64,000 bases of DNA from Nitrospira sp. (GTDB taxonomy: Bacteria > Nitrospirota > Nitrospiria > Nitrospirales > Nitrospiraceae), in contig VGXF01000002.1 in NCBI GenBank assembly GCA_016873435.1, positions 124,001 to 188,000 of the forward strand, read 5' to 3'. A model generated the notes under the pieces. The model had not been told where the DNA came from, did no database searches, and worked only from the letters and a program-made list of their open reading frames with translations. Positions 1 through 64,000 of this stretch are shown in pieces. Within the stretch, counting starts at the first letter, position 1. Each line of letters begins with the position of its first letter. Position numbers and translations under genes: made by a program.

Positions 1-1367
1 TGGAGCTGGCGGCGGCCTCACTCCACGGCGAGCAGGCGGTGGCGAATCTACTGAAAGTCCGGCAGATGGCCGCCGAGGTGGCTGCGCGGCCGCAGGTCAC
101 GCTCTCGGCTTTTGTGGAGTTGATGATTGCGCGGTTGGACGAGCAGCCGGATGAAGCCGAGAGTGCGCTGGCAGAAGATTCGTTGGACGCGGTGCGTGTG
201 CTGACAATTCACAAGGCGAAGGGGTTGGAATTTCCCGTGGTCGTGCTGCCGGGATTCCATCATGGTGCCGGGCGAGGGCGCGAACTTCCGCTGGTGGCCT
301 ATGACTGGGCGACGGGGGTCTATGGCCTCAACTGGGAGGGGCGCTGCAACGCGGGTGCGGTGCTGGTGAACGAAAAAGTCCGGCTACGGGAAGAGGCCGA
401 GCGGCGCCGGCTCTTCTACGTCGGCATGACCCGCGCGCGGGAACGGCTCGTGTTGTCCGGTGGCTGGCCTAGTCAGCAGGCGAAGGGGACGTTCTTCAGT
501 CTGCTGCGTGAGGCGGCCACGGGTGAGCTCGGCGCAGACGATCTAGACGCAGTACAGATCGGTCCGGTACCACTGGCGCAGACGGTGGTCATGGCGGGGG
601 ACCGTGCGCCGAAGCGCCGGCGGGCGGTGCCGACCCGGCTGCGGGCTTCGCCTGAGTGGCCGGCGCTAGCCAAGCGGTGGGCGCAGCGTGATGCCGCGTG
701 GGAGGCAATCCGGACCACGCCGGTACATCTGACGCCCACCTCGCTGCGCGTCGAGAAAAACCAGCCGGTTGGGGTTCGCTCAGCCGGGACTGGGGAGCGG
801 AGCCGTCTCGTTGGCACTCTGGCGCATTGCGTGCTGCAATGCTGGCAGTTCGATCAGCCGGCAGATCAGTTGGCCGCTCATCTCCAAGCGGTCTGTACGC
901 AGCTTGAGGACAAGTGGCGGGGATGCCAGGAGGAATTGATGGGCGAACTGCGCGAGATGTTCGAGACATTTCTAGGGTCCGACGTCTACGGCGATCTGCA
1001 GCGGGCTGAGATCATCGGCCGCGAAGTACCGTTCCTCATGCCGTGGGAAGGCAATGGGCCGGGGGGTATGGACCACGGGGCAGATCATGCTCAGGCTAAT
1101 TTCCCCCTATCGTCTATCGCCTATCACCCATCGCCTGTCCCCTCCGTCATGGAAGGCGTCATCGACGTGCTCTATCGGCTTGACGGCCGCGTGCGAGTTG
1201 CCGATTACAAGACGGATCAGGTAGAAGATAGCGAGCTGGTAGCCCGCGTTGCCACTTACGCGCCGCAGGTGCAGGTTTATCGGGCTGCCGTATCGAAGTG
1301 CCTGGGGCTTGCTGATGTCGGGGCGGATATTATCTTTTTGCGACACGGAACATCGGTGTCATTGTAA
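1..1367 (+). CDS. AddA/RecB-type UvrD-family helicase-nuclease (C-terminal part)
   Basis: The 3' end of a large gene that begins before the window; the frame is open from base 3 without a start. UvrD helicase motif V is visible (VLTIHKAKGLEF), then motif VI (LFYVGMTRARERL), and near the C-terminus a RecB-type PD-(D/E)XK nuclease core (EGVIDVLY followed by VADYKTD). This order is that of AddA, the helicase-nuclease subunit that processes double-strand ends for recombination; AddB would be expected upstream, outside the window. Between the EVPFLMPW strand and the EGVIDVLY strand lies a low-complexity insertion of about 30 residues, partly made by a 7-nt tandem repeat (1107-1148). Family assignment is firm; the choice of AddA over another RecB-like protein is inference. 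Confidence 0.85.
   Translation, partial: ELAAASLHGEQAVANLLKVRQMAAEVAARPQVTLSAFVELMIARLDEQPDEAESALAEDSLDAVRVLTIHKAKGLEFPVVVLPGFHHGAGRGRELPLVAYDWATGVYGLNWEGRCNAGAVLVNEKVRLREEAERRRLFYVGMTRARERLVLSGGWPSQQAKGTFFSLLREAATGELGADDLDAVQIGPVPLAQTVVMAGDRAPKRRRAVPTRLRASPEWPALAKRWAQRDAAWEAIRTTPVHLTPTSLRVEKNQPVGVRSAGTGERSRLVGTLAHCVLQCWQFDQPADQLAAHLQAVCTQLEDKWRGCQEELMGELREMFETFLGSDVYGDLQRAEIIGREVPFLMPWEGNGPGGMDHGADHAQANFPLSSIAYHPSPVPSVMEGVIDVLYRLDGRVRVADYKTDQVEDSELVARVATYAPQVQVYRAAVSKCLGLADVGADIIFLRHGTSVSL
1107..1148 (+). repeat. In-frame degenerate heptamer tandem repeat inside the AddA-like gene
   Basis: Six consecutive 7-nt units can be read: CTATCGT, CTATCGC, CTATCAC, CCATCGC, CTGTCCC, CTCCGTC. The first four share a YYATCRY pattern. 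Six units make 42 nt, so the reading frame is kept, and they encode a Pro/Ser-rich stretch inside the nuclease domain. Confidence 0.7.
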
Positions 1368-1385
1368 GTGGAGGAGCGATGCGCA

Positions 1386-1811
1386 ATGATTAGAACGCTT
1401 GTCGTGCTGGTGCTGCTCGGTGTGTTTGTGAGCGGGTGCGCTAGCGGTGAAGGCGGGCGTCGGACCCTGGAGCAGGCGCTGCATGCGCCCAAGGGCAGCG
1501 TGCCGGCCGCGGATGCCGCCAACGAGGCCGGCATCAAGCTCTTCTATAACCGCCAGTGGGACGAAGCCCGGACACAGTTCGAAGTAGCCATCAAGGCCCA
1601 GCCGATGCTGGCGCAGGCGCATTACAATCTTGGACTAGTCTTCGACGCGCAGCGCAAGGACAAGGAGGCGCGTAAGCATTTCATCGAAGCCGCCAACCTG
1701 GCCCCTGGCGATAAGGATATCTGGAACTCGCCGGCGTTGCGCAGCCACGGCAGCTTCTATATCCCAGAAAAAGCCGGGTCGATTTTCTCTGACCCGAAAC
1801 AGCATCACTGA
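1386..1811 (+). CDS. TPR-containing lipoprotein
   Basis: 141 residues. A lipoprotein signal peptide is visible (hydrophobic LVVLVLLGVFV, then lipobox VSGC with Cys at about residue 17), so the mature protein should be lipid-anchored. The rest holds tetratricopeptide-like helices (ANEAGIKLFYNRQWDEA, then AQAHYNLGLVFDAQRKD), a protein-interaction fold. The ATG at 1386 is preferred because GAGGAG lies about 10 bases upstream and the signal peptide starts cleanly; a GTG at 1368 would add six residues. It follows the helicase gene by 18 bases and precedes a metallopeptidase gene by two. Partner unknown. Confidence 0.8.
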   Translation: MIRTLVVLVLLGVFVSGCASGEGGRRTLEQALHAPKGSVPAADAANEAGIKLFYNRQWDEARTQFEVAIKAQPMLAQAHYNLGLVFDAQRKDKEARKHFIEAANLAPGDKDIWNSPALRSHGSFYIPEKAGSIFSDPKQHH

Positions 1812-1813
1812 GC

Positions 1814-2206
1814 ATGCCCGGTCGCAAGCAGGCCCGCTCCTCTGCGATCCCGCCCAGGGAATTCGAGCGGCTGGTCAAGCGGGCGGTTGCGTCCCTGCCT
1901 TCTGCCTATCGCCAATATCTGGACAATATCGCCGTGGTCGTTGAGGCGGAACCCTCCCGTAAGGTGCTGGACGACATGGAGCTAGCGTCTGAGGACGATC
2001 TACTTGGGCTATACACCGGTATGGCTGAAGGCAAAGAGTCGTTTTTCGATCCGGCTGGCCATCTGCCAGCCCAGGTCGTCATTTATCGGGGGCCGATTCT
2101 GCGCCTATGCCGAACGAAGAAGGACGTCATTCAGGAAGTGCAGGACACGGTCGCACATGAAATCGGCCACCATTTTGGTTTGGACGACGACGAGATGCCG
2201 TATTAG
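1814..2206 (+). CDS. Small zincin-like metallopeptidase (DUF1025/Zincin_1 family)
   Basis: 130 residues. The C-terminus carries HEIGHHFGLDDDE, an HExxH zinc-binding motif followed by a third candidate ligand, as in the small bacterial zincin family of unknown substrate. No signal peptide is seen, so it is probably cytoplasmic. It starts two bases after the TPR lipoprotein gene and is probably co-transcribed with it. Its stop is followed at once by a four-unit heptamer repeat. Confidence 0.85.
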   Translation: MPGRKQARSSAIPPREFERLVKRAVASLPSAYRQYLDNIAVVVEAEPSRKVLDDMELASEDDLLGLYTGMAEGKESFFDPAGHLPAQVVIYRGPILRLCRTKKDVIQEVQDTVAHEIGHHFGLDDDEMPY

Positions 2207-2212
2207 GAAAAG

Positions 2213-2240
2213 ATGAAGTATGAATGACGAACGATGAAGG
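2213..2240 (+). repeat. Heptamer tandem repeat (GAAYGAT type), four units
   Basis: Units ATGAAGT, ATGAATG, ACGAACG, ATGAAGG in perfect 7-nt register, directly after the zincin stop codon. The same unit recurs at 2281-2301, 4595-4622 and 19850-19877. Confidence 0.75.
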
Positions 2241-2257
2241 TTGGAGGCGCAACGGGA

Positions 2258-2274
2258 GGGGAATGATTTTCCCC
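2258..2274. other. Short hairpin between convergent genes
   Basis: GGGGAA, loop TGATT, TTCCCC. It lies between the 3' ends of the zincin gene (+) and lgt (-) and could help end transcription from both sides, but there is no U-tract, so a terminator is not proven. Confidence 0.35.
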
Positions 2275-2280
2275 ACGCAC

Positions 2281-2301
2281 ATCATTCATCGTTCAGACTT
2301 T
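2281..2301 (-). repeat. Heptamer tandem repeat supplying the lgt stop codon
   Basis: On the minus strand the units read AAAGTCT, GAACGAT, GAATGAT. The lgt stop TGA (2286-2288) lies across the join of the GAACGAT and GAATGAT units, so the repeat forms the end of the coding sequence. Confidence 0.65.
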
Positions 2302-3089
2302 CGCGGTTGCTGCTGATAGCCCCATGCCACCATGAACGCTCCCAAGAAAATCATTGGTCCGCTCAGCAGCTGGCCCATGCTGAAGGGGCCGAGGATGTAG
2401 CCCAGGTGGTAATCCGGTTCGCGGAAGAATTCCACCACAAAGCGGCACAGACCGTAGCCAGCGATGAAGGCCCAGAAGATGGTGCCGGGCGGCGTTCGGC
2501 GCAGACTGATGAGCCAGAGCCCCCCGAACAGTAGCGCACCTTCTAGACCCGCCTCGTAGAGCTGTGACGGGTGACGGCAGAGACCACCACCTGCTGGAAA
2601 GTCCATGCACCAGTCGACGTCCGTGGCCCGTCCATAGAGCTCTCCGTTGATGAAGTTGCCGATGCGGCCTAGTCCCAGGCCGATGGGTGCGCTGAGGGCG
2701 GCCAGGTCACCGATAGGAAAGACCGGCTGCCCACGCCGACGGCAGAACCACACGATGGCGACGATTACGCCCAGCAGCCCGCCGTGGAATGACATGCCGC
2801 CTTCCCACACGGCGAAAATCTTCAGCGGGTTCTCTACGTAGAACCTGAAATTGTAAAACAGGGTGTAGCCAATTCGTCCACCAAGGAAGACACCGAAGGC
2901 AGCGTAGACGATCAGGTCGTAGATCTGATCCTTGGAGAGCGCGACCTGAGAGACGGTCGCGCGGTTGCGGATGAGGAAATAGGCGGCGGTCAGCCCCAGT
3001 AGGTACATGAGTCCGTACCAGCGGAAGGCCAGTGGACCCAGGCGGAAAAAGACCGGATCGATAGCGGGGTAGGGAATAGCGTTGAACAT
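2286..3089 (-). CDS. lgt: Prolipoprotein diacylglyceryl transferase
   Basis: About 267 residues, the usual Lgt size. Lgt transfers diacylglycerol from phosphatidylglycerol to the lipobox Cys of prolipoproteins in the inner membrane. The Lgt signature GRIGNFINGELYGR is present, with an early FRWYGLMYLLGL segment, a GGMSFHGGLLG stretch and several hydrophobic membrane segments. The ATG at 3089 gives the N-terminus closest to the family; an in-frame ATG at 3116 would add nine residues, and neither has a good ribosome binding site. The last residues and the stop are written in a heptamer repeat. It stands convergent to the zincin gene. Confidence 0.93.
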   Translation of the reverse strand: MFNAIPYPAIDPVFFRLGPLAFRWYGLMYLLGLTAAYFLIRNRATVSQVALSKDQIYDLIVYAAFGVFLGGRIGYTLFYNFRFYVENPLKIFAVWEGGMSFHGGLLGVIVAIVWFCRRRGQPVFPIGDLAALSAPIGLGLGRIGNFINGELYGRATDVDWCMDFPAGGGLCRHPSQLYEAGLEGALLFGGLWLISLRRTPPGTIFWAFIAGYGLCRFVVEFFREPDYHLGYILGPFSMGQLLSGPMIFLGAFMVAWGYQQQPRKSER

Positions 3090-3152
3090 CGAGAGCGTGA
3101 TCACAATGGGCGGCATAGTACGGTGAGGGCCATTGGTTTGGCAAGCATGCAA

Positions 3153-3747
3153 AAGGGAGCGTTCTCAGCAGTCACTGTGCAGTCTCTAGCGTCAGCAGCT
3201 GACGACCGAGTCCTGAACACTAAAGATATCTGCGTGACGACTGCCCGCTGCCTGAAACAGCGCGTGGGACTCTGTTGTAAAGGCTGAACATGGCCGTTTA
3301 CCTCTGCCCAGTCAGAAGGGGGCTGTGTAACTTCTTGGTTTTTTGCTCTGGCCTAGCCGGCCTGTGCGGGGCACAGATTTCGCGCGATCGTTTGTTTGGA
3401 GACAGCGGTAGCGGAAGTAGCAGTAATTTTATCCGGTGGTGCGCATCCAATAAGACGACACGGAGCTGCTGGCGTAACAAGTGCTGACAGGCAGTCTTCT
3501 ATGTCGGACTGAAGACGTGAAGGAGTATCGTCGGTTGACCGCTGACGAAGCGGTTCTCTTAGAAAATTCAGCTCAATGCACGGCCTGTCCCAATTCCGGC
3601 ACTGGCCGTACGCGTTCTTGTTGACCCCCTTTAAAGCCGGGTGTAAAGTCGCAAGCGGCTGAAGCAGGTTCAGGCTGCGGTTGATGTTGAGCAAAAAGCT
3701 TGGTCCTGGCAGATGACCTGAGCCTGCGTCTTGGCCTGGCATCGTTC
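3153..3747. other. Non-coding stretch between lgt and tRNA-Leu
   Basis: About 600 bases with only short frames lacking family features on both strands. No SRP RNA, RNase P or tmRNA signature was recognised. It must hold the start signals of lgt (leftward) and of the tRNA (rightward), but I see no convincing promoter pair. Confidence 0.5.
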
Positions 3748-3836
3748 GCCGGAGTGGCGGAACTGGCAGACGCAAGGGACTTAAAATCCCTCCCTCCGTA
3801 AGGAGGCTCCCGGTTCGATCCCGGGCTCCGGCACCA
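3748..3836 (+). tRNA. tRNA-Leu (anticodon UAA)
   Basis: Acceptor stem GCCGGAG pairs with CTCCGGC. The anticodon stem-loop is AGGGA-CTTAAAA-TCCCT, giving UAA. A long variable arm (class II tRNA, as expected for Leu), the GGTTCGATCCC T-arm and an encoded CCA end are all visible. Confidence 0.96.
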
Positions 3837-3990
3837 GCCTCCGCCTGCCTCAGCCGGCATCTCAGCAGGCTTCGGCTGGCAAGGCTCTAATTGGGAAACT
3901 CCGGGAGGGAGTGTTCTCCGCTCGTATCAATTTTGATCGAGCGCTACTAAGCGAGCCGCCCACACGATGCGTGGGTTTGAGGGGTGACCG

Positions 3991-4212
3991 ATGAAAAAAA
4001 CCACCAGATCCCACCCCGCACCCATTCTTTCCTCCCGTTCAAAGGTTAAACCCACGGAGAAGCCGCTCGCGCTTACAAACGAGATGCGTGCGCGCATCGC
4101 GCTGAAAGCCTACGAGCTCTACGAGCGGCGTGGTCATGGGGGGCGTGAACTGGACGACTGGCTTGAAGCAGAGCAGATCGTCATGGCGGAACTCCGGCAG
4201 GTGGGGACATAA
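3991..4212 (+). CDS. DUF2934 family protein
   Basis: 73 residues. The C-terminal half (ALKAYELYERRGH, then GRELDDWLEAE) is the short helical DUF2934 motif found in many Nitrospirota and Deltaproteobacteria, often in several copies per genome. The N-terminal 30 residues are basic and probably disordered. Function unknown. It is two bases from the following DUF423 gene, so the pair is probably one transcript. GAGGGGTGACC just upstream of the ATG is a possible ribosome binding site. Confidence 0.85.
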   Translation: MKKTTRSHPAPILSSRSKVKPTEKPLALTNEMRARIALKAYELYERRGHGGRELDDWLEAEQIVMAELRQVGT

Positions 4213-4214
4213 CA

Positions 4215-4598
4215 ATGCGCTTGCGCCAGCCTCGCCTCTTCATGCTTCTCGGTTCCGGCTACGCCTTCCTGGCCGTCGCCTTCGGCGCCTTCGGCTCCCA
4301 TTCGCTGAAAGCCATCCTTGAACCGAACATGCTGGCCGTCTTCGAAACCGGCGTGCGGTATCAGATGTACCATGCGCTGGGGCTGTTGTTCGTCGGATGG
4401 GCGTCCCGGCAGTTTCCCGCAGCCTCCTTCCACGTCGCCGGCTGGCTGTTCACCGCTGGTATCGTGCTGTTCTCTGGCAGTCTTTATCTGTTGACGCTTT
4501 TCGGTGCGCGTTGGCTGGGCGCGGTTACGCCGCTGGGCGGGGTCTGCTTTCTACTTGGATGGGGTGTTGTGGCCTGGCAGGCGTGGAAACAACAATGA
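4215..4598 (+). CDS. DUF423 family membrane protein (YgdD-like)
   Basis: 127 residues and about four hydrophobic segments. Family hallmarks are visible: AFGAFGSHSL near residue 27, then YQMYHALGLLFVGW, and a Gly-rich C-terminal segment. It is an inner-membrane protein of unknown role. Its TGA stop falls in the first unit of a heptamer repeat (4595-4622). Confidence 0.88.
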   Translation: MRLRQPRLFMLLGSGYAFLAVAFGAFGSHSLKAILEPNMLAVFETGVRYQMYHALGLLFVGWASRQFPAASFHVAGWLFTAGIVLFSGSLYLLTLFGARWLGAVTPLGGVCFLLGWGVVAWQAWKQQ

Positions 4599-4622
4599 AC
4601 GATGAAGTTCGAACGCGGAACG
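4595..4622 (+). repeat. Heptamer tandem repeat supplying the DUF423 stop codon
   Basis: Units ATGAACG, ATGAAGT, TCGAACG, CGGAACG. The DUF423 stop (TGA, 4596-4598) is inside the first unit. Same unit type as at 2213-2240. Confidence 0.7.
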
Positions 4623-4661
4623 AGGGGTTCAGTGTATTAATCAGACGGCATCATTTTATAT

Positions 4662-5093
4662 TTACTTCATCCCACTGCACGGCGTGACGAGTTTGCCGGT
4701 GATGGCGCCCCAGTCGCCAGCGGTGTTTTTGAACGTCCCCTCCAAGCGACGATCCTCGCCTGACAGCAGCAGGCTGTCTTCCTGAAATCCTCGCTGAAAA
4801 TCCCAGCGTAGATAGACGGCATCGCCCATCACGATCATCTGCGATGGCTGGGGAAACTCCGGCGGCGCCTGCGCACCGGGCGGCAGCAGTACGATAGCTG
4901 TTTTCTGTTCCTGGTGGCTCCTGTGATTATGGATGGTCCAGTTCCAGGTGCCGCAGAGACGGGTGGTAGCCGATTGTCCTTTGAGCGAATCTTCGTTAAG
5001 CGGGGCGGGCGGGGGCGTTCCGTCGGCGCCCGCAGACGCCGGTATGAAAGTCAGCATGAATGCGAGAGGCAATCTGAGCGCACGGGGAATCAT
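4662..5093 (-). CDS. Small secreted protein of unknown function
   Basis: 143 residues. An N-terminal signal peptide is visible (basic start, then LPLAFMLTFIPASAGA with an AxA-like cleavage site). The mature part resembles a small beta-rich domain (LCGTWNWTI, then AVYLRWDF, then RRLEGTF) of the kind that compares wild-type and modified forms of a lipocalin-like fold, but I do not recognise a named family. It overlaps the upstream hydrolase-like gene by four bases, so the two are probably translationally coupled. Confidence 0.7.
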   Translation of the reverse strand: MIPRALRLPLAFMLTFIPASAGADGTPPPAPLNEDSLKGQSATTRLCGTWNWTIHNHRSHQEQKTAIVLLPPGAQAPPEFPQPSQMIVMGDAVYLRWDFQRGFQEDSLLLSGEDRRLEGTFKNTAGDWGAITGKLVTPCSGMK

Positions 5094-5905
5094 TTGGTCG
5101 CTGCTTGCAGATCGGCCTTAAACGCCTCCGCGAAGAAGGCGGCCGTCCGTTCCCAGGCTTCCTGCGCGGCGTCGGCGCGGTAGGCGTCCTTGCGGGTTTC
5201 GTTGCAGAAGGCGTGCGGGGCGCCTGCATAGGTGTGGATCGTGACGCGCTTGCCTAGTTTCTGCGCGGTTTGCTGAAACTGTTCGATGACGTCCTCCGTT
5301 ACGGCGTCATCGGCGCCCGCCCAGTGGTAGAGCAGCGGACAGTGCATGTCCTTCAAAAAGTCGAAGGGTGGCGTGAGTTGTCCGTAGAAGGACACCGCCC
5401 CCCGTAGGCGTTTGCGCTGGCCAGCGAATTTAAGCGCGAGTGTACCACCCATGCCGAAGCCGACCGCACCGTGTACGTTGCGCCTGGCGTAGTCGAGCGT
5501 GTTGAGAAATTCGCAGCATTGGTTAATGTCTTGCAAGAGGTCCGCCTCCTTCGCGCGACCCATCAGGGTGGCGGCGATTTCAGCATTGGCAGTGACCATG
5601 CCGCCCTGGCGCGTGTACAGATTCGGCAGAATCACCGTGTAGCCTTCGCAGGACAGGCGGTTGGTCAGTTCCTTGATCTGGACGTTCAGCCCCCAGGATT
5701 CGTGCAAGACAACAAGGCCGGGATAGCTGTCTTTCGTCTGGGGCCAGAATTGAATGGCCTCTACCTGCGCCGTTTTCGGCATGCGGGTCAGAAAGTAGGG
5801 ATCGACCGCCTTGTCCGTGATGGTGGGGATTGCCCCTACGCTTGGGAAACGGGCGGTGCCGGTGCCGATCTGTGGCAACGAGAAGGGGGTGGTTCGATTA
5901 GGCAT
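5090..5905 (-). CDS. Dienelactone hydrolase family protein lacking the usual nucleophile
   Basis: 271 residues of alpha/beta-hydrolase type. Family features: LVVLHESWGLN around residue 65-74 (oxyanion region), GFGMGG at 149-154 (nucleophile elbow), an acidic WAGADDAVT near 195-203 and APHAFCNE with His231. In dienelactone hydrolases the elbow is G-x-C-x-G-G with a catalytic Cys; here position 151 is Gly (codon GGC), while Asp and His are kept. It may be inactive, use another residue, or bind ligands. The N-terminal 40 residues extend beyond the core domain. It is coupled to the following secreted-protein gene by a 4-nt overlap. Confidence 0.8.
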   Translation of the reverse strand: MPNRTTPFSLPQIGTGTARFPSVGAIPTITDKAVDPYFLTRMPKTAQVEAIQFWPQTKDSYPGLVVLHESWGLNVQIKELTNRLSCEGYTVILPNLYTRQGGMVTANAEIAATLMGRAKEADLLQDINQCCEFLNTLDYARRNVHGAVGFGMGGTLALKFAGQRKRLRGAVSFYGQLTPPFDFLKDMHCPLLYHWAGADDAVTEDVIEQFQQTAQKLGKRVTIHTYAGAPHAFCNETRKDAYRADAAQEAWERTAAFFAEAFKADLQAATK

Positions 5906-6125
5906 AAGGGCGATGGGGCGTTCTTTGAATGAGCTCTGGGCGGGGCGTACTATACCGACCGCCTGAAAAGGTTGTCAAACGACTGCGCGCAAAAGGCTTG
6001 CCCACCGTGATCTTGATCAGGCTGTAAGCGGGGGTCGCCCTAAGCCCCTTTGGGCTGAAGGATGCAGTCGGAAGGCTGAACAGAGAGTGAACGAATTCTA
6101 CAGTTTCTCCTCATCCATTGGTCCT

Positions 6126-6710
6126 TCATAATTCATCGGGCATCTTTTGTTTCTTCCCTGGCATTTCCTTCCGGTGAGCCGCCGCCGCATCGTGGATGCT
6201 CTGGCCTTTGCCAGCGTAGACGGCGCGGGCCTCAGTGAAGATACGTGCGAGCAGGGTGAAGTCACTTTGGCCTACGTTGTACGCGCGGAATCCTTCGACG
6301 ATGCCCGGGTGTGTCCAGATCGGCCGGGCAGCGGCATAGTCTACCACGGCTTCCAATGTCTCCGACGTCCAGCCATTGCTGCGGAAGGTTGCAATGACTG
6401 TCGGAGCAGCCTCACCGAATTTAGCGGTGAGGGCCTTCTGAAACAGCGCACGGATGGCCGGGTGTTCGCTTTTCACAAGGGCGGACTGAAATTGAATGAG
6501 TGCCTTGATGATCCGGTTGGCATCCGGACTTTTCTCTGCCGGCAGGACCCCCGCATCTTCAAAGGTCGCCAGCAGGGTCATCACGGCGCCGACCTGCGAC
6601 GAGGGCGTGCGCTTGCCGCCTGGCGTGGCAACGGGTTGAGAGAATACAGGGGTTGCGAGCAGGCATCCGACAGAGAGGAGCAGCGCAACGCCCATGGTTT
6701 GTTTCGCCAC
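6126..6710 (-). CDS. Secreted or periplasmic protein of unknown function
   Basis: 194 residues with a clear signal peptide (VALLLSVGCLLATPVFSQ). The mature region is helical and Ala-rich and ends in a Lys/Met-rich tail. No catalytic motif or named family recognised. It follows the nucleotidyltransferase-like gene by four bases, so it is probably in the same transcript, which continues from the 7724 gene. Confidence 0.75.
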   Translation of the reverse strand: MAKQTMGVALLLSVGCLLATPVFSQPVATPGGKRTPSSQVGAVMTLLATFEDAGVLPAEKSPDANRIIKALIQFQSALVKSEHPAIRALFQKALTAKFGEAAPTVIATFRSNGWTSETLEAVVDYAAARPIWTHPGIVEGFRAYNVGQSDFTLLARIFTEARAVYAGKGQSIHDAAAAHRKEMPGKKQKMPDEL

Positions 6711-6714
6711 CTGC

Positions 6715-7503
6715 TTAGTCCATGCGTTGAGGGTTGGGAATGTCCTTGAACACGTGCTGGAGTAATTGGCGTCCGGCCTCGAAGCGAGCCGGCAGTGTTG
6801 GAGAAGTCAGGAACCGATCCGCCAAATCGCCGAACGCAGCATCGCGCGACGCGGCGAATCGTGGGAGATCCACTGGCGCGGTGATCCAGAGACCGCGTAC
6901 TCTGAAGAAGGCCTGCAGCAATTCCTCGAAGAAGAGCGACAGAATGTAGGCTGACGTAGCCGGTTGTGCAGCTAAATCCTCCGCCTTCCCGAGTAGGTGC
7001 TGGCAGTCAGCCTTGAGGCGGATCTGCTCGGCCATGCCGGACTGCGGCGGGCCGAGGCGGAACCGCTGCTGCGCCTTATCTGCCAGCTTGGTGCCAAGCG
7101 CTTCGTGCTCAAACAAGACGCGGGCCTTGCGGAAGAGCGGCGCCAGGCGCGGGGAGTGCGGCAGGTCCTCCTTGACGGCTTGGGCGCTCCAGTACTGGAT
7201 GTCGACGAGCCGGTCGGCGATGCGGAAGACTTCGCGGCCCTCGTCGTGCCCCTTGACCAGCACGATGAAGTTCAAATCGCTGTGAGCGGTAAGCGCGCGC
7301 CGCGCCGCGGAGCCCACGAGCAGCACGGCCGCCAGATCGCCGCCACGTTTGCCTTTCACGTAGCTCAGCCCATGCGCGATGATCTTGTCGGTGCCGGGTG
7401 GTTCCGGCGTCGGTGGCAACTCCGGTGGTTCCGGCACCGGCAGGAGTTCCGCGTTGAGTTCGTCACGGGAGGGAAGCGCCTCCGGATCAGACACGTCACT
7501 CAT
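6715..7503 (-). CDS. Nucleotidyltransferase-fold protein with a degenerate active site
   Basis: 262 residues from the ATG at 7503, which overlaps the stop of the upstream small gene as ATGA; that coupling decides the start. After a Pro/Glu-rich linker (residues 20-38), residues 60-82 read LLVGSAARRALTAHSDLN, matching the GS-x9-SDxD core of Pol-beta-type nucleotidyltransferases. The second metal-binding Asp is Asn78. The C-terminal half is helical (SAYILSLFFEELLQAFF), like HEPN-type partner domains, though that comparison is loose. Activity is doubtful; a fold assignment is more secure than a function. Confidence 0.6.
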   Translation of the reverse strand: MSDVSDPEALPSRDELNAELLPVPEPPELPPTPEPPGTDKIIAHGLSYVKGKRGGDLAAVLLVGSAARRALTAHSDLNFIVLVKGHDEGREVFRIADRLVDIQYWSAQAVKEDLPHSPRLAPLFRKARVLFEHEALGTKLADKAQQRFRLGPPQSGMAEQIRLKADCQHLLGKAEDLAAQPATSAYILSLFFEELLQAFFRVRGLWITAPVDLPRFAASRDAAFGDLADRFLTSPTLPARFEAGRQLLQHVFKDIPNPQRMD

Positions 7504-7724
7504 AATCCGGTCGCCTTCTTGATCTGGCTGTCCAACGTTGTCAGCCATTGGTCAAACGGTGCGGCGGCGTCCACGACGATTTCCAGTTTGCCGTTCGGCA
7601 GCGTGCGCACGACACCGGGAACCTCAGGCGTGAGGGGAATCTCCACCCGCTCGCGGTTCAACCCTAACTGATCTGTCAGTTCGAGAATTTGGCTAATCTG
7701 TTTGAACGAGACGGCCTGCAACAT
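7500..7724 (-). CDS. Small conserved-looking protein of unknown function
   Basis: 74 residues, no signal peptide. The first 25 residues look helical (SFKQISQILELTDQLGLN), followed by a short beta-rich part (GKLEIVVDA) and a helical end. It overlaps the nucleotidyltransferase-like gene by four bases (ATGA), which suggests that the two products act together, possibly as a small partner and its effector. No family recognised. Confidence 0.65.
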   Translation of the reverse strand: MLQAVSFKQISQILELTDQLGLNRERVEIPLTPEVPGVVRTLPNGKLEIVVDAAAPFDQWLTTLDSQIKKATGL

Positions 7725-7750
7725 GATGACACGTTGTACCGTGTTTGCCG

Positions 7751-8779
7751 CTACCGTGACAAGACGCGGGCAAAAATTCCTCCAGCTTTCTCGATGTCGT
7801 CTGCGGATAGATCGAGGTGCGTGACAGCGCGATAGGTGCGGCCGCCCACCGCATTGACCGCGATACCTTCGGCTTTCAGCGCGGCGACGAGTTCCGCGGG
7901 TGTGTGGCTGGTGGCCACGTCGAAGAACACTATGTTCGTTTGGACGGTTTTGACGTCAATCGTGACGGTCGGAATCTGCGCGAGCAGCGTCGCCAGCCGC
8001 TTTGCGTTGTCGTGGTCATCCTTGAGTCGACTGATATTGTGCTCCAGCGCATAGAGGCCGGCAGCGGCCAGGATGCCGGCCTGCCGCATGCTGCCGCCAT
8101 ACATTCGGCGGAAGCGGCGCAGCCGGTCGATCATGTCGCGATCGTTCGTGGCCAGCAGTGAGCCCGCCGGCGCGCCCAGGCCCTTCGACAGGCAGAACGA
8201 AACGGTCGTGCAATGCTTGGCATATTCCGTGGTCGACGTGCCCGTGGCCACGACGGCGTTAAAGAGCCGCGCCCCGTCCATGTGTAGGGGGAGGCCGCGC
8301 TGCCGAGCGATAGCGCCAATGCGCTCGACGGTCACGAGCGGGTAGACCGCGCCGCCGCCGCTGTTGTGAGTGTTTTCGAGACAGATGAGCGCTGTCTGGA
8401 TCGTGTGGGCGTCTTTGGGGCGGATCGCTGCCTCGACCTGCTCGGGGGCCAGGATGCCTCGCGTCCCCGCCACCCAGTGGAACTGCACGCCGGCCAGCGC
8501 GCCGCCCGCGCCCTGCTCGTAGCGCACCATGTGGGCCTGGCTGTCGACGATCACTTCCTGGCCGGGCTGGGTCTGCGCCCGCAGGGCGAGCTGGTTGGCC
8601 ATCGTGCCTGAGGGCACGAACAGCGCAACCGCCTTGCCAACGAGGGCCGCACCCACTTCCTGTAAGCGGTTGACCGTCGGGTCCTCCCCGTAGACGTCGT
8701 CGCCCACCTCGGCTATGGCCATAGCCTGCCGCATAGCTTGCGAGGGCTTTGTGACGGTATCGCTGCGCAGATCGATCAT
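7751..8779 (-). CDS. ltaE: Low-specificity L-threonine aldolase
   Basis: 342 residues, full length. A PLP enzyme of fold type I that splits threonine and allo-threonine to glycine and acetaldehyde. It starts [13 protein letters not shown], followed by [12 protein letters not shown], both strong family signatures; [10 protein letters not shown] holds the Asp that contacts the PLP ring, and [11 protein letters not shown] carries the Schiff-base Lys. It lies 23 bases downstream of an unknown 415-residue gene, and 27 bases before the 74-residue gene. Confidence 0.95.
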
Positions 8780-8801
8780 AGGACGTATCCGGCGGATCGG
8801 C

Positions 8802-10049
8802 TCAGGGGTTATCCATGGCGGTCCGGCTCTCGAACTTGACGCACTGCCGATTCAGGACCGGATAGATCGTGAAGATCGGGGTATTGAACGGGATGAACGC
8901 GGTGTCCGTCGCCGGCAGGAGCTGCAGGTGTAGGTTCACGTAATTGTAGCTGAGCCCCTCCTGCCAGGGCTTGCTGAAGTTCTCCACGTAGGCCTGCGTT
9001 TTGTCCGAGGCGTAGGTCCTGGTCATCAGGCCCGCGCCGCCCTGCAGCCCGTACTCATTCAAGTCCGGCGCCCCCTGGATCAGGACCGACACCGCAGCGG
9101 CATCAAACCAGACCTTAAACTTGCAGCTGACTTGCAGGTAGGTGCCCAGGGAGCCCGTATGCTCTAGGAAGCCCAGGGGCAGAGCGATCTCGGGCGGCGG
9201 GTCGTCCGGTCCCGCGGCCAGCGGGAGCCGGAGCTCCCGTTCTTTCACAGGTGAAAAAGAGATGAATCGTAAGTGGGGATCGTCCAGTGCGATGTCCTGG
9301 GCCGTCCCGTCGTGGTAGCTGCACAGCTTCCCCATCTCGTACCGGAGGGGAAAGGAGTAGCCCGGTTTTGCGTAGAAGATGCGCACGCCTGCGTCCAGTG
9401 GATCGTCCGGCTTCCGGCTGATCTTGAGATCAAAGGGCAGCATCATGTGAAAGGCGTTCGTGCGCGCGGCCATGAACGGTGCGCAGGCGCCCTCGAACTC
9501 CTTGTGCAAGGTCGAATTGTCTGGCTCGAAGTTTTTCGGGATCGCGCCGAAGTGCTGCGCCAGCTTGGCCTCCTTGGGGATCCTGAACTTGTTCTGGTAG
9601 TACTCGCCGGCCCGCCGTTGCGCGATGCTGAGAAAGTAGTCGGGGAGGTCTGTTTCCACGATGATCCGCTGCTTGTCCAGCGCGACCGTTCGCGGCACCT
9701 TGATGGCCTCGTTGTACAAAACCAGCTCCGCCGAGGTCTTCCGGATGTCCTGCGCTAGGAGTTGGGCGATCTCCGGATGCGTGAGGAGGGGGGGGGTGTT
9801 GGACAGTAGTGTTTGCGCCTTCTGCAGGCACTCGAGTTTCTGTGTGTAGCGCTTTGGCTCTGCCGCGAAGGCGCCTGCGATGGCCATGTAGAGGTTGAAC
9901 TGCTCCTCCGGCAGCAGGCCCAGCTTGTCCAGGTCCTCTTCCTTGCTGAAGGCAAGGGCCAGCGGGCCGAAGGCCTCTTCCTTCCGGATACAAAGGGTGA
10001 GGAGGTAGTTGTAGTGGGTTCGGGCTTCCTGCGGTGTCATCCGGCGCAT
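8802..10049 (-). CDS. Unrecognised 415-residue protein
   Basis: A long frame with normal codon use and no family I recognise. The first 130 residues are helical with repeated hairpin-like segments ([17 protein letters not shown], then [15 protein letters not shown]), possibly TPR-like. Residues from about 200 to the end look beta-rich ([15 protein letters not shown], then [14 protein letters not shown]), with several conserved-looking aromatic residues. No signal peptide or transmembrane segment. It is the first gene of the minus-strand run toward ltaE and stands divergent to the proA-like gene, sharing the 10050-10239 promoter region. Function unknown. Confidence 0.75.
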
Positions 10050-10100
10050 TCTAAGGGAAGTCCGTGCAAATGAACAAGCCGCTCATGGGCAATGGGCTTT

Positions 10101-10130
10101 TGACTCGCTTAGGAAACGGGTGCTATAGTC
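10101..10130 (+). promoter_or_regulatory. Sigma-70-type promoter for the proA-like gene
   Basis: TTGACT and TATAGT separated by 18 bases, about 110 bases upstream of the ATG at 10240. An octamer repeat lies between this promoter and the start codon. Confidence 0.65.
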
Positions 10131-10152
10131 CGGCGCGACACAACACGTGCTT

Positions 10153-10184
10153 GAAAGTCTTCAAGTCTGAAAGTCATAAAGTCA
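10153..10184 (+). repeat. Octamer tandem repeat in the proA-like leader
   Basis: Four 8-nt units in register: GAAAGTCT, TCAAGTCT, GAAAGTCA, TAAAGTCA. It would be transcribed as part of the 5' leader if the promoter at 10101-10130 is used. Confidence 0.65.
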
Positions 10185-10239
10185 AAGAACAACGGACCTT
10201 ACGACTTTAGAGGCCTTGAGACATTCCCGGAGCAAAATT

Positions 10240-11613
10240 ATGGTTGAAGTACCGGTTAAGATATATATACACAACATTGCGAAAAAGGCGAGGGAAGCTG
10301 TCAGGCCAATGGCCCTGCTGACGGCCCCAGTCAAAGACAAGGCGCTACGGGCCATGGCCGACAAACTGGCCGCCGCCGAGGAAGCCATCCTCGACGCTAA
10401 TCGGGAAGACACGGAAACAGTCGGCAAGGCACTCCAGGCCGGCGATATGCGTAAGGATCTGGTGCGTGAAGCGGTGGACCGGCTGCGGCTGTCCTCCGAT
10501 TCGATCAAGGAGATGGTTGAGGGGTTGCGCCGCGTGGCGGACCTGCCCGATCCGGTCGGTGAAGTCACCCGCATGTGGCAGCGGCCAAACGGGATGGAAG
10601 TCAGCCGGGTGCGGGTGCCGATCGGCGTGATCGGCATCGTATCTGAGTTAGACCCCAAGGTCATGGTCGAAGCCTTCGCCTTGTGCCTCAAATCCGGTAA
10701 CGTGTGCATGTTCCGCAGCGCACCCGAATGGATCCGCACGAACATGGCGATTGTGCATGCCCTGCGCGATGCGGCAGAGGGCGCCGGCGTCCCGGCGGGC
10801 GCGCTGACCTTTGTTGAGCGGACGGAAAAGGAAGGGGCGCTGGAGCTGATGCGGCTGCACACGCTGCTCGATGCCTTCATTCCGCGCGGCGGCCCTGGTC
10901 TGCGCAAGACGGCACTCGACCAGGTACGCGTGCCGGTGCTCTGCCACGAAGGCGGTGTCAGCACCGTCTACGTGGATGTGGACGTGGATCTGCCGCTCGC
11001 GCAGAATCTGGTGATCAACGCCAAGTTGCAGCAGCCCTTGGCCTCGAACTCCGTGGATACGCTACTCGTGCAGCAAACAACCGCGCGGCCGCTGCTCCCC
11101 GCATTGATTCGACGCCTGATCGAAGAATTCAAAGTGGACATCCACGGCTGTCCCAAGACCGTTGCCCTGATCGGCTCGCAGGCTATGACTGGCCACAAGT
11201 CGGTGGAGCCGGTGACGGAGGAGCATTGGAGCAAACAGTTCCAGGCCAAGGCGCTGGCAGTGAAGATGGTGGCAGACGTGGACGAGGCACTCGCACATAT
11301 TGCGCGCTACGGGCCCGCCCATACATGCAGCATCGCCACACGCGACTACGCAACGGCCATGCGCTTCGCGCGCGAGGTGGATGCGGCGGCGGTACTGATC
11401 AATGCCTCCACGCGCCACCACGACGGGGAGGAGTTTGGCTTTGGCGGGCAGATGGGCATCGCCACGGGGCGCGTCCATGCGCGCGGCCCTATCGGCCTCA
11501 ACGAGCTCACCTGCGAAAAGTACGTCGTCCTCGGCACGGGCCAGTTGCGCCAGCCGCATCCGGTACCGGACACCTACGAAGACGCGATCATGCTCCGGAA
11601 GGGCTTAGCGTAA
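10240..11613 (+). CDS. proA: Glutamate-5-semialdehyde dehydrogenase (ProA) family protein, catalytic Cys replaced
   Basis: 457 residues from the ATG at 10240, chosen because CCGGAG lies upstream and the N-terminus then fits the family. ProA reduces gamma-glutamyl phosphate to glutamate semialdehyde in proline synthesis. The family is clear: VPIGVIGIVSELDP, FIPRGGPGL, GFGGQMGIATGRVHARGP at the expected places. However, the motif that reads NAK-x-QRP-x-x-CN in known enzymes is NAKLQQPLASN here, so the catalytic Cys is Ser269. A Cys occurs instead in VPVLCHEGG, about 30 residues upstream. proB is not adjacent. The protein may be a paralogue with another role; the symbol marks family, not proven activity. 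Confidence 0.8.
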   Translation: MVEVPVKIYIHNIAKKAREAVRPMALLTAPVKDKALRAMADKLAAAEEAILDANREDTETVGKALQAGDMRKDLVREAVDRLRLSSDSIKEMVEGLRRVADLPDPVGEVTRMWQRPNGMEVSRVRVPIGVIGIVSELDPKVMVEAFALCLKSGNVCMFRSAPEWIRTNMAIVHALRDAAEGAGVPAGALTFVERTEKEGALELMRLHTLLDAFIPRGGPGLRKTALDQVRVPVLCHEGGVSTVYVDVDVDLPLAQNLVINAKLQQPLASNSVDTLLVQQTTARPLLPALIRRLIEEFKVDIHGCPKTVALIGSQAMTGHKSVEPVTEEHWSKQFQAKALAVKMVADVDEALAHIARYGPAHTCSIATRDYATAMRFAREVDAAAVLINASTRHHDGEEFGFGGQMGIATGRVHARGPIGLNELTCEKYVVLGTGQLRQPHPVPDTYEDAIMLRKGLA

Positions 11614-11624
11614 GTTTCAATTCG

Positions 11625-11686
11625 CACTGTTCAATTATCGCTAAGTGATTTCTTCCGGCTATTCCTGGATTGTGCATTGAACAGTG
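11625..11686. repeat. Perfect 11-bp inverted repeat between the proA-like and methyltransferase genes
   Basis: CACTGTTCAAT at 11625-11635 and ATTGAACAGTG at 11676-11686, 40 bases apart, with partial pairing beyond. There is no U-tract. It could be an RNA hairpin, an operator pair or a remnant of a small mobile repeat. Confidence 0.55.
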
Positions 11687-11720
11687 GAACTTGAGCATTC
11701 AGTGACGTGAGGGTTCTCAT

Positions 11721-12920
11721 TTGCCCGCCACGAAGGTCAATCCCGCCATTCACAGTCATTTGAAAGAGTGGGGCTTGCGCTGGTTTGAGACCGACGCGGA
11801 TTACGACCGCTGGCAGCGCGAGACGCTGAAACAGGACGAACTCACGACACTACTTCGTCTCTCTGGGCAGCGGGGCGGCGGCGCCGATCCTGCCGCTGAG
11901 ACCGCGTTCTACGATTACGCTTCGCAACCGCACATCCTGCCGGTTCTCTACAGTCAGCGCTACGACTATTATGCGACCATCGGCACCGCCGTAGCCGAAC
12001 GGATTGGGGAGGCCCGCTCCGCACTGGATGCTGCCTGTGGGATCGGCGTACTAACGGCGTGGTATGCCCGGCAGTTCCCCAATTGTGTGTTCACCGGCGT
12101 AGATCGGTCGCCGGTTTCCATTGCAGTTGCGATGGAAAAAACGAAAGCGCTCGGTCTCTCCAATATTCGGTTCGAATGTCTGGATATGGACCAGATGATA
12201 CCGCCCGGACCTTTTGATCTGGTAATTTCCACGCAGGCGCTTTTGCAGAACGAGCAGGACCCCGGTGTGCCGAGCGCAAGCTGGCGGATCTTCGAGCGGT
12301 CCACGGATGCAGGGGTACAAGCCGACATCGAGCGGCGCACCGGCCTCGGCAATCGGTTGGACCGTCTCGCGGCGGCGCTCGCGGAGGGCGGCCGCCTGAT
12401 CGCCTGCGAGAAAACGCGGCATCTGGCCCGGCGTGTGCCATTTCAGCGGGCGCTGGCCGCGAGAGGGTTCATGATGCAGGAGACGCCACTGTCGATTCAG
12501 TACGCGGTGATCGAAGAAGTCACGGACGACGGTCCGCTTTATGTGCTGGGCCGTGGTGCATCGACTGTCGCTTGGGACGAGTCACCGGAGTTCGACGACC
12601 AGCCGCCATTTGATCCGGCTGCACTCAAAGGCCAGACGGCGCGGGATGATGAGCCGCTCTATGAAAATCACACGGCCTCAGCACAGCAGGCCTGGGAACG
12701 TTTGTCGAATCGCCGTATCCTCAAGGAGCAGACAGGCGCGCAGGCTGGGGGGCGGCAGATGCACGTGGAATTAGGTGAGTCGAATGACCTGAACTATCTC
12801 TATTGTGCCAATACCTTCGATCAGCGCCAACTCGTCATTGTGGACCGTTCGCGGCAGCCCATGCTCGCGCAGTATTACGATGAAGTCGTACAGAGTATGG
12901 ACGCCGCTCCGCACACTTGA
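11721..12920 (+). CDS. SAM-dependent methyltransferase with a C-terminal extension
   Basis: 399 residues from a TTG start. Residues about 95-180 form a class I (Rossmann) methyltransferase core: ALDAACGIGVLTAWYA is motif I, VFTGVDRS carries the acidic residue of motif II, and GPFDLVISTQALL is motif IV. From about residue 275 onward there is an extra region with an acidic linker and a compact end (LNYLYCANTFDQRQLVIVD) not expected of a plain methyltransferase. Substrate unknown. It stands first in the 11.7-20.9 kb locus of radical SAM and redox genes, but a separate promoter precedes the radical SAM pair. Confidence 0.78.
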   Translation: MPATKVNPAIHSHLKEWGLRWFETDADYDRWQRETLKQDELTTLLRLSGQRGGGADPAAETAFYDYASQPHILPVLYSQRYDYYATIGTAVAERIGEARSALDAACGIGVLTAWYARQFPNCVFTGVDRSPVSIAVAMEKTKALGLSNIRFECLDMDQMIPPGPFDLVISTQALLQNEQDPGVPSASWRIFERSTDAGVQADIERRTGLGNRLDRLAAALAEGGRLIACEKTRHLARRVPFQRALAARGFMMQETPLSIQYAVIEEVTDDGPLYVLGRGASTVAWDESPEFDDQPPFDPAALKGQTARDDEPLYENHTASAQQAWERLSNRRILKEQTGAQAGGRQMHVELGESNDLNYLYCANTFDQRQLVIVDRSRQPMLAQYYDEVVQSMDAAPHT

Positions 12921-13102
12921 TCTTGTGGCGGCGCAAGATTTGTTCCCTCTGTCTTTGCAACCAGAATTACGAGCGGAGGACGTTTTCGCGGTCGCCGATC
13001 AAATCGAACCGAATGCTGGCAACAAAGTGGAGCAGGGGATCGAGGCCTCGCCAAAGTAAGTAATTCCCTTGTTCTAACGGGCAGTTGTAAATTCCGCCGT
13101 GC

Positions 13103-13132
13103 TTGACCTATCTCTCGCGCAGGCCCTACAAT
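13103..13132 (+). promoter_or_regulatory. Sigma-70-type promoter for the radical SAM pair
   Basis: TTGACC and TACAAT with an 18-base spacer, about 40 bases upstream of the ATG at 13171. Confidence 0.6.
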
Positions 13133-13170
13133 GAAAATAGTTTTTAAAAAGGTTTAGGCCGGGGTCACTC

Positions 13171-15069
13171 ATGCGCATCGAGTATTCTAAAGGCGAAAAA
13201 GCCAGTCTCGAGCTGATTCAGCTTCATCGTAAAACATCGGACGCCCAGAGTGGGCGAAAGATGAAGGTCCTGCTGATCTTCCCGCCCGACTGGTATCCCT
13301 CCGAGCCCTATCTGAGTCTGCCATCCCTCACTGCGGTCCTGCGCCAGGCTGGCCACACAGTCGTGCAAAAAGACATCAATCTGGAGATGTGGGACTGGTA
13401 CTTCAGCGAGGATTTTCTGAAGCGGGTCCTCAAGAAAGTCCCACAGCAATTGGACCGCCTACGCAAGCTGGCGAAGAAGCGCGATCTGGAGCCGGCCGAG
13501 GCGGAGTTGCAGCTGGCGCTCTGCGAAATCACCCGCCAGCGGATCGATGAACTGGCGAAGAAGGCCGAGGAAGCTAAGCGCATCGTCCGGGGGCAGGAGT
13601 TTTACGACATCGACCGGCTCGAGTGGGCGATGCATGTATTCCGTGAGGTCACGTCGGTGATCTCGATGGTCTACGCGCCCGCGCGCATTTGCCTGCCGCC
13701 GATGGAGACGAACCTGTCGTACAAGGTCTATGTCTCCGCCGAGATTATGGAGGCGGTGCAGGACGAACAGGTCAATATCTACCGCGACGTATTCAACCAT
13801 CTCGTGAGGCCGGTGATCGAAGCGGAGAAGCCGGACGTCATTGGCATCTCGGTCGTCCTTCAGCAGCAACTCTTTTCCACAATGACTTTCTGTGCCCTCA
13901 TCAAGGAACAGTTTCCACACATTCATGTCACGATTGGAGGCAATACGGTCACGCGCCTGCGCGACGCACTGCCCCAGTCGCCGCTGTTCCAGTATTTCGA
14001 CAGCGCTGTGGTCTATGAAGGGGAAACGGCTTTTGTGCAACTGGTGTCGGCTGTAGGGGCCAGGCGCAGCCTCGCCGAGGTTCCCAATGCTATTTATAAG
14101 GACACGTTCGGCGTGCATGAATCCGCCATGAGCTACGCGGAGGACATGCACGCGCTGCCACCGCCGGATTTCGACGGCCTGCCGCTGGAGAAGTATTTCG
14201 TGCCGGTCCGGACGCTCCCGTATCTCGCCACGCGCGGCTGCTACTGGGGCCGCTGCGAGTTCTGCGACCACGGCGAGGGTTACACGGCGGGCTACCGGTC
14301 GAAGAAGATTCAGGACGTGCTAAGCGAAATCAAGCACCTGCGTGACAAGTACGGGTGCCGTCATTTTCACTTCACCGATGAGTCCTATCCGCCGGCACTG
14401 TTTCGCAAGCTGGGGCGCGGCTTAGTTGAAAGCAAGATGAACATCTACTGGACGACGCACATGCGCTTTGAGAAGAGTCTGCTGGAGGATCAGGTCTGGC
14501 AGGATGCGAAGGAGTCAGGCTGCCGCTATCTCCACTTTGGCTACGAGTCGGGCGTCGAGCGGGTGCTTCACCTAATGGACAAGGCGACGACGACCGAGGT
14601 GATGACAAAGCACCTTAAGTACACGGCTGACGCGGGTATCTGGAACCACTGCATGGGCTTCTTCGGATTTCCCGGCGAGACGAAGGAAGAGGCGTGGCAG
14701 TCAGTACAATTCCTTGAGCAGAACAAGAACCATGTGCATTCACTGGGGTTCGGCACCTTCGATCTGGGCCGGCACAATCCAGTGGCGAAGCATCCGGAGA
14801 AATGGGGTGTGACGGCTTACAAGAATCCGCAGTGGGATCTTGCGCTTGATTATTACTACACAGTCAGGAACGGTATGAGCATCGAAGAAGCTGAGCGCGT
14901 GTTCGAACAATTCGAGCAGAATCATCATGCTGGCTGGGACTTGCGACTGTATATTCGGGAGTACATTTTTCTCTACATCTGCAAGTTTGGACTCGCCAAA
15001 CTCCCGGATCTGCAATACAACGCGACGAAAATTGCAGGACCTACGCCGACGCTTGCAGGGAAGATGTAA
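13171..15069 (+). CDS. Cobalamin-binding-type radical SAM protein, copy 1
   Basis: 632 residues. An N-terminal B12-binding-like Rossmann region starts KVLLIFPPDW near residue 31, with PYLSLPSLTAVLRQAGH; the DxHxxG cobalamin motif is not kept (the equivalent stretch reads DINLEM). A helical insertion of about 130 residues follows, then VIGISVVLQQQL and VTIGGN from the second half of the B12 fold. The radical SAM cluster motif is CX4CX2C (Cys357, Cys362, Cys365, in ATRGCYWGRCEFCDHG). HFTDESYPP and FFGFPGETKEEA are further radical SAM core features. Substrate unknown. The gene ends 11 bases before its paralogue. A start at 13261 is possible. Confidence 0.85.
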   Translation: MRIEYSKGEKASLELIQLHRKTSDAQSGRKMKVLLIFPPDWYPSEPYLSLPSLTAVLRQAGHTVVQKDINLEMWDWYFSEDFLKRVLKKVPQQLDRLRKLAKKRDLEPAEAELQLALCEITRQRIDELAKKAEEAKRIVRGQEFYDIDRLEWAMHVFREVTSVISMVYAPARICLPPMETNLSYKVYVSAEIMEAVQDEQVNIYRDVFNHLVRPVIEAEKPDVIGISVVLQQQLFSTMTFCALIKEQFPHIHVTIGGNTVTRLRDALPQSPLFQYFDSAVVYEGETAFVQLVSAVGARRSLAEVPNAIYKDTFGVHESAMSYAEDMHALPPPDFDGLPLEKYFVPVRTLPYLATRGCYWGRCEFCDHGEGYTAGYRSKKIQDVLSEIKHLRDKYGCRHFHFTDESYPPALFRKLGRGLVESKMNIYWTTHMRFEKSLLEDQVWQDAKESGCRYLHFGYESGVERVLHLMDKATTTEVMTKHLKYTADAGIWNHCMGFFGFPGETKEEAWQSVQFLEQNKNHVHSLGFGTFDLGRHNPVAKHPEKWGVTAYKNPQWDLALDYYYTVRNGMSIEEAERVFEQFEQNHHAGWDLRLYIREYIFLYICKFGLAKLPDLQYNATKIAGPTPTLAGKM

Positions 15070-15080
15070 CAACCGGCGCG

Positions 15081-17024
15081 ATGAGTCCCTTGCTTACCAT
15101 AGACAGCCGTCCGCAGCCGGCCACGCCAGGTAGGAAGAAATCCAAGGTCATGTTGCTGTTTCCGCCTGAATGGGTCCCGACGGCTCCGTACCTCGCGCTG
15201 CCGAGCCTCACGGCCGTCTTGCGCCAGCACGAGCACGAGGTCGTGCAGCGGGACATCAACATCGAAATGTACGATCTGTTCTTCAGCGATTCGTTTTTGA
15301 TTTGGGTCAAGACACGCATTGCCGGACATCGCCATGCGCTAGAACTCAAAGAGCGCACCGGCCCACTGAGCGAGCAGGAGCTAGGGCATAAGACCTGCCT
15401 CGAGGCCAAAGCCGACGTGGACGTGTTCGACCTGATCGAGCGCGCCGACAAGGCCAAGCGCATCACGCGTGGCGAAGCGTTCTATGATGCGGCGCAGCTC
15501 GACTGGGCGCTGAACGTTTTTCGCGAAGCCATGCAATACATCTCTGCCGCTTATTATCCGGCGTCGCTCGTGTTCTATCCGATGGAAAGCAACCTCGGCT
15601 ACCGACCGGGTGTCTCGACAGAGATCTTTGCCTGCCTTGACGATGAGCAGGTGAATGTCTACCGCGATGTCTGCCGTCAGCTCGTGCTGCCATCGGTCAG
15701 CCGCGAGAAGCCGGCTGTGGTCGGCGTCTCCATTGGCACGCAGATGCAACTCATGGCCGGCCTGACTTTCTGTAAAATGATCAAGGAAGCTTTCCCGGAG
15801 ATCCATGTCGTGGTCGGCGGCAACGTCATCACGCGGCTCCAGGAAGAACTGCCTAAACACGAACGGTTTTTTACCACGATCTTCGACTCGGCCATCATGT
15901 ACGAAGGGGAGCATGCGCTGCTGTGGTTGCTGGAGGCCCTAAATGGCGAGCGAGAGCGATCCTCCGTGCCCAATTTGATCTATCGCGATACGTCTGGAAT
16001 CCACGTCAACAAGGAAATCCACACGGAGAAGATGGCCACGCTCCCGTTGCCGGATTTCGAGGGGTTTCCGCTCGACAGCTATTTCGTGCCGGTCCGCATT
16101 CTGCCGTATCTGGCCACGCGCGGCTGCTACTGGGGCCGCTGCACCTTCTGTGACCATGGGCAGGGCTATTTTGACCAATATCGCGGTCTGCAATCGGCCC
16201 AGGTGGTGGATCAGGTTAAGGCGCTGCGGGACAAGTACAACTGCCGACATTTTCTGTTTGCTGACGAATCTTATCCCCCCGCGCTCTTCAAGAAAGTCAC
16301 GCAGGCGCTTGTGGATCAGAACGTTGGCATCAAGTGGACGACGCTGATCCGTTTTGAAGAAGCGCTCGAGACGCAGGATCTGGAGCTGGCCGCTAAGGCC
16401 GGGTGCTGTACGCTCTACTATGGCATGGAGTCCGCCAACGAACGCGTGTTGGAGCTGATGGACAAACACGTAAAGCAGTCTATCATCGCACGCAATTTAC
16501 GCGATGCGGCGAAAGTCGGCATCTGGAATCACGTCATGGCCTTTTATGGATTCCCCGGGGAAACGCGGGATGAGGCGGAGGACACGCGGCGGTTTCTGCT
16601 CGAGCACAAGAAAGATATTCACTCGGTCGAGCTGTTCTATTTCGTGGCCTATCGCCATACGCCAATGGTACGGAACCCGGACAAATTTGGCATCACAATC
16701 CACAAGCAGGAGGAGTACGACCTGCCGCTGGATTACTACTATACGCTCAACGAGCCGGTCGGCATTTCCTGCCTTGATGCCATGCAGCTCTGCGAGGACT
16801 TCTACAAGAACGACTTCGAGCCTTGGGCCGTGCGGGTCAATGCCCGCGAGCATGTTTTTCTCTACATTTCCAAGTTCGGTACGAATGCTCTACCGCAGAT
16901 CTATGCCAAGACGAAGGATGGCGATGCGGTGTCGGGGCTCGTCACGTGGCCGGTGGCGCGCGGGGATGCGGAAACCGAGGGCGATCAGTCGGTAGCCCGC
17001 GTCGTCAGTCACTCGCAAACATAA
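15081..17024 (+). CDS. Cobalamin-binding-type radical SAM protein, copy 2
   Basis: 647 residues, clearly paralogous to the preceding protein along its whole length: KVMLLFPPEW, PSLTAVLRQHEHEVVQ, VVVGGNVITRLQEELP, then the 4Fe-4S motif (Cys349, Cys354, Cys357) in ATRGCYWGRCTFCDHG, FADESYPPALF and FYGFPGETRDEA. It also lacks the His of the cobalamin DxHxxG motif (DINIEM). The C-terminal 30 residues differ from copy 1 and look disordered. The pair may act on the same substrate in sequence or as a heterodimer; that is inference from tandem placement. Confidence 0.85.
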   Translation: MSPLLTIDSRPQPATPGRKKSKVMLLFPPEWVPTAPYLALPSLTAVLRQHEHEVVQRDINIEMYDLFFSDSFLIWVKTRIAGHRHALELKERTGPLSEQELGHKTCLEAKADVDVFDLIERADKAKRITRGEAFYDAAQLDWALNVFREAMQYISAAYYPASLVFYPMESNLGYRPGVSTEIFACLDDEQVNVYRDVCRQLVLPSVSREKPAVVGVSIGTQMQLMAGLTFCKMIKEAFPEIHVVVGGNVITRLQEELPKHERFFTTIFDSAIMYEGEHALLWLLEALNGERERSSVPNLIYRDTSGIHVNKEIHTEKMATLPLPDFEGFPLDSYFVPVRILPYLATRGCYWGRCTFCDHGQGYFDQYRGLQSAQVVDQVKALRDKYNCRHFLFADESYPPALFKKVTQALVDQNVGIKWTTLIRFEEALETQDLELAAKAGCCTLYYGMESANERVLELMDKHVKQSIIARNLRDAAKVGIWNHVMAFYGFPGETRDEAEDTRRFLLEHKKDIHSVELFYFVAYRHTPMVRNPDKFGITIHKQEEYDLPLDYYYTLNEPVGISCLDAMQLCEDFYKNDFEPWAVRVNAREHVFLYISKFGTNALPQIYAKTKDGDAVSGLVTWPVARGDAETEGDQSVARVVSHSQT

Positions 17025-17101
17025 AGTGGTCCCCGTGAAGCGATCGCACTCACAAACGCGCGCCCTGCACGCCTCACAAACGACGTGACACGACGAATCT
17101 G

Positions 17102-17359
17102 CTAGTGCTTCTGTGACGTCAGCCAAGCGCAGAGCACTTGATATGCCGACTCGATTGCCCGTGTCATCGCTTCACCCTTCGTATAGCTCTGCATGTATTG
17201 TTTTGGGTTGTTCGTGAGATTGGCATAGCGGTCTGGATGCCAAGTGTCGAGCAGCGCCGTCTTTCTGAGATCGAGTTCTGCGCGGGTCACCGAGCGGTCA
17301 CTTCCAAAGAGCTGCAAGGCTGTGTCGACCGCCTCATCTGTGATAGGCTGACCGGGCAT
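17102..17359 (-). CDS. J-domain-like miniprotein
   Basis: 85 residues if started at the ATG at 17359; longer starts (17425, 17455) would overlap the divergent radical SAM gene. It reads LRKTALLDTWHPDRYA, then a charged loop, then AIESAYQVLCAWL, which is the helix II - HPD - helix III pattern of a J-domain, the part of DnaJ that stimulates DnaK ATPase activity. No Gly/Phe, zinc-finger or substrate domain is attached. It lies antisense to its neighbours, between copy 2 and the third radical SAM gene. No good ribosome binding site is visible. A J-like fold is likely; a chaperone role is inference. Confidence 0.6.
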   Translation of the reverse strand: MPGQPITDEAVDTALQLFGSDRSVTRAELDLRKTALLDTWHPDRYANLTNNPKQYMQSYTKGEAMTRAIESAYQVLCAWLTSQKH

Positions 17360-17405
17360 AAGGCAGTCTGGCAAAAAGCCATTTGGACTGTCAATTGAGG
17401 GTCTC

Positions 17406-18644
17406 GTGAGCTCGACGCTTCCCATTCTCCAACCTGGAAAAGTGCTGGCCGGCAAGGATTACAAGGAGGTTCTGCGCCGTGAAATGGACGGCGGCAAGAT
17501 TCCCTTGAGTCTCGGCAAGAACTGTCCGGTCCAGTGCGCTTTCTGCTATGAACTCGATCACTCCTACCGGGAAACGCTCGATCCGCCCAAGACGACTGAC
17601 GAAGATTGGAAGTTTATCCTCGACTATATTAACAGCAAGCCCACTGACCCGATGCAGTACTGGTGTCTGGGTGGCAACGAGTACATGGAATGGACCGATC
17701 TCTTTCTCCATCCTAAGGCCATGGAGTGGGTGGAGGACTTTCTGAAGCATACAGACAAGAACATCCAGTTTTTCACAGTGGGTTTCGTGCACGTGCCAAA
17801 AATACACCAGCTTGTGGCGCAGTATCCGGGCCGAATCAACTTTGAGCTGTCGGTCATCACGCTGGGGCGCTACCGGGAAAAGCTGATGCCGCATGCGCCG
17901 TCGGTGAAACATCTGATGAAGGTGCTGGATGGCCCAGCTGTTTCCTCGGCCAATTTCTACGCTTTTGACGAGCATACGATGTCGGACGATGCGAGGGCCA
18001 TCTCGCGGGTGAATCACAAATGTGTGCTCTGGATGGGCTGCCTGACACCGGTGCGGGGTATTAAGGGCGATACTCTGGCGATTATGCGGCAGGGGCGCAC
18101 GTATCTCGCCACTGAGGCGCAGCGCATCTATGACGCCGGGCTCCCCAACTTTCAGACCATTCACACGGAAGCCTACGTGACAGCCTTCCTGAACCGCCGC
18201 CGCATTGTGAGCCTGTTCGACTCGCTGGAATTACAGAAGAAGGATGTCGTCGTCATGGCGGCGAGCGTCTTTAAGATTCTGAACATGTACAGGAAGAACC
18301 GGGCCAAATACCTCTTCGTTCCGAACACGATGCTCTCCGGCGATTCCGATTGTACCGTGCTGCTGACCTTCGACGACATTGCCCGGCGGCTGACGGGCGA
18401 GAAGGTCATTCACGTACCCAAGTGCATCATGCAGTCCGGCCGCGGGCATTATATGGACATCACCGGCGTTACGCTGGAGGATTTTATGAAGAGGACCCGT
18501 GTAACTGTAAAGGTCCTGCACAAGGTGAATACGGACTTTGCCAACCGACAGCTGTGGCGCAATGGCTCGCTGAAGCAGTATGTCGAAGATTACGTCAAAA
18601 ACCCCTTAACCCAATCTTATGAAGCTCTTCCCGTCCCAGCTTAA
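17406..18644 (+). CDS. Radical SAM protein, unrelated to the tandem pair
   Basis: 412 residues from a GTG start. The 4Fe-4S motif is a standard CX3CX2C (Cys40, Cys44, Cys47, in GKNCPVQCAFCYELD). Later features: YWCLGGNEYMEW (probably equivalent to the GGE step in the core), a strand-rich centre, and a C-terminal region with MLSGDSDCTVLLTFDDIA that is not part of the usual core and resembles accessory domains of unknown role. No B12 domain and no obvious SPASM Cys cluster. It is divergent from the J-domain-like gene by 46 bases. Substrate unknown; a peptide-like frame with three Cys follows it. Confidence 0.8.
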   Translation: MSSTLPILQPGKVLAGKDYKEVLRREMDGGKIPLSLGKNCPVQCAFCYELDHSYRETLDPPKTTDEDWKFILDYINSKPTDPMQYWCLGGNEYMEWTDLFLHPKAMEWVEDFLKHTDKNIQFFTVGFVHVPKIHQLVAQYPGRINFELSVITLGRYREKLMPHAPSVKHLMKVLDGPAVSSANFYAFDEHTMSDDARAISRVNHKCVLWMGCLTPVRGIKGDTLAIMRQGRTYLATEAQRIYDAGLPNFQTIHTEAYVTAFLNRRRIVSLFDSLELQKKDVVVMAASVFKILNMYRKNRAKYLFVPNTMLSGDSDCTVLLTFDDIARRLTGEKVIHVPKCIMQSGRGHYMDITGVTLEDFMKRTRVTVKVLHKVNTDFANRQLWRNGSLKQYVEDYVKNPLTQSYEALPVPA

Positions 18645-18686
18645 TCACTTGTGCGTTCGTTGACAGGGAATGGCTGCTGACCTACA

Positions 18687-18818
18687 GTGTACTCCACGCC
18701 TCGAGTTGGGAAGTTTAGGAAAGTCGTCCAGCAAGGCTCCAGCGCGCGCAAGAGCAGGGAGGTGCGTGCCGAGCTGCGCTTCTGCCACGTGCAGTGCTAC
18801 CTATGCGAGCGGCAGTAG
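18687..18818 (+). CDS. Possible 43-codon peptide gene with a CX3CX2C tail
   Basis: A GTG-started frame between the third radical SAM gene and the phzF-like gene. The first 31 residues are basic and Cys-free (including GKFRKVVQQGSSARKS); the end reads LRFCHVQCYLCERQ and stops, so three Cys in CX3CX2C spacing sit in the last 11 residues. No good ribosome binding site is seen (an AGGGAA lies about 17 bases upstream). It could be a modified-peptide precursor, a small metal-binding protein, the torn start of a lost radical SAM gene, or chance. Confidence 0.25.
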   Translation: MYSTPRVGKFRKVVQQGSSARKSREVRAELRFCHVQCYLCERQ

Positions 18819-18905
18819 TCTTTTGCCGTCAGTGAAGTAATCCGGTAGGAATTTGAACGAGTCAGTCCGCAGCCGGAGCGTTGTTCATCATCCGCGGAGT
18901 AACAG

Positions 18906-19838
18906 GTGTCTCCAGCCAGGCGCACGTTAAAATTCTACCAGGCGGACGTCTTCACGGATGAGCCGTTCGGCGGTAATCCAGTGGCTGTCCTGCCGGATGC
19001 ATCGGGCCTGACGGACGAGGAGTTGCAGAAGATTGCCCGGGAGATGAATCTTTCAGAAACGGTCTTTGTTCTACCCCCAAGCAATCCGAAAGCCGCCGCT
19101 AAGGTTCGCATCTTCACCCCGACGCAGGAAATTCCCTTTGCCGGCCATCCCATCCTCGGCACATTTTTCATCCTGGCCAGACTCAAGATGATCAGGCTGC
19201 AGGAGCCGATCGCGACGTTCCAGTACGAGTGTAACATTGGCGTATTTCCAATCGAACTACGCGTACACAAGGGGCAGATTCTTCGTGTCGTGATGACCCA
19301 GCCCAAGCCGGAGTTTCTGGAGACGATCGAAGCGGTGGATGCTTTGGCCGAAATCGCCGTGGCGCTCGGCTTGGAGAAGAAGGTGATTACCGGGACGAAA
19401 TTCCCGGTCGCGGTCGTGTCCACTGGTCTGCCGGTCATGATCGTGCCGGTACGGACATTGACAGCGGTTCGATCCATCGTGCCCAATCTCACGGTGATGA
19501 CCGAGCTCTGTGGGCGGCACGGGGCCAACGGCATCATGGTCTTCACAACAGTCACGGTCGACGAGTTTTCGACCGTCCACACACGTATGTTTGCGCCGCT
19601 GATCGGCATTCTGGAAGATCCGGCCACGGGGAGTGCAAGTGGCGCACTCGGCGCCTATCTGGTCCAGAACGGTGTCGTTGAGGTAGCGATCACGACGGAG
19701 ATCATCGCTGAGCAGGGCTACGAGATGGGCCGGCCGTCCCGCATCATTATCCAGGTTGAATCCGACGACGACGTGATTCAGGATGTGAAAGTGGGCGGGG
19801 AAGTGGTCCTGGTCATTGAGGGCACGATCACTTTATAG
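18906..19838 (+). CDS. PhzF family protein (isomerase/epimerase fold)
   Basis: 310 residues from a GTG start. Typical PhzF signatures: YQADVFTDEPFGGNPVAVLP at the start, MNLSETVFVLPP with the catalytic-type Glu, FAGHPILGTFF, and EDPATGSASGALGAYL in the second half. PhzF proteins are two-domain proteins of the diaminopimelate-epimerase fold; the named member isomerises a phenazine precursor, but most homologues have unknown substrates. There are no other phenazine genes here. Genes before and after leave the substrate open; an MDR oxidoreductase follows 47 bases later. Confidence 0.88.
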   Translation: MSPARRTLKFYQADVFTDEPFGGNPVAVLPDASGLTDEELQKIAREMNLSETVFVLPPSNPKAAAKVRIFTPTQEIPFAGHPILGTFFILARLKMIRLQEPIATFQYECNIGVFPIELRVHKGQILRVVMTQPKPEFLETIEAVDALAEIAVALGLEKKVITGTKFPVAVVSTGLPVMIVPVRTLTAVRSIVPNLTVMTELCGRHGANGIMVFTTVTVDEFSTVHTRMFAPLIGILEDPATGSASGALGAYLVQNGVVEVAITTEIIAEQGYEMGRPSRIIIQVESDDDVIQDVKVGGEVVLVIEGTITL

Positions 19839-19849
19839 CGATGCCCACA

Positions 19850-19877
19850 GAACGATGAATGATGAACTAGGGATCGA
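19850..19877 (+). repeat. Heptamer tandem repeat between phzF-like and oxidoreductase genes
   Basis: Units GAACGAT, GAATGAT, GAACTAG, GGATCGA. The first two match exactly the units next to lgt (minus strand, 2281-2294). Confidence 0.65.
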
Positions 19878-19885
19878 GGTCTAAG

Positions 19886-20917
19886 ATGAAAGCGGTCGTC
19901 TTTCATGAGCACGGCGGGCCGGAAAAGCTGCAGTACGAAGATCGGCCGCAACCGCAGATCAAGCCGGACGAGGTCTTAATTCGCGTGAAGGCTTGCGCTG
20001 TGAACCATCTGGACCTCTGGGTGCGTCAGGGCATTCCCTCCTATCAGATCGCGTTGCCGCATATCTCTGGTTCGGACGTGGCCGGGCAGATTGAACAGAT
20101 CGGTGGCGAGGTGAAAGAATTTAAGATCGGACAGAAGGTCTTCGTCTCGCCCGGATTAAGCTGTGGCGCTTGTGAGCAGTGCAAGGCGGGTCGTGACAAT
20201 CTCTGTGCGGCATTCAGCGTGCTGGGCGCCAGAACCGACGGCGGCTATGCCGAGTTTGTCGCAGTGCCGGGCCGGAACGTGCTGCCGATTCCCGGTGCGC
20301 TGACCTTCGAACAGGCCGCAGCCTTTCCGCTTGTGTCCGTGACAGCCTGGCACATGATCGTGACGCTGGCCCGATTGCGCAAGGAAGAGACGGCGCTGAT
20401 CATGGGCGCAGGTAGCGGCGTGGGGAGCATGGCTATCCAGATTGCTAAGCACACCGGTGCCAAAGTCATCACGACCGTCGGCTCGGAGGAGAAGATCAAG
20501 AAAGCGCTCGCACTCGGTGCGGATGAAGTCATTAATCATGGAGTGGAAGATATTACCCAGCGCGTCCTGGAACTGACCGGCGGTTATGGTGTGGGCGTGG
20601 TGATCGAGCACATTGGGCCCGATGTCTGGGGGCAGTGCCTGAAATCGCTGGCCAGGGGCGGGCGGCTGATCACCTGCGGTGCTACAACTGGCGGCGAAGC
20701 TAGGGTTGATCTGCGCGCTCTCTTCTCGCGCAGCTTGACGCTGAAGGGCTCTTATCTGGGCACAAAGGCTGAACTGGTCGAAGCCGCCAAGCTGGTCGGC
20801 GACGGTAAACTCAAGCCGGTCATTGATCAGGTTTACCCGTTGAAGGATGCGCGGGCGGCGCAGGAACAGATGCTAAGCCGGAAGTTCTTCGGGAAGATCG
20901 TGCTCTCGGTTGGCTAG
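19886..20917 (+). CDS. Zinc-type MDR oxidoreductase (alcohol dehydrogenase / quinone reductase family)
   Basis: 343 residues. GroES-like N-terminal domain and Rossmann domain (MGAGSGVGSMAIQIAK binds NAD(P)H). The structural-zinc loop is intact: four Cys in SCGACEQCKAGRDNLC. The catalytic-zinc Cys of true alcohol dehydrogenases is absent; the site reads ACAVNHLDLWVRQG, the subgroup that includes many NADPH-dependent reductases. Substrate unknown. It starts 47 bases after the phzF-like gene and probably shares its transcript, so the two may act on a common metabolite. Confidence 0.87.
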   Translation: MKAVVFHEHGGPEKLQYEDRPQPQIKPDEVLIRVKACAVNHLDLWVRQGIPSYQIALPHISGSDVAGQIEQIGGEVKEFKIGQKVFVSPGLSCGACEQCKAGRDNLCAAFSVLGARTDGGYAEFVAVPGRNVLPIPGALTFEQAAAFPLVSVTAWHMIVTLARLRKEETALIMGAGSGVGSMAIQIAKHTGAKVITTVGSEEKIKKALALGADEVINHGVEDITQRVLELTGGYGVGVVIEHIGPDVWGQCLKSLARGGRLITCGATTGGEARVDLRALFSRSLTLKGSYLGTKAELVEAAKLVGDGKLKPVIDQVYPLKDARAAQEQMLSRKFFGKIVLSVG

Positions 20918-21094
20918 TCCATCAAGAAGCCAGAGCGGTGATGCGTACCATGGCGACTGGTGTTGCTGCCCTGGGACGTGGACTCAAGATTTTGAATGCG
21001 ATTGCAGTGATCGAGGCCGCCGAAAAAATAAGCGCTGCAGGAGGGCGACGCTCTCCTTGTGGCAAAGAATGCAGAGATTGTCGGAATAAAAGTT

Positions 21095-21280
21095 TTAGTA
21101 CAGCGGTTCCTGTGGCCCCCAGTGCAGGCCAGCGAGATCGGGATCTTCCCCCTCAACGTGCGGACGTTCGACTTTCTCGGCCTTCCGCTGAACGCGGCGG
21201 GCTTCCTTCTCCTTCTGTTTCTGTTGTTTCGCCTTTTCGCGGTCTCGCTTGGCGAGCGTGGCCTTCCCTGGTCGTCCCAT
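21095..21280 (-). CDS. Small highly basic protein
   Basis: 61 residues, starting MGRPGKATLAKRDREKAKQQ, very rich in Lys, Arg, Glu and Gln, probably one long helix, ending with a Pro/Trp-containing tail. Proteins with this MxRPGKAT start are common small unknowns in Nitrospirota and Deltaproteobacteria as far as I recall. A nucleic-acid or ribosome-associated role is possible but not shown. The gene lies 26 bases upstream of moaB on the same strand as read, and divergent to nothing obvious. Confidence 0.6.
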   Translation of the reverse strand: MGRPGKATLAKRDREKAKQQKQKEKEARRVQRKAEKVERPHVEGEDPDLAGLHWGPQEPLY

Positions 21281-21306
21281 TGTGCTCTCCGTGAAGGTGG
21301 TCGGGG

Positions 21307-21846
21307 CTACTTGGTCAACTGCTGTACAATATGCCCAAGCTCCGGAAGAATCAATGTCTCCATGGCCAGTTTGACAGCGTTTTCGGAGCCAGGAATTGAA
21401 AAGACAATTCTTCCTTTATACGTGCCTGCCGTGGCGCGGCTGAGGATGGCCGGGGAGCCAATTTCCTGATAGGTCAGAAAGCGGAAGACCTCCCCGAATC
21501 CATCCAGCCGTTTCTCGAGCATCTTGTCCACCGCTTCGAAGGTGGAATCCCTCCGCGCAATGCCGGTGCCGCCATTAATGATGATGGCCTGAACCTTTGT
21601 GTTGGTGACGGCCTTCTTGATGGCGGACTTGATCTTGGAGGGCTCGTCCTTGATGAGCTGATAGGACAGGACGCCGTGGCCCGCATCCTTAAGCATGTGC
21701 ATGATGCGGTAGCCGCTGGTGTCAGACTCTGGCGTGCGAGTGTCACTGCATGTAATTACGATGCATCCGATCTGCGTGGGCGCCTGCGCCTTATGCTCGT
21801 GCGGAGCGGAACGGGCCACGAGTTTCTTATCCACCCCAGACGGCAT
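21307..21846 (-). CDS. moaB: Molybdenum cofactor biosynthesis protein MoaB/Mog family
   Basis: About 179 residues. The family binds molybdopterin and, in Mog, adenylates it. Signatures: CIVITCSDTRTPESDTSG, IINGGTGIARRDSTFEA, IGSPAILSRATAGTYKG and FSIPGSENAV. An N-terminal basic extension of about 25 residues precedes the core. The ATG at 21846 overlaps the end of the ferredoxin gene by 20 bases; a GTG at 21876 would add ten residues. The neighbouring 2Fe-2S ferredoxin suggests a redox/molybdoenzyme setting. Confidence 0.9.
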   Translation of the reverse strand: MPSGVDKKLVARSAPHEHKAQAPTQIGCIVITCSDTRTPESDTSGYRIMHMLKDAGHGVLSYQLIKDEPSKIKSAIKKAVTNTKVQAIIINGGTGIARRDSTFEAVDKMLEKRLDGFGEVFRFLTYQEIGSPAILSRATAGTYKGRIVFSIPGSENAVKLAMETLILPELGHIVQQLTK

Positions 21847-22156
21847 TCGGCTTGAGCGAGGCTGCCGGCTTGCCACCCTTGATGTGCTCGGTGACGATGG
21901 TGGCCACGTCTGCCTCCTTCACCTGCGAATACCAGACGTTGTCTGGGTAGACGACGACAGTGGGCCCCTGCTCGCACGGGCCCAGGCAGGAGGAGCCGGT
22001 GACCAGCACTTCGCCAGGCATGACACCCGCTTCCATGAGCTTCATGTTGAAGGTCATGAGTAATTGCGGGGAGCCTTGCGCGCCGCAGGATGGCTTGGGA
22101 TGGCCGGGCGGACGTGTGTTGGTGCAGACAACGATATGGTACTTGGGCTTTGGCAT
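21827..22156 (-). CDS. Thioredoxin-like [2Fe-2S] ferredoxin
   Basis: 109 residues. Four cluster Cys can be placed: VVCTNTRPPGHPKPSCG near the start and GSSCLGPCEQGP around residue 55. This is the thioredoxin-fold ferredoxin type related to the NuoE subunit and to free ferredoxins such as that of Aquifex. It would carry single electrons in the cytoplasm; the partner is unknown. It overlaps the moaB-like gene and probably shares its transcript. Confidence 0.9.
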   Translation of the reverse strand: MPKPKYHIVVCTNTRPPGHPKPSCGAQGSPQLLMTFNMKLMEAGVMPGEVLVTGSSCLGPCEQGPTVVVYPDNVWYSQVKEADVATIVTEHIKGGKPAASLKPNAVWGG

Positions 22157-22190
22157 TGGCTTCTCCTTCGTGCTTGGTCCGTCTTACAAG

Positions 22191-22236
22191 TCACTCATCA
22201 CTCGTGACGCAGCCCTTCTGTGTCATTTGTGTCATT
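22191..22236. repeat. Two adjoining short tandem repeats next to the GGCT-like gene
   Basis: Heptamers TCACTCA, TCACTCG, TGACGCA at 22191-22211, then two exact copies of TGTGTCATT at 22219-22236. The stop codon of the GGCT-like gene (22232-22234, minus strand) lies inside the nonamer repeat. Confidence 0.6.
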
Positions 22237-22675
22237 TGGGTGTAAACGACTTCCATGTTTCGATGCATTCTTCCGGCAGGGTCCAGTGCTTGAGTCCCTT
22301 GATAACCCAATCCAGATAGTGCGCCTTCGGTTTGAATTTGCCAATGGGCTTGGCGGCGTGTGTGGTGACGAGCAGTTTGTCACCCGCCTCAGTGATGACG
22401 GTGACGGGCAGGTGATGATAGGTGCCCTCCGGAACGTCGTGCTCAAACTCGTCCAGCAGCTTGAGGTCTTCCTCCGTGATTTCGAAGATCATACCCCAGA
22501 CTTTTTCGCCTGGAGACGGTGTTACGCTTGGCAGACCGCACCGCCACTGGGTGGACCACCGGCAAAAATGGACCGTGTGGTCGGGTAAGTAGGCCTTGCA
22601 GACCGGCTTGTGTTCCGGCGCTCGTCGCGTGAGCTGAGAAAGGTTCAGATTGTCGCCGTAGAGAAAGAATTGCAT
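22232..22675 (-). CDS. Gamma-glutamylcyclotransferase-like protein
   Basis: 147 residues. The N-terminal FFLYGDNLNLSQL corresponds to the YGSNL substrate-binding loop of the GGCT/AIG2 fold (here YGDNL), and GMIFEITEEDLKLLDEFE fits the later helix of the fold with a candidate catalytic Glu. Such proteins release 5-oxoproline from gamma-glutamyl compounds, but family members vary. The C-terminus ends in a nonamer repeat. A gap of about 75 bases separates it from the downstream ferredoxin gene. Confidence 0.8.
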   Translation of the reverse strand: MQFFLYGDNLNLSQLTRRAPEHKPVCKAYLPDHTVHFCRWSTQWRCGLPSVTPSPGEKVWGMIFEITEEDLKLLDEFEHDVPEGTYHHLPVTVITEAGDKLLVTTHAAKPIGKFKPKAHYLDWVIKGLKHWTLPEECIETWKSFTPK

Positions 22676-22860
22676 AGCTAACCGTGTCTATCCATGTGTG
22701 ATGAGTGCCAAAAACGGAGATAGTTGTAACACATCGTCTTAAACATCGGCAACCGGACTGAAACCGTTGACGGAGGAACGGGCCGGCAGTATTATCAAAT
22801 TCACCCATCGGTCTGTTTGTAAAATGTTTAATTCCCAAGGTCTGCAGGCTGCCCATAGGG

Positions 22861-23370
22861 GTGGAGGAGGACACCATAGCATCCACTTCCGATAATCCGG
22901 CTTCGCCATCTTCTGCGGGACAGCCATCATCCCCCCTTAGTCGCTATCTGCACTACGGAGCGCTAGCACTGGTGTTGATTGGCGGAGGCGTCTGGTGGGC
23001 GCTCAAACCCATCACGGTCAATCCGGTGACTGATCCGCTCGCAGCGGAAGCCATGGCGCTGGTGCAGACGCACAAAGCGCTGGGGGCTCCGACAATCTTG
23101 CAGGTGGTCAACGAGCATGTGCGCGGGCGGTCCGAGCGGGGCGAGGGGGTGCGGCCGGGTGAGTGGACGGTGAAGCCGTTGAGCCAGGATCGCTTCCTCG
23201 TCCAAATTACGATTCGCGAGCAGAGCGCGAACAAGGATCAGTGGTTCGAGCGGGAGTTTCAGTGGGAGGCCGATCTGGTCTCGCACTCAGTGAGGGCGGT
23301 ATCGGTGCCGGCGCAAGGCTTAATGCCGGTCACTGAAAACGAGAGGATGCCGCTGTATCCGCCCAAGTAG
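22861..23370 (+). CDS. Single-pass membrane-anchored protein of unknown function
   Basis: 169 residues from a GTG start. After a Ser/Pro-rich cytoplasmic tail comes one transmembrane segment (YGALALVLIGGGVWWAL, about residues 32-48), then an outer domain of about 115 residues with a mixed sheet pattern (GEWTVKPLSQDRFLVQITI). No family recognised. It is alone on the plus strand between minus-strand genes. The start is uncertain because no strong ribosome binding site is seen. Confidence 0.65.
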   Translation: MEEDTIASTSDNPASPSSAGQPSSPLSRYLHYGALALVLIGGGVWWALKPITVNPVTDPLAAEAMALVQTHKALGAPTILQVVNEHVRGRSERGEGVRPGEWTVKPLSQDRFLVQITIREQSANKDQWFEREFQWEADLVSHSVRAVSVPAQGLMPVTENERMPLYPPK

Positions 23371-23430
23371 CATGTGCCTCGTACTTGTGAAGCGTATGTC
23401 GCATTGCTACGCAATACGAGGGGCGTTATT

Positions 23431-23739
23431 TCAGGGGATCACTACTTGGACGGTGTCGCCTTCGATGCGCACCTCGTAGCGAGCCACTTTGATGGCAGGA
23501 TTTTCCGGTCGCTCGCCTGTCTTCACGTTGTAGCGCCAGCCGTGCCACGGACATTCGACGCAATCGCTGTTGAGAAACCCTTCACCCAGCGGGCCGCCAG
23601 CGTGCGGGCAGGTATTGTCAAGCGCGTAGATCGTGCCGTTCACGTTGCAGAGTGCTACGGTGATCTTGCCGGCCTTGGCGGCGAGGCATTCACCCGGGCG
23701 GACGTCGGAAAGTTTAGCGACAGACACGGCTTTAGGCAT
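23431..23739 (-). CDS. Rieske-type [2Fe-2S] protein
   Basis: 102 residues from the ATG at 23739. Both Rieske ligand boxes are present: CPHAGGPL (C-x-H) and CPWHGWRYN (C-x-x-H), with 17 residues between. The small soluble type matches ferredoxin components of dioxygenases and the NirD subunit of assimilatory nitrite reductase. No oxygenase or nitrite reductase gene is adjacent, so its partner is unknown. Confidence 0.92.
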   Translation of the reverse strand: MPKAVSVAKLSDVRPGECLAAKAGKITVALCNVNGTIYALDNTCPHAGGPLGEGFLNSDCVECPWHGWRYNVKTGERPENPAIKVARYEVRIEGDTVQVVIP

Positions 23740-24004
23740 GGCGACCTCGAAGTTGCGTAGGATACTGAGGCGGTGCGCCGACTGCAAGGGTATTTCAGCG
23801 GGTATTCAGCCGGTTGCTTGATTTACTGCAGGTGCTTAGCATAAATTGCGTAATGGGTTTGCGATTTGAGTGTCCATGCACAGTGCTGCTGCTCACGCAG
23901 ATCCCTTGCGGCAACAGGTGTCCCGCCGCTCAGTCAGACAAGGCACCCAGGGCTGATCCCTTCATGCTGATTAGTTTTTAGTAGGGAGGCGATTCGCGAC
24001 GTAT

Positions 24005-24559
24005 ATGGAGCTGACCCTGCTCCTCAACTCCACCTACGAACCGCTCCGTGTGATCCATTGGCAAAAAGCGGTTGCGCTGCTGTGGCAGGGCAAGGTCGAG
24101 GTGCTAGAAACCTACGACCGCGACATCCGCGGCGTTTCGGTGACCTTCAAGCTGCCAGCGGTGATGCGGCTGCTCAAGCTGGTGAAGCTGAAAGATAGCC
24201 ATCGCGCGGTAAAATTTTCCCGGATCAATATTTTCACGCGGGACGGCTATTCGTGCCAGTACTGCAACAAGAAATTCAGGACTGAGGAGCTGACCTTCGA
24301 CCACGTGGTGCCAATCGCCAAGGGCGGCAAGAAGACGTGGGAGAACATTGTAACCGCCTGCTGGCGGTGCAACAACCGCAAGAGCGGCCGGACGCCCGAT
24401 GAAGCCAACATGCGACTGATCCGGAGACCGGTCAAGCCGCGCTGGAATCCGGTGATCACGATTACGATTGGAATTCGAAATGCGCCGCAAAGCTGGCAGG
24501 ACTATCTGTATTGGAATTTGGAGCTGGACGCCGACCCGGAACAGGAAAATAGCCCTTGA
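24005..24559 (+). CDS. HNH endonuclease family protein
   Basis: 184 residues. The HNH core is at about 75-140: CQYCNKKF (first CxxC), LTFDHVVPIAKGG (catalytic His), WENIVTACWRCNNRKSGRTP (Asn, second CxxC and final basic residue). The N-terminal ELTLLLNSTYEPLRVIHW is typical of a widespread stand-alone family in cyanobacteria, Nitrospirota and others whose role is not settled. AGGGAGG lies upstream of the ATG. The 265 bases before it hold no gene. Confidence 0.9.
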   Translation: MELTLLLNSTYEPLRVIHWQKAVALLWQGKVEVLETYDRDIRGVSVTFKLPAVMRLLKLVKLKDSHRAVKFSRINIFTRDGYSCQYCNKKFRTEELTFDHVVPIAKGGKKTWENIVTACWRCNNRKSGRTPDEANMRLIRRPVKPRWNPVITITIGIRNAPQSWQDYLYWNLELDADPEQENSP

Positions 24560-24638
24560 CGGTTCCGGCTAAGGGTAAGGGCAAAGCAGATCACAAATTT
24601 CCTCGGCGGTATCCTTAATCTGGACCTACCTCACCCCA

Positions 24639-25091
24639 CTAGTAAATCTTCTTGATCAGGATCTCCAAGTTTGATCCGCCCGGTAAGGTCGGGTTCTTGT
24701 CGTACTGACCTTCCAAATCCCCCGGCTGCGGCTGGCCCGCCTTGCCGTCCTTGTCCACGCGGGCGACGATGTCCACCATGCCACGTAGTTCCGAGCCTGG
24801 GACCATCATGTCGGCGTTGGAGATCTCGAACAGGACCGGGAATTTGGGGCCATCAATGCGCTTGACCGCGAGCGGGCGCGGCGAGCCGCCAGGCCGGCGG
24901 ACGATTACGAACAGCGTGTCGGTTGGACTGAGGTTGGATTCCAGCTCAGGTGCGATGAGAATACGCCCTGAAATCGTGCTCTGTGTATTGGGCGCCTCGC
25001 AACCATGCGCGAGCCCCATCCAGGCGGCGATGGCAGCTAACCCGATAATCCCTCCGGCGATGCCGATACTCTGGATAGTATCTTTTTTCAC
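24639..25091 (-). CDS. Membrane-anchored orphan CcmI/CycH C-terminal-type domain
   Basis: 150 residues. An N-terminal membrane anchor (IGIAGGIIGLAAIAAWMGLA) is followed by ISGRILIAPELESNLSPTDT, LFVIVRRPGGSPRPLAV, and an end with DKDGKAGQPQPGDLEG. This pattern is that of the periplasmic C-terminal domain of the cytochrome c maturation protein CcmI, which binds apocytochrome c, but here it is separated from the CcmI membrane and TPR parts. A role in heme-protein handling is inference; the neighbourhood includes heme genes only at a distance. Confidence 0.65.
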   Translation of the reverse strand: MKKDTIQSIGIAGGIIGLAAIAAWMGLAHGCEAPNTQSTISGRILIAPELESNLSPTDTLFVIVRRPGGSPRPLAVKRIDGPKFPVLFEISNADMMVPGSELRGMVDIVARVDKDGKAGQPQPGDLEGQYDKNPTLPGGSNLEILIKKIY

Positions 25092-25579
25092 AAAATTACC
25101 TCTGGGGCAAATGATTCACGCACATTATACCGTGGCATTTCTCGTTAGCGATAGTGTCCCGGGAATTTATTTGTGATGCGGGATGGCAACGCTGGTGCTG
25201 ACAGGGCAGGCGTACTGGGCGCGGATGGTCTGAGCAGTCCGGTCGGTCCACATGGTAATTTTGGTTCCGAGCATCACTGTAAATTCACATTCCTCCACAT
25301 CGAACAATCCCTCCACAACGAAGTGAAAATTGGTCTCTCGCTGCAGCGTGCCCGCCTAGACCTCGGTGACGTCAATAAGGAGACTCAGCGCATACCGCCA
25401 CTGATGGGGGCGAGTACCACAGGCCCCTGTTGCGCCTGAGGCGGCAGGCCTGCGACGCATACGACAGCCATAGTTCAATCGCCGTGCGTGCTGTGATCTA
25501 CTTTAGAATTGCGCTACCGCTATTGTATAGTACGTTGTGCGGGATCGTTCTGTGAATATCGCACTGTGAAAGGAAGGAC
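25092..25579. other. Non-coding stretch upstream of the precorrin-2 dehydrogenase gene
   Basis: About 490 bases with only short, unconvincing frames. Near its right end TTTAGA and TATAGT are 18 bases apart (about 25502-25531), a weak promoter candidate for the 25580 gene. No RNA gene or riboswitch was recognised. Confidence 0.4.
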
Positions 25580-26203
25580 ATGGCAAATCCGGGGTTTCCC
25601 ATTACGCTCGATGTGAAGGGCCGTCTCTGTGTCGTGCTAGGCGGCGACGAGGAGGCGTCCGACAAGGCCCAGCGTCTGCTTGACGCTGGGGCTAAGGTTA
25701 CGGTCGTGAGTCCGACGTTGAACGATGCGCTGCGCAAGTTGACGGCAGGGGCAAAGGTGATTCATCGCGTGCGGCTGTTCCGAGGGCAGGATGCCGACGG
25801 CGCGTGTCTCGTCATCAATACGCTGCGGGCCGACGAGGAGTTTTCGCGCGCCCTTTATGAGCAGGCGATAAGGGACAAGTTTCTGTTGGTGTCACTGGAT
25901 CAACCCGACTACTCGAATGTCTGGATGCCGGCGGTGCTCAGCCGCGGCCATCTGCGTTGCGCAATTAGCACTAGCGGCGTAGCGCCGGCGCTGGCAAGCC
26001 GACTACGGCAGGATTTGGAGCAGGTGTTTGATGACACCTTCCAATCGTTTATGGACTGGCTCGCCTCCGTACGTGAGAGCCTCCAGGAAGGCGAATCGGA
26101 TGGGGAGCGCCGGCGTACGCTGTTGCGGGAAGCGGTGGACGGGTTCAGGCTGACTGCAAAGATCGACTATCCCAAGGCATGGCAGAACCAGAAAGCCAAG
26201 TGA
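25580..26203 (+). CDS. Precorrin-2 dehydrogenase / sirohydrochlorin ferrochelatase-type protein (Met8/CysG N-terminus)
   Basis: 207 residues. It starts FPITLDVKGRLCVVLGGDEEASDKAQRLL, an NAD-binding fold with the GG-x-x-A pattern of siroheme synthases, followed by VTVVSPTL and the dimerisation domain (RCAISTSGVAPALASRLR, with Ser/Ala pattern of the Met8 family). It would oxidise precorrin-2 to sirohydrochlorin for siroheme or heme d1. The SUMT needed to make precorrin-2 is fused in the heme operon at 42312. AAGGAAGGAC just upstream is a good ribosome binding site. Confidence 0.9.
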   Translation: MANPGFPITLDVKGRLCVVLGGDEEASDKAQRLLDAGAKVTVVSPTLNDALRKLTAGAKVIHRVRLFRGQDADGACLVINTLRADEEFSRALYEQAIRDKFLLVSLDQPDYSNVWMPAVLSRGHLRCAISTSGVAPALASRLRQDLEQVFDDTFQSFMDWLASVRESLQEGESDGERRRTLLREAVDGFRLTAKIDYPKAWQNQKAK

Positions 26204-26218
26204 GCAAGGAGGCAGATC

Positions 26219-26527
26219 ATGGTGTTGCTCGAGTTCAGCATGTCGCCGTTGGGAAAGAGCGAGAGTGTGGGGAAGTACGTCGCCCGGTCACTCGATATCA
26301 TCGACAAGAGTGGGGTGCCGTACCGTCTTAATCCAATGGGCACAGTGCTGGAAGGGGAATGGCCAGACGTCTTCCGTGTCGTGCAGAAGTGCTACGAGCA
26401 GATGCGGAAGGATTGCAACCGGATTTCCTGCACGATCAAGGTCGATTTTCGCAAAGGCCACACGGGACGGCTCGGGGGGAAGGTGGCCAGCGTTGAAAAG
26501 CGGTTAAAGCGAAAACTTCAGACGTAG
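26219..26527 (+). CDS. MTH1187/YkoF-type thiamine-binding-like protein
   Basis: 102 residues. The pattern LLEFSMSPLGKSESVGKYVARSL, YRLNPMGTVLEGE and DCNRISCTIKVDFR with a KGHTGRLGGK segment matches the MTH1187 family, small ferredoxin-fold proteins that form tetramers and bind thiamine or similar ligands in the structures known. Its biological role is unclear. It follows the precorrin-2 dehydrogenase gene by 15 bases with AAGGAGG in between, so the two are almost certainly one operon. Confidence 0.9.
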   Translation: MVLLEFSMSPLGKSESVGKYVARSLDIIDKSGVPYRLNPMGTVLEGEWPDVFRVVQKCYEQMRKDCNRISCTIKVDFRKGHTGRLGGKVASVEKRLKRKLQT

Positions 26528-26536
26528 GAGGAACGG

Positions 26537-27667
26537 TCAGTTCTCTTTGTAGACCCGCCGCACCCGCGGGCCCAGTCCGCATAGCACTTCGTAGGAAATT
26601 GTCTTCTGCCAAGCCGCCAGATCGTCAGCGGTGATTGCGTCCGCGCCCTGCCGTCCGATGATCACTGCATCTGTACCCGCGACCGCCTGCGGGATACGGG
26701 TGACATCCACCATCGTCATGTCCATGCAAACACGCCCGACGACCGGTGCACGGCTACCGCCGATTAGCACGGACGCCTTGTTAGAGAAGGACCGGCTGTA
26801 GCCGTCTGCGTAGCCGATCGGCAAGACGGCGATCTTCGTGCGCCGTTTTGCAATGAAGGTCCGGTTGTAACTCGTGCTTTCCCCTTTGTGGAGCTCGTGG
26901 ATGTGGATGACAGGAACCGCGAGCGACAGCACGGGCTTGAGTGCGGGGGCCGGCACGCGCGGCGGCAGGGTGTGGTAGCCGTAGAGCATGATCCCGGGCC
27001 GCACGGCGGTGCCGTGCGACGCAGGAAAGCGGAGGATGCCGGCACTGTTGGCCATGTGAAGTAGCGGCACTTTGAGACCGTGCGCTGCGACTGTGTCCAC
27101 GGCGTGCCGGAACGCGGCAATTTGTTGCTGGGTGAATGCGGGGTTCCCGCCATCAGCGTCTGCCAGGTGTGCCATGAGGCCTTCCCAATTAAGCGATGAG
27201 CGCCAGACTGGGTTGCGGGCTAACGCATCCATCTGATGAGGCTTGAAGCCCAGTCGTCCCATACCCGTGTCGAGTTTCACGTGCACAGCCACGCGTACGC
27301 GATGCTGCACGGCCCAGTCGGTCATGCGGCGGAGCGAATCGGTGTCGTGCAGCACGGGCGTCAGTCTGCCCTCAGCAAATCCGTCCAGTTGGTCCGGCAG
27401 GGTGGCGCCCAGCACGAGAATAGGGGCCGTGAGGCCGGCCTGGCGAAGGGCGAGCCCTTCGTCGACGGTGGCCACACAGAGCCGCTGCACGCCAGCTGTG
27501 CACAGCGCGCGCGCCACCGGGATGGCGCCATGCCCATAGGCATCAGCCTTGACGACGGCAATGATTTCGCAGGGCGGCGTCAGTCTGGACTGGACGTGCG
27601 TCAGATTGTGGAGCAGGACGGTGAGATCAACAGTGGCGACGATGGGGGAACGGGCAGCCAGCGACAT
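26537..27667 (-). CDS. alr: Alanine racemase
   Basis: 376 residues, normal length. A PLP enzyme that makes D-alanine for peptidoglycan. VVKADAYGHGA carries the Schiff-base Lys, RLGFKPHQ and SAGILR fit the barrel, and STSYNRTF contains the catalytic Tyr of the partner base. It is the last gene of the rpsB-tsf-pyrH-frr-alr run, four bases after frr, and stands convergent to the thiamine-binding-like gene. Confidence 0.96.
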   Translation of the reverse strand: MSLAARSPIVATVDLTVLLHNLTHVQSRLTPPCEIIAVVKADAYGHGAIPVARALCTAGVQRLCVATVDEGLALRQAGLTAPILVLGATLPDQLDGFAEGRLTPVLHDTDSLRRMTDWAVQHRVRVAVHVKLDTGMGRLGFKPHQMDALARNPVWRSSLNWEGLMAHLADADGGNPAFTQQQIAAFRHAVDTVAAHGLKVPLLHMANSAGILRFPASHGTAVRPGIMLYGYHTLPPRVPAPALKPVLSLAVPVIHIHELHKGESTSYNRTFIAKRRTKIAVLPIGYADGYSRSFSNKASVLIGGSRAPVVGRVCMDMTMVDVTRIPQAVAGTDAVIIGRQGADAITADDLAAWQKTISYEVLCGLGPRVRRVYKEN

Positions 27668-27671
27668 GCAA

Positions 27672-28217
27672 TTAAACTTCCATGATCTCGTGTTCCTTTT
27701 TCTTCAGCGCCTCGTCGATCTTGGCGGTGTACTGGTCGGTGAGTTTTTGAATGTCGGTCTGGGCTTTGCGCAGGTCGTCTTCAGACAGCTTGGCGTTCTT
27801 CAAGTCGTCGTTGGTCTCGTGGCGGACGGCGCGCAGCTTGACCTTGGTCTCCTCGCCGTACTTTTTGCAGACCTTGATAAGATCCTTCCGCCGTTCCTCA
27901 GTTAGCGGGGGGATTGGCAGGCGAATAATCTTGCCATCGTTAGATGGCGTGATCCCCAGCCCAGCGTTCACGATAGCCTTTTCAATTTCTTTGATCTGCG
28001 CGGCTTCCCAGGGCTGGACCGTGATGAGGCGGCTTTCCGGCACAGCCAGATTGGCCACCTGCTTCAGGGGCGTGTGCGTGCCGTAATAATCCACCCGGAC
28101 GTTGTCGAGCAGCGCTAGCGAGGCACGGCCGGTTCGCAGGCCGGCCAGCTCGCGCTTGAGGTGCTCGAGCGTGGCTTCCATCCGTTCAACGGTTTTTTTG
28201 TGAGCAGCGGTATCCAT
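27672..28217 (-). CDS. frr: Ribosome recycling factor
   Basis: 181 residues. RRF splits post-termination ribosomes with EF-G. Domain I helices and signature are clear ([18 protein letters not shown], then [33 protein letters not shown]). Standard position after pyrH, 18 bases apart. Confidence 0.97.
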
Positions 28218-28235
28218 AGTGAGCCTCGTGTGCGC

Positions 28236-28958
28236 CTAGCGACCAGTGGTGACCAGAGTCCCGATCCGCTCTCCCTGAAGCAGCCGCTTGATGTTGCCAC
28301 GTTCTTTAAGATTGAACACGATGAGCGGCAGGTTGTTGTCCATGCACAGCGTAATGGCAGTCGAGTCCATTACCTTAAGGTTGTTGGTGATAATTGTCAG
28401 AAACGGTACGTCGGTAAACATCTTAGCTGAGGGATGGGTCACCGGATCGGCTTCGTAAACGCCATTGACCTTGGTGCCTTTCATGATGACCTGCGCACCG
28501 ATTTCCATGGCCCGCAGGACGGCCGCCGTGTCAGTCGAAAAGTACGGGTTGCCGGTCCCACCAGCGAAGATAACAACGCGTTTCTTCTCAAGATGGCGGA
28601 TTGCGCGGCGTCGGATGTAGCCCTCGGCCAACTGGCGCATTTCGATCGCCGACTGCACACGCGTCATGATGTTTTTCTTTTCGAGCGCATTCTGAAGGGC
28701 CAGCGCGTTGAGAATCGTGGCCAGCATGCCCATGTAATCCGCTGAGGCCCGCTCCATGCCCTTGGCGCTGGCGGCGAGGCCGCGGAAGATGTTGCCGCCG
28801 CCGATGACGACCGCAACTTCGACGTCCATCGCGACGACCGAGGCGATTTCATCTGCAATCGCGTCCAACACGGCGGGTTCGATCCCGTAGCCCTGCTGGC
28901 CGGCCAGCAGTTCTCCGCTGATCTTGAGGAGAATCCGCTGGTACTTGGGTGCGGTCAT
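28236..28958 (-). CDS. pyrH: UMP kinase
   Basis: 240 residues. It phosphorylates UMP to UDP. Features: [12 protein letters not shown] at the N-terminus, [11 protein letters not shown] (phosphate loop), [17 protein letters not shown] and the Thr/Asp-rich [16 protein letters not shown]. It overlaps tsf by four bases, so translation is coupled. Confidence 0.97.
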
Positions 28959-29551
28959 TCCTGCCCCAGTTGATACCGCGTGAAGCGGCGGATGCTGATG
29001 TTCTCACCGATCTTTACGATCTTCTGCGTGAGTAGTTCCTTGATGGAGACCGACGGGTCCTTGATGAACGCTTGCTCGAGCAGGCAGCTCTCCTGGTAGA
29101 ACTTTTCAACCTTGCCCTCGACGATCTTGGCCCAGGCCGGTTCGGGCTTGCCCATCTCTTTGGCCTGCGCCAGATAGATGGCCTTCTCCTTCTCGATAAC
29201 CGTGGCCGAAATATCTTCGCGCTTGACATGGGTTGGGCTCGAGGCGGCGATTTGGAGGCACAGGTCCTTCACGAAGGATTTGAATTCGTCGTTGCGCGCG
29301 ACGAAGTCCGTTTCGCAGTTGACCTCAAGGAGCACGCCAATGCGGCTGCCAGGGTGGATGTAGGCGTCGATGAGGCCTTCATTCGTTTCCCGGCCAGCCT
29401 TCTTCTGCGCGGCGGCGAGCCCCTTATGGCGCAGATATTCGACGGCCTTCTCAATGTCGTTGCCGGATTCGGTGAGGGCCTTCTGGCAGTCTAGAATGCC
29501 GGCACCGGTTTTTTCTCGGAGTTCCTTAACCAGGGTGCTATTGCTTGCCAT
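28955..29551 (-). CDS. tsf: Elongation factor Ts, short form
   Basis: 198 residues, the short type (as in Thermus) that has one core subdomain rather than the two of E. coli. It exchanges GDP on EF-Tu. Signatures: [19 protein letters not shown] at the start with the conserved TDFV ([11 protein letters not shown]) later. It lies 76 bases downstream of rpsB, with a very stable hairpin in between. Confidence 0.97.
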
Positions 29552-29572
29552 GCGGATGCGTGTCCTTTCTTC

Positions 29573-29600
29573 AACCCGCCCCTCCGGAGAGGGGCGGGTT
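29573..29600 (-). other. Perfect 12-bp hairpin with UCCG tetraloop between rpsB and tsf
   Basis: On the minus strand AACCCGCCCCTC, loop TCCG, GAGGGGCGGGTT. The loop is of the extra-stable UNCG class closed by C-G. No U-tract follows, so it is more likely an attenuating, stabilising or processing hairpin than a full terminator. Confidence 0.7.
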
Positions 29601-29627
29601 GTGTTCGGTGATCGTGCTCAGGGACGA

Positions 29628-30428
29628 CTAGCTGCGAGACGCGGAGGCGTGTTCGACGCCGTAGGACGCTGAGCGGCTGGTCCGGACTTCCAGCATCTCC
29701 ATTGGTGCCAGGCCCGGGGCCGGCGTGGCTTCTTCGCGCTGCGTGCGGAGGTGCGTGCCCTCAATGCAGGCGTCGGCGATGCGCGAGGCGATCAGCTTGA
29801 TCGAACGAATCGCGTCGTCGTTGCCGGGGACCGGGTAATCGATGCCGTCCGGGTCGCAGTTCGTGTCCACGATGGCGACGACCGGAATGCTCAGGCGATT
29901 GGCTTCCATCACGGCGATGTGCTCCACGCGGGTGTCGAGCACGAAGACGCAGCCCGGCAGCGAGCTCATGTTCTTGATGCCGCTCAGGTTCTTTTCCAGC
30001 TTGATCCGCTCCTTGCCCATCTGGAGGAGTTCTTTCTTGGTATAGCCGCTCGAGGTTCCCTCAGCGAGGATGCCCTCGAACTTTTTCAGCTTGTCGATGC
30101 TCTTGCGAATGGTGCCGAAGTTGGTCAGCATGCCGCCCAGCCACCGCTGCGTGACCATGGGCATGTTGGCGCGCTTGGCTTCCTCCTCGATGATTTCAAC
30201 GGCCTGGCGCTTGGTACCGACGAACAGGACATTTTCGCCGGCAGCGACGGTGTCGCGGGCGAAGGCGCAGGCGGCCTCAAAGCGCTGGACGGTTTGCTGC
30301 AAGTCGATGATGTAGATGCCGTTGCGCTCGCCAAAGATGTAACGTTTCATCTTCGGATTCCAACGGTTGGTCTGGTGGCCGAAGTGCACCCCGGCTTCCA
30401 GAAGTTCTTTTATAGTTGCGGCGCCCAT
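29628..30428 (-). CDS. rpsB: 30S ribosomal protein S2
   Basis: 266 residues from the ATG at 30428, which has a GA-rich ribosome binding site upstream and gives the usual start ([20 protein letters not shown]). Other S2 hallmarks: [42 protein letters not shown]. The C-terminal 40 residues form an Ala/Thr/Arg-rich tail beyond the core. It opens the rpsB-tsf-pyrH-frr-alr run. Confidence 0.97.
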
Positions 30429-30479
30429 TCCTTCCCCCTTTCTGAACCCGCGGAGCATCCCCTGCGCCGGCTGTTCCGG

Positions 30480-30585
30480 CTTCGGCGGGACGAGAGGTCT
30501 TACTCCCCTTATTCCCGGGTCACGTGGCGTGCCTACACGCCAGTGTGATGTTTGATGATCAGAGACCTACCAATGGTGGGTCTCT
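30480..30585 (-). promoter_or_regulatory. Structured leader upstream of rpsB
   Basis: Reading on the minus strand, an AGAGACC...GGTCTCT hairpin (about 30558-30584) and a GGCGTG-TAGG-CACGCC hairpin (about 30525-30542) precede the rpsB ribosome binding site. A structured rpsB leader that binds S2 is known in many bacteria; I cannot match this one to a defined model. Confidence 0.35.
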
Positions 30586-30627
30586 CTGTTTGCGGCCAAG
30601 AAGTCGCAAACTTCCTAAAGCCTTGGA

Positions 30628-30657
30628 AATTTAGCACAAGAATCGTATTTTTTGCAA
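30628..30657 (-). promoter_or_regulatory. Candidate promoter for the rpsB operon
   Basis: On the minus strand TTGCAA and TAAATT, 18 bases apart, in an AT-rich patch just after the argJ stop and about 200 bases upstream of rpsB. Confidence 0.5.
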
Positions 30658-30663
30658 GAAGCT

Positions 30664-31884
30664 TTATGAACGATAGGACGCGTTGATGCGGACGTAGTCG
30701 TAGGAGAGGTCAGTGGTCCAGAGCCGCGCGGACGCCTTCCCCTGGCCGAGATCCACCGCCACCGTGAAGTGTGCCTGCTTCACCAGACGGTCGATTTTTT
30801 TCTGTGCCGTGGGCCCAACCCCCTGGCCGGCCTTGACCACGGGGATATCGTTAAACGACAGGCTGAGCTTGTCCGGATCGATGGCAACGCCAGCCCGCCC
30901 AGTCGCCGCGATGATCCGGCCCCAGTTGGCATCGGCTCCGAAGAGGGCGGTTTTGACAAGCAGAGAGGTGCCGATGGTCTTGGCGACCTGCCGCGCATCC
31001 GAGTCGGTGGCGGCGCCGGTCACGTCGAACCGAACAACCCTGGTCACACCTTCGCCGTCCCAGACGATTTTCATTGCCAAGTCGAGGCAGACGGTATTGA
31101 GCAGATGCTGAAACACGGCCAGATCGTGAGAGCCTCGGCACAGCACCGGGTTACCGGCTGTGCCGTTTGCAAGGCACAGCACGGTGTCGTTCGTGCTGGT
31201 ATCGCCATCGACCGAAATGCAGTTGAACGACGCAGCGGTTGCCGCCGCGAGAGCCTGCTGCAGTGTCGGCTGTTCAATTGCGGCGTCGGTCGTGATGTAG
31301 GCGAGCATCGTGGCCATGTCCGGATGGATCATGCCGGAGCCCTTGGCCATGCCGCCGACGGTGATCGTCTGGCCGCCAATCTTGGCGCTGTAGGCAATCT
31401 CCTTGACCTTGAGGTCGGTTGTCATGATGGCCTGTGCCGCGTCGTGTCCGCCGGCCTTCCGCAATTTTTTCACAAGTGTCGGCAGGCCCTGACGGATGGC
31501 GTTCATGGGCAGGGGATTGCTGATGACGCCGGTGGAGCCGACGAAGATAGTTTCAGATGGCTCCTGCAGGGCCTGTGCGGCCAGCAGTGCCATTTCCCGC
31601 GCGTCGGCCATGCCCTGTGGACCAGTGAAGGCGTTGGCGTTCCCGCTGTTGATGAAGAAGGCGCGGCCGGCGCCCTGTTTTAAAAAGGCGCGATTGAGAA
31701 GGACGGGCGCGGCCTGGACGCGGTTGGTCGTGAAGAGGCCGGCGATCGGGCCGGCGCATTCGGAAACGACGAGCGAGAGATCCAGCGCCTTCGCTTTCTT
31801 GATGCCGCAGTGGATGCCGGCGGCAACAAAGCCCGTTGGAGCCGTAATACCGCCCCGCGCCATTTTAAGCGGGATGCGCGTCAT
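30664..31884 (-). CDS. argJ: Glutamate N-acetyltransferase / amino-acid acetyltransferase
   Basis: 406 residues from the ATG at 31884, which leaves 31 bases after argC; a longer frame reaches 31941 but would overlap argC. ArgJ recycles the acetyl group in arginine synthesis and self-cleaves. The cleavage site KGSGMIHPDMATMLAY (before the Thr of ATML) is intact, and FINSGNANAFTG and ANWGRIIAATGRAG are typical. Downstream of argC on the same strand. Confidence 0.96.
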   Translation of the reverse strand: MTRIPLKMARGGITAPTGFVAAGIHCGIKKAKALDLSLVVSECAGPIAGLFTTNRVQAAPVLLNRAFLKQGAGRAFFINSGNANAFTGPQGMADAREMALLAAQALQEPSETIFVGSTGVISNPLPMNAIRQGLPTLVKKLRKAGGHDAAQAIMTTDLKVKEIAYSAKIGGQTITVGGMAKGSGMIHPDMATMLAYITTDAAIEQPTLQQALAAATAASFNCISVDGDTSTNDTVLCLANGTAGNPVLCRGSHDLAVFQHLLNTVCLDLAMKIVWDGEGVTRVVRFDVTGAATDSDARQVAKTIGTSLLVKTALFGADANWGRIIAATGRAGVAIDPDKLSLSFNDIPVVKAGQGVGPTAQKKIDRLVKQAHFTVAVDLGQGKASARLWTTDLSYDYVRINASYRS

Positions 31885-31915
31885 GCAAATGCAACTGCCG
31901 ACCGGTGCGCGGCGC

Positions 31916-32989
31916 TCACGGAAAAGCTCCCGGTGCGGCAATTCCCATATCCTCTGGAAAGCCGAGCATGAGGTTCATCGCCTGGATGGCCTGGCCCGCT
32001 GCGCCCTTGACGAGGTTGTCAAGGGCTGCGACCGTGACGATCCAGCCGGCCCGTGTATCGGCAAAGACCGAGAGGTCGCAGAAATTGGAGCCCCGCACGT
32101 GTCGCGGGTTGGCTGAGACGTCCCCCTCATGGATGCGCACGAAGACTTCGTCTTTGTAGAACTCTCGATACACCGCGCGCACCTGTTCGAGCGGCATCGG
32201 CTCGTGCAGGCGGCAATAGGCCGTGCTGAGGATGCCCCGGTTCATCGGGACCAGGTGGGGCGTGAAGGCCACGGTCACCGTGCCCTGTCGTGCCTTGCCC
32301 GTTGTCGCCGCAAGGAGGCCCAGTTCCTGTTCGATTTCCGGAATGTGCCGGTGCTGGCCGATCTTGTAGGCCTCAAGCGATTCGTGCGCTTCGGGAAAAT
32401 GATAGGGGAGCGCTGGACTGCGGCCCGCGCCGGAAATCCCGGACTTGGCGTCGATGACGATCGTGTCCGGGTGAATCAGCCCCTTCGCGACGAGCGGCGC
32501 CAGTTGCAAGATCGCCGCCGTCGGGTAGCAACCGGGCGCCGCGACGAGTTTGACTTTTTTGATCGCGTCCCGGTGCAGCTCCGGCAAGCCATAGACCGCT
32601 TGTTTTAAAAGCGCCTGCTGATCGTGTTTTGTCTTGTACCAGATTTCATAGACGGATGGATCCTTGAGCCGGAAGTCCGCGCTGAGGTCCACCACGTGTT
32701 TGCCTGCCGCCATGCAGGCCGCCACCGGCTGTAGAGACTTGGTATGGGGCAGGGCGAGAAAAATCGCATCGGCCCGTTTTACCAAAGTCTCTGGCGCCAG
32801 GGCTTCGAAGGTTAGGGGCACAACTGAGGCGAGCGAGGGAAACAGCGCGGCCACCGGCTTACCGGCGGACTGCTCCGACGTGACAGCCGAGATCGTCATC
32901 TGTGGATGGCTGGCCAGCAGGCGGAGTAATTCACCGCCGGTGTAGCCACTGGCGCCGACCACTGCCACTTTGACTTTGTCCGTTCCCAC
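31916..32989 (-). CDS. argC: N-acetyl-gamma-glutamyl-phosphate reductase
   Basis: 357 residues from a GTG start. VAVVGASGYTGGELLRLL is the NADP-binding site and VAAPGCYPTAAIL holds the catalytic Cys; HRHIPEIEQEL carries the conserved His. Third step of arginine synthesis. Followed by argJ. Confidence 0.96.
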   Translation of the reverse strand: MGTDKVKVAVVGASGYTGGELLRLLASHPQMTISAVTSEQSAGKPVAALFPSLASVVPLTFEALAPETLVKRADAIFLALPHTKSLQPVAACMAAGKHVVDLSADFRLKDPSVYEIWYKTKHDQQALLKQAVYGLPELHRDAIKKVKLVAAPGCYPTAAILQLAPLVAKGLIHPDTIVIDAKSGISGAGRSPALPYHFPEAHESLEAYKIGQHRHIPEIEQELGLLAATTGKARQGTVTVAFTPHLVPMNRGILSTAYCRLHEPMPLEQVRAVYREFYKDEVFVRIHEGDVSANPRHVRGSNFCDLSVFADTRAGWIVTVAALDNLVKGAAGQAIQAMNLMLGFPEDMGIAAPGAFP

Positions 32990-33035
32990 TAGCCGCCTGC
33001 CTTGATTGTGATGCCCTTTATAAGGGGCGCGAACA

Positions 33036-33065
33036 AAAAAGGGAAGGCCTGAAGCCTTCCCTTTT
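33036..33065 (-). terminator. Rho-independent terminator of rplM-rpsI
   Basis: On the minus strand GGGAAGG, loop CTTCAG, CCTTCCC followed by TTTTTT; an A-run on the other side makes it look bidirectional. It separates rpsI from argC-argJ. Confidence 0.85.
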
Positions 33066-33087
33066 CTGCAAACTCTGCTTCAGACGA

Positions 33088-33480
33088 TTACCGCTTCGAG
33101 TACTGGAAGCGCTTGCGAGCGCCCTTCTGCCCGTACTTCTTTCGCTCTTTCACGCGTGGATCGCGCGTAAGCAAGCCTTCCTTCTTGAGGGCCGTGCGCG
33201 TGGCGGGCGTCATGGTGACGAGCGCCTTGGCGATGGCGTGCCGCAGGGCGCCGGCCTGGCCGGTCGTCCCGCCGCCATGGACGGTGGCCCGCACGTCGTA
33301 CTTGCCAAGCAGCCCGGCCACTTCGAGCGGGTACTGCACCATGGTTCTCAGCGTGGGTCTGGGGAAATACTGCTCGATTGGCTTGGTGTTGACCGTCACC
33401 TGGCCGGCACCCGGCGTGACCCATGCGCGAGCGATGGCGTATTTCCGTTTGCCTGTTGCGTACTGTATCGCGGCTCTCAT
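33088..33480 (-). CDS. rpsI: 30S ribosomal protein S9
   Basis: 130 residues from the ATG at 33480 ([20 protein letters not shown]). The conserved end [17 protein letters not shown] is complete; its C-terminal Lys-Arg reaches the P-site tRNA. Second gene of the standard rplM-rpsI pair, 34 bases after rplM. Confidence 0.97.
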
Positions 33481-33514
33481 ACGTCTCCTTTGTTGTCCTG
33501 ACTGCCTGCGGCCG

Positions 33515-33943
33515 TTACAGCGCCAGCGCCTGGGGATTCTGCGCCCCATGCGGATGGGCGGTGCCGGCGTAGATTTTCAGTTTACGCGCCATCTGCTTGC
33601 CCAGCGGATTCTTGGGCAGCATACCTTTGATCGCTGTTTCGAGCAGCGCGGTCGGGTCCTTCTTGTGCACATGCTCGGCCGTGGCTTCCTTCAGCCCGCC
33701 CGGCCAGCCCGTATGCTGGGTGTAGGTCTTGGTCTTGAGCTTGCCGCCGGTCAGATGGATCTTACCCGCGTTGATAATGACGATGTGGTCGCCAGTGTCC
33801 ACATTTGGGGTGAAGGTCGGCTTGTGTTTCCCCCGCAGGACGGCGGCCACGCGGGCGGCGAGCCGGCCCAGGGTCTTTCCGTCTGCATCCACCACATACC
33901 ACTTCCGTTCGACTTCCAATGGTTTGGCTTGATAGCTTCCCAT
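33515..33943 (-). CDS. rplM: 50S ribosomal protein L13
   Basis: 142 residues, normal size. Signatures: [20 protein letters not shown] and [20 protein letters not shown]. First of the rplM-rpsI operon. Confidence 0.97.
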
Positions 33944-33982
33944 GACTCCGTTCCTGCCTTTCCTCTAGACAAATACCGTTCG

Positions 33983-34450
33983 TTATCCGCCGTGAGTGCC
34001 GATGTTCTTCGCGCCCAATTTCTCCAGCCAGGCGTCCAGTGAATTGCCCCCCCGCTGCTGCAGCACATCCGCCGTGACGAAAATCGGGCTGCCGGCCCGC
34101 AGCGCCAGCGCGATCGCATCGCTTGGCCGCGCGTTCACCGTCCGTTCCGCGCCCTGCGACGCCAGGTGAATCGTAGCGAAGTAGGTGTTGCTCTTCACGT
34201 CCGTGATCACGACCCGCGCGACCGTCAGGTTCAGGTGCTCCACCAAGCTGCGGAGCAGGTCGTGGCTCATGGGGCGCGGCGTCGGCGCCTCGTCTAGCGC
34301 CAGCTTGATTGCGTTGCCCTCTGCGGCGCCGACCCAGATCGGTAGGATCTGCGCGGTACGCTCGTTCCGTAAAATCACGATCTGCGTCTCGGTGTTGGGG
34401 TCAGTTACGACCCCGTACACCGTCAATTGTGTCAGTCCGTTCGATTCCAT
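33983..34450 (-). CDS. DUF151 bifunctional nuclease family protein, copy 2
   Basis: 155 residues from the ATG at 34450; a longer frame to 34561 lacks family similarity. Family features: VILRNERTAQILPIWVG, PRPMSHDLLRSLVEHL, NARPSDAIALALRAGSPIF. The family is named for nuclease activity reported for plant and Thermotoga members; bacterial roles are poorly known. It follows the other DUF151 gene in the same direction. Confidence 0.9.
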   Translation of the reverse strand: MESNGLTQLTVYGVVTDPNTETQIVILRNERTAQILPIWVGAAEGNAIKLALDEAPTPRPMSHDLLRSLVEHLNLTVARVVITDVKSNTYFATIHLASQGAERTVNARPSDAIALALRAGSPIFVTADVLQQRGGNSLDAWLEKLGAKNIGTHGG

Positions 34451-34566
34451 GCCGTACCTGCACCTACCGACGGCCCGGAGGCCGCGACATCCTGCACACG
34501 ATGTCCCAAGGAAGACGGAATTTCGATGGCGTTCGAGGAGGCCGCGGGAGGGCAGGGCCACTCACG

Positions 34567-35022
34567 TCATGTCTCGGACTTTCCAAAATCTTCCGGCTTG
34601 AGATTGGCCAGCCACTGATCCAGTTCTTCCGAGGCCTGTTGCTTCAGCACCTCTTCGTTCGCGAAGATCGGCGCGTTTGTGCGTAGAGCCAGGGCGATGG
34701 CGTCGCTAGGCCGCGCATCCACGACGTATTCCGAATCCTCATACATCAGATGGATCTTGGCGTAATAGGTGTTCTCCTTCAAATCTGAGATGACCACGCT
34801 GATCACCTTGGCGTCCACCACATCTAGCACGGCCTTCATCAGATCGTGTGTCATGGGACGGGGCGTTGTGACCTCTTCGAGTGCGAAGCTGATTGAGCTA
34901 GCCTCCGGTTTGCCTACCCAGATGGGCAGCATCTCGGCGTTGTCCTCGTCCTTTAAAATCACGATAAACGTGTTGTTGTAGGGGTCAAACATCAGACCCC
35001 TGACTTTCATTTGTGCAATCAT
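34567..35022 (-). CDS. DUF151 bifunctional nuclease family protein, copy 1
   Basis: 151 residues if started at the ATG at 35022, where CGAGGG lies upstream; a GTG at 35067 is possible. Same family pattern as copy 2: FIVILKDEDNAEMLPIWVG, TTPRPMTHDLMKAVLDVV, DARPSDAIALALRTNAPIF. Tandem paralogues suggest an old duplication with separate roles or a heteromer. Confidence 0.9.
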   Translation of the reverse strand: MIAQMKVRGLMFDPYNNTFIVILKDEDNAEMLPIWVGKPEASSISFALEEVTTPRPMTHDLMKAVLDVVDAKVISVVISDLKENTYYAKIHLMYEDSEYVVDARPSDAIALALRTNAPIFANEEVLKQQASEELDQWLANLKPEDFGKSET

Positions 35023-35112
35023 GGACGCGGCGGTCCCTCGCGTAACACCATGAGAATTCAGCGCCACTGTAGCATTTGATTTTCTAATTTGTCAACGAAA
35101 CGGAAGGCCGTT

Positions 35113-35895
35113 TTAGACTGGTGAGTCAGGCAGCGTGGCGGCATCGAAAGCATGTCCGGTGTGGTCCGGCGAGGCACCGCGAGTCAGGCGGAGCAGGGCC
35201 TCGGCCGTGACCGACGGGTCTTTCAATTTGCTGCGATCCTCGTGCGGGAAGGCCTGTGCCCGCATTTTCGTGCGCGTGCCGCCGGGATTGTAGGTCATGA
35301 CGCAGACATTAAAGGGGCGAAGTTCATCGGCGAGCACTTGCGACAGACCTTCCACGCCGAATTTGGAGACCGCATAGGCTCCCCAGCCGGCCCGGCCGGC
35401 GCGTCCAACAGATGAAGAGACCGTGATGATGCAGCCGCGATGGCGGCGCATCATGGCGCGCGCAACTTCCTGCGTGATGACAAAGGTGCCAGTTAAGTTA
35501 ATGCGCAGCACGTTGAGCCAGGGGCGAAGCGGATAGCGTGTCAGCTGAAGCATCGGCCCGAGGATGCCCGCATTGTTGATCAGAACATCAATGTGGCCAT
35601 AATGTTTCAAAACAGCGCGGACCAGCGCGCGGGCGTCCGATGGTTTGCCGGTATCGGCTCTGCGAACAAAGACCTGGCCGCCGGAGGCGGCGAGGGTCTT
35701 GTGCGTCGCGCGGAGCTCCGAGGCGGTACGGGCGCAGATGGCCACCCGGAAGCCGGCCTGTGCAAACCGCGTTGCGGTCGCGCGGCCGATGCCGCGTCCG
35801 GCGCCAGTGATGAGCGCAACTGGAGTATTGTTGTGGAAAGCGACGCTAGGAGGCGTGGGGAGGCGTCGTACGCGGGATGCACGGAGGCGTGCCAT
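35113..35895 (-). CDS. SDR family oxidoreductase
   Basis: 260 residues. Short-chain dehydrogenase: ALITGAGRGIGRATA binds NAD(P), LINNAGILGP, TVSSSVGRAG with the catalytic Ser, and YAVSKFG with Tyr and Lys. Substrate unknown. About 20 extra residues precede the core. It follows the YggX-like gene with a 1-base gap to its possible longest frame and shares its direction. Confidence 0.9.
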   Translation of the reverse strand: MARLRASRVRRLPTPPSVAFHNNTPVALITGAGRGIGRATATRFAQAGFRVAICARTASELRATHKTLAASGGQVFVRRADTGKPSDARALVRAVLKHYGHIDVLINNAGILGPMLQLTRYPLRPWLNVLRINLTGTFVITQEVARAMMRRHRGCIITVSSSVGRAGRAGWGAYAVSKFGVEGLSQVLADELRPFNVCVMTYNPGGTRTKMRAQAFPHEDRSKLKDPSVTAEALLRLTRGASPDHTGHAFDAATLPDSPV

Positions 35896-35896
35896 G

Positions 35897-36169
35897 TTAC
35901 TGCGGACGGAAATTCTCCTGCACCTTGGATGTGTCGACGGCGTCGCTCATTTTTAGAAAAGACCGCATGTGCTTTTTGATCATCTCACGCCCGCTCTCGT
36001 CGCCCAGATTGATATGGTATTCATTGATGACCATGACCCGCATGTTTTCCCATTCTTTCCAACAGGGCTGGCAGATCTTGGATTTAATCTCAGTTTCCAG
36101 CTTGCCCATGAAGAGGGGGGCGGTGATGGGCTCTCCGGCTTTCTCGCACTTGACGCACTGCACGGCCAT
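35897..36169 (-). CDS. YggX-like Fe(II)-trafficking family protein with two CxxC pairs
   Basis: 90 residues from the ATG at 36169. The family line is clear at VMVINEYHINLGD and at KKHMRSFL, which match the LINE-x-x-LN and final helix of YggX, a small protein linked to iron and oxidative-damage protection in enterobacteria. Unlike E. coli YggX it has QCVKCEK near the start and ICQPCWKEW where YggX has SKEAW, so four Cys in two CxxC pairs could hold a metal ion. Function here is inference. Confidence 0.75.
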   Translation of the reverse strand: MAVQCVKCEKAGEPITAPLFMGKLETEIKSKICQPCWKEWENMRVMVINEYHINLGDESGREMIKKHMRSFLKMSDAVDTSKVQENFRPQ

Positions 36170-36294
36170 GGATGTACCTCCGCAATAGACTGGGCACGGC
36201 AGCATTCTAGCACCGGCGTTCGGCGAAAGAAAAGTGTCGGCGTTGCTGGTTGACGCTGCGGGGTGATCATGTTAGGTAAAGGCGCGCGTGACAA

Positions 36295-36381
36295 GCCCGG
36301 ATGGCGGAACTGGCAGACGCGCCAGACTCAAAATCTGGTTCTCGCAAGAGAGTGGGAGTTCGATCCTCCCTCTGGGCACCA
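36295..36381 (+). tRNA. tRNA-Leu (anticodon CAA)
   Basis: Acceptor GCCCGGA pairs with TCTGGGC (one G-U). The anticodon stem-loop CCAGA-CTCAAAA-TCTGG gives CAA. A long variable arm and an encoded CCA are present. Confidence 0.96.
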
Positions 36382-36517
36382 CGCCGAGCTTGCTAAGCCG
36401 CAGTGGAATTTGAGGTTTAGCCGGTGGTGAGGCTGCGGAGAGCCCCTCACTAACGGCTTGAATTGGGCTCTGCCTTCAGCCCCCCAGTGGTTGTGCCTTG
36501 CGTCCTGATAATACTCC

Positions 36518-36546
36518 TTGACATGGTTAAAGAGGTGTCCTATAGT
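36518..36546 (+). promoter_or_regulatory. Near-consensus sigma-70 promoter
   Basis: TTGACA, 17 bases, TATAGT: the best promoter in the window, 84 bases upstream of the ATG at 36630. AAGGAGG precedes that start, so the gene is probably strongly expressed. Confidence 0.85.
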
Positions 36547-36629
36547 GCCCTCGTTTTAAACAAACTTTAGGGTTGAATTTGTCGTACCTCTTAATCCCTT
36601 TATCGTTTAACTCACCAAGGAGGCAGCAC

Positions 36630-37373
36630 ATGCGTAACGTGTTGGCACTGGGAGCTGTGATTATTTTGATCGGCTCCGTGAGTGTGGTCAATGCCCAGGA
36701 GCGTCTGCAGCAGGGGGCTGCTGGGTCTTTTGGTGTCGGTAACAGCGTCGGAGATATCTCCGGCAGCCCGGGCCGCACCCAGGCGTTTGATCGGAACGCG
36801 TTTCTGGACCGGCTCTCGCAGGCGGAGACGATTTACGGGCGCGTGATAGGGGTCGATATCCCTGGTCGCAAGCTCCACTTGGAAGGCGGCGGCAGTTCCC
36901 ATGATGAAGGCCGGGCTGGCACCGGGTCGATGAATTACCGTACTGCCTACTTGGACGAGAAAACCAACATGGAGCAAATCAAGACACTCGAGTCCGGTGA
37001 TGACGTGACGCTCCAGGTGTTCGAGGAAACCACCGCAAGTCAGCCGTTCGGCACCGGTCGTAAGATGGTGCGCGAAGTGACCGTCCTCCGCGGCACCGAG
37101 GTGCTGGCCGGTTTCGGTGGCAGAGGTCAGCGTCCGAATCCATCGACGGAACGCGCCATCAATACGAATTCAGGCTCAACCCACGGCGGTGTGGTTGGAC
37201 AGGTGCTCCCGGGCGCAGTAAAGGGCGGCTCGGTCCACACCGCGATCGGCGATTTTACGGGCGCGGCGCCCTGCTGGAATTGCGCGCCGCAGCCAGGCTG
37301 GGGCGACAACGGTAATTCGAACGTGTCCGACTATGGAAAGGATACGGCGAACCCGAACCTGGTCAAGCAGTAA
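36630..37373 (+). CDS. Secreted protein of unknown function, probably highly expressed
   Basis: 247 residues with a signal peptide (VLALGAVIILIGSVSVVNAQ, AxA-like site). The middle (ETIYGRVIGVDIPGRKLHLEGG, then MEQIKTLESGDDVTLQVFEE) resembles small beta-barrel domains found in periplasmic proteins that bind or shield ligands. Both sides are Gly/Asn/Ser-rich, and a CWNC pair lies near the end. It has its own strong promoter and a clear terminator, so it is a single-gene unit. No family recognised. Confidence 0.8.
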   Translation: MRNVLALGAVIILIGSVSVVNAQERLQQGAAGSFGVGNSVGDISGSPGRTQAFDRNAFLDRLSQAETIYGRVIGVDIPGRKLHLEGGGSSHDEGRAGTGSMNYRTAYLDEKTNMEQIKTLESGDDVTLQVFEETTASQPFGTGRKMVREVTVLRGTEVLAGFGGRGQRPNPSTERAINTNSGSTHGGVVGQVLPGAVKGGSVHTAIGDFTGAAPCWNCAPQPGWGDNGNSNVSDYGKDTANPNLVKQ

Positions 37374-37395
37374 GCACTGCCCGCGCGTGAACAAG

Positions 37396-37436
37396 AATTG
37401 GGGGTGGCTGGAAACAGTCGCCCCCAATTTTTTTTA
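37396..37436 (+). terminator. Strong rho-independent terminator
   Basis: AATTGGGGGTGGCTG, loop GAAA, CAGTCGCCCCCAATT with one G-U, followed by a run of eight T. It closes the 36630 gene. Confidence 0.92.
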
Positions 37437-37481
37437 TGGACACGCATTGCGCGTGCAGCGGGCGCCTGTTACGATGCGCGC

Positions 37482-37757
37482 GTGGCAGACCGGACGCAGC
37501 AGAGTTTGAAGACTGACGGCGTGGCGCCCGACGCGGAGTTGGATTTGCGCGGGGTGATCTGCCCCTATAATTTTGTCAAAACCAAGCTTAAGCTGGAAAC
37601 GATGCAGGGCGGTCAGGTGCTGGCTGTCATGCTTGACGGCGGCGATCCCATTCGCAATGTGCCCCGTAGCGTGAGTGACGACGGCCATGCCGTGCTGCGC
37701 CAGGATCCGGTCGAGAATTGCTACCGCGTGCTGATTCGAAAACGCGCCGACCGCTAG
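37482..37757 (+). CDS. TusA-family sulfurtransferase-like protein
   Basis: 91 residues from the GTG at 37482; the upstream part of the frame is written in the terminator and is not coding. The core ELDLRGVICPYNFVKTKLKL has the Cys-Pro of the TusA active site, followed by LAVMLDGGDPIRNVPRS. TusA-type proteins carry persulfide sulfur for tRNA thiolation, Moco or sulfur metabolism; which one is not shown. It ends four bases into the convergent rsmI-like gene. Confidence 0.85.
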   Translation: MADRTQQSLKTDGVAPDAELDLRGVICPYNFVKTKLKLETMQGGQVLAVMLDGGDPIRNVPRSVSDDGHAVLRQDPVENCYRVLIRKRADR

Positions 37758-38467
37758 GGTTTTCTCCGCAACACGCGTCGTCGGGGGGCGCGAGCCTGTG
37801 CTCCCTCGATCACCAGCGTGACATCGCCCTCAAGTCTTTTCATTCCAGGCATGCGGGTCAGTTCGGCGACGGCTCCGCGGAGGATCTGCTCCCGCACCGT
37901 CGTGAGATTGGCGGCCACTATGGCCCGACGGGTTTTCATCACCGAGCATAACTCTGTGAGGGTGCGGGTGAGCTGGTCTGGTGTGACAAAGCAGACCAGT
38001 GTCTGCGGAGCGCGCCTCCAGTGCCGAAATAGACGTTTTCGGTGAAGAGGCGAAGCGGGGAGCTGTCCGAGAAAGCTGTACGCATCTCCTGAAAACGCCG
38101 ACACCGACAGCGCGGCTGCGATGGCGGATGGGCCGGGAACGGGCGCGACGGGAAGTCCGCGCCTGGCGGCGGCGTCAATCAGAAAGCGGCCCGGATCAAC
38201 GATAACAGGTGTGCCGGCGTCCGAGACCAGCGCGATATCCTGTCCCTCCTCAAGCCGCCGGAGCAGTATCGGTGTTTTCTCCTCCTTGTTGTCGTTTTGG
38301 TAGCTCGTCAGCGGCGTGTAGATTCTGTGTGGAGCGAGCAAGGCCTGTGTGCACGAGGGATTCTCAGCGGCAATACTGGAGACTGAGCGGAGAAGCTGTA
38401 CCGCGCGGGGAGAGAAATCCCCGGCATTTCCAATCGGTGTGGCGACGATATAGAGGGTGCCGGCCAT
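37754..38467 (-). CDS. RsmI-like tetrapyrrole-methylase-fold protein, divergent
   Basis: 237 residues. Overall RsmI line-up: LYIVATPIGNAGDFSPRA, ALVSDAGTPVIVDPG, VPGPSAIAAALSVS, YSFLGQLPA. RsmI 2'-O-methylates C1402 of 16S rRNA. Several signature sites are changed: AAEDTR reads AAENPS, ISDPG reads IVDPG, ESPHR reads VTPDQ and ARELTK reads AANLTT. This may be the true RsmI of a diverged lineage or a paralogue with another substrate. Divergent from the NUDIX gene by about 84 bases. Confidence 0.75.
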   Translation of the reverse strand: MAGTLYIVATPIGNAGDFSPRAVQLLRSVSSIAAENPSCTQALLAPHRIYTPLTSYQNDNKEEKTPILLRRLEEGQDIALVSDAGTPVIVDPGRFLIDAAARRGLPVAPVPGPSAIAAALSVSAFSGDAYSFLGQLPASPLHRKRLFRHWRRAPQTLVCFVTPDQLTRTLTELCSVMKTRRAIVAANLTTVREQILRGAVAELTRMPGMKRLEGDVTLVIEGAQARAPRRRVLRRKP

Positions 38468-38551
38468 GCTGCGGCGATCCTACTCCCGGACGCAGGGCGA
38501 AGTCGATGAACTCGTGCGGTATCCCCAGCTGTGCTAGGATTCGCAGCGGCG

Positions 38552-39094
38552 ATGCGTGATACCTCCGTTCTAATTGAGCCGCATGATGAGTGGAGCAAGG
38601 GGAACTATTCCTTTTGTCCCAAGTGCGGGGGTTCGCTCGACCGACGTTCGGTTAAAACGTCGGAGCCTCCACGGTTGGTTTGCCAATCCTGCCGGTTTGT
38701 CTTTTTCCTCGATCCGAAAGTGGCTGTCGGGACTATCATCCGCTACGACGGGCGTCTTGTGCTGCTGAAGCGCGGGATCGAGCCAGCCTATGGGAAGTGG
38801 GTGTTTCCGGGTGGATTTGTCGATCGCGGCGAGCGGGTCGAGGATGCCGCTGTCCGTGAGACAAAGGAGGAGAGCCATCTGGATATCCGGCTTACCGGCC
38901 TGTTGAACATTTACTCCTATTCAGGCCATCCAGTGATCATCATCGTCTTTACGGCTGAAGTCGTCGGAGGTGCTCTGGCGGCGGGCGATGAGACGCTGGA
39001 CGCGGGGCTATTCACGCCTGCCGATATTCCTTGGACTGCACTGGCCTTTCCCAGTACTGCGCAGGCTTTACGCGAGTATTTGACCAAAGGGTAG
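38552..39094 (+). CDS. NUDIX hydrolase with N-terminal zinc ribbon
   Basis: 180 residues from the ATG at 38552. A zinc ribbon (FCPKCGG, then VCQSCRF) is followed by the Nudix box GGFVDRGERVEDAAVRETKE, continuing as ESHLDI; a Ser stands where the pattern usually has Gly. The layout resembles NADH pyrophosphatase (NudC) and related ADP-ribose hydrolases, but it lacks the full NudC length, so the substrate is open. Confidence 0.9.
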   Translation: MRDTSVLIEPHDEWSKGNYSFCPKCGGSLDRRSVKTSEPPRLVCQSCRFVFFLDPKVAVGTIIRYDGRLVLLKRGIEPAYGKWVFPGGFVDRGERVEDAAVRETKEESHLDIRLTGLLNIYSYSGHPVIIIVFTAEVVGGALAAGDETLDAGLFTPADIPWTALAFPSTAQALREYLTKG

Positions 39095-39118
39095 CCGGCA
39101 AGCATTCCACGCCTTTCC

Positions 39119-39148
39119 TTGACGGGCCTGTTTTTCTAAGTCTATAAT
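39119..39148 (+). promoter_or_regulatory. Sigma-70-type promoter of the heme operon
   Basis: TTGACG, 18 bases, TATAAT, 55 bases upstream of the first gene of the heme run. Confidence 0.75.
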
Positions 39149-39202
39149 TCGGATAGTGTCCCAAGTGCCAATTTCTTCTGAAAAGTTGCGAGGATAGACA
39201 GC

Positions 39203-40000
39203 ATGACCGCAGTCTTTTTTATGGCCACAATTGCTCTTTATCTTGGGGGAATGGCCTTTGCGTTTGCCTACCTATCTCGGCGCGAGGAGACGCTGTCAAA
39301 GATCGCGTTCGGTGTGACTGGCGTTGGATTTCTGATGCACACGGTGGCGCTGGTGGCTCATATGATGGAAGCTGGCGCAGTACCGCTGACCAGCCTGCAC
39401 GCGGCCCTCTCGTTTTTTGCCTGGTCGTTGGTGCTGGTGTTCCTGTGGGCCGACATCCGGCACCGCATCCATGTGATGGGTTCGTTCCTGCTGCCGATTG
39501 CGCTGCTGTCACTAGTGTGGGCGGCAGCGTTGCCCAAGGAGGCCACGGCACCCATGCTCACCACCGTCTGGGTGCATGTAACGCTGAGCATGCTGGGGAC
39601 CGTCGGATTTGCCGTGGCCTTTGCGGCCGGGCTGATGTACGTGATCCAGGATAGTCTGCTCAAATCGAAACAGTTCAACGTGCTCCATTCGAAATTGCCT
39701 CCGTTGGATTTTCTCGACCATCTCAATCAACTGGCGATTGTGACGGGGTTCCCGTTGCTCACGCTCGGTATCATTGCGGGCGCCCTGTCGGCCGAGGTGG
39801 CCAAGGGCTCCTATGTCAGTTGGAATCCAGAGCAGATCTGGGCGCTGGTCACCTGGGCCTTCTACTTTATCGTGTTGATGGGGCGTATGACGGTGGGCTG
39901 GCGAGCCAAGCGGGCGGCCTACCTGACGATCATCGGTTTCGGCGGTGTGGTGTTGACGCTCGTCGGCGTGGTGTTAAAGAGCCACGGGGTAGCGCTCTGA
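39203..40000 (+). CDS. CcsA/HemX-type cytochrome c assembly protein
   Basis: 265 residues, about eight transmembrane segments. The Trp-rich motif of heme-handling CcsA/CcmC proteins is reduced but visible (WNPEQIWALVTWAFYF), with conserved His at HTVALVAHMM and VWVHVTLSM. Genes of this type next to hemA are often called hemX. It could help heme export or adjust HemA levels. It precedes hemA by seven bases. Confidence 0.88.
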   Translation: MTAVFFMATIALYLGGMAFAFAYLSRREETLSKIAFGVTGVGFLMHTVALVAHMMEAGAVPLTSLHAALSFFAWSLVLVFLWADIRHRIHVMGSFLLPIALLSLVWAAALPKEATAPMLTTVWVHVTLSMLGTVGFAVAFAAGLMYVIQDSLLKSKQFNVLHSKLPPLDFLDHLNQLAIVTGFPLLTLGIIAGALSAEVAKGSYVSWNPEQIWALVTWAFYFIVLMGRMTVGWRAKRAAYLTIIGFGGVVLTLVGVVLKSHGVAL

Positions 40001-40007
40001 GTTAATC

Positions 40008-41360
40008 ATGCAGATCATTGTCGTCGGACTCAGCCATAAAACCGCGCCCGTTGAAATCCGCGAGAAGCTCTCGGTGCCGGAGAGCCGCTTGGATGAAGCG
40101 CTGGGTCGTCTGCGCAGCTACGCAGGCATCAAGGAGGGATTCCTGCTGTCGACCTGCAACCGCGTCGAAGTGTATGCCGTGGTGGACGGTGTCGATGAGG
40201 GCCACGCCCGCATTCAGGAGTTTTTTTCAGACACCCACCTGTCCCTGTCGTCCGAACAACTGATGCCACACCTGTACTGGTATGCCGGTGATCGGGCGAT
40301 CGGGCATCTGTTCCGTGTCGCCTCCAGTCTCGATTCAATGATCGTTGGGGAACCGCAAATTCTCGGTCAGTTGAAGGATGCCTTTGAAGTGGCGCTCAAT
40401 CACAAGGCCAGCGGAATCGTACTCAACAAGCTGGTCCGCAAGGCGATTTCGGTGGCTAAGCGCGTGCGCACGGAAACCAGGATCGCCGAGACGGCGGTCT
40501 CCGTGAGCTACGCGGCGGTTGAGCTGGCGAAGAAAATCTTTTCCAATCTGAACGAGAAAACGGTGCTGCTGGTGGGGGCAGGTGAAATGGCCAAGCTGGC
40601 GGCACAGCACCTGGTGGATCAGGGCGTCCGCCGCGTGCAGATCACGACTCGAGACGCTGGGAGCGCGATGGAGCTGGCGCGGCGGTTTAATGCCTCCTCG
40701 ATTCCCTTCGAGCATTTCCGGCGCGAGATGGCCGAGGCCGACATCGTGCTCTGTTCGACCGGCGCGGCGCAATATCTCATCGGCGTCGAGGATGTGCAGC
40801 AGGTGATCCATCGCCGGAGAAATCGGCCGATTTTCCTTATCGACATTTCCGTGCCACGGAACATCGATCCGGCCGTGAAGGACATCGATAATGCGTTCCT
40901 CTTCGATATCGATGACCTGCAGACGCATGTCGAGCGCAACCTCGAAGAACGGCGGCGCGAAGCGGCCAAGGCCGAAGCCATGGTGGAGGAGGAAGTCGGT
41001 CAGGTGCTCGACTGGCTGAAATCACTCGAGGTGACACCTACGATCGTAGCGCTGCGGAACCGGGGTGAGGAGATCAAGCGGGCCGAGGTGGAGAAGGCGC
41101 TAGCGCGTCTGCATCAGCTCTCTGACCAGGAGCGGAGCGTGGTGGAGGGGTTGGCCTCCGCTATTGTGAACAAGCTGTTACACGGGTCGTTGGTCACGCT
41201 GAAAACGGAATCAGCATCCAGTGGCGGAACGATGTTTGTCGAGGCGGCGCGGCGCTTTTTCGGATTAGACGATAAACCGCAGGCGGGCGCGGACGAACCG
41301 GACGAGGCGACGGCCGGCAAACCATCCGGGCACCGTGCCGCGGGCGAGCGGAAGGACTAG
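40008..41360 (+). CDS. hemA: Glutamyl-tRNA reductase
   Basis: 450 residues. First committed step of C5 heme synthesis. LSTCNRVEVYAV has the catalytic Cys; GLSHKTAPVEIRE and VLLVGAGEMAKLAAQHL (NADP site) are typical. A hydrophilic tail of about 30 residues ends the protein. Operon: ccsA/hemX-hemA-hemC-cobA/hemD-CBS-hemB. Confidence 0.97.
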   Translation: MQIIVVGLSHKTAPVEIREKLSVPESRLDEALGRLRSYAGIKEGFLLSTCNRVEVYAVVDGVDEGHARIQEFFSDTHLSLSSEQLMPHLYWYAGDRAIGHLFRVASSLDSMIVGEPQILGQLKDAFEVALNHKASGIVLNKLVRKAISVAKRVRTETRIAETAVSVSYAAVELAKKIFSNLNEKTVLLVGAGEMAKLAAQHLVDQGVRRVQITTRDAGSAMELARRFNASSIPFEHFRREMAEADIVLCSTGAAQYLIGVEDVQQVIHRRRNRPIFLIDISVPRNIDPAVKDIDNAFLFDIDDLQTHVERNLEERRREAAKAEAMVEEEVGQVLDWLKSLEVTPTIVALRNRGEEIKRAEVEKALARLHQLSDQERSVVEGLASAIVNKLLHGSLVTLKTESASSGGTMFVEAARRFFGLDDKPQAGADEPDEATAGKPSGHRAAGERKD

Positions 41361-41369
41361 GCGGCGGTT

Positions 41370-42308
41370 GTGGCTGCAACCAAGCGTTCGCTGGTGCTGG
41401 GTACGCGCGGAAGTCGTCTCGCCATTTGGCAGGCCGAGTGGGTGCAGGCCAGGCTCATGGAGCTTGCGCCGGATGTCACGGTCACGCTGAAAAAAATTAA
41501 AACATCCGGAGACAAAATTCTGGATGTGCCGTTGGCCCAGATCGGTGGCAAGGGACTCTTTGTCAAAGAAATCGAAGAAGCGCTACTGAGCCGCGAGATT
41601 GATCTGGCCGTGCACAGCATGAAGGATATGCCGACCGTGCTACCGACGGGGTTGGATATTGTCGGTGTGCCCCCGCGAGAGGATCCCCGAGACGCCTTGA
41701 TCGGACGGGAGGGGTGGACGCTGAGCCGGTTGCCGCAGGGCGCGAGAGTTGGGACCAGCAGTCTCAGGCGACAGGCGCAGTTGCTGCGCCGACGGCCGGA
41801 TCTGAAGATCGAGATGTTGCGCGGCAATCTCGATACGCGTCTCAAGAAACTGCAGGCCGGCGAGTTCGATGCGATTGTACTAGCATCAGCCGGACTCAGA
41901 CGGCTGGGATGGGCGGAGCAGATTACAGAGTATCTGCCGTTTGAAGTGAGTCTGCCGGCGATCGGACAGGGCGCGCTGGGCATTGAGGGGCGCACGGATG
42001 ATGCGGTTGTGCGAGGGATTGTCTCTAAGCTGGAGCATGTGCAGACCAGACTGGCGGTGACGGCTGAGCGGGCACTGTTAGACCGGCTGGAGGGCGGCTG
42101 CCAGGTCCCGATTGCGGCGCATGCAACAATCGCGGATGAGCGGTTGCGGCTGGAGGGTCTAGTGGCGAGCCTGGATGGAAAACACGTCGTGCAGGATCAC
42201 ATTGCGGGATCCACGGCGCAGGCACAGGAGCTGGGCCGGCAGTTGGCGGAGCAATTGCTGAACCAGGGCGGCAAAACAATTCTCGACGAGATTTACGGGA
42301 GAGCGTGA
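41370..42308 (+). CDS. hemC: Porphobilinogen deaminase (hydroxymethylbilane synthase)
   Basis: 312 residues from a GTG start. LGTRGSRLAIWQAEWV at the N-terminus, KDMPTVLP, GTSSLRRQAQLL, and EGGCQVPIAAHA with the Cys that carries the dipyrromethane cofactor. Nine bases after hemA. Confidence 0.97.
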   Translation: MAATKRSLVLGTRGSRLAIWQAEWVQARLMELAPDVTVTLKKIKTSGDKILDVPLAQIGGKGLFVKEIEEALLSREIDLAVHSMKDMPTVLPTGLDIVGVPPREDPRDALIGREGWTLSRLPQGARVGTSSLRRQAQLLRRRPDLKIEMLRGNLDTRLKKLQAGEFDAIVLASAGLRRLGWAEQITEYLPFEVSLPAIGQGALGIEGRTDDAVVRGIVSKLEHVQTRLAVTAERALLDRLEGGCQVPIAAHATIADERLRLEGLVASLDGKHVVQDHIAGSTAQAQELGRQLAEQLLNQGGKTILDEIYGRA

Positions 42309-42311
42309 GGC

Positions 42312-43868
42312 GTGAATAAAAAAACCGGCAGGGTATATCTTGTCGGCGCCGGCCCCGGCGATCAAAAACTATTGACGCTGCGGGGCAAGGAGTGCCTCGA
42401 ACGAGCCGACGTGGTGCTCTATGACTATCTGGCGAATCCCGCGCTGCTTGAGTTTGCGCCGGAGCGGGCGGAGCGCATCTATGTGGGGCGGCGCAGACGA
42501 GGACAATACCAGGATCAGTCAGCGATCAACCGGCTACTGATCGAGCAGGCCCGCGCGGGGAAAACCGTCGTGCGGTTGAAAGGCGGCGACCCCTTTGTGT
42601 TCGGGCGAGGAGGGGAAGAGGCGGAAGCCGTGGCGGCTGCTGGCGTGCCGTTTGAAGTGGTGCCCGGTGTGACGTCGGCGGTGGCAGCGCCGGCCTATGC
42701 AGGCATTCCGGTGACGCACCGGACGCTGGCCTCCACAGTGACCTTTGTGACGGGCCACGAGGATCCCACAAAGGGTGTGGAGGCGCTGGAATGGCCCAGG
42801 CTGGCCACAGCTACCGGGACGCTCGTGTTTTTGATGGGCGTGAAGAATTTGCCCGCGATCGTGCGCCATCTCCGCCGTGAAGGAAAAGCGGCCGCCACGC
42901 CGACGGCCGTGATCCGGTGGGGGACAAAACCCAGCCAACAGACGGTGATCGGTACGCTGGAGACGATCGTAGCCAGGGCAGCCGAGGCACAGATCGAACC
43001 GCCGTCCATCATTGTGATCGGTGAGGTGGTACGTCTCCGGGAGCAGATGAACTGGTTTGAGACGAAGCCGCTGTTCGGCCGGCGCGTGCTGGTGACTCGG
43101 GCCCAAGAGCAGGCCTGCGAGCTCTCACAACTGCTGGTCGAGCAGGGCGCCGAGCCCGTTGAGTGTCCGACAATTCAAATTGTGCCGCCGGCCAGTTGGG
43201 CCGAGATGGACAAGGCGGTAGCGGAACTCAGGCAGTACCAGTGGCTGGTTTTCACGAGCGTGAATGGGGTGAAGCCGTTCATGGAACGCCTGCATTACAG
43301 AAAACTGGACGGGCGGGCGCTGGCCGGTCTTCGGATCTGCTGCATCGGGCCGCGCACGGCCGAGGCGCTGGCTGCCTACGGTCTGTCTGCCGACCTGGTG
43401 CCGGCCCAGTATCAGGCGGAGGGCGTGATCGAGGCGATGAGGGCATCCGGCGTCAAGCAGCAGCGGGTGCTGATTCCTCGCGCGGAAGTGGCGCGGGAGA
43501 TTCTGCCGGAACAATTGCGGGGGCTCGGTGCCGAGGTGCATGTGGTGACTGCGTACCGCACGGTGCGACCGAAGGTCGAAACGGAGCGCCTGAAGACGTT
43601 GCTTAAGGAGCGGCGGCTGCATGTGCTGACCTTTGCGAGTTCCTCGACTGTGCGTAATTTCACCGGTCTCTTTAATAGCCGCGAGGAACTGAGGCAAGCG
43701 CTGGCCGGCACCGTGGTCGCCTGCATCGGCCCCATCACGGCGAAAACGGCCGACGAGGAAGGCCTGGCGGTGACGGTGACAGCAGTCGATAACACAATTC
43801 CCTCGCTGGTGGACGCGATCGTCCAGTATTATGCGGCCTGCGGAGACAACGTGCCAGTGCGGTGCTGA
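42312..43868 (+). CDS. Fused uroporphyrinogen-III C-methyltransferase (CobA) / uroporphyrinogen-III synthase (HemD)
   Basis: 518 residues from a GTG start. Residues about 6-250 are SUMT: VYLVGAGPGDQKLLTLRG, RLKGGDPFVFGRGGEE, VVPGVTSAVAAPAYAGIPVTHR. From about 260 to the end the HemD half follows (VLVTRAQEQACELSQLL, VFTSVNGVKPFMERL, CIGPRTAEALAAYG). The fusion sends the uroporphyrinogen-III ring either on to heme or by methylation to siroheme; the next siroheme enzyme is encoded at 25580. Confidence 0.95.
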   Translation: MNKKTGRVYLVGAGPGDQKLLTLRGKECLERADVVLYDYLANPALLEFAPERAERIYVGRRRRGQYQDQSAINRLLIEQARAGKTVVRLKGGDPFVFGRGGEEAEAVAAAGVPFEVVPGVTSAVAAPAYAGIPVTHRTLASTVTFVTGHEDPTKGVEALEWPRLATATGTLVFLMGVKNLPAIVRHLRREGKAAATPTAVIRWGTKPSQQTVIGTLETIVARAAEAQIEPPSIIVIGEVVRLREQMNWFETKPLFGRRVLVTRAQEQACELSQLLVEQGAEPVECPTIQIVPPASWAEMDKAVAELRQYQWLVFTSVNGVKPFMERLHYRKLDGRALAGLRICCIGPRTAEALAAYGLSADLVPAQYQAEGVIEAMRASGVKQQRVLIPRAEVAREILPEQLRGLGAEVHVVTAYRTVRPKVETERLKTLLKERRLHVLTFASSSTVRNFTGLFNSREELRQALAGTVVACIGPITAKTADEEGLAVTVTAVDNTIPSLVDAIVQYYAACGDNVPVRC

Positions 43869-43907
43869 CAAGTCGGATTCCTTTTTTTCGAAATGGAGGA
43901 GTGACCT

Positions 43908-44303
43908 ATGGTTCCGGTGAAATCATTCATGGTACCCGTTGAGAAGTTTGTCACGATTGATCGCGACACAGACGTGCGGGCGGCTGCAGCCCTGATGCGC
44001 GACAAGAACATCGGCAGTCTGTTTGTGGCACGTAACAAGGAAATCATCGGAATTATCACGGACACAGACATGGTCCGCCGCGTCGTGGCCGTAGGGCTCG
44101 ATGCGTCCAAGACGCCGGCCGAGCAGATCATGTCGGCACCGATCCTAACCATCGAAGAGGACAAGACGTTGCTCGACGCGAACGATCTGATGGCCAAGTC
44201 GCATCTACGGCATCTGGGTGTCTCCCGCAACGGCAAGCTGGTGGGCATGATTTCGGTGCGCGATCTGGTTGTGTTTCTGACGAATCTGCCACGGAAGAAA
44301 TAG
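43908..44303 (+). CDS. Two-CBS-domain protein in the heme operon
   Basis: 131 residues made of two CBS domains ([19 protein letters not shown] with [13 protein letters not shown], then [17 protein letters not shown] with [11 protein letters not shown]). CBS pairs bind adenosine nucleotides and act as energy sensors. GGAGGAG precedes the ATG. Its place between cobA/hemD and hemB, one base from hemB, suggests a link to heme output, which is inference. Confidence 0.9.
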
Positions 44304-44304
44304 G

Positions 44305-45279
44305 ATGGCGTTCCCCCGACACAGGCTTCGTCGGTTGCGGCAACAGGAGCCCTTGCGGCGGCTCGTCCGCGAGACGTGGCTGACCGCGTCCGACTTCATC
44401 TATCCAATGTTCGTGACAACCGGGAAGAGCCGCAAGGACGAGATCGCGTCGATGCCGGGGCAGTATCGCTTTTCTGTGGATCTGGCGGTCAAGGAGGCTG
44501 CGGAGGCGAAGCGGCTGGGCATCCCCGCAGTCATTCTCTTCGGCGTACCGGACAGCAAGGATGAGAAGGGGACGGGCGCCTACGATCCCGCGGGTATCGT
44601 GCCGCAGGCGGTGCGGGCGCTGAAGGAGCAGGTGCCGGATTTGCTGGTCATCACGGACGTCTGCATTGACGAGTACACGTCGCATGGGCATTGCGGTTTG
44701 GTGAAGGATGGTCGCATTCTCAACGATGAAACGCTCGACTGTCTCACGGCCATGGCACGCGTACATGCCGAGGCAGGCGCCGATATGGTGGCGCCGTCTG
44801 ACATGATGGACGGCCGCGTACTGGCCATCCGCAACGAGCTGGATCGGGGCGGTTTCACGGAACTGCCCATCATGGCGTATGCGGCCAAATTTGCCTCTTG
44901 TTTCTATGCGCCGTTTCGGGATGCGGCTCAGTCCTCCCCCAAGTTCGGCGACCGGCAGTCGTATCAAATGGATCCGGCGAACGTCCGCGAGGCGCTGCGG
45001 GAAATCCGGTCGGACATTCAGGAAGGCGCTGACATTGTGATGGTCAAGCCGGCCCTGCCGTATCTCGATATCATTGCTGCGGCCCGCGCCAACACGACCG
45101 TACCCATTGCGGCCTACCAGGTTAGCGGCGAGTACAGTATGATCAAGGCAGCCGCACACGCTGGCTGGCTGGACGAATCCCGCGCCATGCTGGAATCGTT
45201 GTTGGCCATCAAGCGGGCCGGCGCGGACATGATGCTCACGTATTTTGCCAAGGATGCTGCCAGGCTTCTCAATTCCTGA
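44305..45279 (+). CDS. hemB: Delta-aminolevulinic acid dehydratase (porphobilinogen synthase)
   Basis: 324 residues. [19 protein letters not shown] at the start and the lysine pairs [10 protein letters not shown] and [10 protein letters not shown] in the active site. The metal loop reads [14 protein letters not shown]: two of the three zinc Cys of E. coli HemB are kept, the middle one is Asp, a variant also found in other phyla. Confidence 0.97.
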
Positions 45280-45283
45280 TCGC

Positions 45284-46231
45284 ATGAAGATCACCCGAGG
45301 CCTAGCCGCCCATCACCGCACGTCCCATCCGGTTTTAACCATTGGAAATTTCGACGGGCAACATCTGGGCCATCGTGCGTTATTGCGGGATGTCGTCCGA
45401 CGCGCGGATGCGGCCGGCGGTACGTCGCTGGTCATGACCTTCGATCCGCACCCCGTTAAAGTACTGGCTCCGCACGTGGACCTACGCTTTCTGACGACGC
45501 GGGCCCAACAGCTTTCCTATTTCGAAGCTGCCGGGATTGCTGAAGTTCTGTTCGTGGAATTCACGCCGGTGTTCGCTGCGCTAACGCCAGATCAATTCAT
45601 GCAGCAGGTGCTGCGTGACGCGATTGGTGTGATGGAGCTGTTTGTCGGAGAGCATTTCGCATTCGGCAGGGGCCGGACCGGCAAGATCGCAGATCTGGTC
45701 CGGTTCGGATCAGACGCTGGTTTTCAGGTGCATCCCGTCCAGCCGATGCGCCTGGAGGGGGAAGTCGTCAGTTCGACGCGCATCCGACAGATGATTCAGG
45801 GGGGCGAGGTACGGTCGGCGTCGCGCATGCTAGGCCGGTGCTATGCACTGGAGGGTGTCGTCGTGCCTGGTGAGCAGCGCGGGCAGACGTTGGGCTATCC
45901 AACGGCGAATCTGAAATTGCCGGAGGAGCGTGTCATCCCTGCCGACGGCATCTACGCTACTCGGACATTCTGGGGCGCACGAGTCTTCGATTCCGTCTCG
46001 TACATTGGGACGCGGTCGACGTTTGGCGCCGGCGAACGTCTCCTTGAAGTGTCACTACTCGATGCAAAGGAAAATCTGTACGGCCAGACCATTCGCGTCG
46101 AGTTTGTCGAGCGAGTCCGTGAAGACCGCACGTTTGCGTCCGCCCAGGAGTTGGCGGCCTGCATCGAGCGGGACGTGCAGGCGGCACGCAAAATGTTAAA
46201 GGCCGCTCCTCAACTGGTGGCCGGCCCATGA
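45284..46231 (+). CDS. ribF: Bifunctional riboflavin kinase / FAD synthetase
   Basis: 315 residues from the ATG at 45284, four bases after hemB. Nucleotidyltransferase half: LTIGNFDGQHLGH, MTFDPHPVKVL, FGRGRTGKI. Kinase half from about 190: GQTLGYPTANLKLP. It converts riboflavin to FMN and FAD. Confidence 0.95.
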   Translation: MKITRGLAAHHRTSHPVLTIGNFDGQHLGHRALLRDVVRRADAAGGTSLVMTFDPHPVKVLAPHVDLRFLTTRAQQLSYFEAAGIAEVLFVEFTPVFAALTPDQFMQQVLRDAIGVMELFVGEHFAFGRGRTGKIADLVRFGSDAGFQVHPVQPMRLEGEVVSSTRIRQMIQGGEVRSASRMLGRCYALEGVVVPGEQRGQTLGYPTANLKLPEERVIPADGIYATRTFWGARVFDSVSYIGTRSTFGAGERLLEVSLLDAKENLYGQTIRVEFVERVREDRTFASAQELAACIERDVQAARKMLKAAPQLVAGP

Positions 46232-47670
46232 CGACACAGCTTCGGGTCCGAGCGACCCTCCATCGGTTTGAGCGTGCGGTGGTGGCTGCTGTACAGACGC
46301 AGGGACTCTTCAGAAAAGGCGAGCATGTGCTCGTCGCCGTATCCGGCGGGCCTGATTCGGTTGCCCTACTGGCGGTGCTGGTGGCGCTGGCGCCGGCCTG
46401 GCGGCTGACGCTGTCCGCATGGCATGGCAATTATGGCTTACGCGGGAATGAATCAGAGGAGGACGAGGGATTTGTGGCGCGCCTCTGCGCCGACTGGCGC
46501 GTGCCGCTGATCCGCGAGCGCATTGTGCTTCACGGCGGTGCGCGGGCAAATTCGTCGCTCCAGGCGCGCGCGCGCGCTGCGCGCTACGAGGCCCTCCAGC
46601 GCGCTGCTGACGCGCAGAGCGCCGACGCAATCGCCACCGGCCACACGGTCGACGACCAGGCGGAAACGCTAGTCATGCGCCTGTTGCGTGGAAGCGGCGC
46701 GGCAGGCCTGTCCGGCATCCGTCCGCGGCACGGGCGGATCATCCGGCCGCTGCTCAACCTGGACCGCGCCGCGGTGCTGGCTTATCTCAAGGACAAGGGG
46801 CAGGCATTTCGTACCGATTCCAGCAACGCCACGCCAGTCTATCTGCGCAATCGCGTTCGTCATGAGCTGCTGCCTCTCCTGGCCCGGTTTAATCCCGCCG
46901 TTGTGGACGCGCTGGCCCGAACGGCGGAAATCTTCCGCGATGACGATGTCTGCTTGCAGCATATGGCATTGGACTGGATGAGCCGGCATGTCCGACGAAC
47001 CGAAGCGCAGGCCCTGACCGTTTCGAGGACGGCATTGCTGCAATTGCCGGTGGCGTTGCAGCGGCGCGTACTGCGCGAACTGGCCCGGGAGACTGCCGGA
47101 AGCACGCAAGGCCCGACCTTTGGTCCAATCGACGCGGTGTTAAAAAGAGTTGTGAATGGGCGTACCGGCACGTCCTTGTCACTGGGACGGGTTTGCATGG
47201 TTCGGGACTACGACACGATTCGTATGGCCCCAGCTTCTTCGCAATCATGGGAGCGCATGCGGGCGATCCCGCTCGCGATCCCGTCAGAAATCCTGTGGCC
47301 GCTGACCAGCCAGGTGGTTCGGATCAGCCTAACGGAGGCACCGGTCGAGAAACAGGCTCTCGAACGAAATATCGTGCGGTTCGATGCCGATCGATTCACG
47401 CATCGATTGACGTTGCGGTCGTGGCAGATTGGCGATGCGTTCCAGCCCAGCGGCATGGGCGGGCGTCGGAAGAAGCTCCAGGACTATTTTTCAGATATCA
47501 AGCTGCCGCGCGAACAGCGAAGTCGGGTGCCACTGGTGGTAGCTCCTGAGGGCATCCTTTGGATCGTCGGACATCGGACGGATCACCGGTTCGGCGTGAC
47601 GGCGACCACTCAGCGAGTCTTGACGGTGGAGGTCGGACCGATTGAAGCAGCGCAAGAGGGGAGAGGCTGA
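46228..47670 (+). CDS. tilS: tRNA(Ile)-lysidine synthase
   Basis: 480 residues. PP-loop VLVAVSGGPDSVALL near residue 38, ATGHTVDDQAETLVMRLLRG, and RNRVRHELLP of the family. It modifies C34 of tRNA-Ile(CAU). Start overlaps the ribF stop by four bases. The C-terminal end carries the TilS substrate domain (GRRKKLQDYFSDIKLPREQR). Confidence 0.95.
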   Translation: MTTQLRVRATLHRFERAVVAAVQTQGLFRKGEHVLVAVSGGPDSVALLAVLVALAPAWRLTLSAWHGNYGLRGNESEEDEGFVARLCADWRVPLIRERIVLHGGARANSSLQARARAARYEALQRAADAQSADAIATGHTVDDQAETLVMRLLRGSGAAGLSGIRPRHGRIIRPLLNLDRAAVLAYLKDKGQAFRTDSSNATPVYLRNRVRHELLPLLARFNPAVVDALARTAEIFRDDDVCLQHMALDWMSRHVRRTEAQALTVSRTALLQLPVALQRRVLRELARETAGSTQGPTFGPIDAVLKRVVNGRTGTSLSLGRVCMVRDYDTIRMAPASSQSWERMRAIPLAIPSEILWPLTSQVVRISLTEAPVEKQALERNIVRFDADRFTHRLTLRSWQIGDAFQPSGMGGRRKKLQDYFSDIKLPREQRSRVPLVVAPEGILWIVGHRTDHRFGVTATTQRVLTVEVGPIEAAQEGRG

Positions 47671-47671
47671 G

Positions 47672-48220
47672 ATGGAAAAGATTTTCGGCCGTCCGATCGT
47701 CACGCAGGGGGACATGCGCAAGCGCATCGAGGAGCTAGGGGGCCAGATCGCCCGCGACTACGCCGGGAAAGAACTGATCCTTGTCGGCATTCTCAAGGGC
47801 GCGTTTGCGTTTTACGCTGATCTGGCCCGCGCGATCCGTACGCCCCTCCGCGTGGATTTCATCGTCGTGACCAGCTACGGATCGAAGGTCAAGACGTCCG
47901 GGAAAGTGACGATGGTCACCGACTTGACTGAGGATATCAGGGGCAAGGATGTACTGCTCGTCGAGGACATTGTGGATTCAGGTCTGACGGTCCAATACCT
48001 TGTCAAAACGCTGGCAAAACGCAAGCCCCGGTCCATCAAGGTCTGTGCCTTATTGAGTAAGCCGCAACGCAGGAAGATCGTGGTCAAGGTGGACTATGTC
48101 GGGTTCGAAATTCCCAACAAGTATGTGGTAGGGTACGGGCTTGATTACCAGCAGCACTATCGCAACCTGCCGTACCTGGCTGTCCTGGACAAGGTGGATG
48201 AAGAAGGGCGCAAAGCATAG
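47672..48220 (+). CDS. hpt: Hypoxanthine phosphoribosyltransferase
   Basis: 182 residues from the ATG at 47672. VLLVEDIVDSGLTVQYL is the PRPP-binding loop, and VGYGLDYQQHYRNLPY is the C-terminal signature. Purine salvage. tilS-hpt-ftsH is a common bacterial order. Confidence 0.95.
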   Translation: MEKIFGRPIVTQGDMRKRIEELGGQIARDYAGKELILVGILKGAFAFYADLARAIRTPLRVDFIVVTSYGSKVKTSGKVTMVTDLTEDIRGKDVLLVEDIVDSGLTVQYLVKTLAKRKPRSIKVCALLSKPQRRKIVVKVDYVGFEIPNKYVVGYGLDYQQHYRNLPYLAVLDKVDEEGRKA

Positions 48221-48230
48221 GCGGGGACGA

Positions 48231-48260
48231 TTGTAAGATTTGGATACCCCGTGTTAGGAT
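48231..48260 (+). promoter_or_regulatory. Candidate promoter upstream of ftsH
   Basis: TTGTAA, 18 bases, TAGGAT, about 50 bases before the ftsH ATG. Weak match in both boxes but the same spacing as other promoters in the window. Confidence 0.4.
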
Positions 48261-48312
48261 ACACCGTCAGTCGAAGCCCCGTCCGGTGTGGTGAGGGGAA
48301 AGAGGAAGCGCA

Positions 48313-50124
48313 ATGAATTCACGGGCCAAAAATCTGCTGTTCTGGGTCGTCGTCGGGCTGTTCATGATCCTGCTGTTCAACGTGTTCAGCGTGACCCCGC
48401 AAGTCCCGGAAGATGAAGTGATTTTTAGCGAGTTCATGGCCAAGCTGGACAACGGCGACATCACCAAAGTCACTATCAAGGCCAATCACATCAGCGCGAT
48501 TCTGAAAAACGAAACGCGAATCAAGACCTACGCCGCCGAGTATCCTGATCTGGTGAAAGCGCTGCGCGAGCGAAACGTCCAGATTGAAGTTAAGCCCCCG
48601 GACGACAGCCCGTGGTACATCACGTTTCTCCTTACCTGGGGGCCGTTTATTCTGTTCCTCGGTCTGTGGTTTTTCCTGATGCGGCAGATGCAGATCGGGG
48701 GCAACAAGGCCCTGTCGTTCGGCAAGAGCCGCGCGCGGATGCTGACCGAGGAGCGTAAGAAAGTTACGTTCGCCGACGTAGCGGGGATCGACGAAGCCAA
48801 AGAAGAAGTTTTCGAGATCATCGAGTTTTTGAAGGACCCGCGGAAGTTTCAGAAGCTGGGCGGTCGGATTCCAAAAGGGGTACTGATCGTCGGACCTCCG
48901 GGTACGGGCAAGACGCTGCTGGCCAAAGCCATCGCGGGGGAGGCGGGGGTGCCGTTTTTCAGCATCAGCGGATCGGACTTTGTCGAAATGTTCGTGGGCG
49001 TCGGCGCGTCGCGTGTGCGGGACCTGTTTGAGCAAGGCAAGAAACATGCGCCCTGCATTATCTTCATTGACGAAATCGACGCCGTAGGCCGCTTGCGCGG
49101 CGCTGGACTCGGCGGTGGGCACGATGAGCGCGAGCAGACGCTCAATCAGTTACTCGTCGAGATGGACGGCTTCGACACGACTGAGGGCGTCATTTTGATT
49201 GCTGCGACGAATCGGCCGGACGTGCTTGATCCGGCCCTGCTGCGCCCAGGCCGGTTCGACCGCCAGATCGTCGTGAATCGGCCGGACATCAAGGGCCGGG
49301 CAGAAATTCTTAAAGTCCATACCAAAAAGGTGCCGGTGGGGGGCAATGTCGAGCTTGAGAAGATCGCGCGCGGGACCCCTGGCTTCTCCGGGGCCGATCT
49401 CGAGAATCTAGTCAATGAGGCAGCGCTCTGGGCCGCCCGGCAGAATAAGAAGGAAGTTGAGAGCGTGGACTTCGAAATGGCCAAGGACAAAGTGCTCATG
49501 GGTGCGGAGCGCAAGAGCATGGTTCTGACCGATGACGAAAAGCGCGTGACGGCGTTTCATGAGGCGGGCCATGCGCTCATAGCCAAGTTGCTGCCGGGGA
49601 CTGATCCGGTCCATAAGGTGACGATCATCCCGCGCGGCCGTGCCCTGGGCGTGACCATGCAGTTGCCGACGGACGACCGGCACAACTACTCGAAGGAATA
49701 TCTCTACAACACGCTGGCGATTCTGATGGGCGGTCGCGTGGCCGAGGAGCTGATCTTCAAGAACATCACGACCGGTGCGGGCAATGACCTCGAGCGGGCT
49801 ACCGATCTGGCACGCCGGATGGTGTGTGAGTGGGGTATGAGCGAAATGCTTGGGCCGCTGACGTTCGGCAAGAAAAACGAGGAAATTTTTCTTGGGCGAG
49901 AAATCGCCACGCATCGTGACTTTAGCGAGCAAATCGCCGAACAGATCGACCGGGAGATTAAACGGTTGGTCACAGAGAACTACGACCGGACCAAGCGGCT
50001 TCTGACCGAGCACATGCATATCCTGAAAGCCCTGGCGGAGGCGTTGCTCGAGAAGGAAGTGCTCGACGCCCCTGAGATCGACAAGATCGTCCAGCAGGGA
50101 CTGCCCCAGGCGACCCCCGCCTGA
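48313..50124 (+). CDS. ftsH: ATP-dependent zinc metalloprotease FtsH
   Basis: 603 residues. Two transmembrane segments ([30 protein letters not shown]), AAA module with [13 protein letters not shown] near residue 196, pore [16 protein letters not shown] ([20 protein letters not shown]) and protease motif HEAGHA near 416. Degrades misfolded membrane proteins and regulators such as LpxC. Folate and GlcN genes follow. Confidence 0.98.
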
Positions 50125-50232
50125 ACATCTTCGTTCCGCCATGTGGTGTTCGTGCCCACAGAATGAACACCCGATGCTGACACCGACCACTCCGTTTCCC
50201 AGTGCTGGACCATCCGTGTCCTGGTCACGCAC

Positions 50233-51096
50233 ATGATCGTTCACACACAGAAGCCGGCGGACACGTTCACGTTGGCACACGGGCGCCGGCTGGCATTGGA
50301 TCGCCCGCTGGTGATGGGCATTCTCAACGTCACGCCGGATTCTTTCTCGGACGGAGGGCGCTATCTCGATTCCCACGCGGCGCTGGAGCGTGCCACGACG
50401 ATGGTCGGAGAGGGCGCCGATCTGATCGACATTGGAGCCGAATCATCCCGTCCCGGTGCGCTGCCTGTGCCGGCCGCAGAGGAATTGAGGCGCCTGATTC
50501 CCATCGTGCGGGCAGTTTGCAGACAGGTGGCAGTGCCGGTCTCAGTGGACACGACCAAGGCGGTTGTGGCCGAGCAGGCCATCGGACAGGGCGCCACGAT
50601 TATCAATGATATCAGTGCACTAGAAGCTGATCCGGCTATGGTGGCGGTGGTGGCGCGCACTGGAGCCGGTCTGGTATTGATGCACCGGCAGGGGACGTCT
50701 CCTACCATGCAGGTGAAGCCACAATATGGCGATGTGGTCGGCGAGGTGCGGGCGTATTTGCAGACGCGGATGGAGATGGCCTCGCGCGCCGGCATTGCGG
50801 AAGATCACATCGTGCTTGACCCCGGAATCGGATTCGGGAAAAATCGCGAACACAATCTCGCACTGCTGACTCGATTGGAGGAGTTGCTGGTGCTGGGGCG
50901 ACCGCTCCTGCTCGGGGTCTCCCGCAAGGCGTTTATCGGCGAGGTCCTGGGCCGGCAGACGGACGAGCGGATCTGGGGGACGGCGGCCGCGGTGGCCGTG
51001 GCGGTGTTGCGCGGGGCCCGGATCGTCCGGGTTCATGACGTGACAGCCATGCGGGATGTCGTCAGGATGGTGCATGCGATCCATGAAGCGCGCTAA
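50233..51096 (+). CDS. folP: Dihydropteroate synthase
   Basis: 287 residues. [62 protein letters not shown] mark the TIM-barrel active site. It joins pterin pyrophosphate and p-aminobenzoate. Order ftsH-folP-glmM is typical. Confidence 0.97.
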
Positions 51097-52465
51097 CAAA
51101 AAAGCCGTGCTGGCCCAACGGGCCCTGTTCGGGACCGACGGTGTGCGAGGCGTCGCCAACCTCGAACCGATGACCAGCGAGACGGCCATGAAACTGGGCC
51201 GTGCCGCCGCGTATCTATTCAAGCGGCGTGCAGGCCGGCATCAGATCGTGATCGGCAAGGATACTCGCTTGTCAGGGTATATGCTGGAGTCGGCGCTCAC
51301 GTCGGGCATTTGTTCGATGGGTGTGGACGTATTACTGGTCGGCCCCATGCCGACACCCGGCATCGCGTTTCTCACTCGCAGCCTGCGGGCCGATGCGGGC
51401 GTAATGCTCTCCGCGTCGCACAATCCCTATCAGGACAACGGTATCAAATTCTTCTCCAGTGACGGACTGAAACTGCCCGATGAGGTCGAAGCCCGCATGG
51501 AGCAATTGATTACGTCGGATGAAATTGAGCATCTGCGTCCGACAGCGGAGGCGGTGGGGAAGGCTTTCCGGGTCGACGATGCTGAGGGACGTTACATTGA
51601 ATTCGTGAAACGGTCGTTGCCGCGCGACATGGACTTTCAGGGATTGAAAGTCGTCGTGGACTGCGCGCACGGGGCTGCCTACAAGGTTTCTCCGAAAGTC
51701 CTTCGCGAACTGGGCGCGACGGTCTGGGTGATCGGCGACAAACCAGACGGCACGAACATCAATGCCGGGTGTGGCGCTGTCTATCCGGCCCGCCTCCAGG
51801 GTGCGGTGCGCGAACACACAGCCGATATCGGAATCGCGCACGACGGGGATGCGGACCGGGCGATTGTGGTGGATGAGCAGGGGAAGATCATCGATGGCGA
51901 TCGTGTCATGGCGGCGCTGGCGCTCGACATGCATGCGCGGGGCGAACTCAAAAAGAAAACCGTGGTCGGTACGGTGATGAGTAATTTCGGGCTTGAGCAG
52001 GCCCTGACTCAGGCGGGTATTGCGCTGGTACGTACGCCAGTCGGGGACCGTTATCTGCTCGAGCGCATGCTCGCCGATGGCTACAACTTTGGCGGCGAAC
52101 AATCCGGGCACTTGATTTTCCTCAACTACAACACGGCCGGCGACGGGTTGATTTCCAGTCTACAAATTTTGTCGTTGATGAAACGCTCGGGAAAACCACT
52201 CTCCGAGCTAGTGCGGTGCATGACACCGGTGCCGCAGGTCCTGCTCAATGTGACCGTCAAGACAAAGCCCGCCTTGTCCTCCCTGCCGGATGTCCAAAAG
52301 GCGATCAAGCAGGGCGAGGCGAAACTCAAGGGAACCGGTCGCATTCTGGTGCGCTATTCCGGAACGGAGCCGCTGTTGCGGGTGATGGTGGAAGGCGAGA
52401 GCGATGCGCTGATCCGGACCGTGGCCGAAGAGCTGGCCGCCCTTGCCCGCACCCGCCTGGGATAA
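51083..52465 (+). CDS. glmM: Phosphoglucosamine mutase
   Basis: 460 residues from the ATG at 51083, overlapping folP by 14 bases. [31 protein letters not shown] with the phosphoserine near residue 111, [14 protein letters not shown] for metal and [16 protein letters not shown] at the phosphate site. Makes GlcN-1-P for UDP-GlcNAc. Confidence 0.97.
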
Positions 52466-52742
52466 CCCCCCCCTCTGTTGCAACTGCGTGTTAACGGCGC
52501 CATGCTACCAGTGGTGCCAAACTAAAATATCCTATGTATTACTTTACATATAATGTATAAACTTTTGTTATTATAAGTTAAAATGATGGATGTTTAATGA
52601 TCTTCGCTGATCTACCGTACCGTGAGCGAGCGCTGGGCTGACAGTAGCCCAGCGTGTCCTGCAGCAGTCCGCGGCTGATCGGTGGCGTGCGGATCTACGA
52701 CATGATGCGGATCGTGGCGGGCGAGGTGGCGACGGGCAAGCA
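52466..52742. other. Non-coding stretch with an AT-rich island and a hairpin
   Basis: An AT-rich patch (about 52521-52605), markedly poorer in G and C than its surroundings, contains TACAT-ATA-ATGTA. It is followed by a hairpin CGCTGGGCT (52631-52639), AGCCCAGCG (52646-52654). No gene or RNA family recognised. It may hold promoters for the mtnA side or be the trace of a lost element. Confidence 0.5.
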
Positions 52743-52964
52743 GTGGATCGAGTTTATGGGGAAGAACCAGTTACACTGCCGGGTGGAACGGGTGCTGAGC
52801 AGCTGGCCGGCCAGTGTTGCTATGCTCTGGGGCATGCCATCTGTCTGGGGCTGGCGGCTCCCGTGTTGCGCTATGCGGGGCTGGCCGAGGCTGCGCTGCG
52901 GCTGGACCCGGCGGCGGGGCTGCTGGTCATGCTGACAATCAGGGAGCATCGGCGGCGGGGATGA
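52743..52964 (+). CDS. Doubtful small gene overlapping the mtnA start
   Basis: A GTG-started frame of 73 codons whose TGA overlaps the mtnA ATG as ATGA. Its second half looks like a real protein (hydrophobic [20 protein letters not shown], then [14 protein letters not shown] and a basic end), possibly a small membrane protein or the end of a damaged gene. The beginning is less convincing and no ribosome binding site is seen. Confidence 0.3.
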
Positions 52965-53992
52965 TTCCTACGGTTGAATGGAAAAATGGTGTGGTGCGGC
53001 TGCTGGATCAAAGCCGGCTACCTGTGCACGTCAAGTTTCTGAATTGCCGAAACTCTAAGGCGGTTGCCTCCGCCATCCGTGAACTCAAAGTGCGTGGTGC
53101 TCCAGCCATCGGTGTCACCGCGGCCATGGGTGTCGCGCTGGGGGCCAAGGCGATCAAAACCACCTCGTATGAAGCGTTTGCCACCGCAGTCGTGAAAATT
53201 TGTGACGAACTGGCTGCCACGCGGCCGACCGCGGTCAATCTGTTCTGGGCCATTACGCGGATGAAAAACAAGCTGGCCGCGCTCAAAGCCAAACCAATTG
53301 CCGAGATCAAGCGGGTACTGGTAGATGAATCGCAGAAGATTCTCGACGAAGACATCGCCATGTGCCGGGCGATGGGGAGACACGGCGCAGCGCTCATCAA
53401 AAACGGCCAGACAGTGCTGACGCATTGCAACGCAGGCGCGCTGGCGACCGCCGGCTATGGCACGGCGCTCGGCGTGATCCGCTCGGCCTGGGAATCCGGC
53501 AAGCAGATCCAGGTATTGGCGGACGAAACACGGCCGGTGTTGCAGGGCGCACGGCTCACCGCGTGGGAGCTGATGCAAGATAAGATTCCCGTCACGCTCA
53601 TTACGGACAACATGGCCGGCGCGTTGATGAAGCAGGGGAAAGTCCATCTCTGCATCGTTGGGGCCGACCGCATTGCCGCGAACGGTGACGTGGCAAACAA
53701 GATCGGGACCTATTCAGTGGCGGTCCTTGCCAGGGCCCACAACATTCCCTTCTATGTCGCCGCGCCATATTCCACAATTGACCTTGTCACTAAGTCCGGC
53801 AACGACATTCCTATTGAACAGCGCAATCCCTCTGAAGTAACCACGCTTCACGGCGGGCTGGCCACGGCTCCAGCCGGGGTGCCAGTCCTCAACCCAGCCT
53901 TCGACGTGACCCCGGCCGCTCTCATCACCGCCATCATCACTGAGCGAGGCGTGTTCACCCCCGGTGAGATTGCCACGCAGTTTCGCTCCTAG
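52961..53992 (+). CDS. mtnA: S-methyl-5-thioribose-1-phosphate isomerase
   Basis: 343 residues from the ATG at 52961. Methionine salvage: isomerises methylthioribose-1-P to the ribulose form. [38 protein letters not shown] (catalytic Cys), [20 protein letters not shown] (catalytic Asp) and [12 protein letters not shown] are clear. No other salvage genes are adjacent. Confidence 0.96.
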
Positions 53993-54216
53993 GCGATCGC
54001 GCTCCGGACTATGCGCTGCCGCGTCATCGGGGCTTGCATCTCGTGCCCGCTCTTCTGATGGATGATGTTCCACAAAAACACATCGCAATGTGGCCGCTTG
54101 AGTGGGGCACCACATATCGGGAAAGTCGGTGGAGTTCCGTAGGGGGAATAACTCGCCTGCATCGACAAGGCAAGAGCAAATTAAAATAGGGCTCGCGCTG
54201 TACGACGAACCACTCG

Positions 54217-54909
54217 CTAAAGCGTGCGTGTGTTCCAGGGCCCTTTTCGTGTGGAGTGTTCCAGGGCCGTCTTCAGCGCCTTGAGAAAGCGTGTTCGTGG
54301 CCAGGGAGTGGCGCCGAAGCGGGCGAGGTGGTCGGTGTAGACTTGGCAGTCCACAAAGTGAAAGTGCCAGCTGCGCAGTTGTTTGACCAGATGCACGAAC
54401 GCGACTTTTGAGGCGTTGGGCTGCCGGGCGAACATGGATTCACCGAAAAAGGCTGCCCCCAGCGACACGCCGTAGAGCCCGCCCGCCAGGGTTCCGTCCT
54501 GCCAGGCTTCAACAGAATGTGCATAGCCCATCTCGTGCAACTGACAATAGGCTTCAATCATTGGATTGATAATCCATGTGCCGGGTTGCGTGGGGCGTGT
54601 GATCATGGCGCAGTGGGTAATAACTTGTTCAAAGGCCGTGTCGAAGCGGATGTCGAATCGTTGCTTGGCGCAGGTTTTCTCCAGGCTTCGGCTCACGTGC
54701 AATTCGTCCGGCCGTAGCACCATGCGTGGATCGGGCGAGAACCAGAAGAGAGGCGCGGTCGTGTCATAGGGCCACGGAAAGATGCCCTGCGCATAAGCGG
54801 CCAGAACGCGCTCGGGCTGGAGGTCGGCGCCATAGGCGACCAGGCCTTCGACGTCCGCCTTGCGTGGGTCGGGAAAAGGAAAGCGCGCAATCCATGTAGG
54901 AATGGTCAT
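54217..54909 (-). CDS. aat: Leucyl/phenylalanyl-tRNA-protein transferase
   Basis: 230 residues from the ATG at 54909 ([19 protein letters not shown]). It adds Leu or Phe to N-terminal Arg/Lys, marking proteins for Clp[40 protein letters not shown] and [18 protein letters not shown] are diagnostic. Divergent from ndk by 93 bases. The 220 bases after mtnA and before its end hold no gene. Confidence 0.96.
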
Positions 54910-54921
54910 GGGCGTCCCTGC

Positions 54922-54951
54922 TTGCGGTTCCAGAGGCGGCCACATTATAAT
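54922..54951 (+). promoter_or_regulatory. Sigma-70-type promoter of ndk
   Basis: TTGCGG, 18 bases, TATAAT, about 50 bases upstream of the ndk ATG. GAGAGGAG precedes the start codon. Confidence 0.65.
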
Positions 54952-55002
54952 CGCACCCGTTTGACGGGGACAGCCACAATTTTGAGAGGAGCTGCAAGGA
55001 TC

Positions 55003-55425
55003 ATGTCGGAACGGACGTTGGCGATCATCAAGCCGGACGCGGTGAAGAAGGATGCGATCGGGGGCATCATCAACATGTATGAAAAGGCGGGCCTGCGGCC
55101 GGTGGCGCTGCGGATGATGCGCATGGCGAAGCCGACCGCCGAGGGGTTCTATGCCGTGCACAAAGCGCGACCGTTTTTCGATAGCCTGACGACCTTCATG
55201 GCTTCTGGGCCGGTGGTGGTTGTGGTGCTGGAGGGAACGGATGCAATCAAGCGCCACCGCGATCTTATGGGCGCGACCGATCCGGCCAAGGCCGAGGCGG
55301 GCACGATTCGCAAGGCGCATGGTACCAACATCGAGTATAATGCGGTGCATGGCTCAGATTCGGCTGAGACCGCTCGCGCAGAGATCAGCTACTTCTTCCC
55401 GGAAATGGACGTGGTGGCGCGGTAG
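55003..55425 (+). CDS. ndk: Nucleoside diphosphate kinase
   Basis: 140 residues. [19 protein letters not shown] at the N-terminus and [19 protein letters not shown] with the catalytic His near 118. Balances NTP pools. Confidence 0.97.
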
Positions 55426-56878
55426 CAATCTTTCCCGCGTTCTCAGTCTTCTCATCATCCTAATCGTCACGGGCTGCGGGGGACCGCACATACGCCTCGT
55501 ACCCGGTGACGAAGTGCAGACACTCCTCATCCAGCAGGCGCAGGGGCATTTTGCGGAGGGCCGCTACGAGGCCTCCGCCCGCCTCTTACGCCGTCTCCTC
55601 GACAGTTATCCGCGTTCTACGCGTGAAGCCGAAGTCCGCTGGTGGTTGGGCCGCTCCTATGAGCAGGCGGGTCGCTACAAGCAGGCGCTGGCGGAATATC
55701 GCCTGCTGGCGTCGCTGCCGCCACATCCGGAGGCACGGCCAGCTACCTACGGAACTGATGCGAAGATGCGCAGGGCCGCGCTCGAACAGCGGCTAGGACT
55801 GCTGGCACAGGCCCCCAAGGGGCTGGTCGGCCTGCACGTCTCGCCACGCACGCTGCCCGATGCAGTAACCATCGATCAGTGGATGCAGGGGGTTGCACAG
55901 GCCGGTATAACGTTGTTGGTGTTGGATGTAGGGACGAAAGCGAGTGAGCCCTCGCCCGGGGTCTATTTCAAAACAGCTTGGGCGACGTCCACACGTGATG
56001 TGTTTGGTTATGCGGTCCGGGCTGCTCATCAGCGCGGCCTCGCCGTGTTCGCTTCCGTGAGCCTTCGTCGAATGCCCTGGCTGGATACGCGCTTGGGCTG
56101 GAACGATATGACGTTGGACCGGGCAACGGGGCGGTTGATCACTTCAACTGAGCTGAATCTGTTCCATCCGGCCTATCAGGAATATTTGGTTGGATTTCTG
56201 GCTGATTTGTCTATGACGGGCATCGACGGCGTGCTGTTCCGCGCCGAATCGCCCTCCGGTCCGATGGAAGGCTTTTCGGCCCACGCGCTGCGCGGGTTCG
56301 AACGCGATTTTTCGATCAAGCTCGATCCAACCACACTCGCGATTCCCAGCGAATCCGTCTGGCGCGTGGCACCGATGAACAACGGTCAGCCGATACGACC
56401 GGAAGGTGTGCCGGACTATTGGCGGTGGCTGGGATGGAAGGCGCGCGAGACGGTCGCAACGCTTGCGCGGCTTCGGCAGGCGGTCCAACAGCGGGCACCT
56501 GTTCTGCAGTTCGCATTGGAAGTCCATCGTGAGGCCGTGTCCGATCCGCTAGCCGCGCTGTTCCGCTACAGCGAGGATGTGTTGGAGGCAAAGGCTGCCC
56601 GGTTCGAATTTTATCTGACGGCCGACGGACCACCGCCGATGCCCTTCGTGACCGTGCCGCCGCCCGGGACCGCGCCGACCGTTGTGCGTTCCGCCAGCAC
56701 CTTCGCAGGCCGCGCGTTGGAGCTGATCGGCGAGGCGGACGACCTTTGGCTGGCAAAAACTTTGCCGACGGGCGACAGCGCGCGTCCTTGGGTGCGTGTG
56801 ACACCTGGCACCGATCGCGCGTCGCTGGCACCCGGCATGGGCTTGTTGTATCTTGAGACGCCGCTCGACGGATCGTAG
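55349..56878 (+). CDS. Lipoprotein with TPR region and GHL/PgaB-type barrel domain
   Basis: Up to 509 residues. The lipobox LIVTGC follows a long basic start if the ATG at 55349 is used, which overlaps ndk by 77 bases; no nearer ATG exists in this frame and the true start may be a non-standard codon. A TPR region follows ([39 protein letters not shown]). From about 150, [43 protein letters not shown] and [14 protein letters not shown] resemble the glycosidase-like barrel of the GHL/PgaB C-terminal type. A sugar-polymer role in the envelope is inference. Confidence 0.68.
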
Positions 56879-56926
56879 GTTGACAGAGCGAGGGAAGTCC
56901 CCCTACGATCACGCGGCTGTGAACGC

Positions 56927-56995
56927 AGGTTGAGGCTGAGGCTAAGGTTCGCTTTTAAACACCTAGTCTTTCTCAACTTAACCCAAATCTCAACC
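56927..56995. repeat. Hexamer tandem repeat forming an inverted repeat upstream of gcvH
   Basis: Units AGGTTG, AGGCTG, AGGCTA, AGGTTC at 56927-56950. The arm at 56971-56995 is an imperfect reverse complement (contains CTCAACTTAACCC and TCTCAACC), so the RNA could fold into a long imperfect hairpin about 25 bases before the gcvH start. Confidence 0.6.
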
Positions 56996-57018
56996 GTCAC
57001 CTTGCTTGAAGGGAGCCT

Positions 57019-57408
57019 ATGTATCCGACAGAGTTGAAGTACCACAAAGAGCATGAATGGATCCGCCTGGACGGCAAGCAGGCCACGCTAGGCATCAGCC
57101 ATTTCGCCCAGGACGCGCTGGGCGACATCGTCTTTCTTGACCTGCCCAGGGTCGGCGCGACCGTCACGGAAAATCAGCAGATCGGCGAGGTGGAATCTAC
57201 CAAGACGACCTCCTCCATCTATACGCCGGTGAGCGGCACAATTGTGAAGATCAACGCAGACCTCAAGGACCATCCTGAGGTCGTCAATTCTGATCCGTAC
57301 GGCAAGGGCTGGATCGCGGTGATCGAACTCAGTGATGCCAAACAGGTGGACGGGTTGATGACCGCCGCCCAGTACGAGGCCTTTTTAGCTGGGCAGAAGA
57401 CAGGTTGA
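57019..57408 (+). CDS. gcvH: Glycine cleavage system H protein
   Basis: 129 residues. The lipoyl-Lys lies in GEVESTKTTSSIYTPVSG. H carries the aminomethyl group between P, T and L proteins. LGDIVFLDLPRVG is typical. gcvT and gcvP are not in the window; the L protein follows. Confidence 0.97.
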   Translation: MYPTELKYHKEHEWIRLDGKQATLGISHFAQDALGDIVFLDLPRVGATVTENQQIGEVESTKTTSSIYTPVSGTIVKINADLKDHPEVVNSDPYGKGWIAVIELSDAKQVDGLMTAAQYEAFLAGQKTG

Positions 57409-57480
57409 GGGAAACACATTGTCTGACTAACACGATTGTTCCGCGCTGAGCCGCTCTCTAAACCGCAACCTGCGTGTTCC

Positions 57481-58908
57481 ATGAAAAAACAACAACACAT
57501 CGCCATCCTGGGCGCTGGACCAGGCGGCTATGTAGCTGCGATCCGTGCCGCCCAATTGGGCGCGCGGGTGACGGTCATCGAGCGGGACGCGCTCGGGGGC
57601 GTCTGTCTCAACTGGGGATGCATTCCCAGTAAGGCGCTGCTCGCCGTTGTCGAGCTGGGCGACAAGGTCAAAAAGTCGGCGGAGGCTGGTCTCGTTATTG
57701 AAGGTACCGTCGGGTATGACCCAGTCCGCATGGTCGCTCGCAAAAATAAAGTGGTGGAGGGGCTGGTCAAGGGTATCGCCACGCTGTTCAAGAGCTGGAA
57801 CATCGAACAGCTGGATGGTACGGGTGAATTGCTGGATGCCAAAACGCTTCGCGTCGTGAAACGCGATGGTACGGAGACAATTGTGCAGGCCGACGCCATT
57901 GTGATCGCCACCGGCTCCTCCTGGCCCAACCTGCCGCTATTTCCCATTGACGGCAAGCAGATCATTACGAGTAAGGAGGCGCTCGATCTGCAAGTCATTC
58001 CAGCCAGCCTGCTGATCGTCGGTGGCGGAGTGGAAGGCTGTGAGTTCGCGTCCTTATATAGTGGTCTGGGGACCAAGGTGACGCTGGTCGAAATGCTGCC
58101 GACCATCCTGCCGCTGGAGGACGAGGAAATTGCGTCGGTCATGGCGCGTGAGCTGAAGAAGCGCGGCGTGGAGCTATGCACCGGGACAACGGTCGAAAAG
58201 CTCGAGCGGCAGTCGAATTTGGCGCGTGCCACATTGAACAATGGAGTGATTGTCGAGGCGGCGCAAGTGCTTGTGTCGGTTGGGCGTGGATTCAATTCAA
58301 AAGGCATCGGCCTTGAGAAAGTAGGCGTGTTGGTGGGGTCCCGTGGGGAGATTCTGGTCAACGACTGCTTGGAAACCAACGTGCGCGGCATCTACGCCAT
58401 CGGTGACGTGACGGGGAAGGCGATGCTCGCACATGTGGCATCTGCGCAGGGCAAGGTGGCTGTGCAGAATGTCCTCGGCCATCCGTCCAAAGTCAGCTAC
58501 AATCTGGTCCCGGCCGGGATTTTCACGCTGCCGGAGATCGGACGGGTCGGGCTCACGGAGCGGCAGGCGCGAGAGAAGGTGCAGGCGGTCGGGCGCAACC
58601 CGCATGTGGACGTGAAGATCGGGCGGTTTCGGTACGCGGCGCTGGGCAAGGCGCAGGGCACGGGCGAAACGACTGGCCTATTTAAAATCATTGCCGACGG
58701 GATGACCAATACTCTTCTCGGTGTACATATCATCGGTGCCCATGCAGCCGATCTGGTCCACGAAGCGGCCATGGCCATGCACACCGGTGCGTCACCTGCG
58801 CAGGTGGCGGAGATGATCCATGCGCATCCGACGCTGGCTGAGGGGCTAATGGAAGCGGCGGAGGACGTGGAGGGGATGGCCATTCATCTGGCACGCAAGA
58901 AGGCGTAA
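57481..58908 (+). CDS. lpd: Dihydrolipoyl dehydrogenase (L protein)
   Basis: 475 residues from the ATG at 57481. FAD site ILGAGPGGYVAAIRAAQLG, redox disulfide GGVCLNWGCIPSKALL, second Rossmann VGGGVEGCEFASLYSGLG and C-terminal base HAHPTLAEGLMEAAED. Reoxidises the lipoyl arm of GcvH and 2-oxoacid dehydrogenases. It follows gcvH by 72 bases. Confidence 0.96.
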   Translation: MKKQQHIAILGAGPGGYVAAIRAAQLGARVTVIERDALGGVCLNWGCIPSKALLAVVELGDKVKKSAEAGLVIEGTVGYDPVRMVARKNKVVEGLVKGIATLFKSWNIEQLDGTGELLDAKTLRVVKRDGTETIVQADAIVIATGSSWPNLPLFPIDGKQIITSKEALDLQVIPASLLIVGGGVEGCEFASLYSGLGTKVTLVEMLPTILPLEDEEIASVMARELKKRGVELCTGTTVEKLERQSNLARATLNNGVIVEAAQVLVSVGRGFNSKGIGLEKVGVLVGSRGEILVNDCLETNVRGIYAIGDVTGKAMLAHVASAQGKVAVQNVLGHPSKVSYNLVPAGIFTLPEIGRVGLTERQAREKVQAVGRNPHVDVKIGRFRYAALGKAQGTGETTGLFKIIADGMTNTLLGVHIIGAHAADLVHEAAMAMHTGASPAQVAEMIHAHPTLAEGLMEAAEDVEGMAIHLARKKA

Positions 58909-58909
58909 G

Positions 58910-59290
58910 ATGGCGCAGTCGCTTCTGAGTATCCTGGCCATGCTAGCCGGGCTAGGGGCCGTGGATGTCTGGAACGGCTGACCAGTGTGACGGGAAGAAA
59001 TCGCATCGCCTGAACAGGCGAACGTAGAGGCGGCTCAGGTGCCTAGTTCTGCTCTAATTGAGGCTCTGCCGACCACGTTGGCGGGGTAGAACAAAAAGCT
59101 CGTTCTGAATCGCGCGACGACGGCTGAAGAGGAGACGTTGCCTAACGTTGGGCTGATACTGGCGCAGTGCATGGGTTGGGGGAGTAAGGCGTATGGCCGG
59201 TATCGGACAGTAGAAGAGTTGCGCGATGTGAAGGGCATCGGCAAGAAACGGATGGAGGAAATGCGACTATTGGGTACGGTGAAGGCGTGA
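58910..59290 (+). pseudogene. comEA: comEA-like helix-hairpin-helix gene with three in-frame stop codons
   Basis: A single reading frame of 127 codons starting at ATG 58910, one base after lpd. It encodes a hydrophobic anchor (SLLSILAMLAGLGAV), a linker, then a ComEA-type double HhH domain: LNRATTAEEETLPNVG, and [20 protein letters not shown] followed by KKRMEEMR, ending in TVKA. It is cut by TGA (58979-58981), TGA (58988-58990) and TAG (59087-59089), yet never leaves the frame. ComEA binds incoming DNA during transformation. TGG to TGA and CAG to TAG changes would explain the stops. The real end overlaps the tyrS start (GTGA). Confidence 0.75.
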
Positions 59291-60495
59291 GTGACCTGAA
59301 CAAGCAAGTGGATTTGATCCTCCGTGGTGTCGTGGAGGTGATCCAGCAGAGCGAGTTGGAAGCCAAACTGGCCCGCTCGATCAAAGAAAAGCGACCGCTG
59401 CGGATTAAGGCCGGCTTTGATCCAACCGCGCCGGATCTCCATCTGGGGCATACGGTCCTGATCCATAAGCTTAAACACTTTCAAGATCTCGGCCATCAGG
59501 TGATTTTTCTGATCGGTGATTTCACCGGCATGATCGGCGATCCGACCGGTGTCGCTGAAACCCGAGTCGCGCTGACCAAGGAACAGGTGCTAAAGAACGC
59601 GAAGACCTACGAACGGCAGATTTTCAAGATTCTCGATCCGAAGAAAACACTTGTGGACTTCAATAGCCGCTGGATGGGCGCGATGAAAGTGGAGGAGCTG
59701 GTCCATCTTGCGGCGCATTACCGCGTGGCGCGCATGCTGGAGCGCGAGGACTTCCACAAGCGCTACCACGAACAGAAACCGATCAGCGTCCATGAGTTTC
59801 TCTATCCGTTGATCCAGGGCTACGACTCCGTGGAGTTGAAGGCGGATGTAGAGCTGGGCGGGACGGACCAGAAGTTTAATCTATTGGTTGGGCGCGATTT
59901 GCAGCGAGCGTATGGGCAGGAGGCGCAGGTAGTTATCACGATGCCGCTACTTGAGGGGACTGACGGCGTGCGAAAGATGAGCAAGAGCCTTGGAAACTAT
60001 ATCGCGCTTGAGGATAAACCGGAGGAGATGTTCGGCAAAATCATGTCCATTAGCGACACGCTCATGCACCGCTACTACGAGTTGCTGACGACAGAGGATC
60101 TAGGCCGCGTCACGACGCTGCATCCGATGGAATCCAAGCAGGCGCTGGCGGAGCAAATCGTCGTCCGCTATTACGGTGCGGAGGCGGGTCAGGCGGCGCG
60201 GGCGGTATTCCAACAAAAATTCCAGGAAAAGGAATTTCCAACTGAGCCGGATGCGCGGGTGGTGCTTACCAAGGTGGATCTCAAGGATGGGAAAATCGGC
60301 CTGGTGGATGTCATTGCTAGGACCGGATTAGTGCCGAGTAAGAGCGAAGCCCGCCGTTTAGTGGCGCAGGGTGGGGTCGAAGTCGACGGGGAGAAGCAGC
60401 AGGATGCCACTGCTACGCTGGTTCTGAAGGCCGGACACCAGTGCCGGCTCAAAGTTGGCCGTAGGAAGTTTGCTGTGGTGGAGTATCGTCCGTAA
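59287..60495 (+). CDS. tyrS: Tyrosyl-tRNA synthetase
   Basis: 402 residues from a GTG start overlapping the comEA pseudogene stop. [10 protein letters not shown] is the HIGH-type motif, [11 protein letters not shown] the KMSKS loop, and a C-terminal S4-like domain ends the protein ([20 protein letters not shown]). It resembles the longer TyrZ-type group in layout. Confidence 0.96.
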
Positions 60496-60599
60496 AGCTG
60501 TGAGCACTTCCAGAAATGCAGGAGCAAAACTAAAGGTTTGATCCGTTGCCTCAGTTTCGCTAAGGCGATATTAGGGCGATAGTAGACGCAAACGAGGGG

Positions 60600-60674
60600 T
60601 GGAGCGGGCGATGGGATTTGAACCCACGACAACTTGCTTGGGAAGCAAGGACTCTACCGCTGAGCTACGCCCGC
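60600..60674 (-). tRNA. tRNA-Gly (anticodon CCC)
   Basis: On the minus strand GCGGGCG pairs with CGCCCGC; the anticodon arm CTTGC-TTCCCAA-GCAAG gives CCC; T-arm GTGGGTTCAAATCCCAT; an encoded CCA end (bases 60602-60600). Confidence 0.95.
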
Positions 60675-60779
60675 CTCCGATTCCCTCAAAATGATCAACC
60701 TGCTGCATCGTATCGTCCGCCCTGTGGTAAGTCAAGAATGACCTCCCATAATCGTTGGATAATTACGAAAGGAACGCCC

Positions 60780-61097
60780 ATGACACGTATGCAATATGCG
60801 GTTTTAGTGGCTGCCGCTATGGTTGCCGGTTTCCTCGGTAGTGCCCTTTCTGAGCGTCTGTTCGTCGTCAGTGTAGCCGTGGCACAGTCCAAGTCGAATA
60901 GCCTCACTGCTGAGGAGTTTCTGCTACTCGACAAGGCCGGCAAAGTTCGCGCAGGATTAGGCTTGGATGCGAATGGGGAAATCGGCTTGGTATTGACTAG
61001 CCGGGATGGCTCCAGGAAGCTCTATCTGTCTCCGGATGAATCTGCTGCCGTTAGACTAGTTGACCGAAACGGCAAGGTGCTCTGGGCGGCCCAGTAG
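60780..61097 (+). CDS. Small signal-anchored protein of unknown function
   Basis: 105 residues from the ATG at 60780, preceded by AAAGGA. A hydrophobic N-terminus (YAVLVAAAMVAGFLGSAL) is followed by FLLLDKAGKVRAGLGLDANG, LVLTSRDGSRKLYLSPDE and LVDRNGKVLWAA, three short strand-turn units of the same kind, probably a small beta repeat. Proteins of this pattern occur in several bacteria with no known role. Nine bases before the next gene. Confidence 0.75.
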   Translation: MTRMQYAVLVAAAMVAGFLGSALSERLFVVSVAVAQSKSNSLTAEEFLLLDKAGKVRAGLGLDANGEIGLVLTSRDGSRKLYLSPDESAAVRLVDRNGKVLWAAQ

Positions 61098-61106
61098 GGA
61101 GGGGCC

Positions 61107-61502
61107 ATGTCCATCAACTGGAAGGCCATCGTGCGGGATGTCTCCATTGTCTTTGGATTGGTGCTGGTGAGTAGCTTGACCACTTCAGTGATCGTCCAAT
61201 CAATGGGAGGGGAAGTCACGCCGCTGGTCATCGGACTCTCCAATATTTTCTGGGGCACGGTGGGGTTTGTGATCAGCGGATGTCTGGTCGTAATCCAACG
61301 GTTCAAACATCTGTTTCTGGTGGCCATCGGGCTTTGGCTGGTGAGTTTTGTGAACGTCCTAGCGGAGATGACGCAGCCGACGGTCTGGGCGGCCGGCTTA
61401 CTACTGATTCTGCTGATGATGGGGTTAGGCGGCAGCCTGTCGTACCTGTTCATGCCGTCGCCGAAACCCGAAGCGACTCCGCCGCCTACATGTGAAACAT
61501 GA
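61107..61502 (+). CDS. Small four-helix membrane protein
   Basis: 131 residues with about four transmembrane segments (IVFGLVLVSSLTTSVIV; LSNIFWGTVGFVISGCLVV; FLVAIGLWLVSFVNVL; AAGLLLILLMMGLGGSL) and a Pro-rich tail. No family recognised. It is likely in the same transcript as the preceding gene. Confidence 0.75.
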   Translation: MSINWKAIVRDVSIVFGLVLVSSLTTSVIVQSMGGEVTPLVIGLSNIFWGTVGFVISGCLVVIQRFKHLFLVAIGLWLVSFVNVLAEMTQPTVWAAGLLLILLMMGLGGSLSYLFMPSPKPEATPPPTCET

Positions 61503-61544
61503 AGCGTATCGCCTAAAGCGATGACGAGATACGAATGATGCGGA

Positions 61545-61736
61545 CTAGACGGCCTTTTGAACGAAACCCGAACGTAGGCAGCGGGTGCAGACCTTGATGC
61601 GTTTCGGGCTGCCGTTGATCAGCGCCTTGACGGTCTGCAAGTTGGGGTTGAACGTCCGCTTGGTTTTGTTGTTGGCATGACTGACGTTGTGCCCGGACTG
61701 ATGCCGCTTGCTGCAAATCTCGCATGTGAACGCCAC
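61545..61736 (-). CDS. rpmB: 50S ribosomal protein L28
   Basis: 63 residues from a GTG start with AAGGAG upstream; the longer frame to 61913 is not coding. [20 protein letters not shown] and [10 protein letters not shown] show the zinc-binding (CxxC + CxxC) form of L28. Divergent from recG. Confidence 0.95.
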
Positions 61737-61802
61737 GATCGCACTCCTTCGCTGACTGAGGTTCTTGGTCCAAAAACGAGCGTATGCTAACATACGGCTT
61801 CC

Positions 61803-64000
61803 TTGCCTGACAAGCTTCTCACAGCGTCCTCGCCGCATGCCGACCATCTGCACGAGCTTGTGCAGCGCCTTGTCCGTCCAATTGAATTCGCCAGCCGCGA
61901 CGCCTTTGCCCATCTGTCAACGGTGAAAAGCCTTGGCCCGTTCGTGTCGCATCAGGTGCTGGAGGCGCTGGTCGGTAATGTCTATCCGCCGCTAGTTGAG
62001 ACCGGCTTGCTGGCGCTGCGCAGCCTCTTTGCTGATTTCGACACCGTGACTGATCCCGCTGAACGCCGCCGGCGAGTTGAGGAAGCCCAGGTCATTCTCA
62101 CGCGGCTCAAGGCGCCGGATGTTTGGAGCCAACCGCCGCCTCCGGTCAAGGACAAAGTCGTCTGGGAGTTGCCGATCCAATATGTCAGGGGCGTGGGGCC
62201 CAAGCGTGCCGCGTTACTGGCAAAGCTGGGGATTCATACGGTCGAGGAAGCTATCTGGATGATCCCATGGCGGTACGAAGACCGGTCAAAGATGACGCCC
62301 ATTGGGCAGGTGGCGCTGGGTGTGACAACGACGGTGTGCGGCACGGTGACGCGCGCGCGCCTCAATCGCATCCCGCGCCGCCGCCTGTCCATTCTGGAGG
62401 CGACGATTGAGGACGACACGGGCTCGCTGCAGGCGGTGTTTTTCAACCAGCCCTATCTGGAGAACGTCTTCAAAACCGGAACGCGGATCATGGCGAGCGG
62501 ACGAGTGATGGCCGGTCGCAAGGGCTGGACGGACCTCCGCATAGAGGCACCCCAGTACGAGGTGCTGGATGACGAGGATGCGCCGCTACACGTGGGCCGG
62601 ATCGTGCCTATCTACCATGAGACAAAGGGGCTGACGAGCCGCCAGGTCCGTGTACTCATGAAGGACCTGTTGGACCGCCATCTGGATGGACTGGTGGATG
62701 CATTGCCGGAAGCAGTGCGGAGGCGGCAACGGCTGTTGCCGGTCCGCGTCGCGTTGCGCGAAGCGCACTTTCCGCACTCGACCGGCGATCTGGACTTATT
62801 GAATCAAGGCTTCACGCCGGCGCATCGCCGGCTGGCCTTCGAGGAGTTGTTCTTGCTTCAGCTAGCGCTGGTGCTTCGACGTCGGTCGGTGCAGCAGGAA
62901 ACCAAGCGTCTCCGGTTTCAGATGGACGCGCCGCTGGCCGCCCAGGTGCGCGCAGCGCTACCGTTCAAACTGACGCAGGCGCAGGAGCGCGTGTTCGCGG
63001 ATATTCAGAAGGATATGGCATCCGCCCATCCGATGAACCGGCTAATTCAGGGCGACGTGGGATGCGGGAAAACTGTCGTGGCGCTACTGGCCATGACGAC
63101 GGCCTGCGGGTCTGGCAGTCAGGCTGCGCTGATGGCGCCGACTGAAATCCTGGCGGAGCAACATTTCCGGACGCTTTCGCCGTGGCTGGATCCGCTTGGC
63201 ATCAAAGTCGTATTGCTCACCAGCGGGGCAGCGCTGAAGACGCGGGCGGCTATTCGCAAACAGGTCGAGTCCGGTGATGCACAGATGGTCATCGGGACGC
63301 ATGCGCTGATTCAAAAGCAAGTGAAATTTAATAAATTAGGGTTGGTGGTGATCGATGAGCAGCATAAGTTCGGAGTGTTGCAGCGCAAAATGCTTCAAGA
63401 AAAAGGTTACAATCCTGACGTGCTCGTGCTAACGGCCACCCCGATTCCACGGACCTTGGCCATGACGGCCTACGGCGACCTGGACGTGTCCATCATCGAC
63501 GCACTGCCGCCTGGGCGCAAGCCGGTCCGCACGCGCGTGTTCACGGAGGCGGAACGCGGGCAGGCCTATGCATTTCTGCGTAGCGAGCTGCGGGCAGGTC
63601 GGCAAGGCTATGTGGTCTATCCACTAATCGAGGAATCTGAGAAAGTGGACTTGCGGGCGGCTATTGATGGGGCCGAGCGACTGCAGAAGTATTTTACAAA
63701 ATCAGCTACAGTTGGCCTGTTGCACGGACGGATGAAAGCCGAGGAAAAAGAGCGTACCATGACGGCATTTAAAGCGGGTGACATCCAGGTGCTGGTGTCC
63801 ACGACAGTGATTGAAGTGGGGGTGGACGTGCCGAATGCCACAGTGATACTGATCGAACATGCTGAGCGATTTGGACTGGCGCAGTTGCATCAGCTGCGCG
63901 GGCGGGTCGGGCGCAGCACGCAGCAAGCCTCATGCGGGCTGATGGCCGAATTGCCACAGAGCGATGAAGGCAGCAAGGCGCGGCGGCGGCTCGATGCACT
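61803..64000 (+). CDS. recG: ATP-dependent DNA helicase RecG (start; runs past the window end)
   Basis: About 732 residues are visible. A TTG at 61803 is the first plausible start after a stop at 61788. [20 protein letters not shown] starts the wedge (OB) domain, [16 protein letters not shown] is Walker [11 protein letters not shown] is the DEQH box and [17 protein letters not shown] and GRVGRS are further helicase motifs. RecG remodels stalled forks and branched DNA. About 66 bases separate it from the divergent rpmB. Confidence 0.96.

Follow-up and report, generated by a model that had tools for sequence, protein, structure and literature searches.

A ProA paralogue of Nitrospirales without the catalytic cysteine is maintained beside a SAM methyltransferase gene

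A ProA-family gene in a Nitrospira genome encodes a protein whose catalytic cysteine has been replaced, and comparison at the level of sequence demonstrates this loss together with purifying selection, a predicted ProA fold and linkage to a downstream methyltransferase gene. On balance, we hold it somewhat probable that the product is a ProA-derived pseudoenzyme, made by a duplication in Nitrospirales, that works with the neighbouring methyltransferase. The window is the whole stretch of DNA analysed, 64,000 nucleotides of contig VGXF01000002.1, and it belongs to a genome of 1.72 Mb that is assembled in 33 contigs and 98.5% complete. The features of the ProA-like gene, in window positions, are as follows.

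10100-10129, forward strand: promoter-like site before the paralogue, TTGACT-18-TATAGT (consensus match only)
10240-11613, forward strand: Cys-less ProA paralogue, 457 aa (open reading frame with ProA-family match)
10657-10659, forward strand: Lys140, opposite the invariant canonical Asn of SRPN (alignment of 59 and 72 copies)
10942-10944, forward strand: Cys235 of VPVLCHEGG, not retained across the family as a substitute Cys (59 paralogues: C 37, G 20, S 2)
11044-11046, forward strand: Ser269 (TCG), aligned with the catalytic Cys of ProA
11236-11238, forward strand: Gln333, opposite the invariant canonical Glu (Q 44, K 15 of 59)
11554-11592, forward strand: C-terminal tail, residues 439-451, beyond the canonical ProA end, with residues invariant in the paralogue alignment

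The coordinates and ProA-family match given in a preliminary description of this DNA were borne out, and Met1 is invariant in a 47-row alignment. The window protein exceeds both curated ProA family cut-offs, with 445.7 bits against NF001221 (cut-off 289) and 340.5 bits against TIGR00407 (cut-off 317.45). The motif NAKLQQPLASN aligned by phmmer without gaps to the solved ProA chains 1o20, 8zok and 4ghk with Ser269 falling on the Cys, so that codon and alignment agree with the earlier report of Ser in place of this residue. Residues were then counted in 59 distinct paralogues and 72 canonical Nitrospirota copies. At site 269 the paralogues carry Ser (26), Ala (13), Pro (12) or Thr (8), and the Cys required for the thioacyl intermediate occurs in 0/59 of them versus 72/72 canonical copies; even a pair with 92% identity (L030 and L149) differs here, with Ser in one and Pro in the other. 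Given this assortment, no replacement nucleophile is common at site 269, and an importance of Ser as such, which had been implied, is not supported.

The rest of the family pattern had been described as intact, a claim that turned out to be wrong because further canonical-invariant residues are lost. Gln replaces the motif Arg that is invariant in 72/72 canonical Nitrospirota copies, and the canonical residue, invariant in all 72 at each site, is found in 0/59 paralogues at site 138 (Arg), 2/59 at site 140 (Asn) and 0/59 at site 333 (Glu). The combination of C269, N140 and E333 is present in every canonical copy versus none of the paralogues. The preliminary description had allowed that an alignment might bring the Cys of VPVLCHEGG to the catalytic position; instead Cys235 lies opposite Lys in 72/72 canonical copies, and it is Ser241 of the window protein that aligns with the Cys that canonical copies have in their '-CH-' text. 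With sites 235 and 269 both variable, neither Cys235 nor Ser269 is a family-wide nucleophile.

In Drosophila P5CS, C598 of this domain attacks the substrate and forms a thioacyl intermediate, according to an excerpt of PMC8963878, and an excerpt of PMC10650815 names Cys as the sole catalytic-triad residue of human ALDH18A1, making the Cys loss the telling one. An assignment of Asn140 as the ALDH oxyanion Asn was dropped because only Cys is counted in the human ALDH18A1 triad in that excerpt (PMC10650815); the whole claim for Asn140 is its invariance among the aligned canonical copies and its loss in the window protein. These alignments give good support to a loss of ProA chemistry, and the prediction that Cys loss abolishes the usual mechanism is very likely correct, with a canonical, Cys-bearing proA located elsewhere in the genome.

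This second proA, for which the preliminary description had proposed a search, lies at a contig edge, is 51% identical to the window gene and carries the motif NAKVQRPATCN. Its presence in the same genome indicates that the window gene is a paralogue and excludes it as the only ProA of the genome. The window gene has neither this proA nor proB in its vicinity; the sole proB above cut-off was found on another contig, in line with the earlier statement that proB is not adjacent, and there it follows what we take to be an Obg-like gene. Canonical copies from paralogue-bearing genomes retained Cys, Asn and Glu in 21/21 cases. At four loci (L002, L158, L171 and L172) the canonical proA adjoins a gene for a protein of about 500-600 aa starting with ...RPGxxxFPxNL..., and a Pfam search with the L171 copy of this neighbour returned no match.

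Presence was counted in 99 genomes, including that of the window. The long paralogue occurred in 50/60 genomes of the window family and 27/27 of the sister family; in two further families of the order, 0/12 genomes had it. The ten window-family genomes without it are 70-92% complete; in three (G003, G014 and G048) the partner gene is present and starts at most 1.2 kb from contig base 1, and the other seven gave generic methyltransferase matches or none. To look beyond the phylum, one genome per species in GTDB 220 was scanned with six short peptide patterns taken from the window protein, a scan that reaches close relatives only, and at least 80 loci were obtained; among the matches listed, seven were paralogue-like (L032-L038), all from Nitrospira, Nitrospirae or Nitrospiraceae. 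In a maximum-likelihood tree of 70 rows (30 paralogues, 36 canonical copies and 4 outgroup rows), a branch with 100/100 support separated all 30 paralogues from the other rows. A 100/97 branch grouped the outgroup with 14 canonical rows; on its other side the paralogues stand with the remaining 22, which include all canonical copies read in genomes of the window and sister families. Rooting on the four outgroup rows thus joins the paralogues to Nitrospirales ProA, a topology that fits a ProA duplication within the order, as seen from the window and sister families, the two whose canonical copies were identified among the rows.

The paralogue has evolved under constraint. For the 25 pairs with the lowest dS, out of 65, Nei-Gojobori dN/dS ranged from 0.027 to 0.122; between the window gene and L003 it was 0.168, as a ratio of two distances. 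The absence of residues essential for the reaction and retention by selection rather than decay (0.027-0.168) are two marks of a probable pseudoenzyme. In 19 genomes, paralogues were on average about 1.9 times as distant from one another as the canonical ProA copies.

Residues were both kept and gained. N154, R159 and K262 are found in 59/59 paralogues, and N388, S390 and R392 in 58/59, the remaining row having an unread X. Retention of R159, K262, N388, S390 and R392 makes ligand binding (NADPH or glutamyl) by the ProA-like part possible. Compared with canonical ProA the paralogue contains insertions, and S135, W164, R194, R222, Q255, D273, R283, E296 and W330 are new invariant or near-invariant residues, as are P439, H440, P441, P443, Y446, D448, A449 and M451 of the tail. 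In the monomer model, residues 434-457 have pLDDT below 50, which together with the tail's invariance suggests a docking segment; confidence is low for residues 391-420 as well (block means 52-63). The predicted fold is ProA-like (4ghk, Z 30.2, rmsd 17.4, 368 aligned; 1o20, Z 29.7, rmsd 17.6, 384 aligned) and belongs with the ProA/ALDH fold; the whole-length rmsd of 17-20 A for the listed ProA chains we attribute to domains that the monomer model misplaces. By descent and predicted fold the protein is a ProA, and by its defining catalytic residue it is not.

The gene next to the paralogue on the same strand encodes a class I SAM methyltransferase.

11721-12920, forward strand: class I SAM methyltransferase, 399 aa, partner gene
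12642-12893, forward strand: its conserved C-terminal domain, aa ~308-391 (alignment of relatives)

A methyltransferase gene follows the paralogue directly and on the same strand in 77/77 loci (59/59 distinct), with a gap of −14 to 282 bases by our choice of starts, and no promoter-like forward-strand site was found between the two window genes by consensus match. The preliminary description contained neither this constant neighbour nor the invariant tail nor the clade-wide conservation. The SAM-binding domain of the partner is recognized by PF13649 (8.5e-14) and by its model (mean pLDDT 93.3), the core of which (aa ~53-280) matches 4qdj with Z 18.2 and rmsd 2.4 over 183 aligned residues; D103, G107, G109 and D128 of the core are invariant. 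No NCBIfam equivalog scored above cut-off for this protein. In many longer relatives a second, similar-looking stretch precedes the C-terminal domain. Methyltransferases of about 480-505 aa, at L138, L141, L151, L127, L129 and the sister-family loci, appear to contain an additional C-terminal domain in degenerate form, which most window-family copies lack.

Among 395 phylum genomes, strong methyltransferase matches were obtained in 108/110 of the window family and 27/27 of the sister family, and the best match in the other 258 (E 9e-12) was at generic domain level. Within this sample the methyltransferase is therefore restricted to the same two families as the paralogue. One of the two window-family exceptions, G372, gave a paralogue-like match that is partial (537 bits, positions 2-354), and the other, G409, gave a canonical-like ProA match only. 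Flanks were compared at 28 loci that span 9 kb or more, and only the pair is common to both families. Sister-family loci are flanked by genes that we take to be rpsB, tsf, pyrH, frr and an alanine-racemase-like gene, and most window-family loci by a threonine-aldolase-like gene, as at window positions 7751-8779 (PF01212). When the genes of the 28 loci were clustered, 26/28 loci had their ProA-like gene in its main cluster, and 26/28 had their methyltransferase in its main cluster; the misses are ascribed to crude ORF choice because other locus comparisons do find the pair there.

Other genes around the pair are less constant. Divergent from the ProA-like gene, at 8802-10049 on the reverse strand, lies a gene for a 415-aa protein that has no Pfam or NCBIfam match; similar genes were seen only at L127 and L134 among 29 loci compared. 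Positions 13171-19838 encode a tandem pair of B12-binding radical SAM-like proteins of 632 and 647 aa, a protein of 412 aa that has a CxxxCxxC stretch but no Pfam family at cut-off, and a PhzF-like protein. All four recur behind the pair in L129, where their identity of 68-80% exceeds the 58% and 43% of the pair itself; this difference hints at lateral transfer of the cluster. Given that this cluster follows the pair in only 1/29 loci compared (L129), it is not a fixed part and was rejected as a component of the system. Two tRNA genes complete the feature list.

36295-36378, forward strand: tRNA gene
60603-60674, reverse strand: tRNA gene

How tightly the two proteins evolve together was assessed from distance matrices in 19 genomes. 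The partial r was 0.71 for paralogue versus canonical ProA and 0.20 for paralogue versus methyltransferase, a value reached in 83 of 2000 permutations, indicating that paralogue-methyltransferase co-evolution beyond the species tree is weak and that mirror-tree comparison lends the link weak support. A role in the proline branch fits this difference at least as well, as does a better clock of related proteins.

Several other explanations have to be weighed against a pseudoenzyme that works with the methyltransferase. The paralogue might be an active ALDH-fold enzyme with a new, Cys-independent chemistry whose product is then methylated by its neighbour in a two-step pathway. The invariance of pocket-region residues (R159, K262, N388, S390 and R392) speaks for such an enzyme, as does a constant neighbour whose core resembles small-molecule methyltransferases among others, but sites 138, 140 and 269, invariant in canonical copies, vary freely, and no new invariant candidate nucleophile appears at these sites or at 235; we rate this as rather unlikely. 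Proline synthesis could alternatively be regulated by a pseudoenzyme that forms mixed oligomers with canonical ProA or binds ProB or gamma-glutamyl phosphate, the methyltransferase being a mere neighbour. The shared fold and origin, the distances that track canonical ProA best (partial r 0.71) and the canonical ProA in the same genomes are all consistent with this regulator. Set against it are a methyltransferase that is the one neighbour common to both families, in 59/59 distinct loci, and a window genome with neither the other proA nor proB nearby, so we doubt that it is the correct account.

We consider it highly improbable that the protein is a ProA with Ser269 or Cys235 for its nucleophile. 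Ser is present in the window copy and in 26/59 paralogues, and Cys235 in 37/59, yet Ala or Pro stands at 269 in 25/59, which rules out Ser269 as the substitute, and Gly stands at 235 in 20/59, which rules out Cys235 for the family; a canonical ProA in the genome argues against both. The loss of catalytic residues is also what a decaying copy or a sequencing error would produce, but dN/dS of 0.03-0.17, full-length open frames in tens of genomes and the lack of Cys in every one of the 59 paralogues rule this out for practical purposes.

The putative pseudoenzyme can be compared with several known systems. It resembles ProA (ALDH18 type; TIGR00407, NF001221) in whole-length homology, predicted fold and Nitrospirales ProA origin, and differs by the absence of the catalytic Cys (59/59), Arg138, Asn140 and Glu333 and by its insertions, conserved tail and coupling to a methyltransferase. 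To our knowledge, the human ALDH-superfamily pseudoenzyme ALDH16A1 has no methyltransferase neighbour; it is an animal protein and not of the ALDH18 type. It shares the ALDH fold and was likewise kept after losing catalytic residues, and a protein partner, maspardin, is reported for it, all according to an excerpt of PMC10650815. The trypanosome AdoMetDC prozyme and dead DHS paralogue are also dead duplicates kept beside an active homologue, but their partner is that active paralogue, whereas here the linked gene encodes an unrelated methyltransferase (excerpts of PMC5201418 and PMC3663545). The partner's core domain (aa 53-280) is like that of the class I SAM methyltransferases ChlM (4qdj), NodS and UbiG, from which it differs by extra N-terminal helices and the conserved C-terminal domain.

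With the Cys lost, yet strong selection acting beside one methyltransferase gene, the paralogue is probably a non-ProA partner or regulator protein. For the ProA-derived pseudoenzyme that we favour, a proA gene would have been duplicated within Nitrospirales, one copy remaining the proline enzyme while the other lost the nucleophilic Cys and further canonical-invariant residues, gained new invariant residues and the conserved C-terminal tail, and then became fixed upstream of the SAM methyltransferase gene. The paralogue would no longer reduce gamma-glutamyl phosphate, and the two proteins may form a complex docked at least partly via the tail, in which the ProA-like part could bind, support, regulate, present something to, or be modified by the methyltransferase. 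More speculatively, the pair might be a two-protein, Nitrospirales-specific device in which the dead ProA senses a glutamate/proline-branch metabolite or NADPH in its old pocket and gates a dedicated methyltransferase via the tail, an idea that we offer as a tentative one.

A search of open-licence PMC papers found none that deals with a ProA lacking the Cys or with this Nitrospira gene. Because a protein whose nucleophile is missing all through a lineage including Nitrospira passes the glutamate-5-semialdehyde dehydrogenase cut-offs, automatic annotation by TIGR00407 or NF001221 would give two 'proA' in genomes that carry the paralogue. If it is truly a pseudoenzyme with a fixed methyltransferase partner, it would be an ALDH18-type one kept at the family level in nitrification-relevant bacteria, and it would point to an unstudied methylation step in these organisms.

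Follow-up and report, generated by a model that had tools for sequence, protein, structure and literature searches.

A conserved tandem pair of predicted class 1 cobalamin-dependent radical SAM enzymes in Nitrospirales, with a divergent DUF512-type enzyme as a frequent neighbour

Cobalamin (Cbl)-dependent radical SAM enzymes follow an established two-SAM scheme, in which the methyl group of one SAM is passed to cobalamin and a radical is derived from a second SAM. Class 1 enzymes carry a B12-binding Rossmann domain N-terminal to the radical SAM domain, and lack of the DxHxxG histidine is usual among them. In the class 2 enzymes csDUF512, pfDUF512 and Mmp10, a CX3CX2C radical SAM domain is instead followed by a DUF512-like C-terminal domain; a PDZ domain is absent from Mmp10 as well as from pfDUF512 (PMC11659888). 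Crystallography and assays published in 2024 showed that DUF512 binds cobalamin and resembles the Cbl domain of Mmp10, and DUF512 proteins bind Cbl and form methyl-Cbl (PMC11659888; review PMC13331322). In archaea, one class 1 enzyme (MgmA) and one class 2 enzyme (Mmp10) methylate methyl-coenzyme M reductase (PMC11796369; PMC8828468).

The DNA analyzed here, hereafter the window, is a 64-kb stretch from a member of the Nitrospiraceae (order Nitrospirales) with a small genome (1.72 Mb in 33 contigs, 98.5% complete), the best matches of which were RIFCSPLOWO2_02_FULL_62_14 and Baikal-deep-G158. It contains a locus (Table 1) that very probably encodes three Cbl-dependent radical SAM enzymes of two structural classes, predicted from sequence comparison and designated rSAM1, rSAM2 and rSAM3; the third is included because DUF512 binds cobalamin. 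The gene positions given in an initial annotation of the window were confirmed, and protein identities of 60–90% across three families of the order (f1, f2 and f3) rule out chance ORFs. Seven B12-binding matches were found in the genome, one of them MetH-sized and five in radical SAM proteins (rSAM1, rSAM2, the paralogues rSAM4 and rSAM5 located elsewhere, and a 717-aa protein), with rSAM3 coming in addition to these. Two cobalamin riboswitches are present in the genome but none was found within the 64-kb window, where predicted promoters and terminators likewise showed no excess over shuffled sequences.

Table 1. Features of the radical SAM locus, with positions numbered from the first base of the window.
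Feature	Position	Strand	Remarks
Class I SAM methyltransferase	11721..12920	+	lineage-specific neighbour, 4/44 loci
rSAM1, 632 aa	13171..15069	+	B12-binding Rossmann domain followed by a radical SAM domain (CX4CX2C motif) and a C-terminal domain; predicted class 1 Cbl-dependent radical SAM enzyme
rSAM2, 647 aa	15081..17024	+	tandem paralogue of rSAM1, same architecture
rSAM2 cluster motif CX4CX2C	16125..16151	+	C349, C354, C357 (CYWGRCTFC), from alignment
J-like protein, 85 aa	17102..17359	-	between rSAM2 and rSAM3; ATG at 17359, longer TTG frame to 17455
rSAM3	17406..18644	+	DUF512-type radical SAM protein, divergent and lacking PDZ; predicted to be Cbl-dependent and of class 2, like Mmp10
rSAM3 cluster motif CX3CX2C	17523..17546	+	C40, C44, C47 (CPVQCAFC), invariant in 20 sequences
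PhzF-family isomerase	18906..19838	+	TIGR00654, 278 bits; 58/60 loci
Zinc-type MDR dehydrogenase	19886..20917	+	variable neighbour, 31/53 loci

The description of rSAM1 and rSAM2 as two paralogous radical SAM proteins encoded 11 bases apart was confirmed, the genes lying on the same strand and the proteins sharing 46–50% identity over nearly their entire length. Pfam recognized a Radical_SAM domain (E 7e-15) and a B12-binding domain (E 4e-10) in rSAM1, and the same two in rSAM2, where the B12-binding score of 31.7 falls slightly below the cut-off of 32.1. Taken with the fold match of rSAM2 to TsrM, OxsB and TokK, these hits give both proteins the domain order of class 1. The CX4CX2C cluster motif noted earlier is real and invariant in 26 aligned sequences; its spacing differs from CX3CX2C, and its presence also in paralogues means that it marks a subfamily. 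A DxHxxG histidine motif was found in neither rSAM1 nor rSAM2, again as claimed. Phylogenetically, the rSAM1 clade (support 100/99) is sister to the rSAM2 clade (100/100), with 100/100 at the joining node, and the tandem duplication therefore predates the order Nitrospirales. The rSAM1 of the window groups with Nitrospira copies (85% identity) and its rSAM2 with the Baikal relative (84%), and this difference in tree placement suggests single-gene exchange within the locus.

The AlphaFold model of rSAM2 (pLDDT 76.6, pTM 0.81) contains a helical insert of ~140 residues in the Cbl domain, between strands 2 and 3, and its best Foldseek matches were TsrM, OxsB, MgmA, AprD4, CysS and TokK. MgmA (methyl-coenzyme M reductase glutamine C-methyltransferase, class 1, PDB 9CCB) is among the best matches of rSAM2 by both fold and sequence, and shares with it the N-terminal Cbl Rossmann domain and the radical SAM barrel. 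The identity is, however, only ~20% over 333 columns, rSAM1 and rSAM2 score 51–54 bits against an MgmA cut-off of 360, and both differ from MgmA in the CX4CX2C motif and the long helical insert. The overall architecture is also common to rSAM2 and TsrM (the best fold match, E 1e-13), OxsB, TokK and CysS at 13–18% identity, but these enzymes have small-molecule substrates and belong to antibiotic clusters, whereas the present locus is order-wide. When compared to NCBIfam, rSAM1 and rSAM2 fell below every cut-off, including those of the TIGR03975, TIGR04479, MgmA and HpnJ equivalogs. Their nearest relatives were the RiPP C-methyltransferases of TIGR03975 and the PhpK P-methyltransferases of TIGR04479 (116–143 bits, where the cut-offs are 282 and 600, respectively). 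TIGR03975 systems differ from the locus, where no RiPP precursor was found between the genes, and rSAM5, a TIGR03975 member encoded in the same genome, has a CX7CX2C motif. Weak matches to HpnJ, HpnR and rSAM_ladder_B12 bring up lipid or hopanoid tailoring, in which the pair would methylate or cyclize a membrane lipid in the manner of HpnR, HpnJ and the ladderane B12/radical SAM family; with these matches far under their cut-offs (75 of 578 bits for HpnJ) and no lipid gene seen in the conserved block, such a role is highly improbable.

For rSAM3, the CX3CX2C motif reported in the initial annotation stands, while the accompanying description as merely an unrelated radical SAM protein gives way to that of a second type of predicted cobalamin enzyme. 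As a single protein, rSAM3 gave no Pfam or NCBIfam match. A scan of 20 orthologues at a permissive threshold (E up to 10) returned DUF512 in 16 (best E 5e-5) and Radical_SAM in 14 (best E 0.003), the rSAM3 of one genome (G038, 25.3 bits) passing the DUF512 Pfam cut-off of 25 bits and the others staying below it. Comparison by hhalign of the rSAM3 profile with 20 canonical DUF512 sequences of Nitrospirota outside the order gave a probability of 97 and an E-value of 7.7e-11, a single-comparison value, over 289 columns. The CX3CX2C cysteines of the two groups were in register, and the DUF512 domain was placed C-terminal to the radical SAM domain, as in class 2; the controls (rSAM2 against DUF512 and rSAM3 against rSAM2) yielded probabilities of about 1 or less. 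No N-terminal PDZ domain was found in rSAM3, which has 39 residues ahead of its first Cys and in this respect agrees with pfDUF512 and Mmp10. It is unlike the PDZ-type DUF512 proteins also in having GGNE in place of the DDD motif and in that nearly all members score below the Pfam cut-off. Both GGNE and the Leu stretch VLLTFDDI are invariant or nearly so in the 20 sequences; the latter aligns with the DUF512 segment VTVTGLLTGxDI and may supply the lower-axial Leu of the Cbl domain, and GGNE may be the counterpart of the Mmp10 GGD motif. With a poor model of rSAM3 (pLDDT 64), the fold search gave no match under E 0.001, and the sequence matched none of the solved structures; the class 2 assignment is a prediction with profile comparison as its sole basis.

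Gene neighbourhoods were scored in 80 named loci, each neighbour being counted where the contig reaches far enough. The J-like gene was kept beside the pair in 71/74 loci, PhzF in 58/60, and genes for MoaB, a ferredoxin and GGCT, all on the opposite strand, in 50/53 each. Lower values were obtained for rSAM3 (32/60), the MDR dehydrogenase (31/53), and the methyltransferase and ProA (4/44 each). The counts define a conserved block that starts at rSAM1 and extends downstream, the minimal unit of which is the rSAM1–rSAM2 pair plus the J-like gene; the MDR dehydrogenase and the class I methyltransferase are probably not part of it. The initial annotation had correctly identified the methyltransferase, PhzF and MDR proteins, as judged by Pfam and NCBIfam, and had cautioned that only parts of the stretch might belong together, which the neighbour counts bear out. 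Its view of an unusual radical SAM locus holds, with the pair as a conserved unit and the J-like and PhzF genes as conserved neighbours, but the proposed natural-product pathway of all seven genes was rejected, since the pair occurs without the methyltransferase, the MDR dehydrogenase or rSAM3, as the counts above show, an outcome that the annotation itself had named as refuting its proposal. The J-like gene had been taken for a J-domain miniprotein; the gene itself is confirmed, but a true J domain was rejected, as the best family member matched DnaJ at E = 8e-4, below the Pfam cut-off, and the HPD motif is not conserved, being usually HPH, NPx or TPx.

In a search for a peptide precursor, the only conserved small ORF lying between the genes was a fragment antisense to MoaB, and the locus is spread through the whole order, like a housekeeping trait. 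In a small-molecule or cofactor pathway, rSAM1 and then rSAM2 would modify a metabolite to give an order-specific cofactor or signal; PhzF would be a partner, joined in some lineages by rSAM3, the MDR dehydrogenase and the methyltransferase. Such a pathway would suit a tandem pair on one strand that adjoins PhzF in nearly all loci, metabolites are the substrates of many Cbl radical SAM enzymes, and PhpK and the RiPP C-methyltransferases are among the nearest NCBIfam families. We nevertheless judge it rather unlikely: PhzF retention may be plain synteny, since the opposite-strand MoaB, ferredoxin and GGCT genes are likewise kept, the contig carrying the pair in family f2 has no PhzF (which is kept as a neighbour in f1 and f3), and the search between the genes revealed neither a scaffold enzyme nor a peptide precursor.

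A survey of 148 genomes of the phylum recovered the rSAM1–rSAM2 pair only in Nitrospirales, with no more than distant relatives elsewhere. Within the order, rSAM2 is present in 165/189 genomes and rSAM3 in 109/189, while canonical DUF512 proteins were seen in no Nitrospirales but in the majority of the remaining Nitrospirota that were sampled. The position of rSAM3 varies with family: in most rSAM3-bearing f1 and f3 loci it lies no more than ~1 kb from rSAM2, and in f2 it is on a different contig from the pair, the block being broken. One explanation is that only rSAM1–rSAM2 form a functional unit, while rSAM3, PhzF, the MDR dehydrogenase and the rest are unrelated genes that stay nearby because rearrangement is slow; rSAM3 would then fill the role of the canonical DUF512 proteins of other Nitrospirota. 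The separation in f2, the loss of rSAM3 from genomes where the pair remains, and the complementary distribution of canonical DUF512 proteins agree with it, but the close spacing to rSAM2 in f1 and f3 does not, and we consider it less likely than not.

The absence of rSAM3 correlates with ammonia oxidation. AMO-positive Nitrospira are called comammox, and the class scored here is the presence of ammonia monooxygenase (AMO), detected in 49/189 genomes. None of these 49 encodes rSAM3, compared to 109/140 other genomes (Fisher 2e-24); in the rSAM3-less loci examined, the J-like gene, if one was found, and PhzF come directly after rSAM2. However, only 4–5 changes of rSAM3 were reconstructed on the rSAM2 and PhzF gene trees, which disagree with each other, and an independent-pairs sign test of AMO against rSAM3 gave p of 0.5 or more, with too few informative pairs. 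The link was therefore rejected as proof of function and stays a correlation. As part of the fuller explanation preferred below, we tentatively regard the pair as core and rSAM3 as an accessory lost wherever AMO was detected.

The nearest paralogue of the pair is rSAM4, which shares ~36% identity with rSAM1 and belongs to a run of genes in the same direction encoding u343, a 4Fe-4S ferredoxin, a NarJ-type chaperone, an NxrC-like protein, rSAM4, u401, TatA, an NHL protein and NxrC2. The run was found in 23/23 loci checked in families f1, f2 and f3, some of them cut at contig ends; its NxrC-like haem protein matches Pfam EB_dh, and NxrC2 is a second NxrC-like protein. The pair itself lies close to the nitrite oxidoreductase (NXR) genes in one f2 genome (G043), being 4.4 kb from nxrA and nxrB with genes for 539-aa and 618-aa proteins in between, and the G043 NxrA scores 1605 bits against PDB 7B04. 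An f2-like contig (L064) has the same 539-aa neighbour (76%) together with a portion of the gene for the 618-aa protein. In the checked f1 and f3 nxrAB contexts (windows of 12–20 kb), the pair was not beside nxrAB.

Co-occurrence of the pair with NXR is weak evidence, as both share one clade and are not independent. The absence of NXR, the pair and rSAM4 from a further family, f4 (four genomes), would agree with a link but concerns a single lineage. Other members of the phylum have distant NXR-like genes (39–42%) but no pair, and a few pair-bearing genomes have no NXR match (e.g. the single-contig G135, G005 and G018), perhaps through repeated NXR copies breaking the assembly. Several AMO-positive genomes (e.g. 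G235–G238 and G216) have rSAM4 and no pair, and the pair is thus not required wherever rSAM4 acts.

Our preferred reading, to which we assign a probability of roughly 35%, is that the pair (class 1, N-terminal B12-binding domain) and rSAM3 (class 2, C-terminal DUF512 domain) modify, and probably C-methylate, a respiratory protein, perhaps NXR. The target would belong to the nitrite-oxidizing respiratory apparatus rather than being a secondary metabolite; this is favoured in view of the constant place of rSAM4 in an NXR accessory run that includes a molybdoenzyme chaperone and a Tat component, the position of the pair near nxrAB in G043, and the analogy of a class 1 and a class 2 enzyme jointly modifying methyl-coenzyme M reductase. 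Each enzyme would depend on SAM, methylcobalamin and a [4Fe-4S] cluster, one SAM methylating the cobalamin and a second giving the 5'-deoxyadenosyl radical that activates the substrate carbon, with methyl transfer, or related radical chemistry, to an otherwise unreactive position. The more specific version, in which NXR or its haem subunit NxrC carries C-methylated residues installed by rSAM4 and by rSAM1/2 together with rSAM3, is by analogy conceivable but improbable. We infer cobalamin use, methylation and the target from family, motifs, the rSAM2 fold and distribution, which are supported by comparison. A literature search on nitrite oxidoreductase with radical SAM returned nothing on point by title and abstract, and no earlier study of modification of the central machinery of Nitrospira by such enzymes was found in the literature searched.

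Nitrospira are main nitrite oxidizers, and complete ammonia oxidizers are found among them. Conserved predicted B12 radical enzymes, one of them encoded inside an NxrC/NarJ run, suggest that their central machinery is modified. N. marina requires B12 and stops oxidizing nitrite without it, and the B12 users named for it are ribonucleotide reductase, MetH and methylmalonyl-CoA mutase (PMC8115632); these other B12 enzymes could explain the stop. If our reading is true, Nitrospira would have a further need for B12, adding to the known reasons for that of N. marina, DUF512 enzymes would gain a natural context in which candidate substrates are few, and rSAM3 would be a genetic difference between canonical Nitrospira and comammox members, its loss separating the two.

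The nearest paralogue of the tandem radical SAM pair rSAM1–rSAM2 elsewhere in the genome, the third paralogue rSAM4, is located within a gene run with the order NarJ-NxrC-rSAM4-u401-TatA-NHL-NxrC2, which was found in all 23 loci examined (L257 in the window's genome, and L258, L259 and L295–L314), representing three families. A literature search found no paper discussing rSAM4 within a NarJ/NxrC/TatA run. Elsewhere in the window's genome, a gene for a RiPP-type C-methyltransferase, judged by its score to be a genuine member of TIGR03975 (595 bits against a cut-off of 282), is directly flanked by nxrB and by two small conserved genes. A TIGR03975 gene at this nxrB-adjoining position was absent from the other nxr loci checked; a relative with 58% identity lies approximately 4 kb from nxrB in locus L289.

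Coordinates of the genes and gene runs discussed
Feature	Locus	Positions	Strand	Contig
TIGR03975 gene	L266	9407-11275		G000:C4
rSAM4	L257	9370-11271		G000:C7:104492-106147
415-aa protein	window	8802-10049	-	
rSAM1	window	13171-15069		
rSAM2	window	15081-17024		
Three B12/radical SAM genes	L262	593-6129		G169:C116

Outside Nitrospirales, one genome encodes three B12/radical SAM genes in tandem, and, judging from the sequence starts only, the genes after them seem to code for an efflux protein of the outer membrane, a membrane-fusion protein and an ABC exporter of the peptidase type; this layout looks like those of peptide natural-product clusters.

Close to the pair, the window encodes a 415-aa protein with no Pfam match, which also adjoins the pair in family f2 (L065, L068) and is present in several further loci. 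In four loci (L048 and three others), a gene for a MetH-like protein of ~1226 aa, which looks like a B12-dependent methionine synthase, lies less than 20 kb from the pair. In the phylum sample, most non-Nitrospirales Nitrospirota have canonical DUF512 proteins and Nitrospirales have none, their weak DUF512 matches coming only from the divergent rSAM3. Nitrospirales-like copies of the pair's locus also occur on contigs labelled Omnitrophota and Nitrospinota (L064, L095), which seem likely to be misbinned. Within the window's pair, the nearest relatives of rSAM1 are Nitrospira copies and that of rSAM2 is a Baikal relative, a difference which suggests that one of the two genes has been exchanged.
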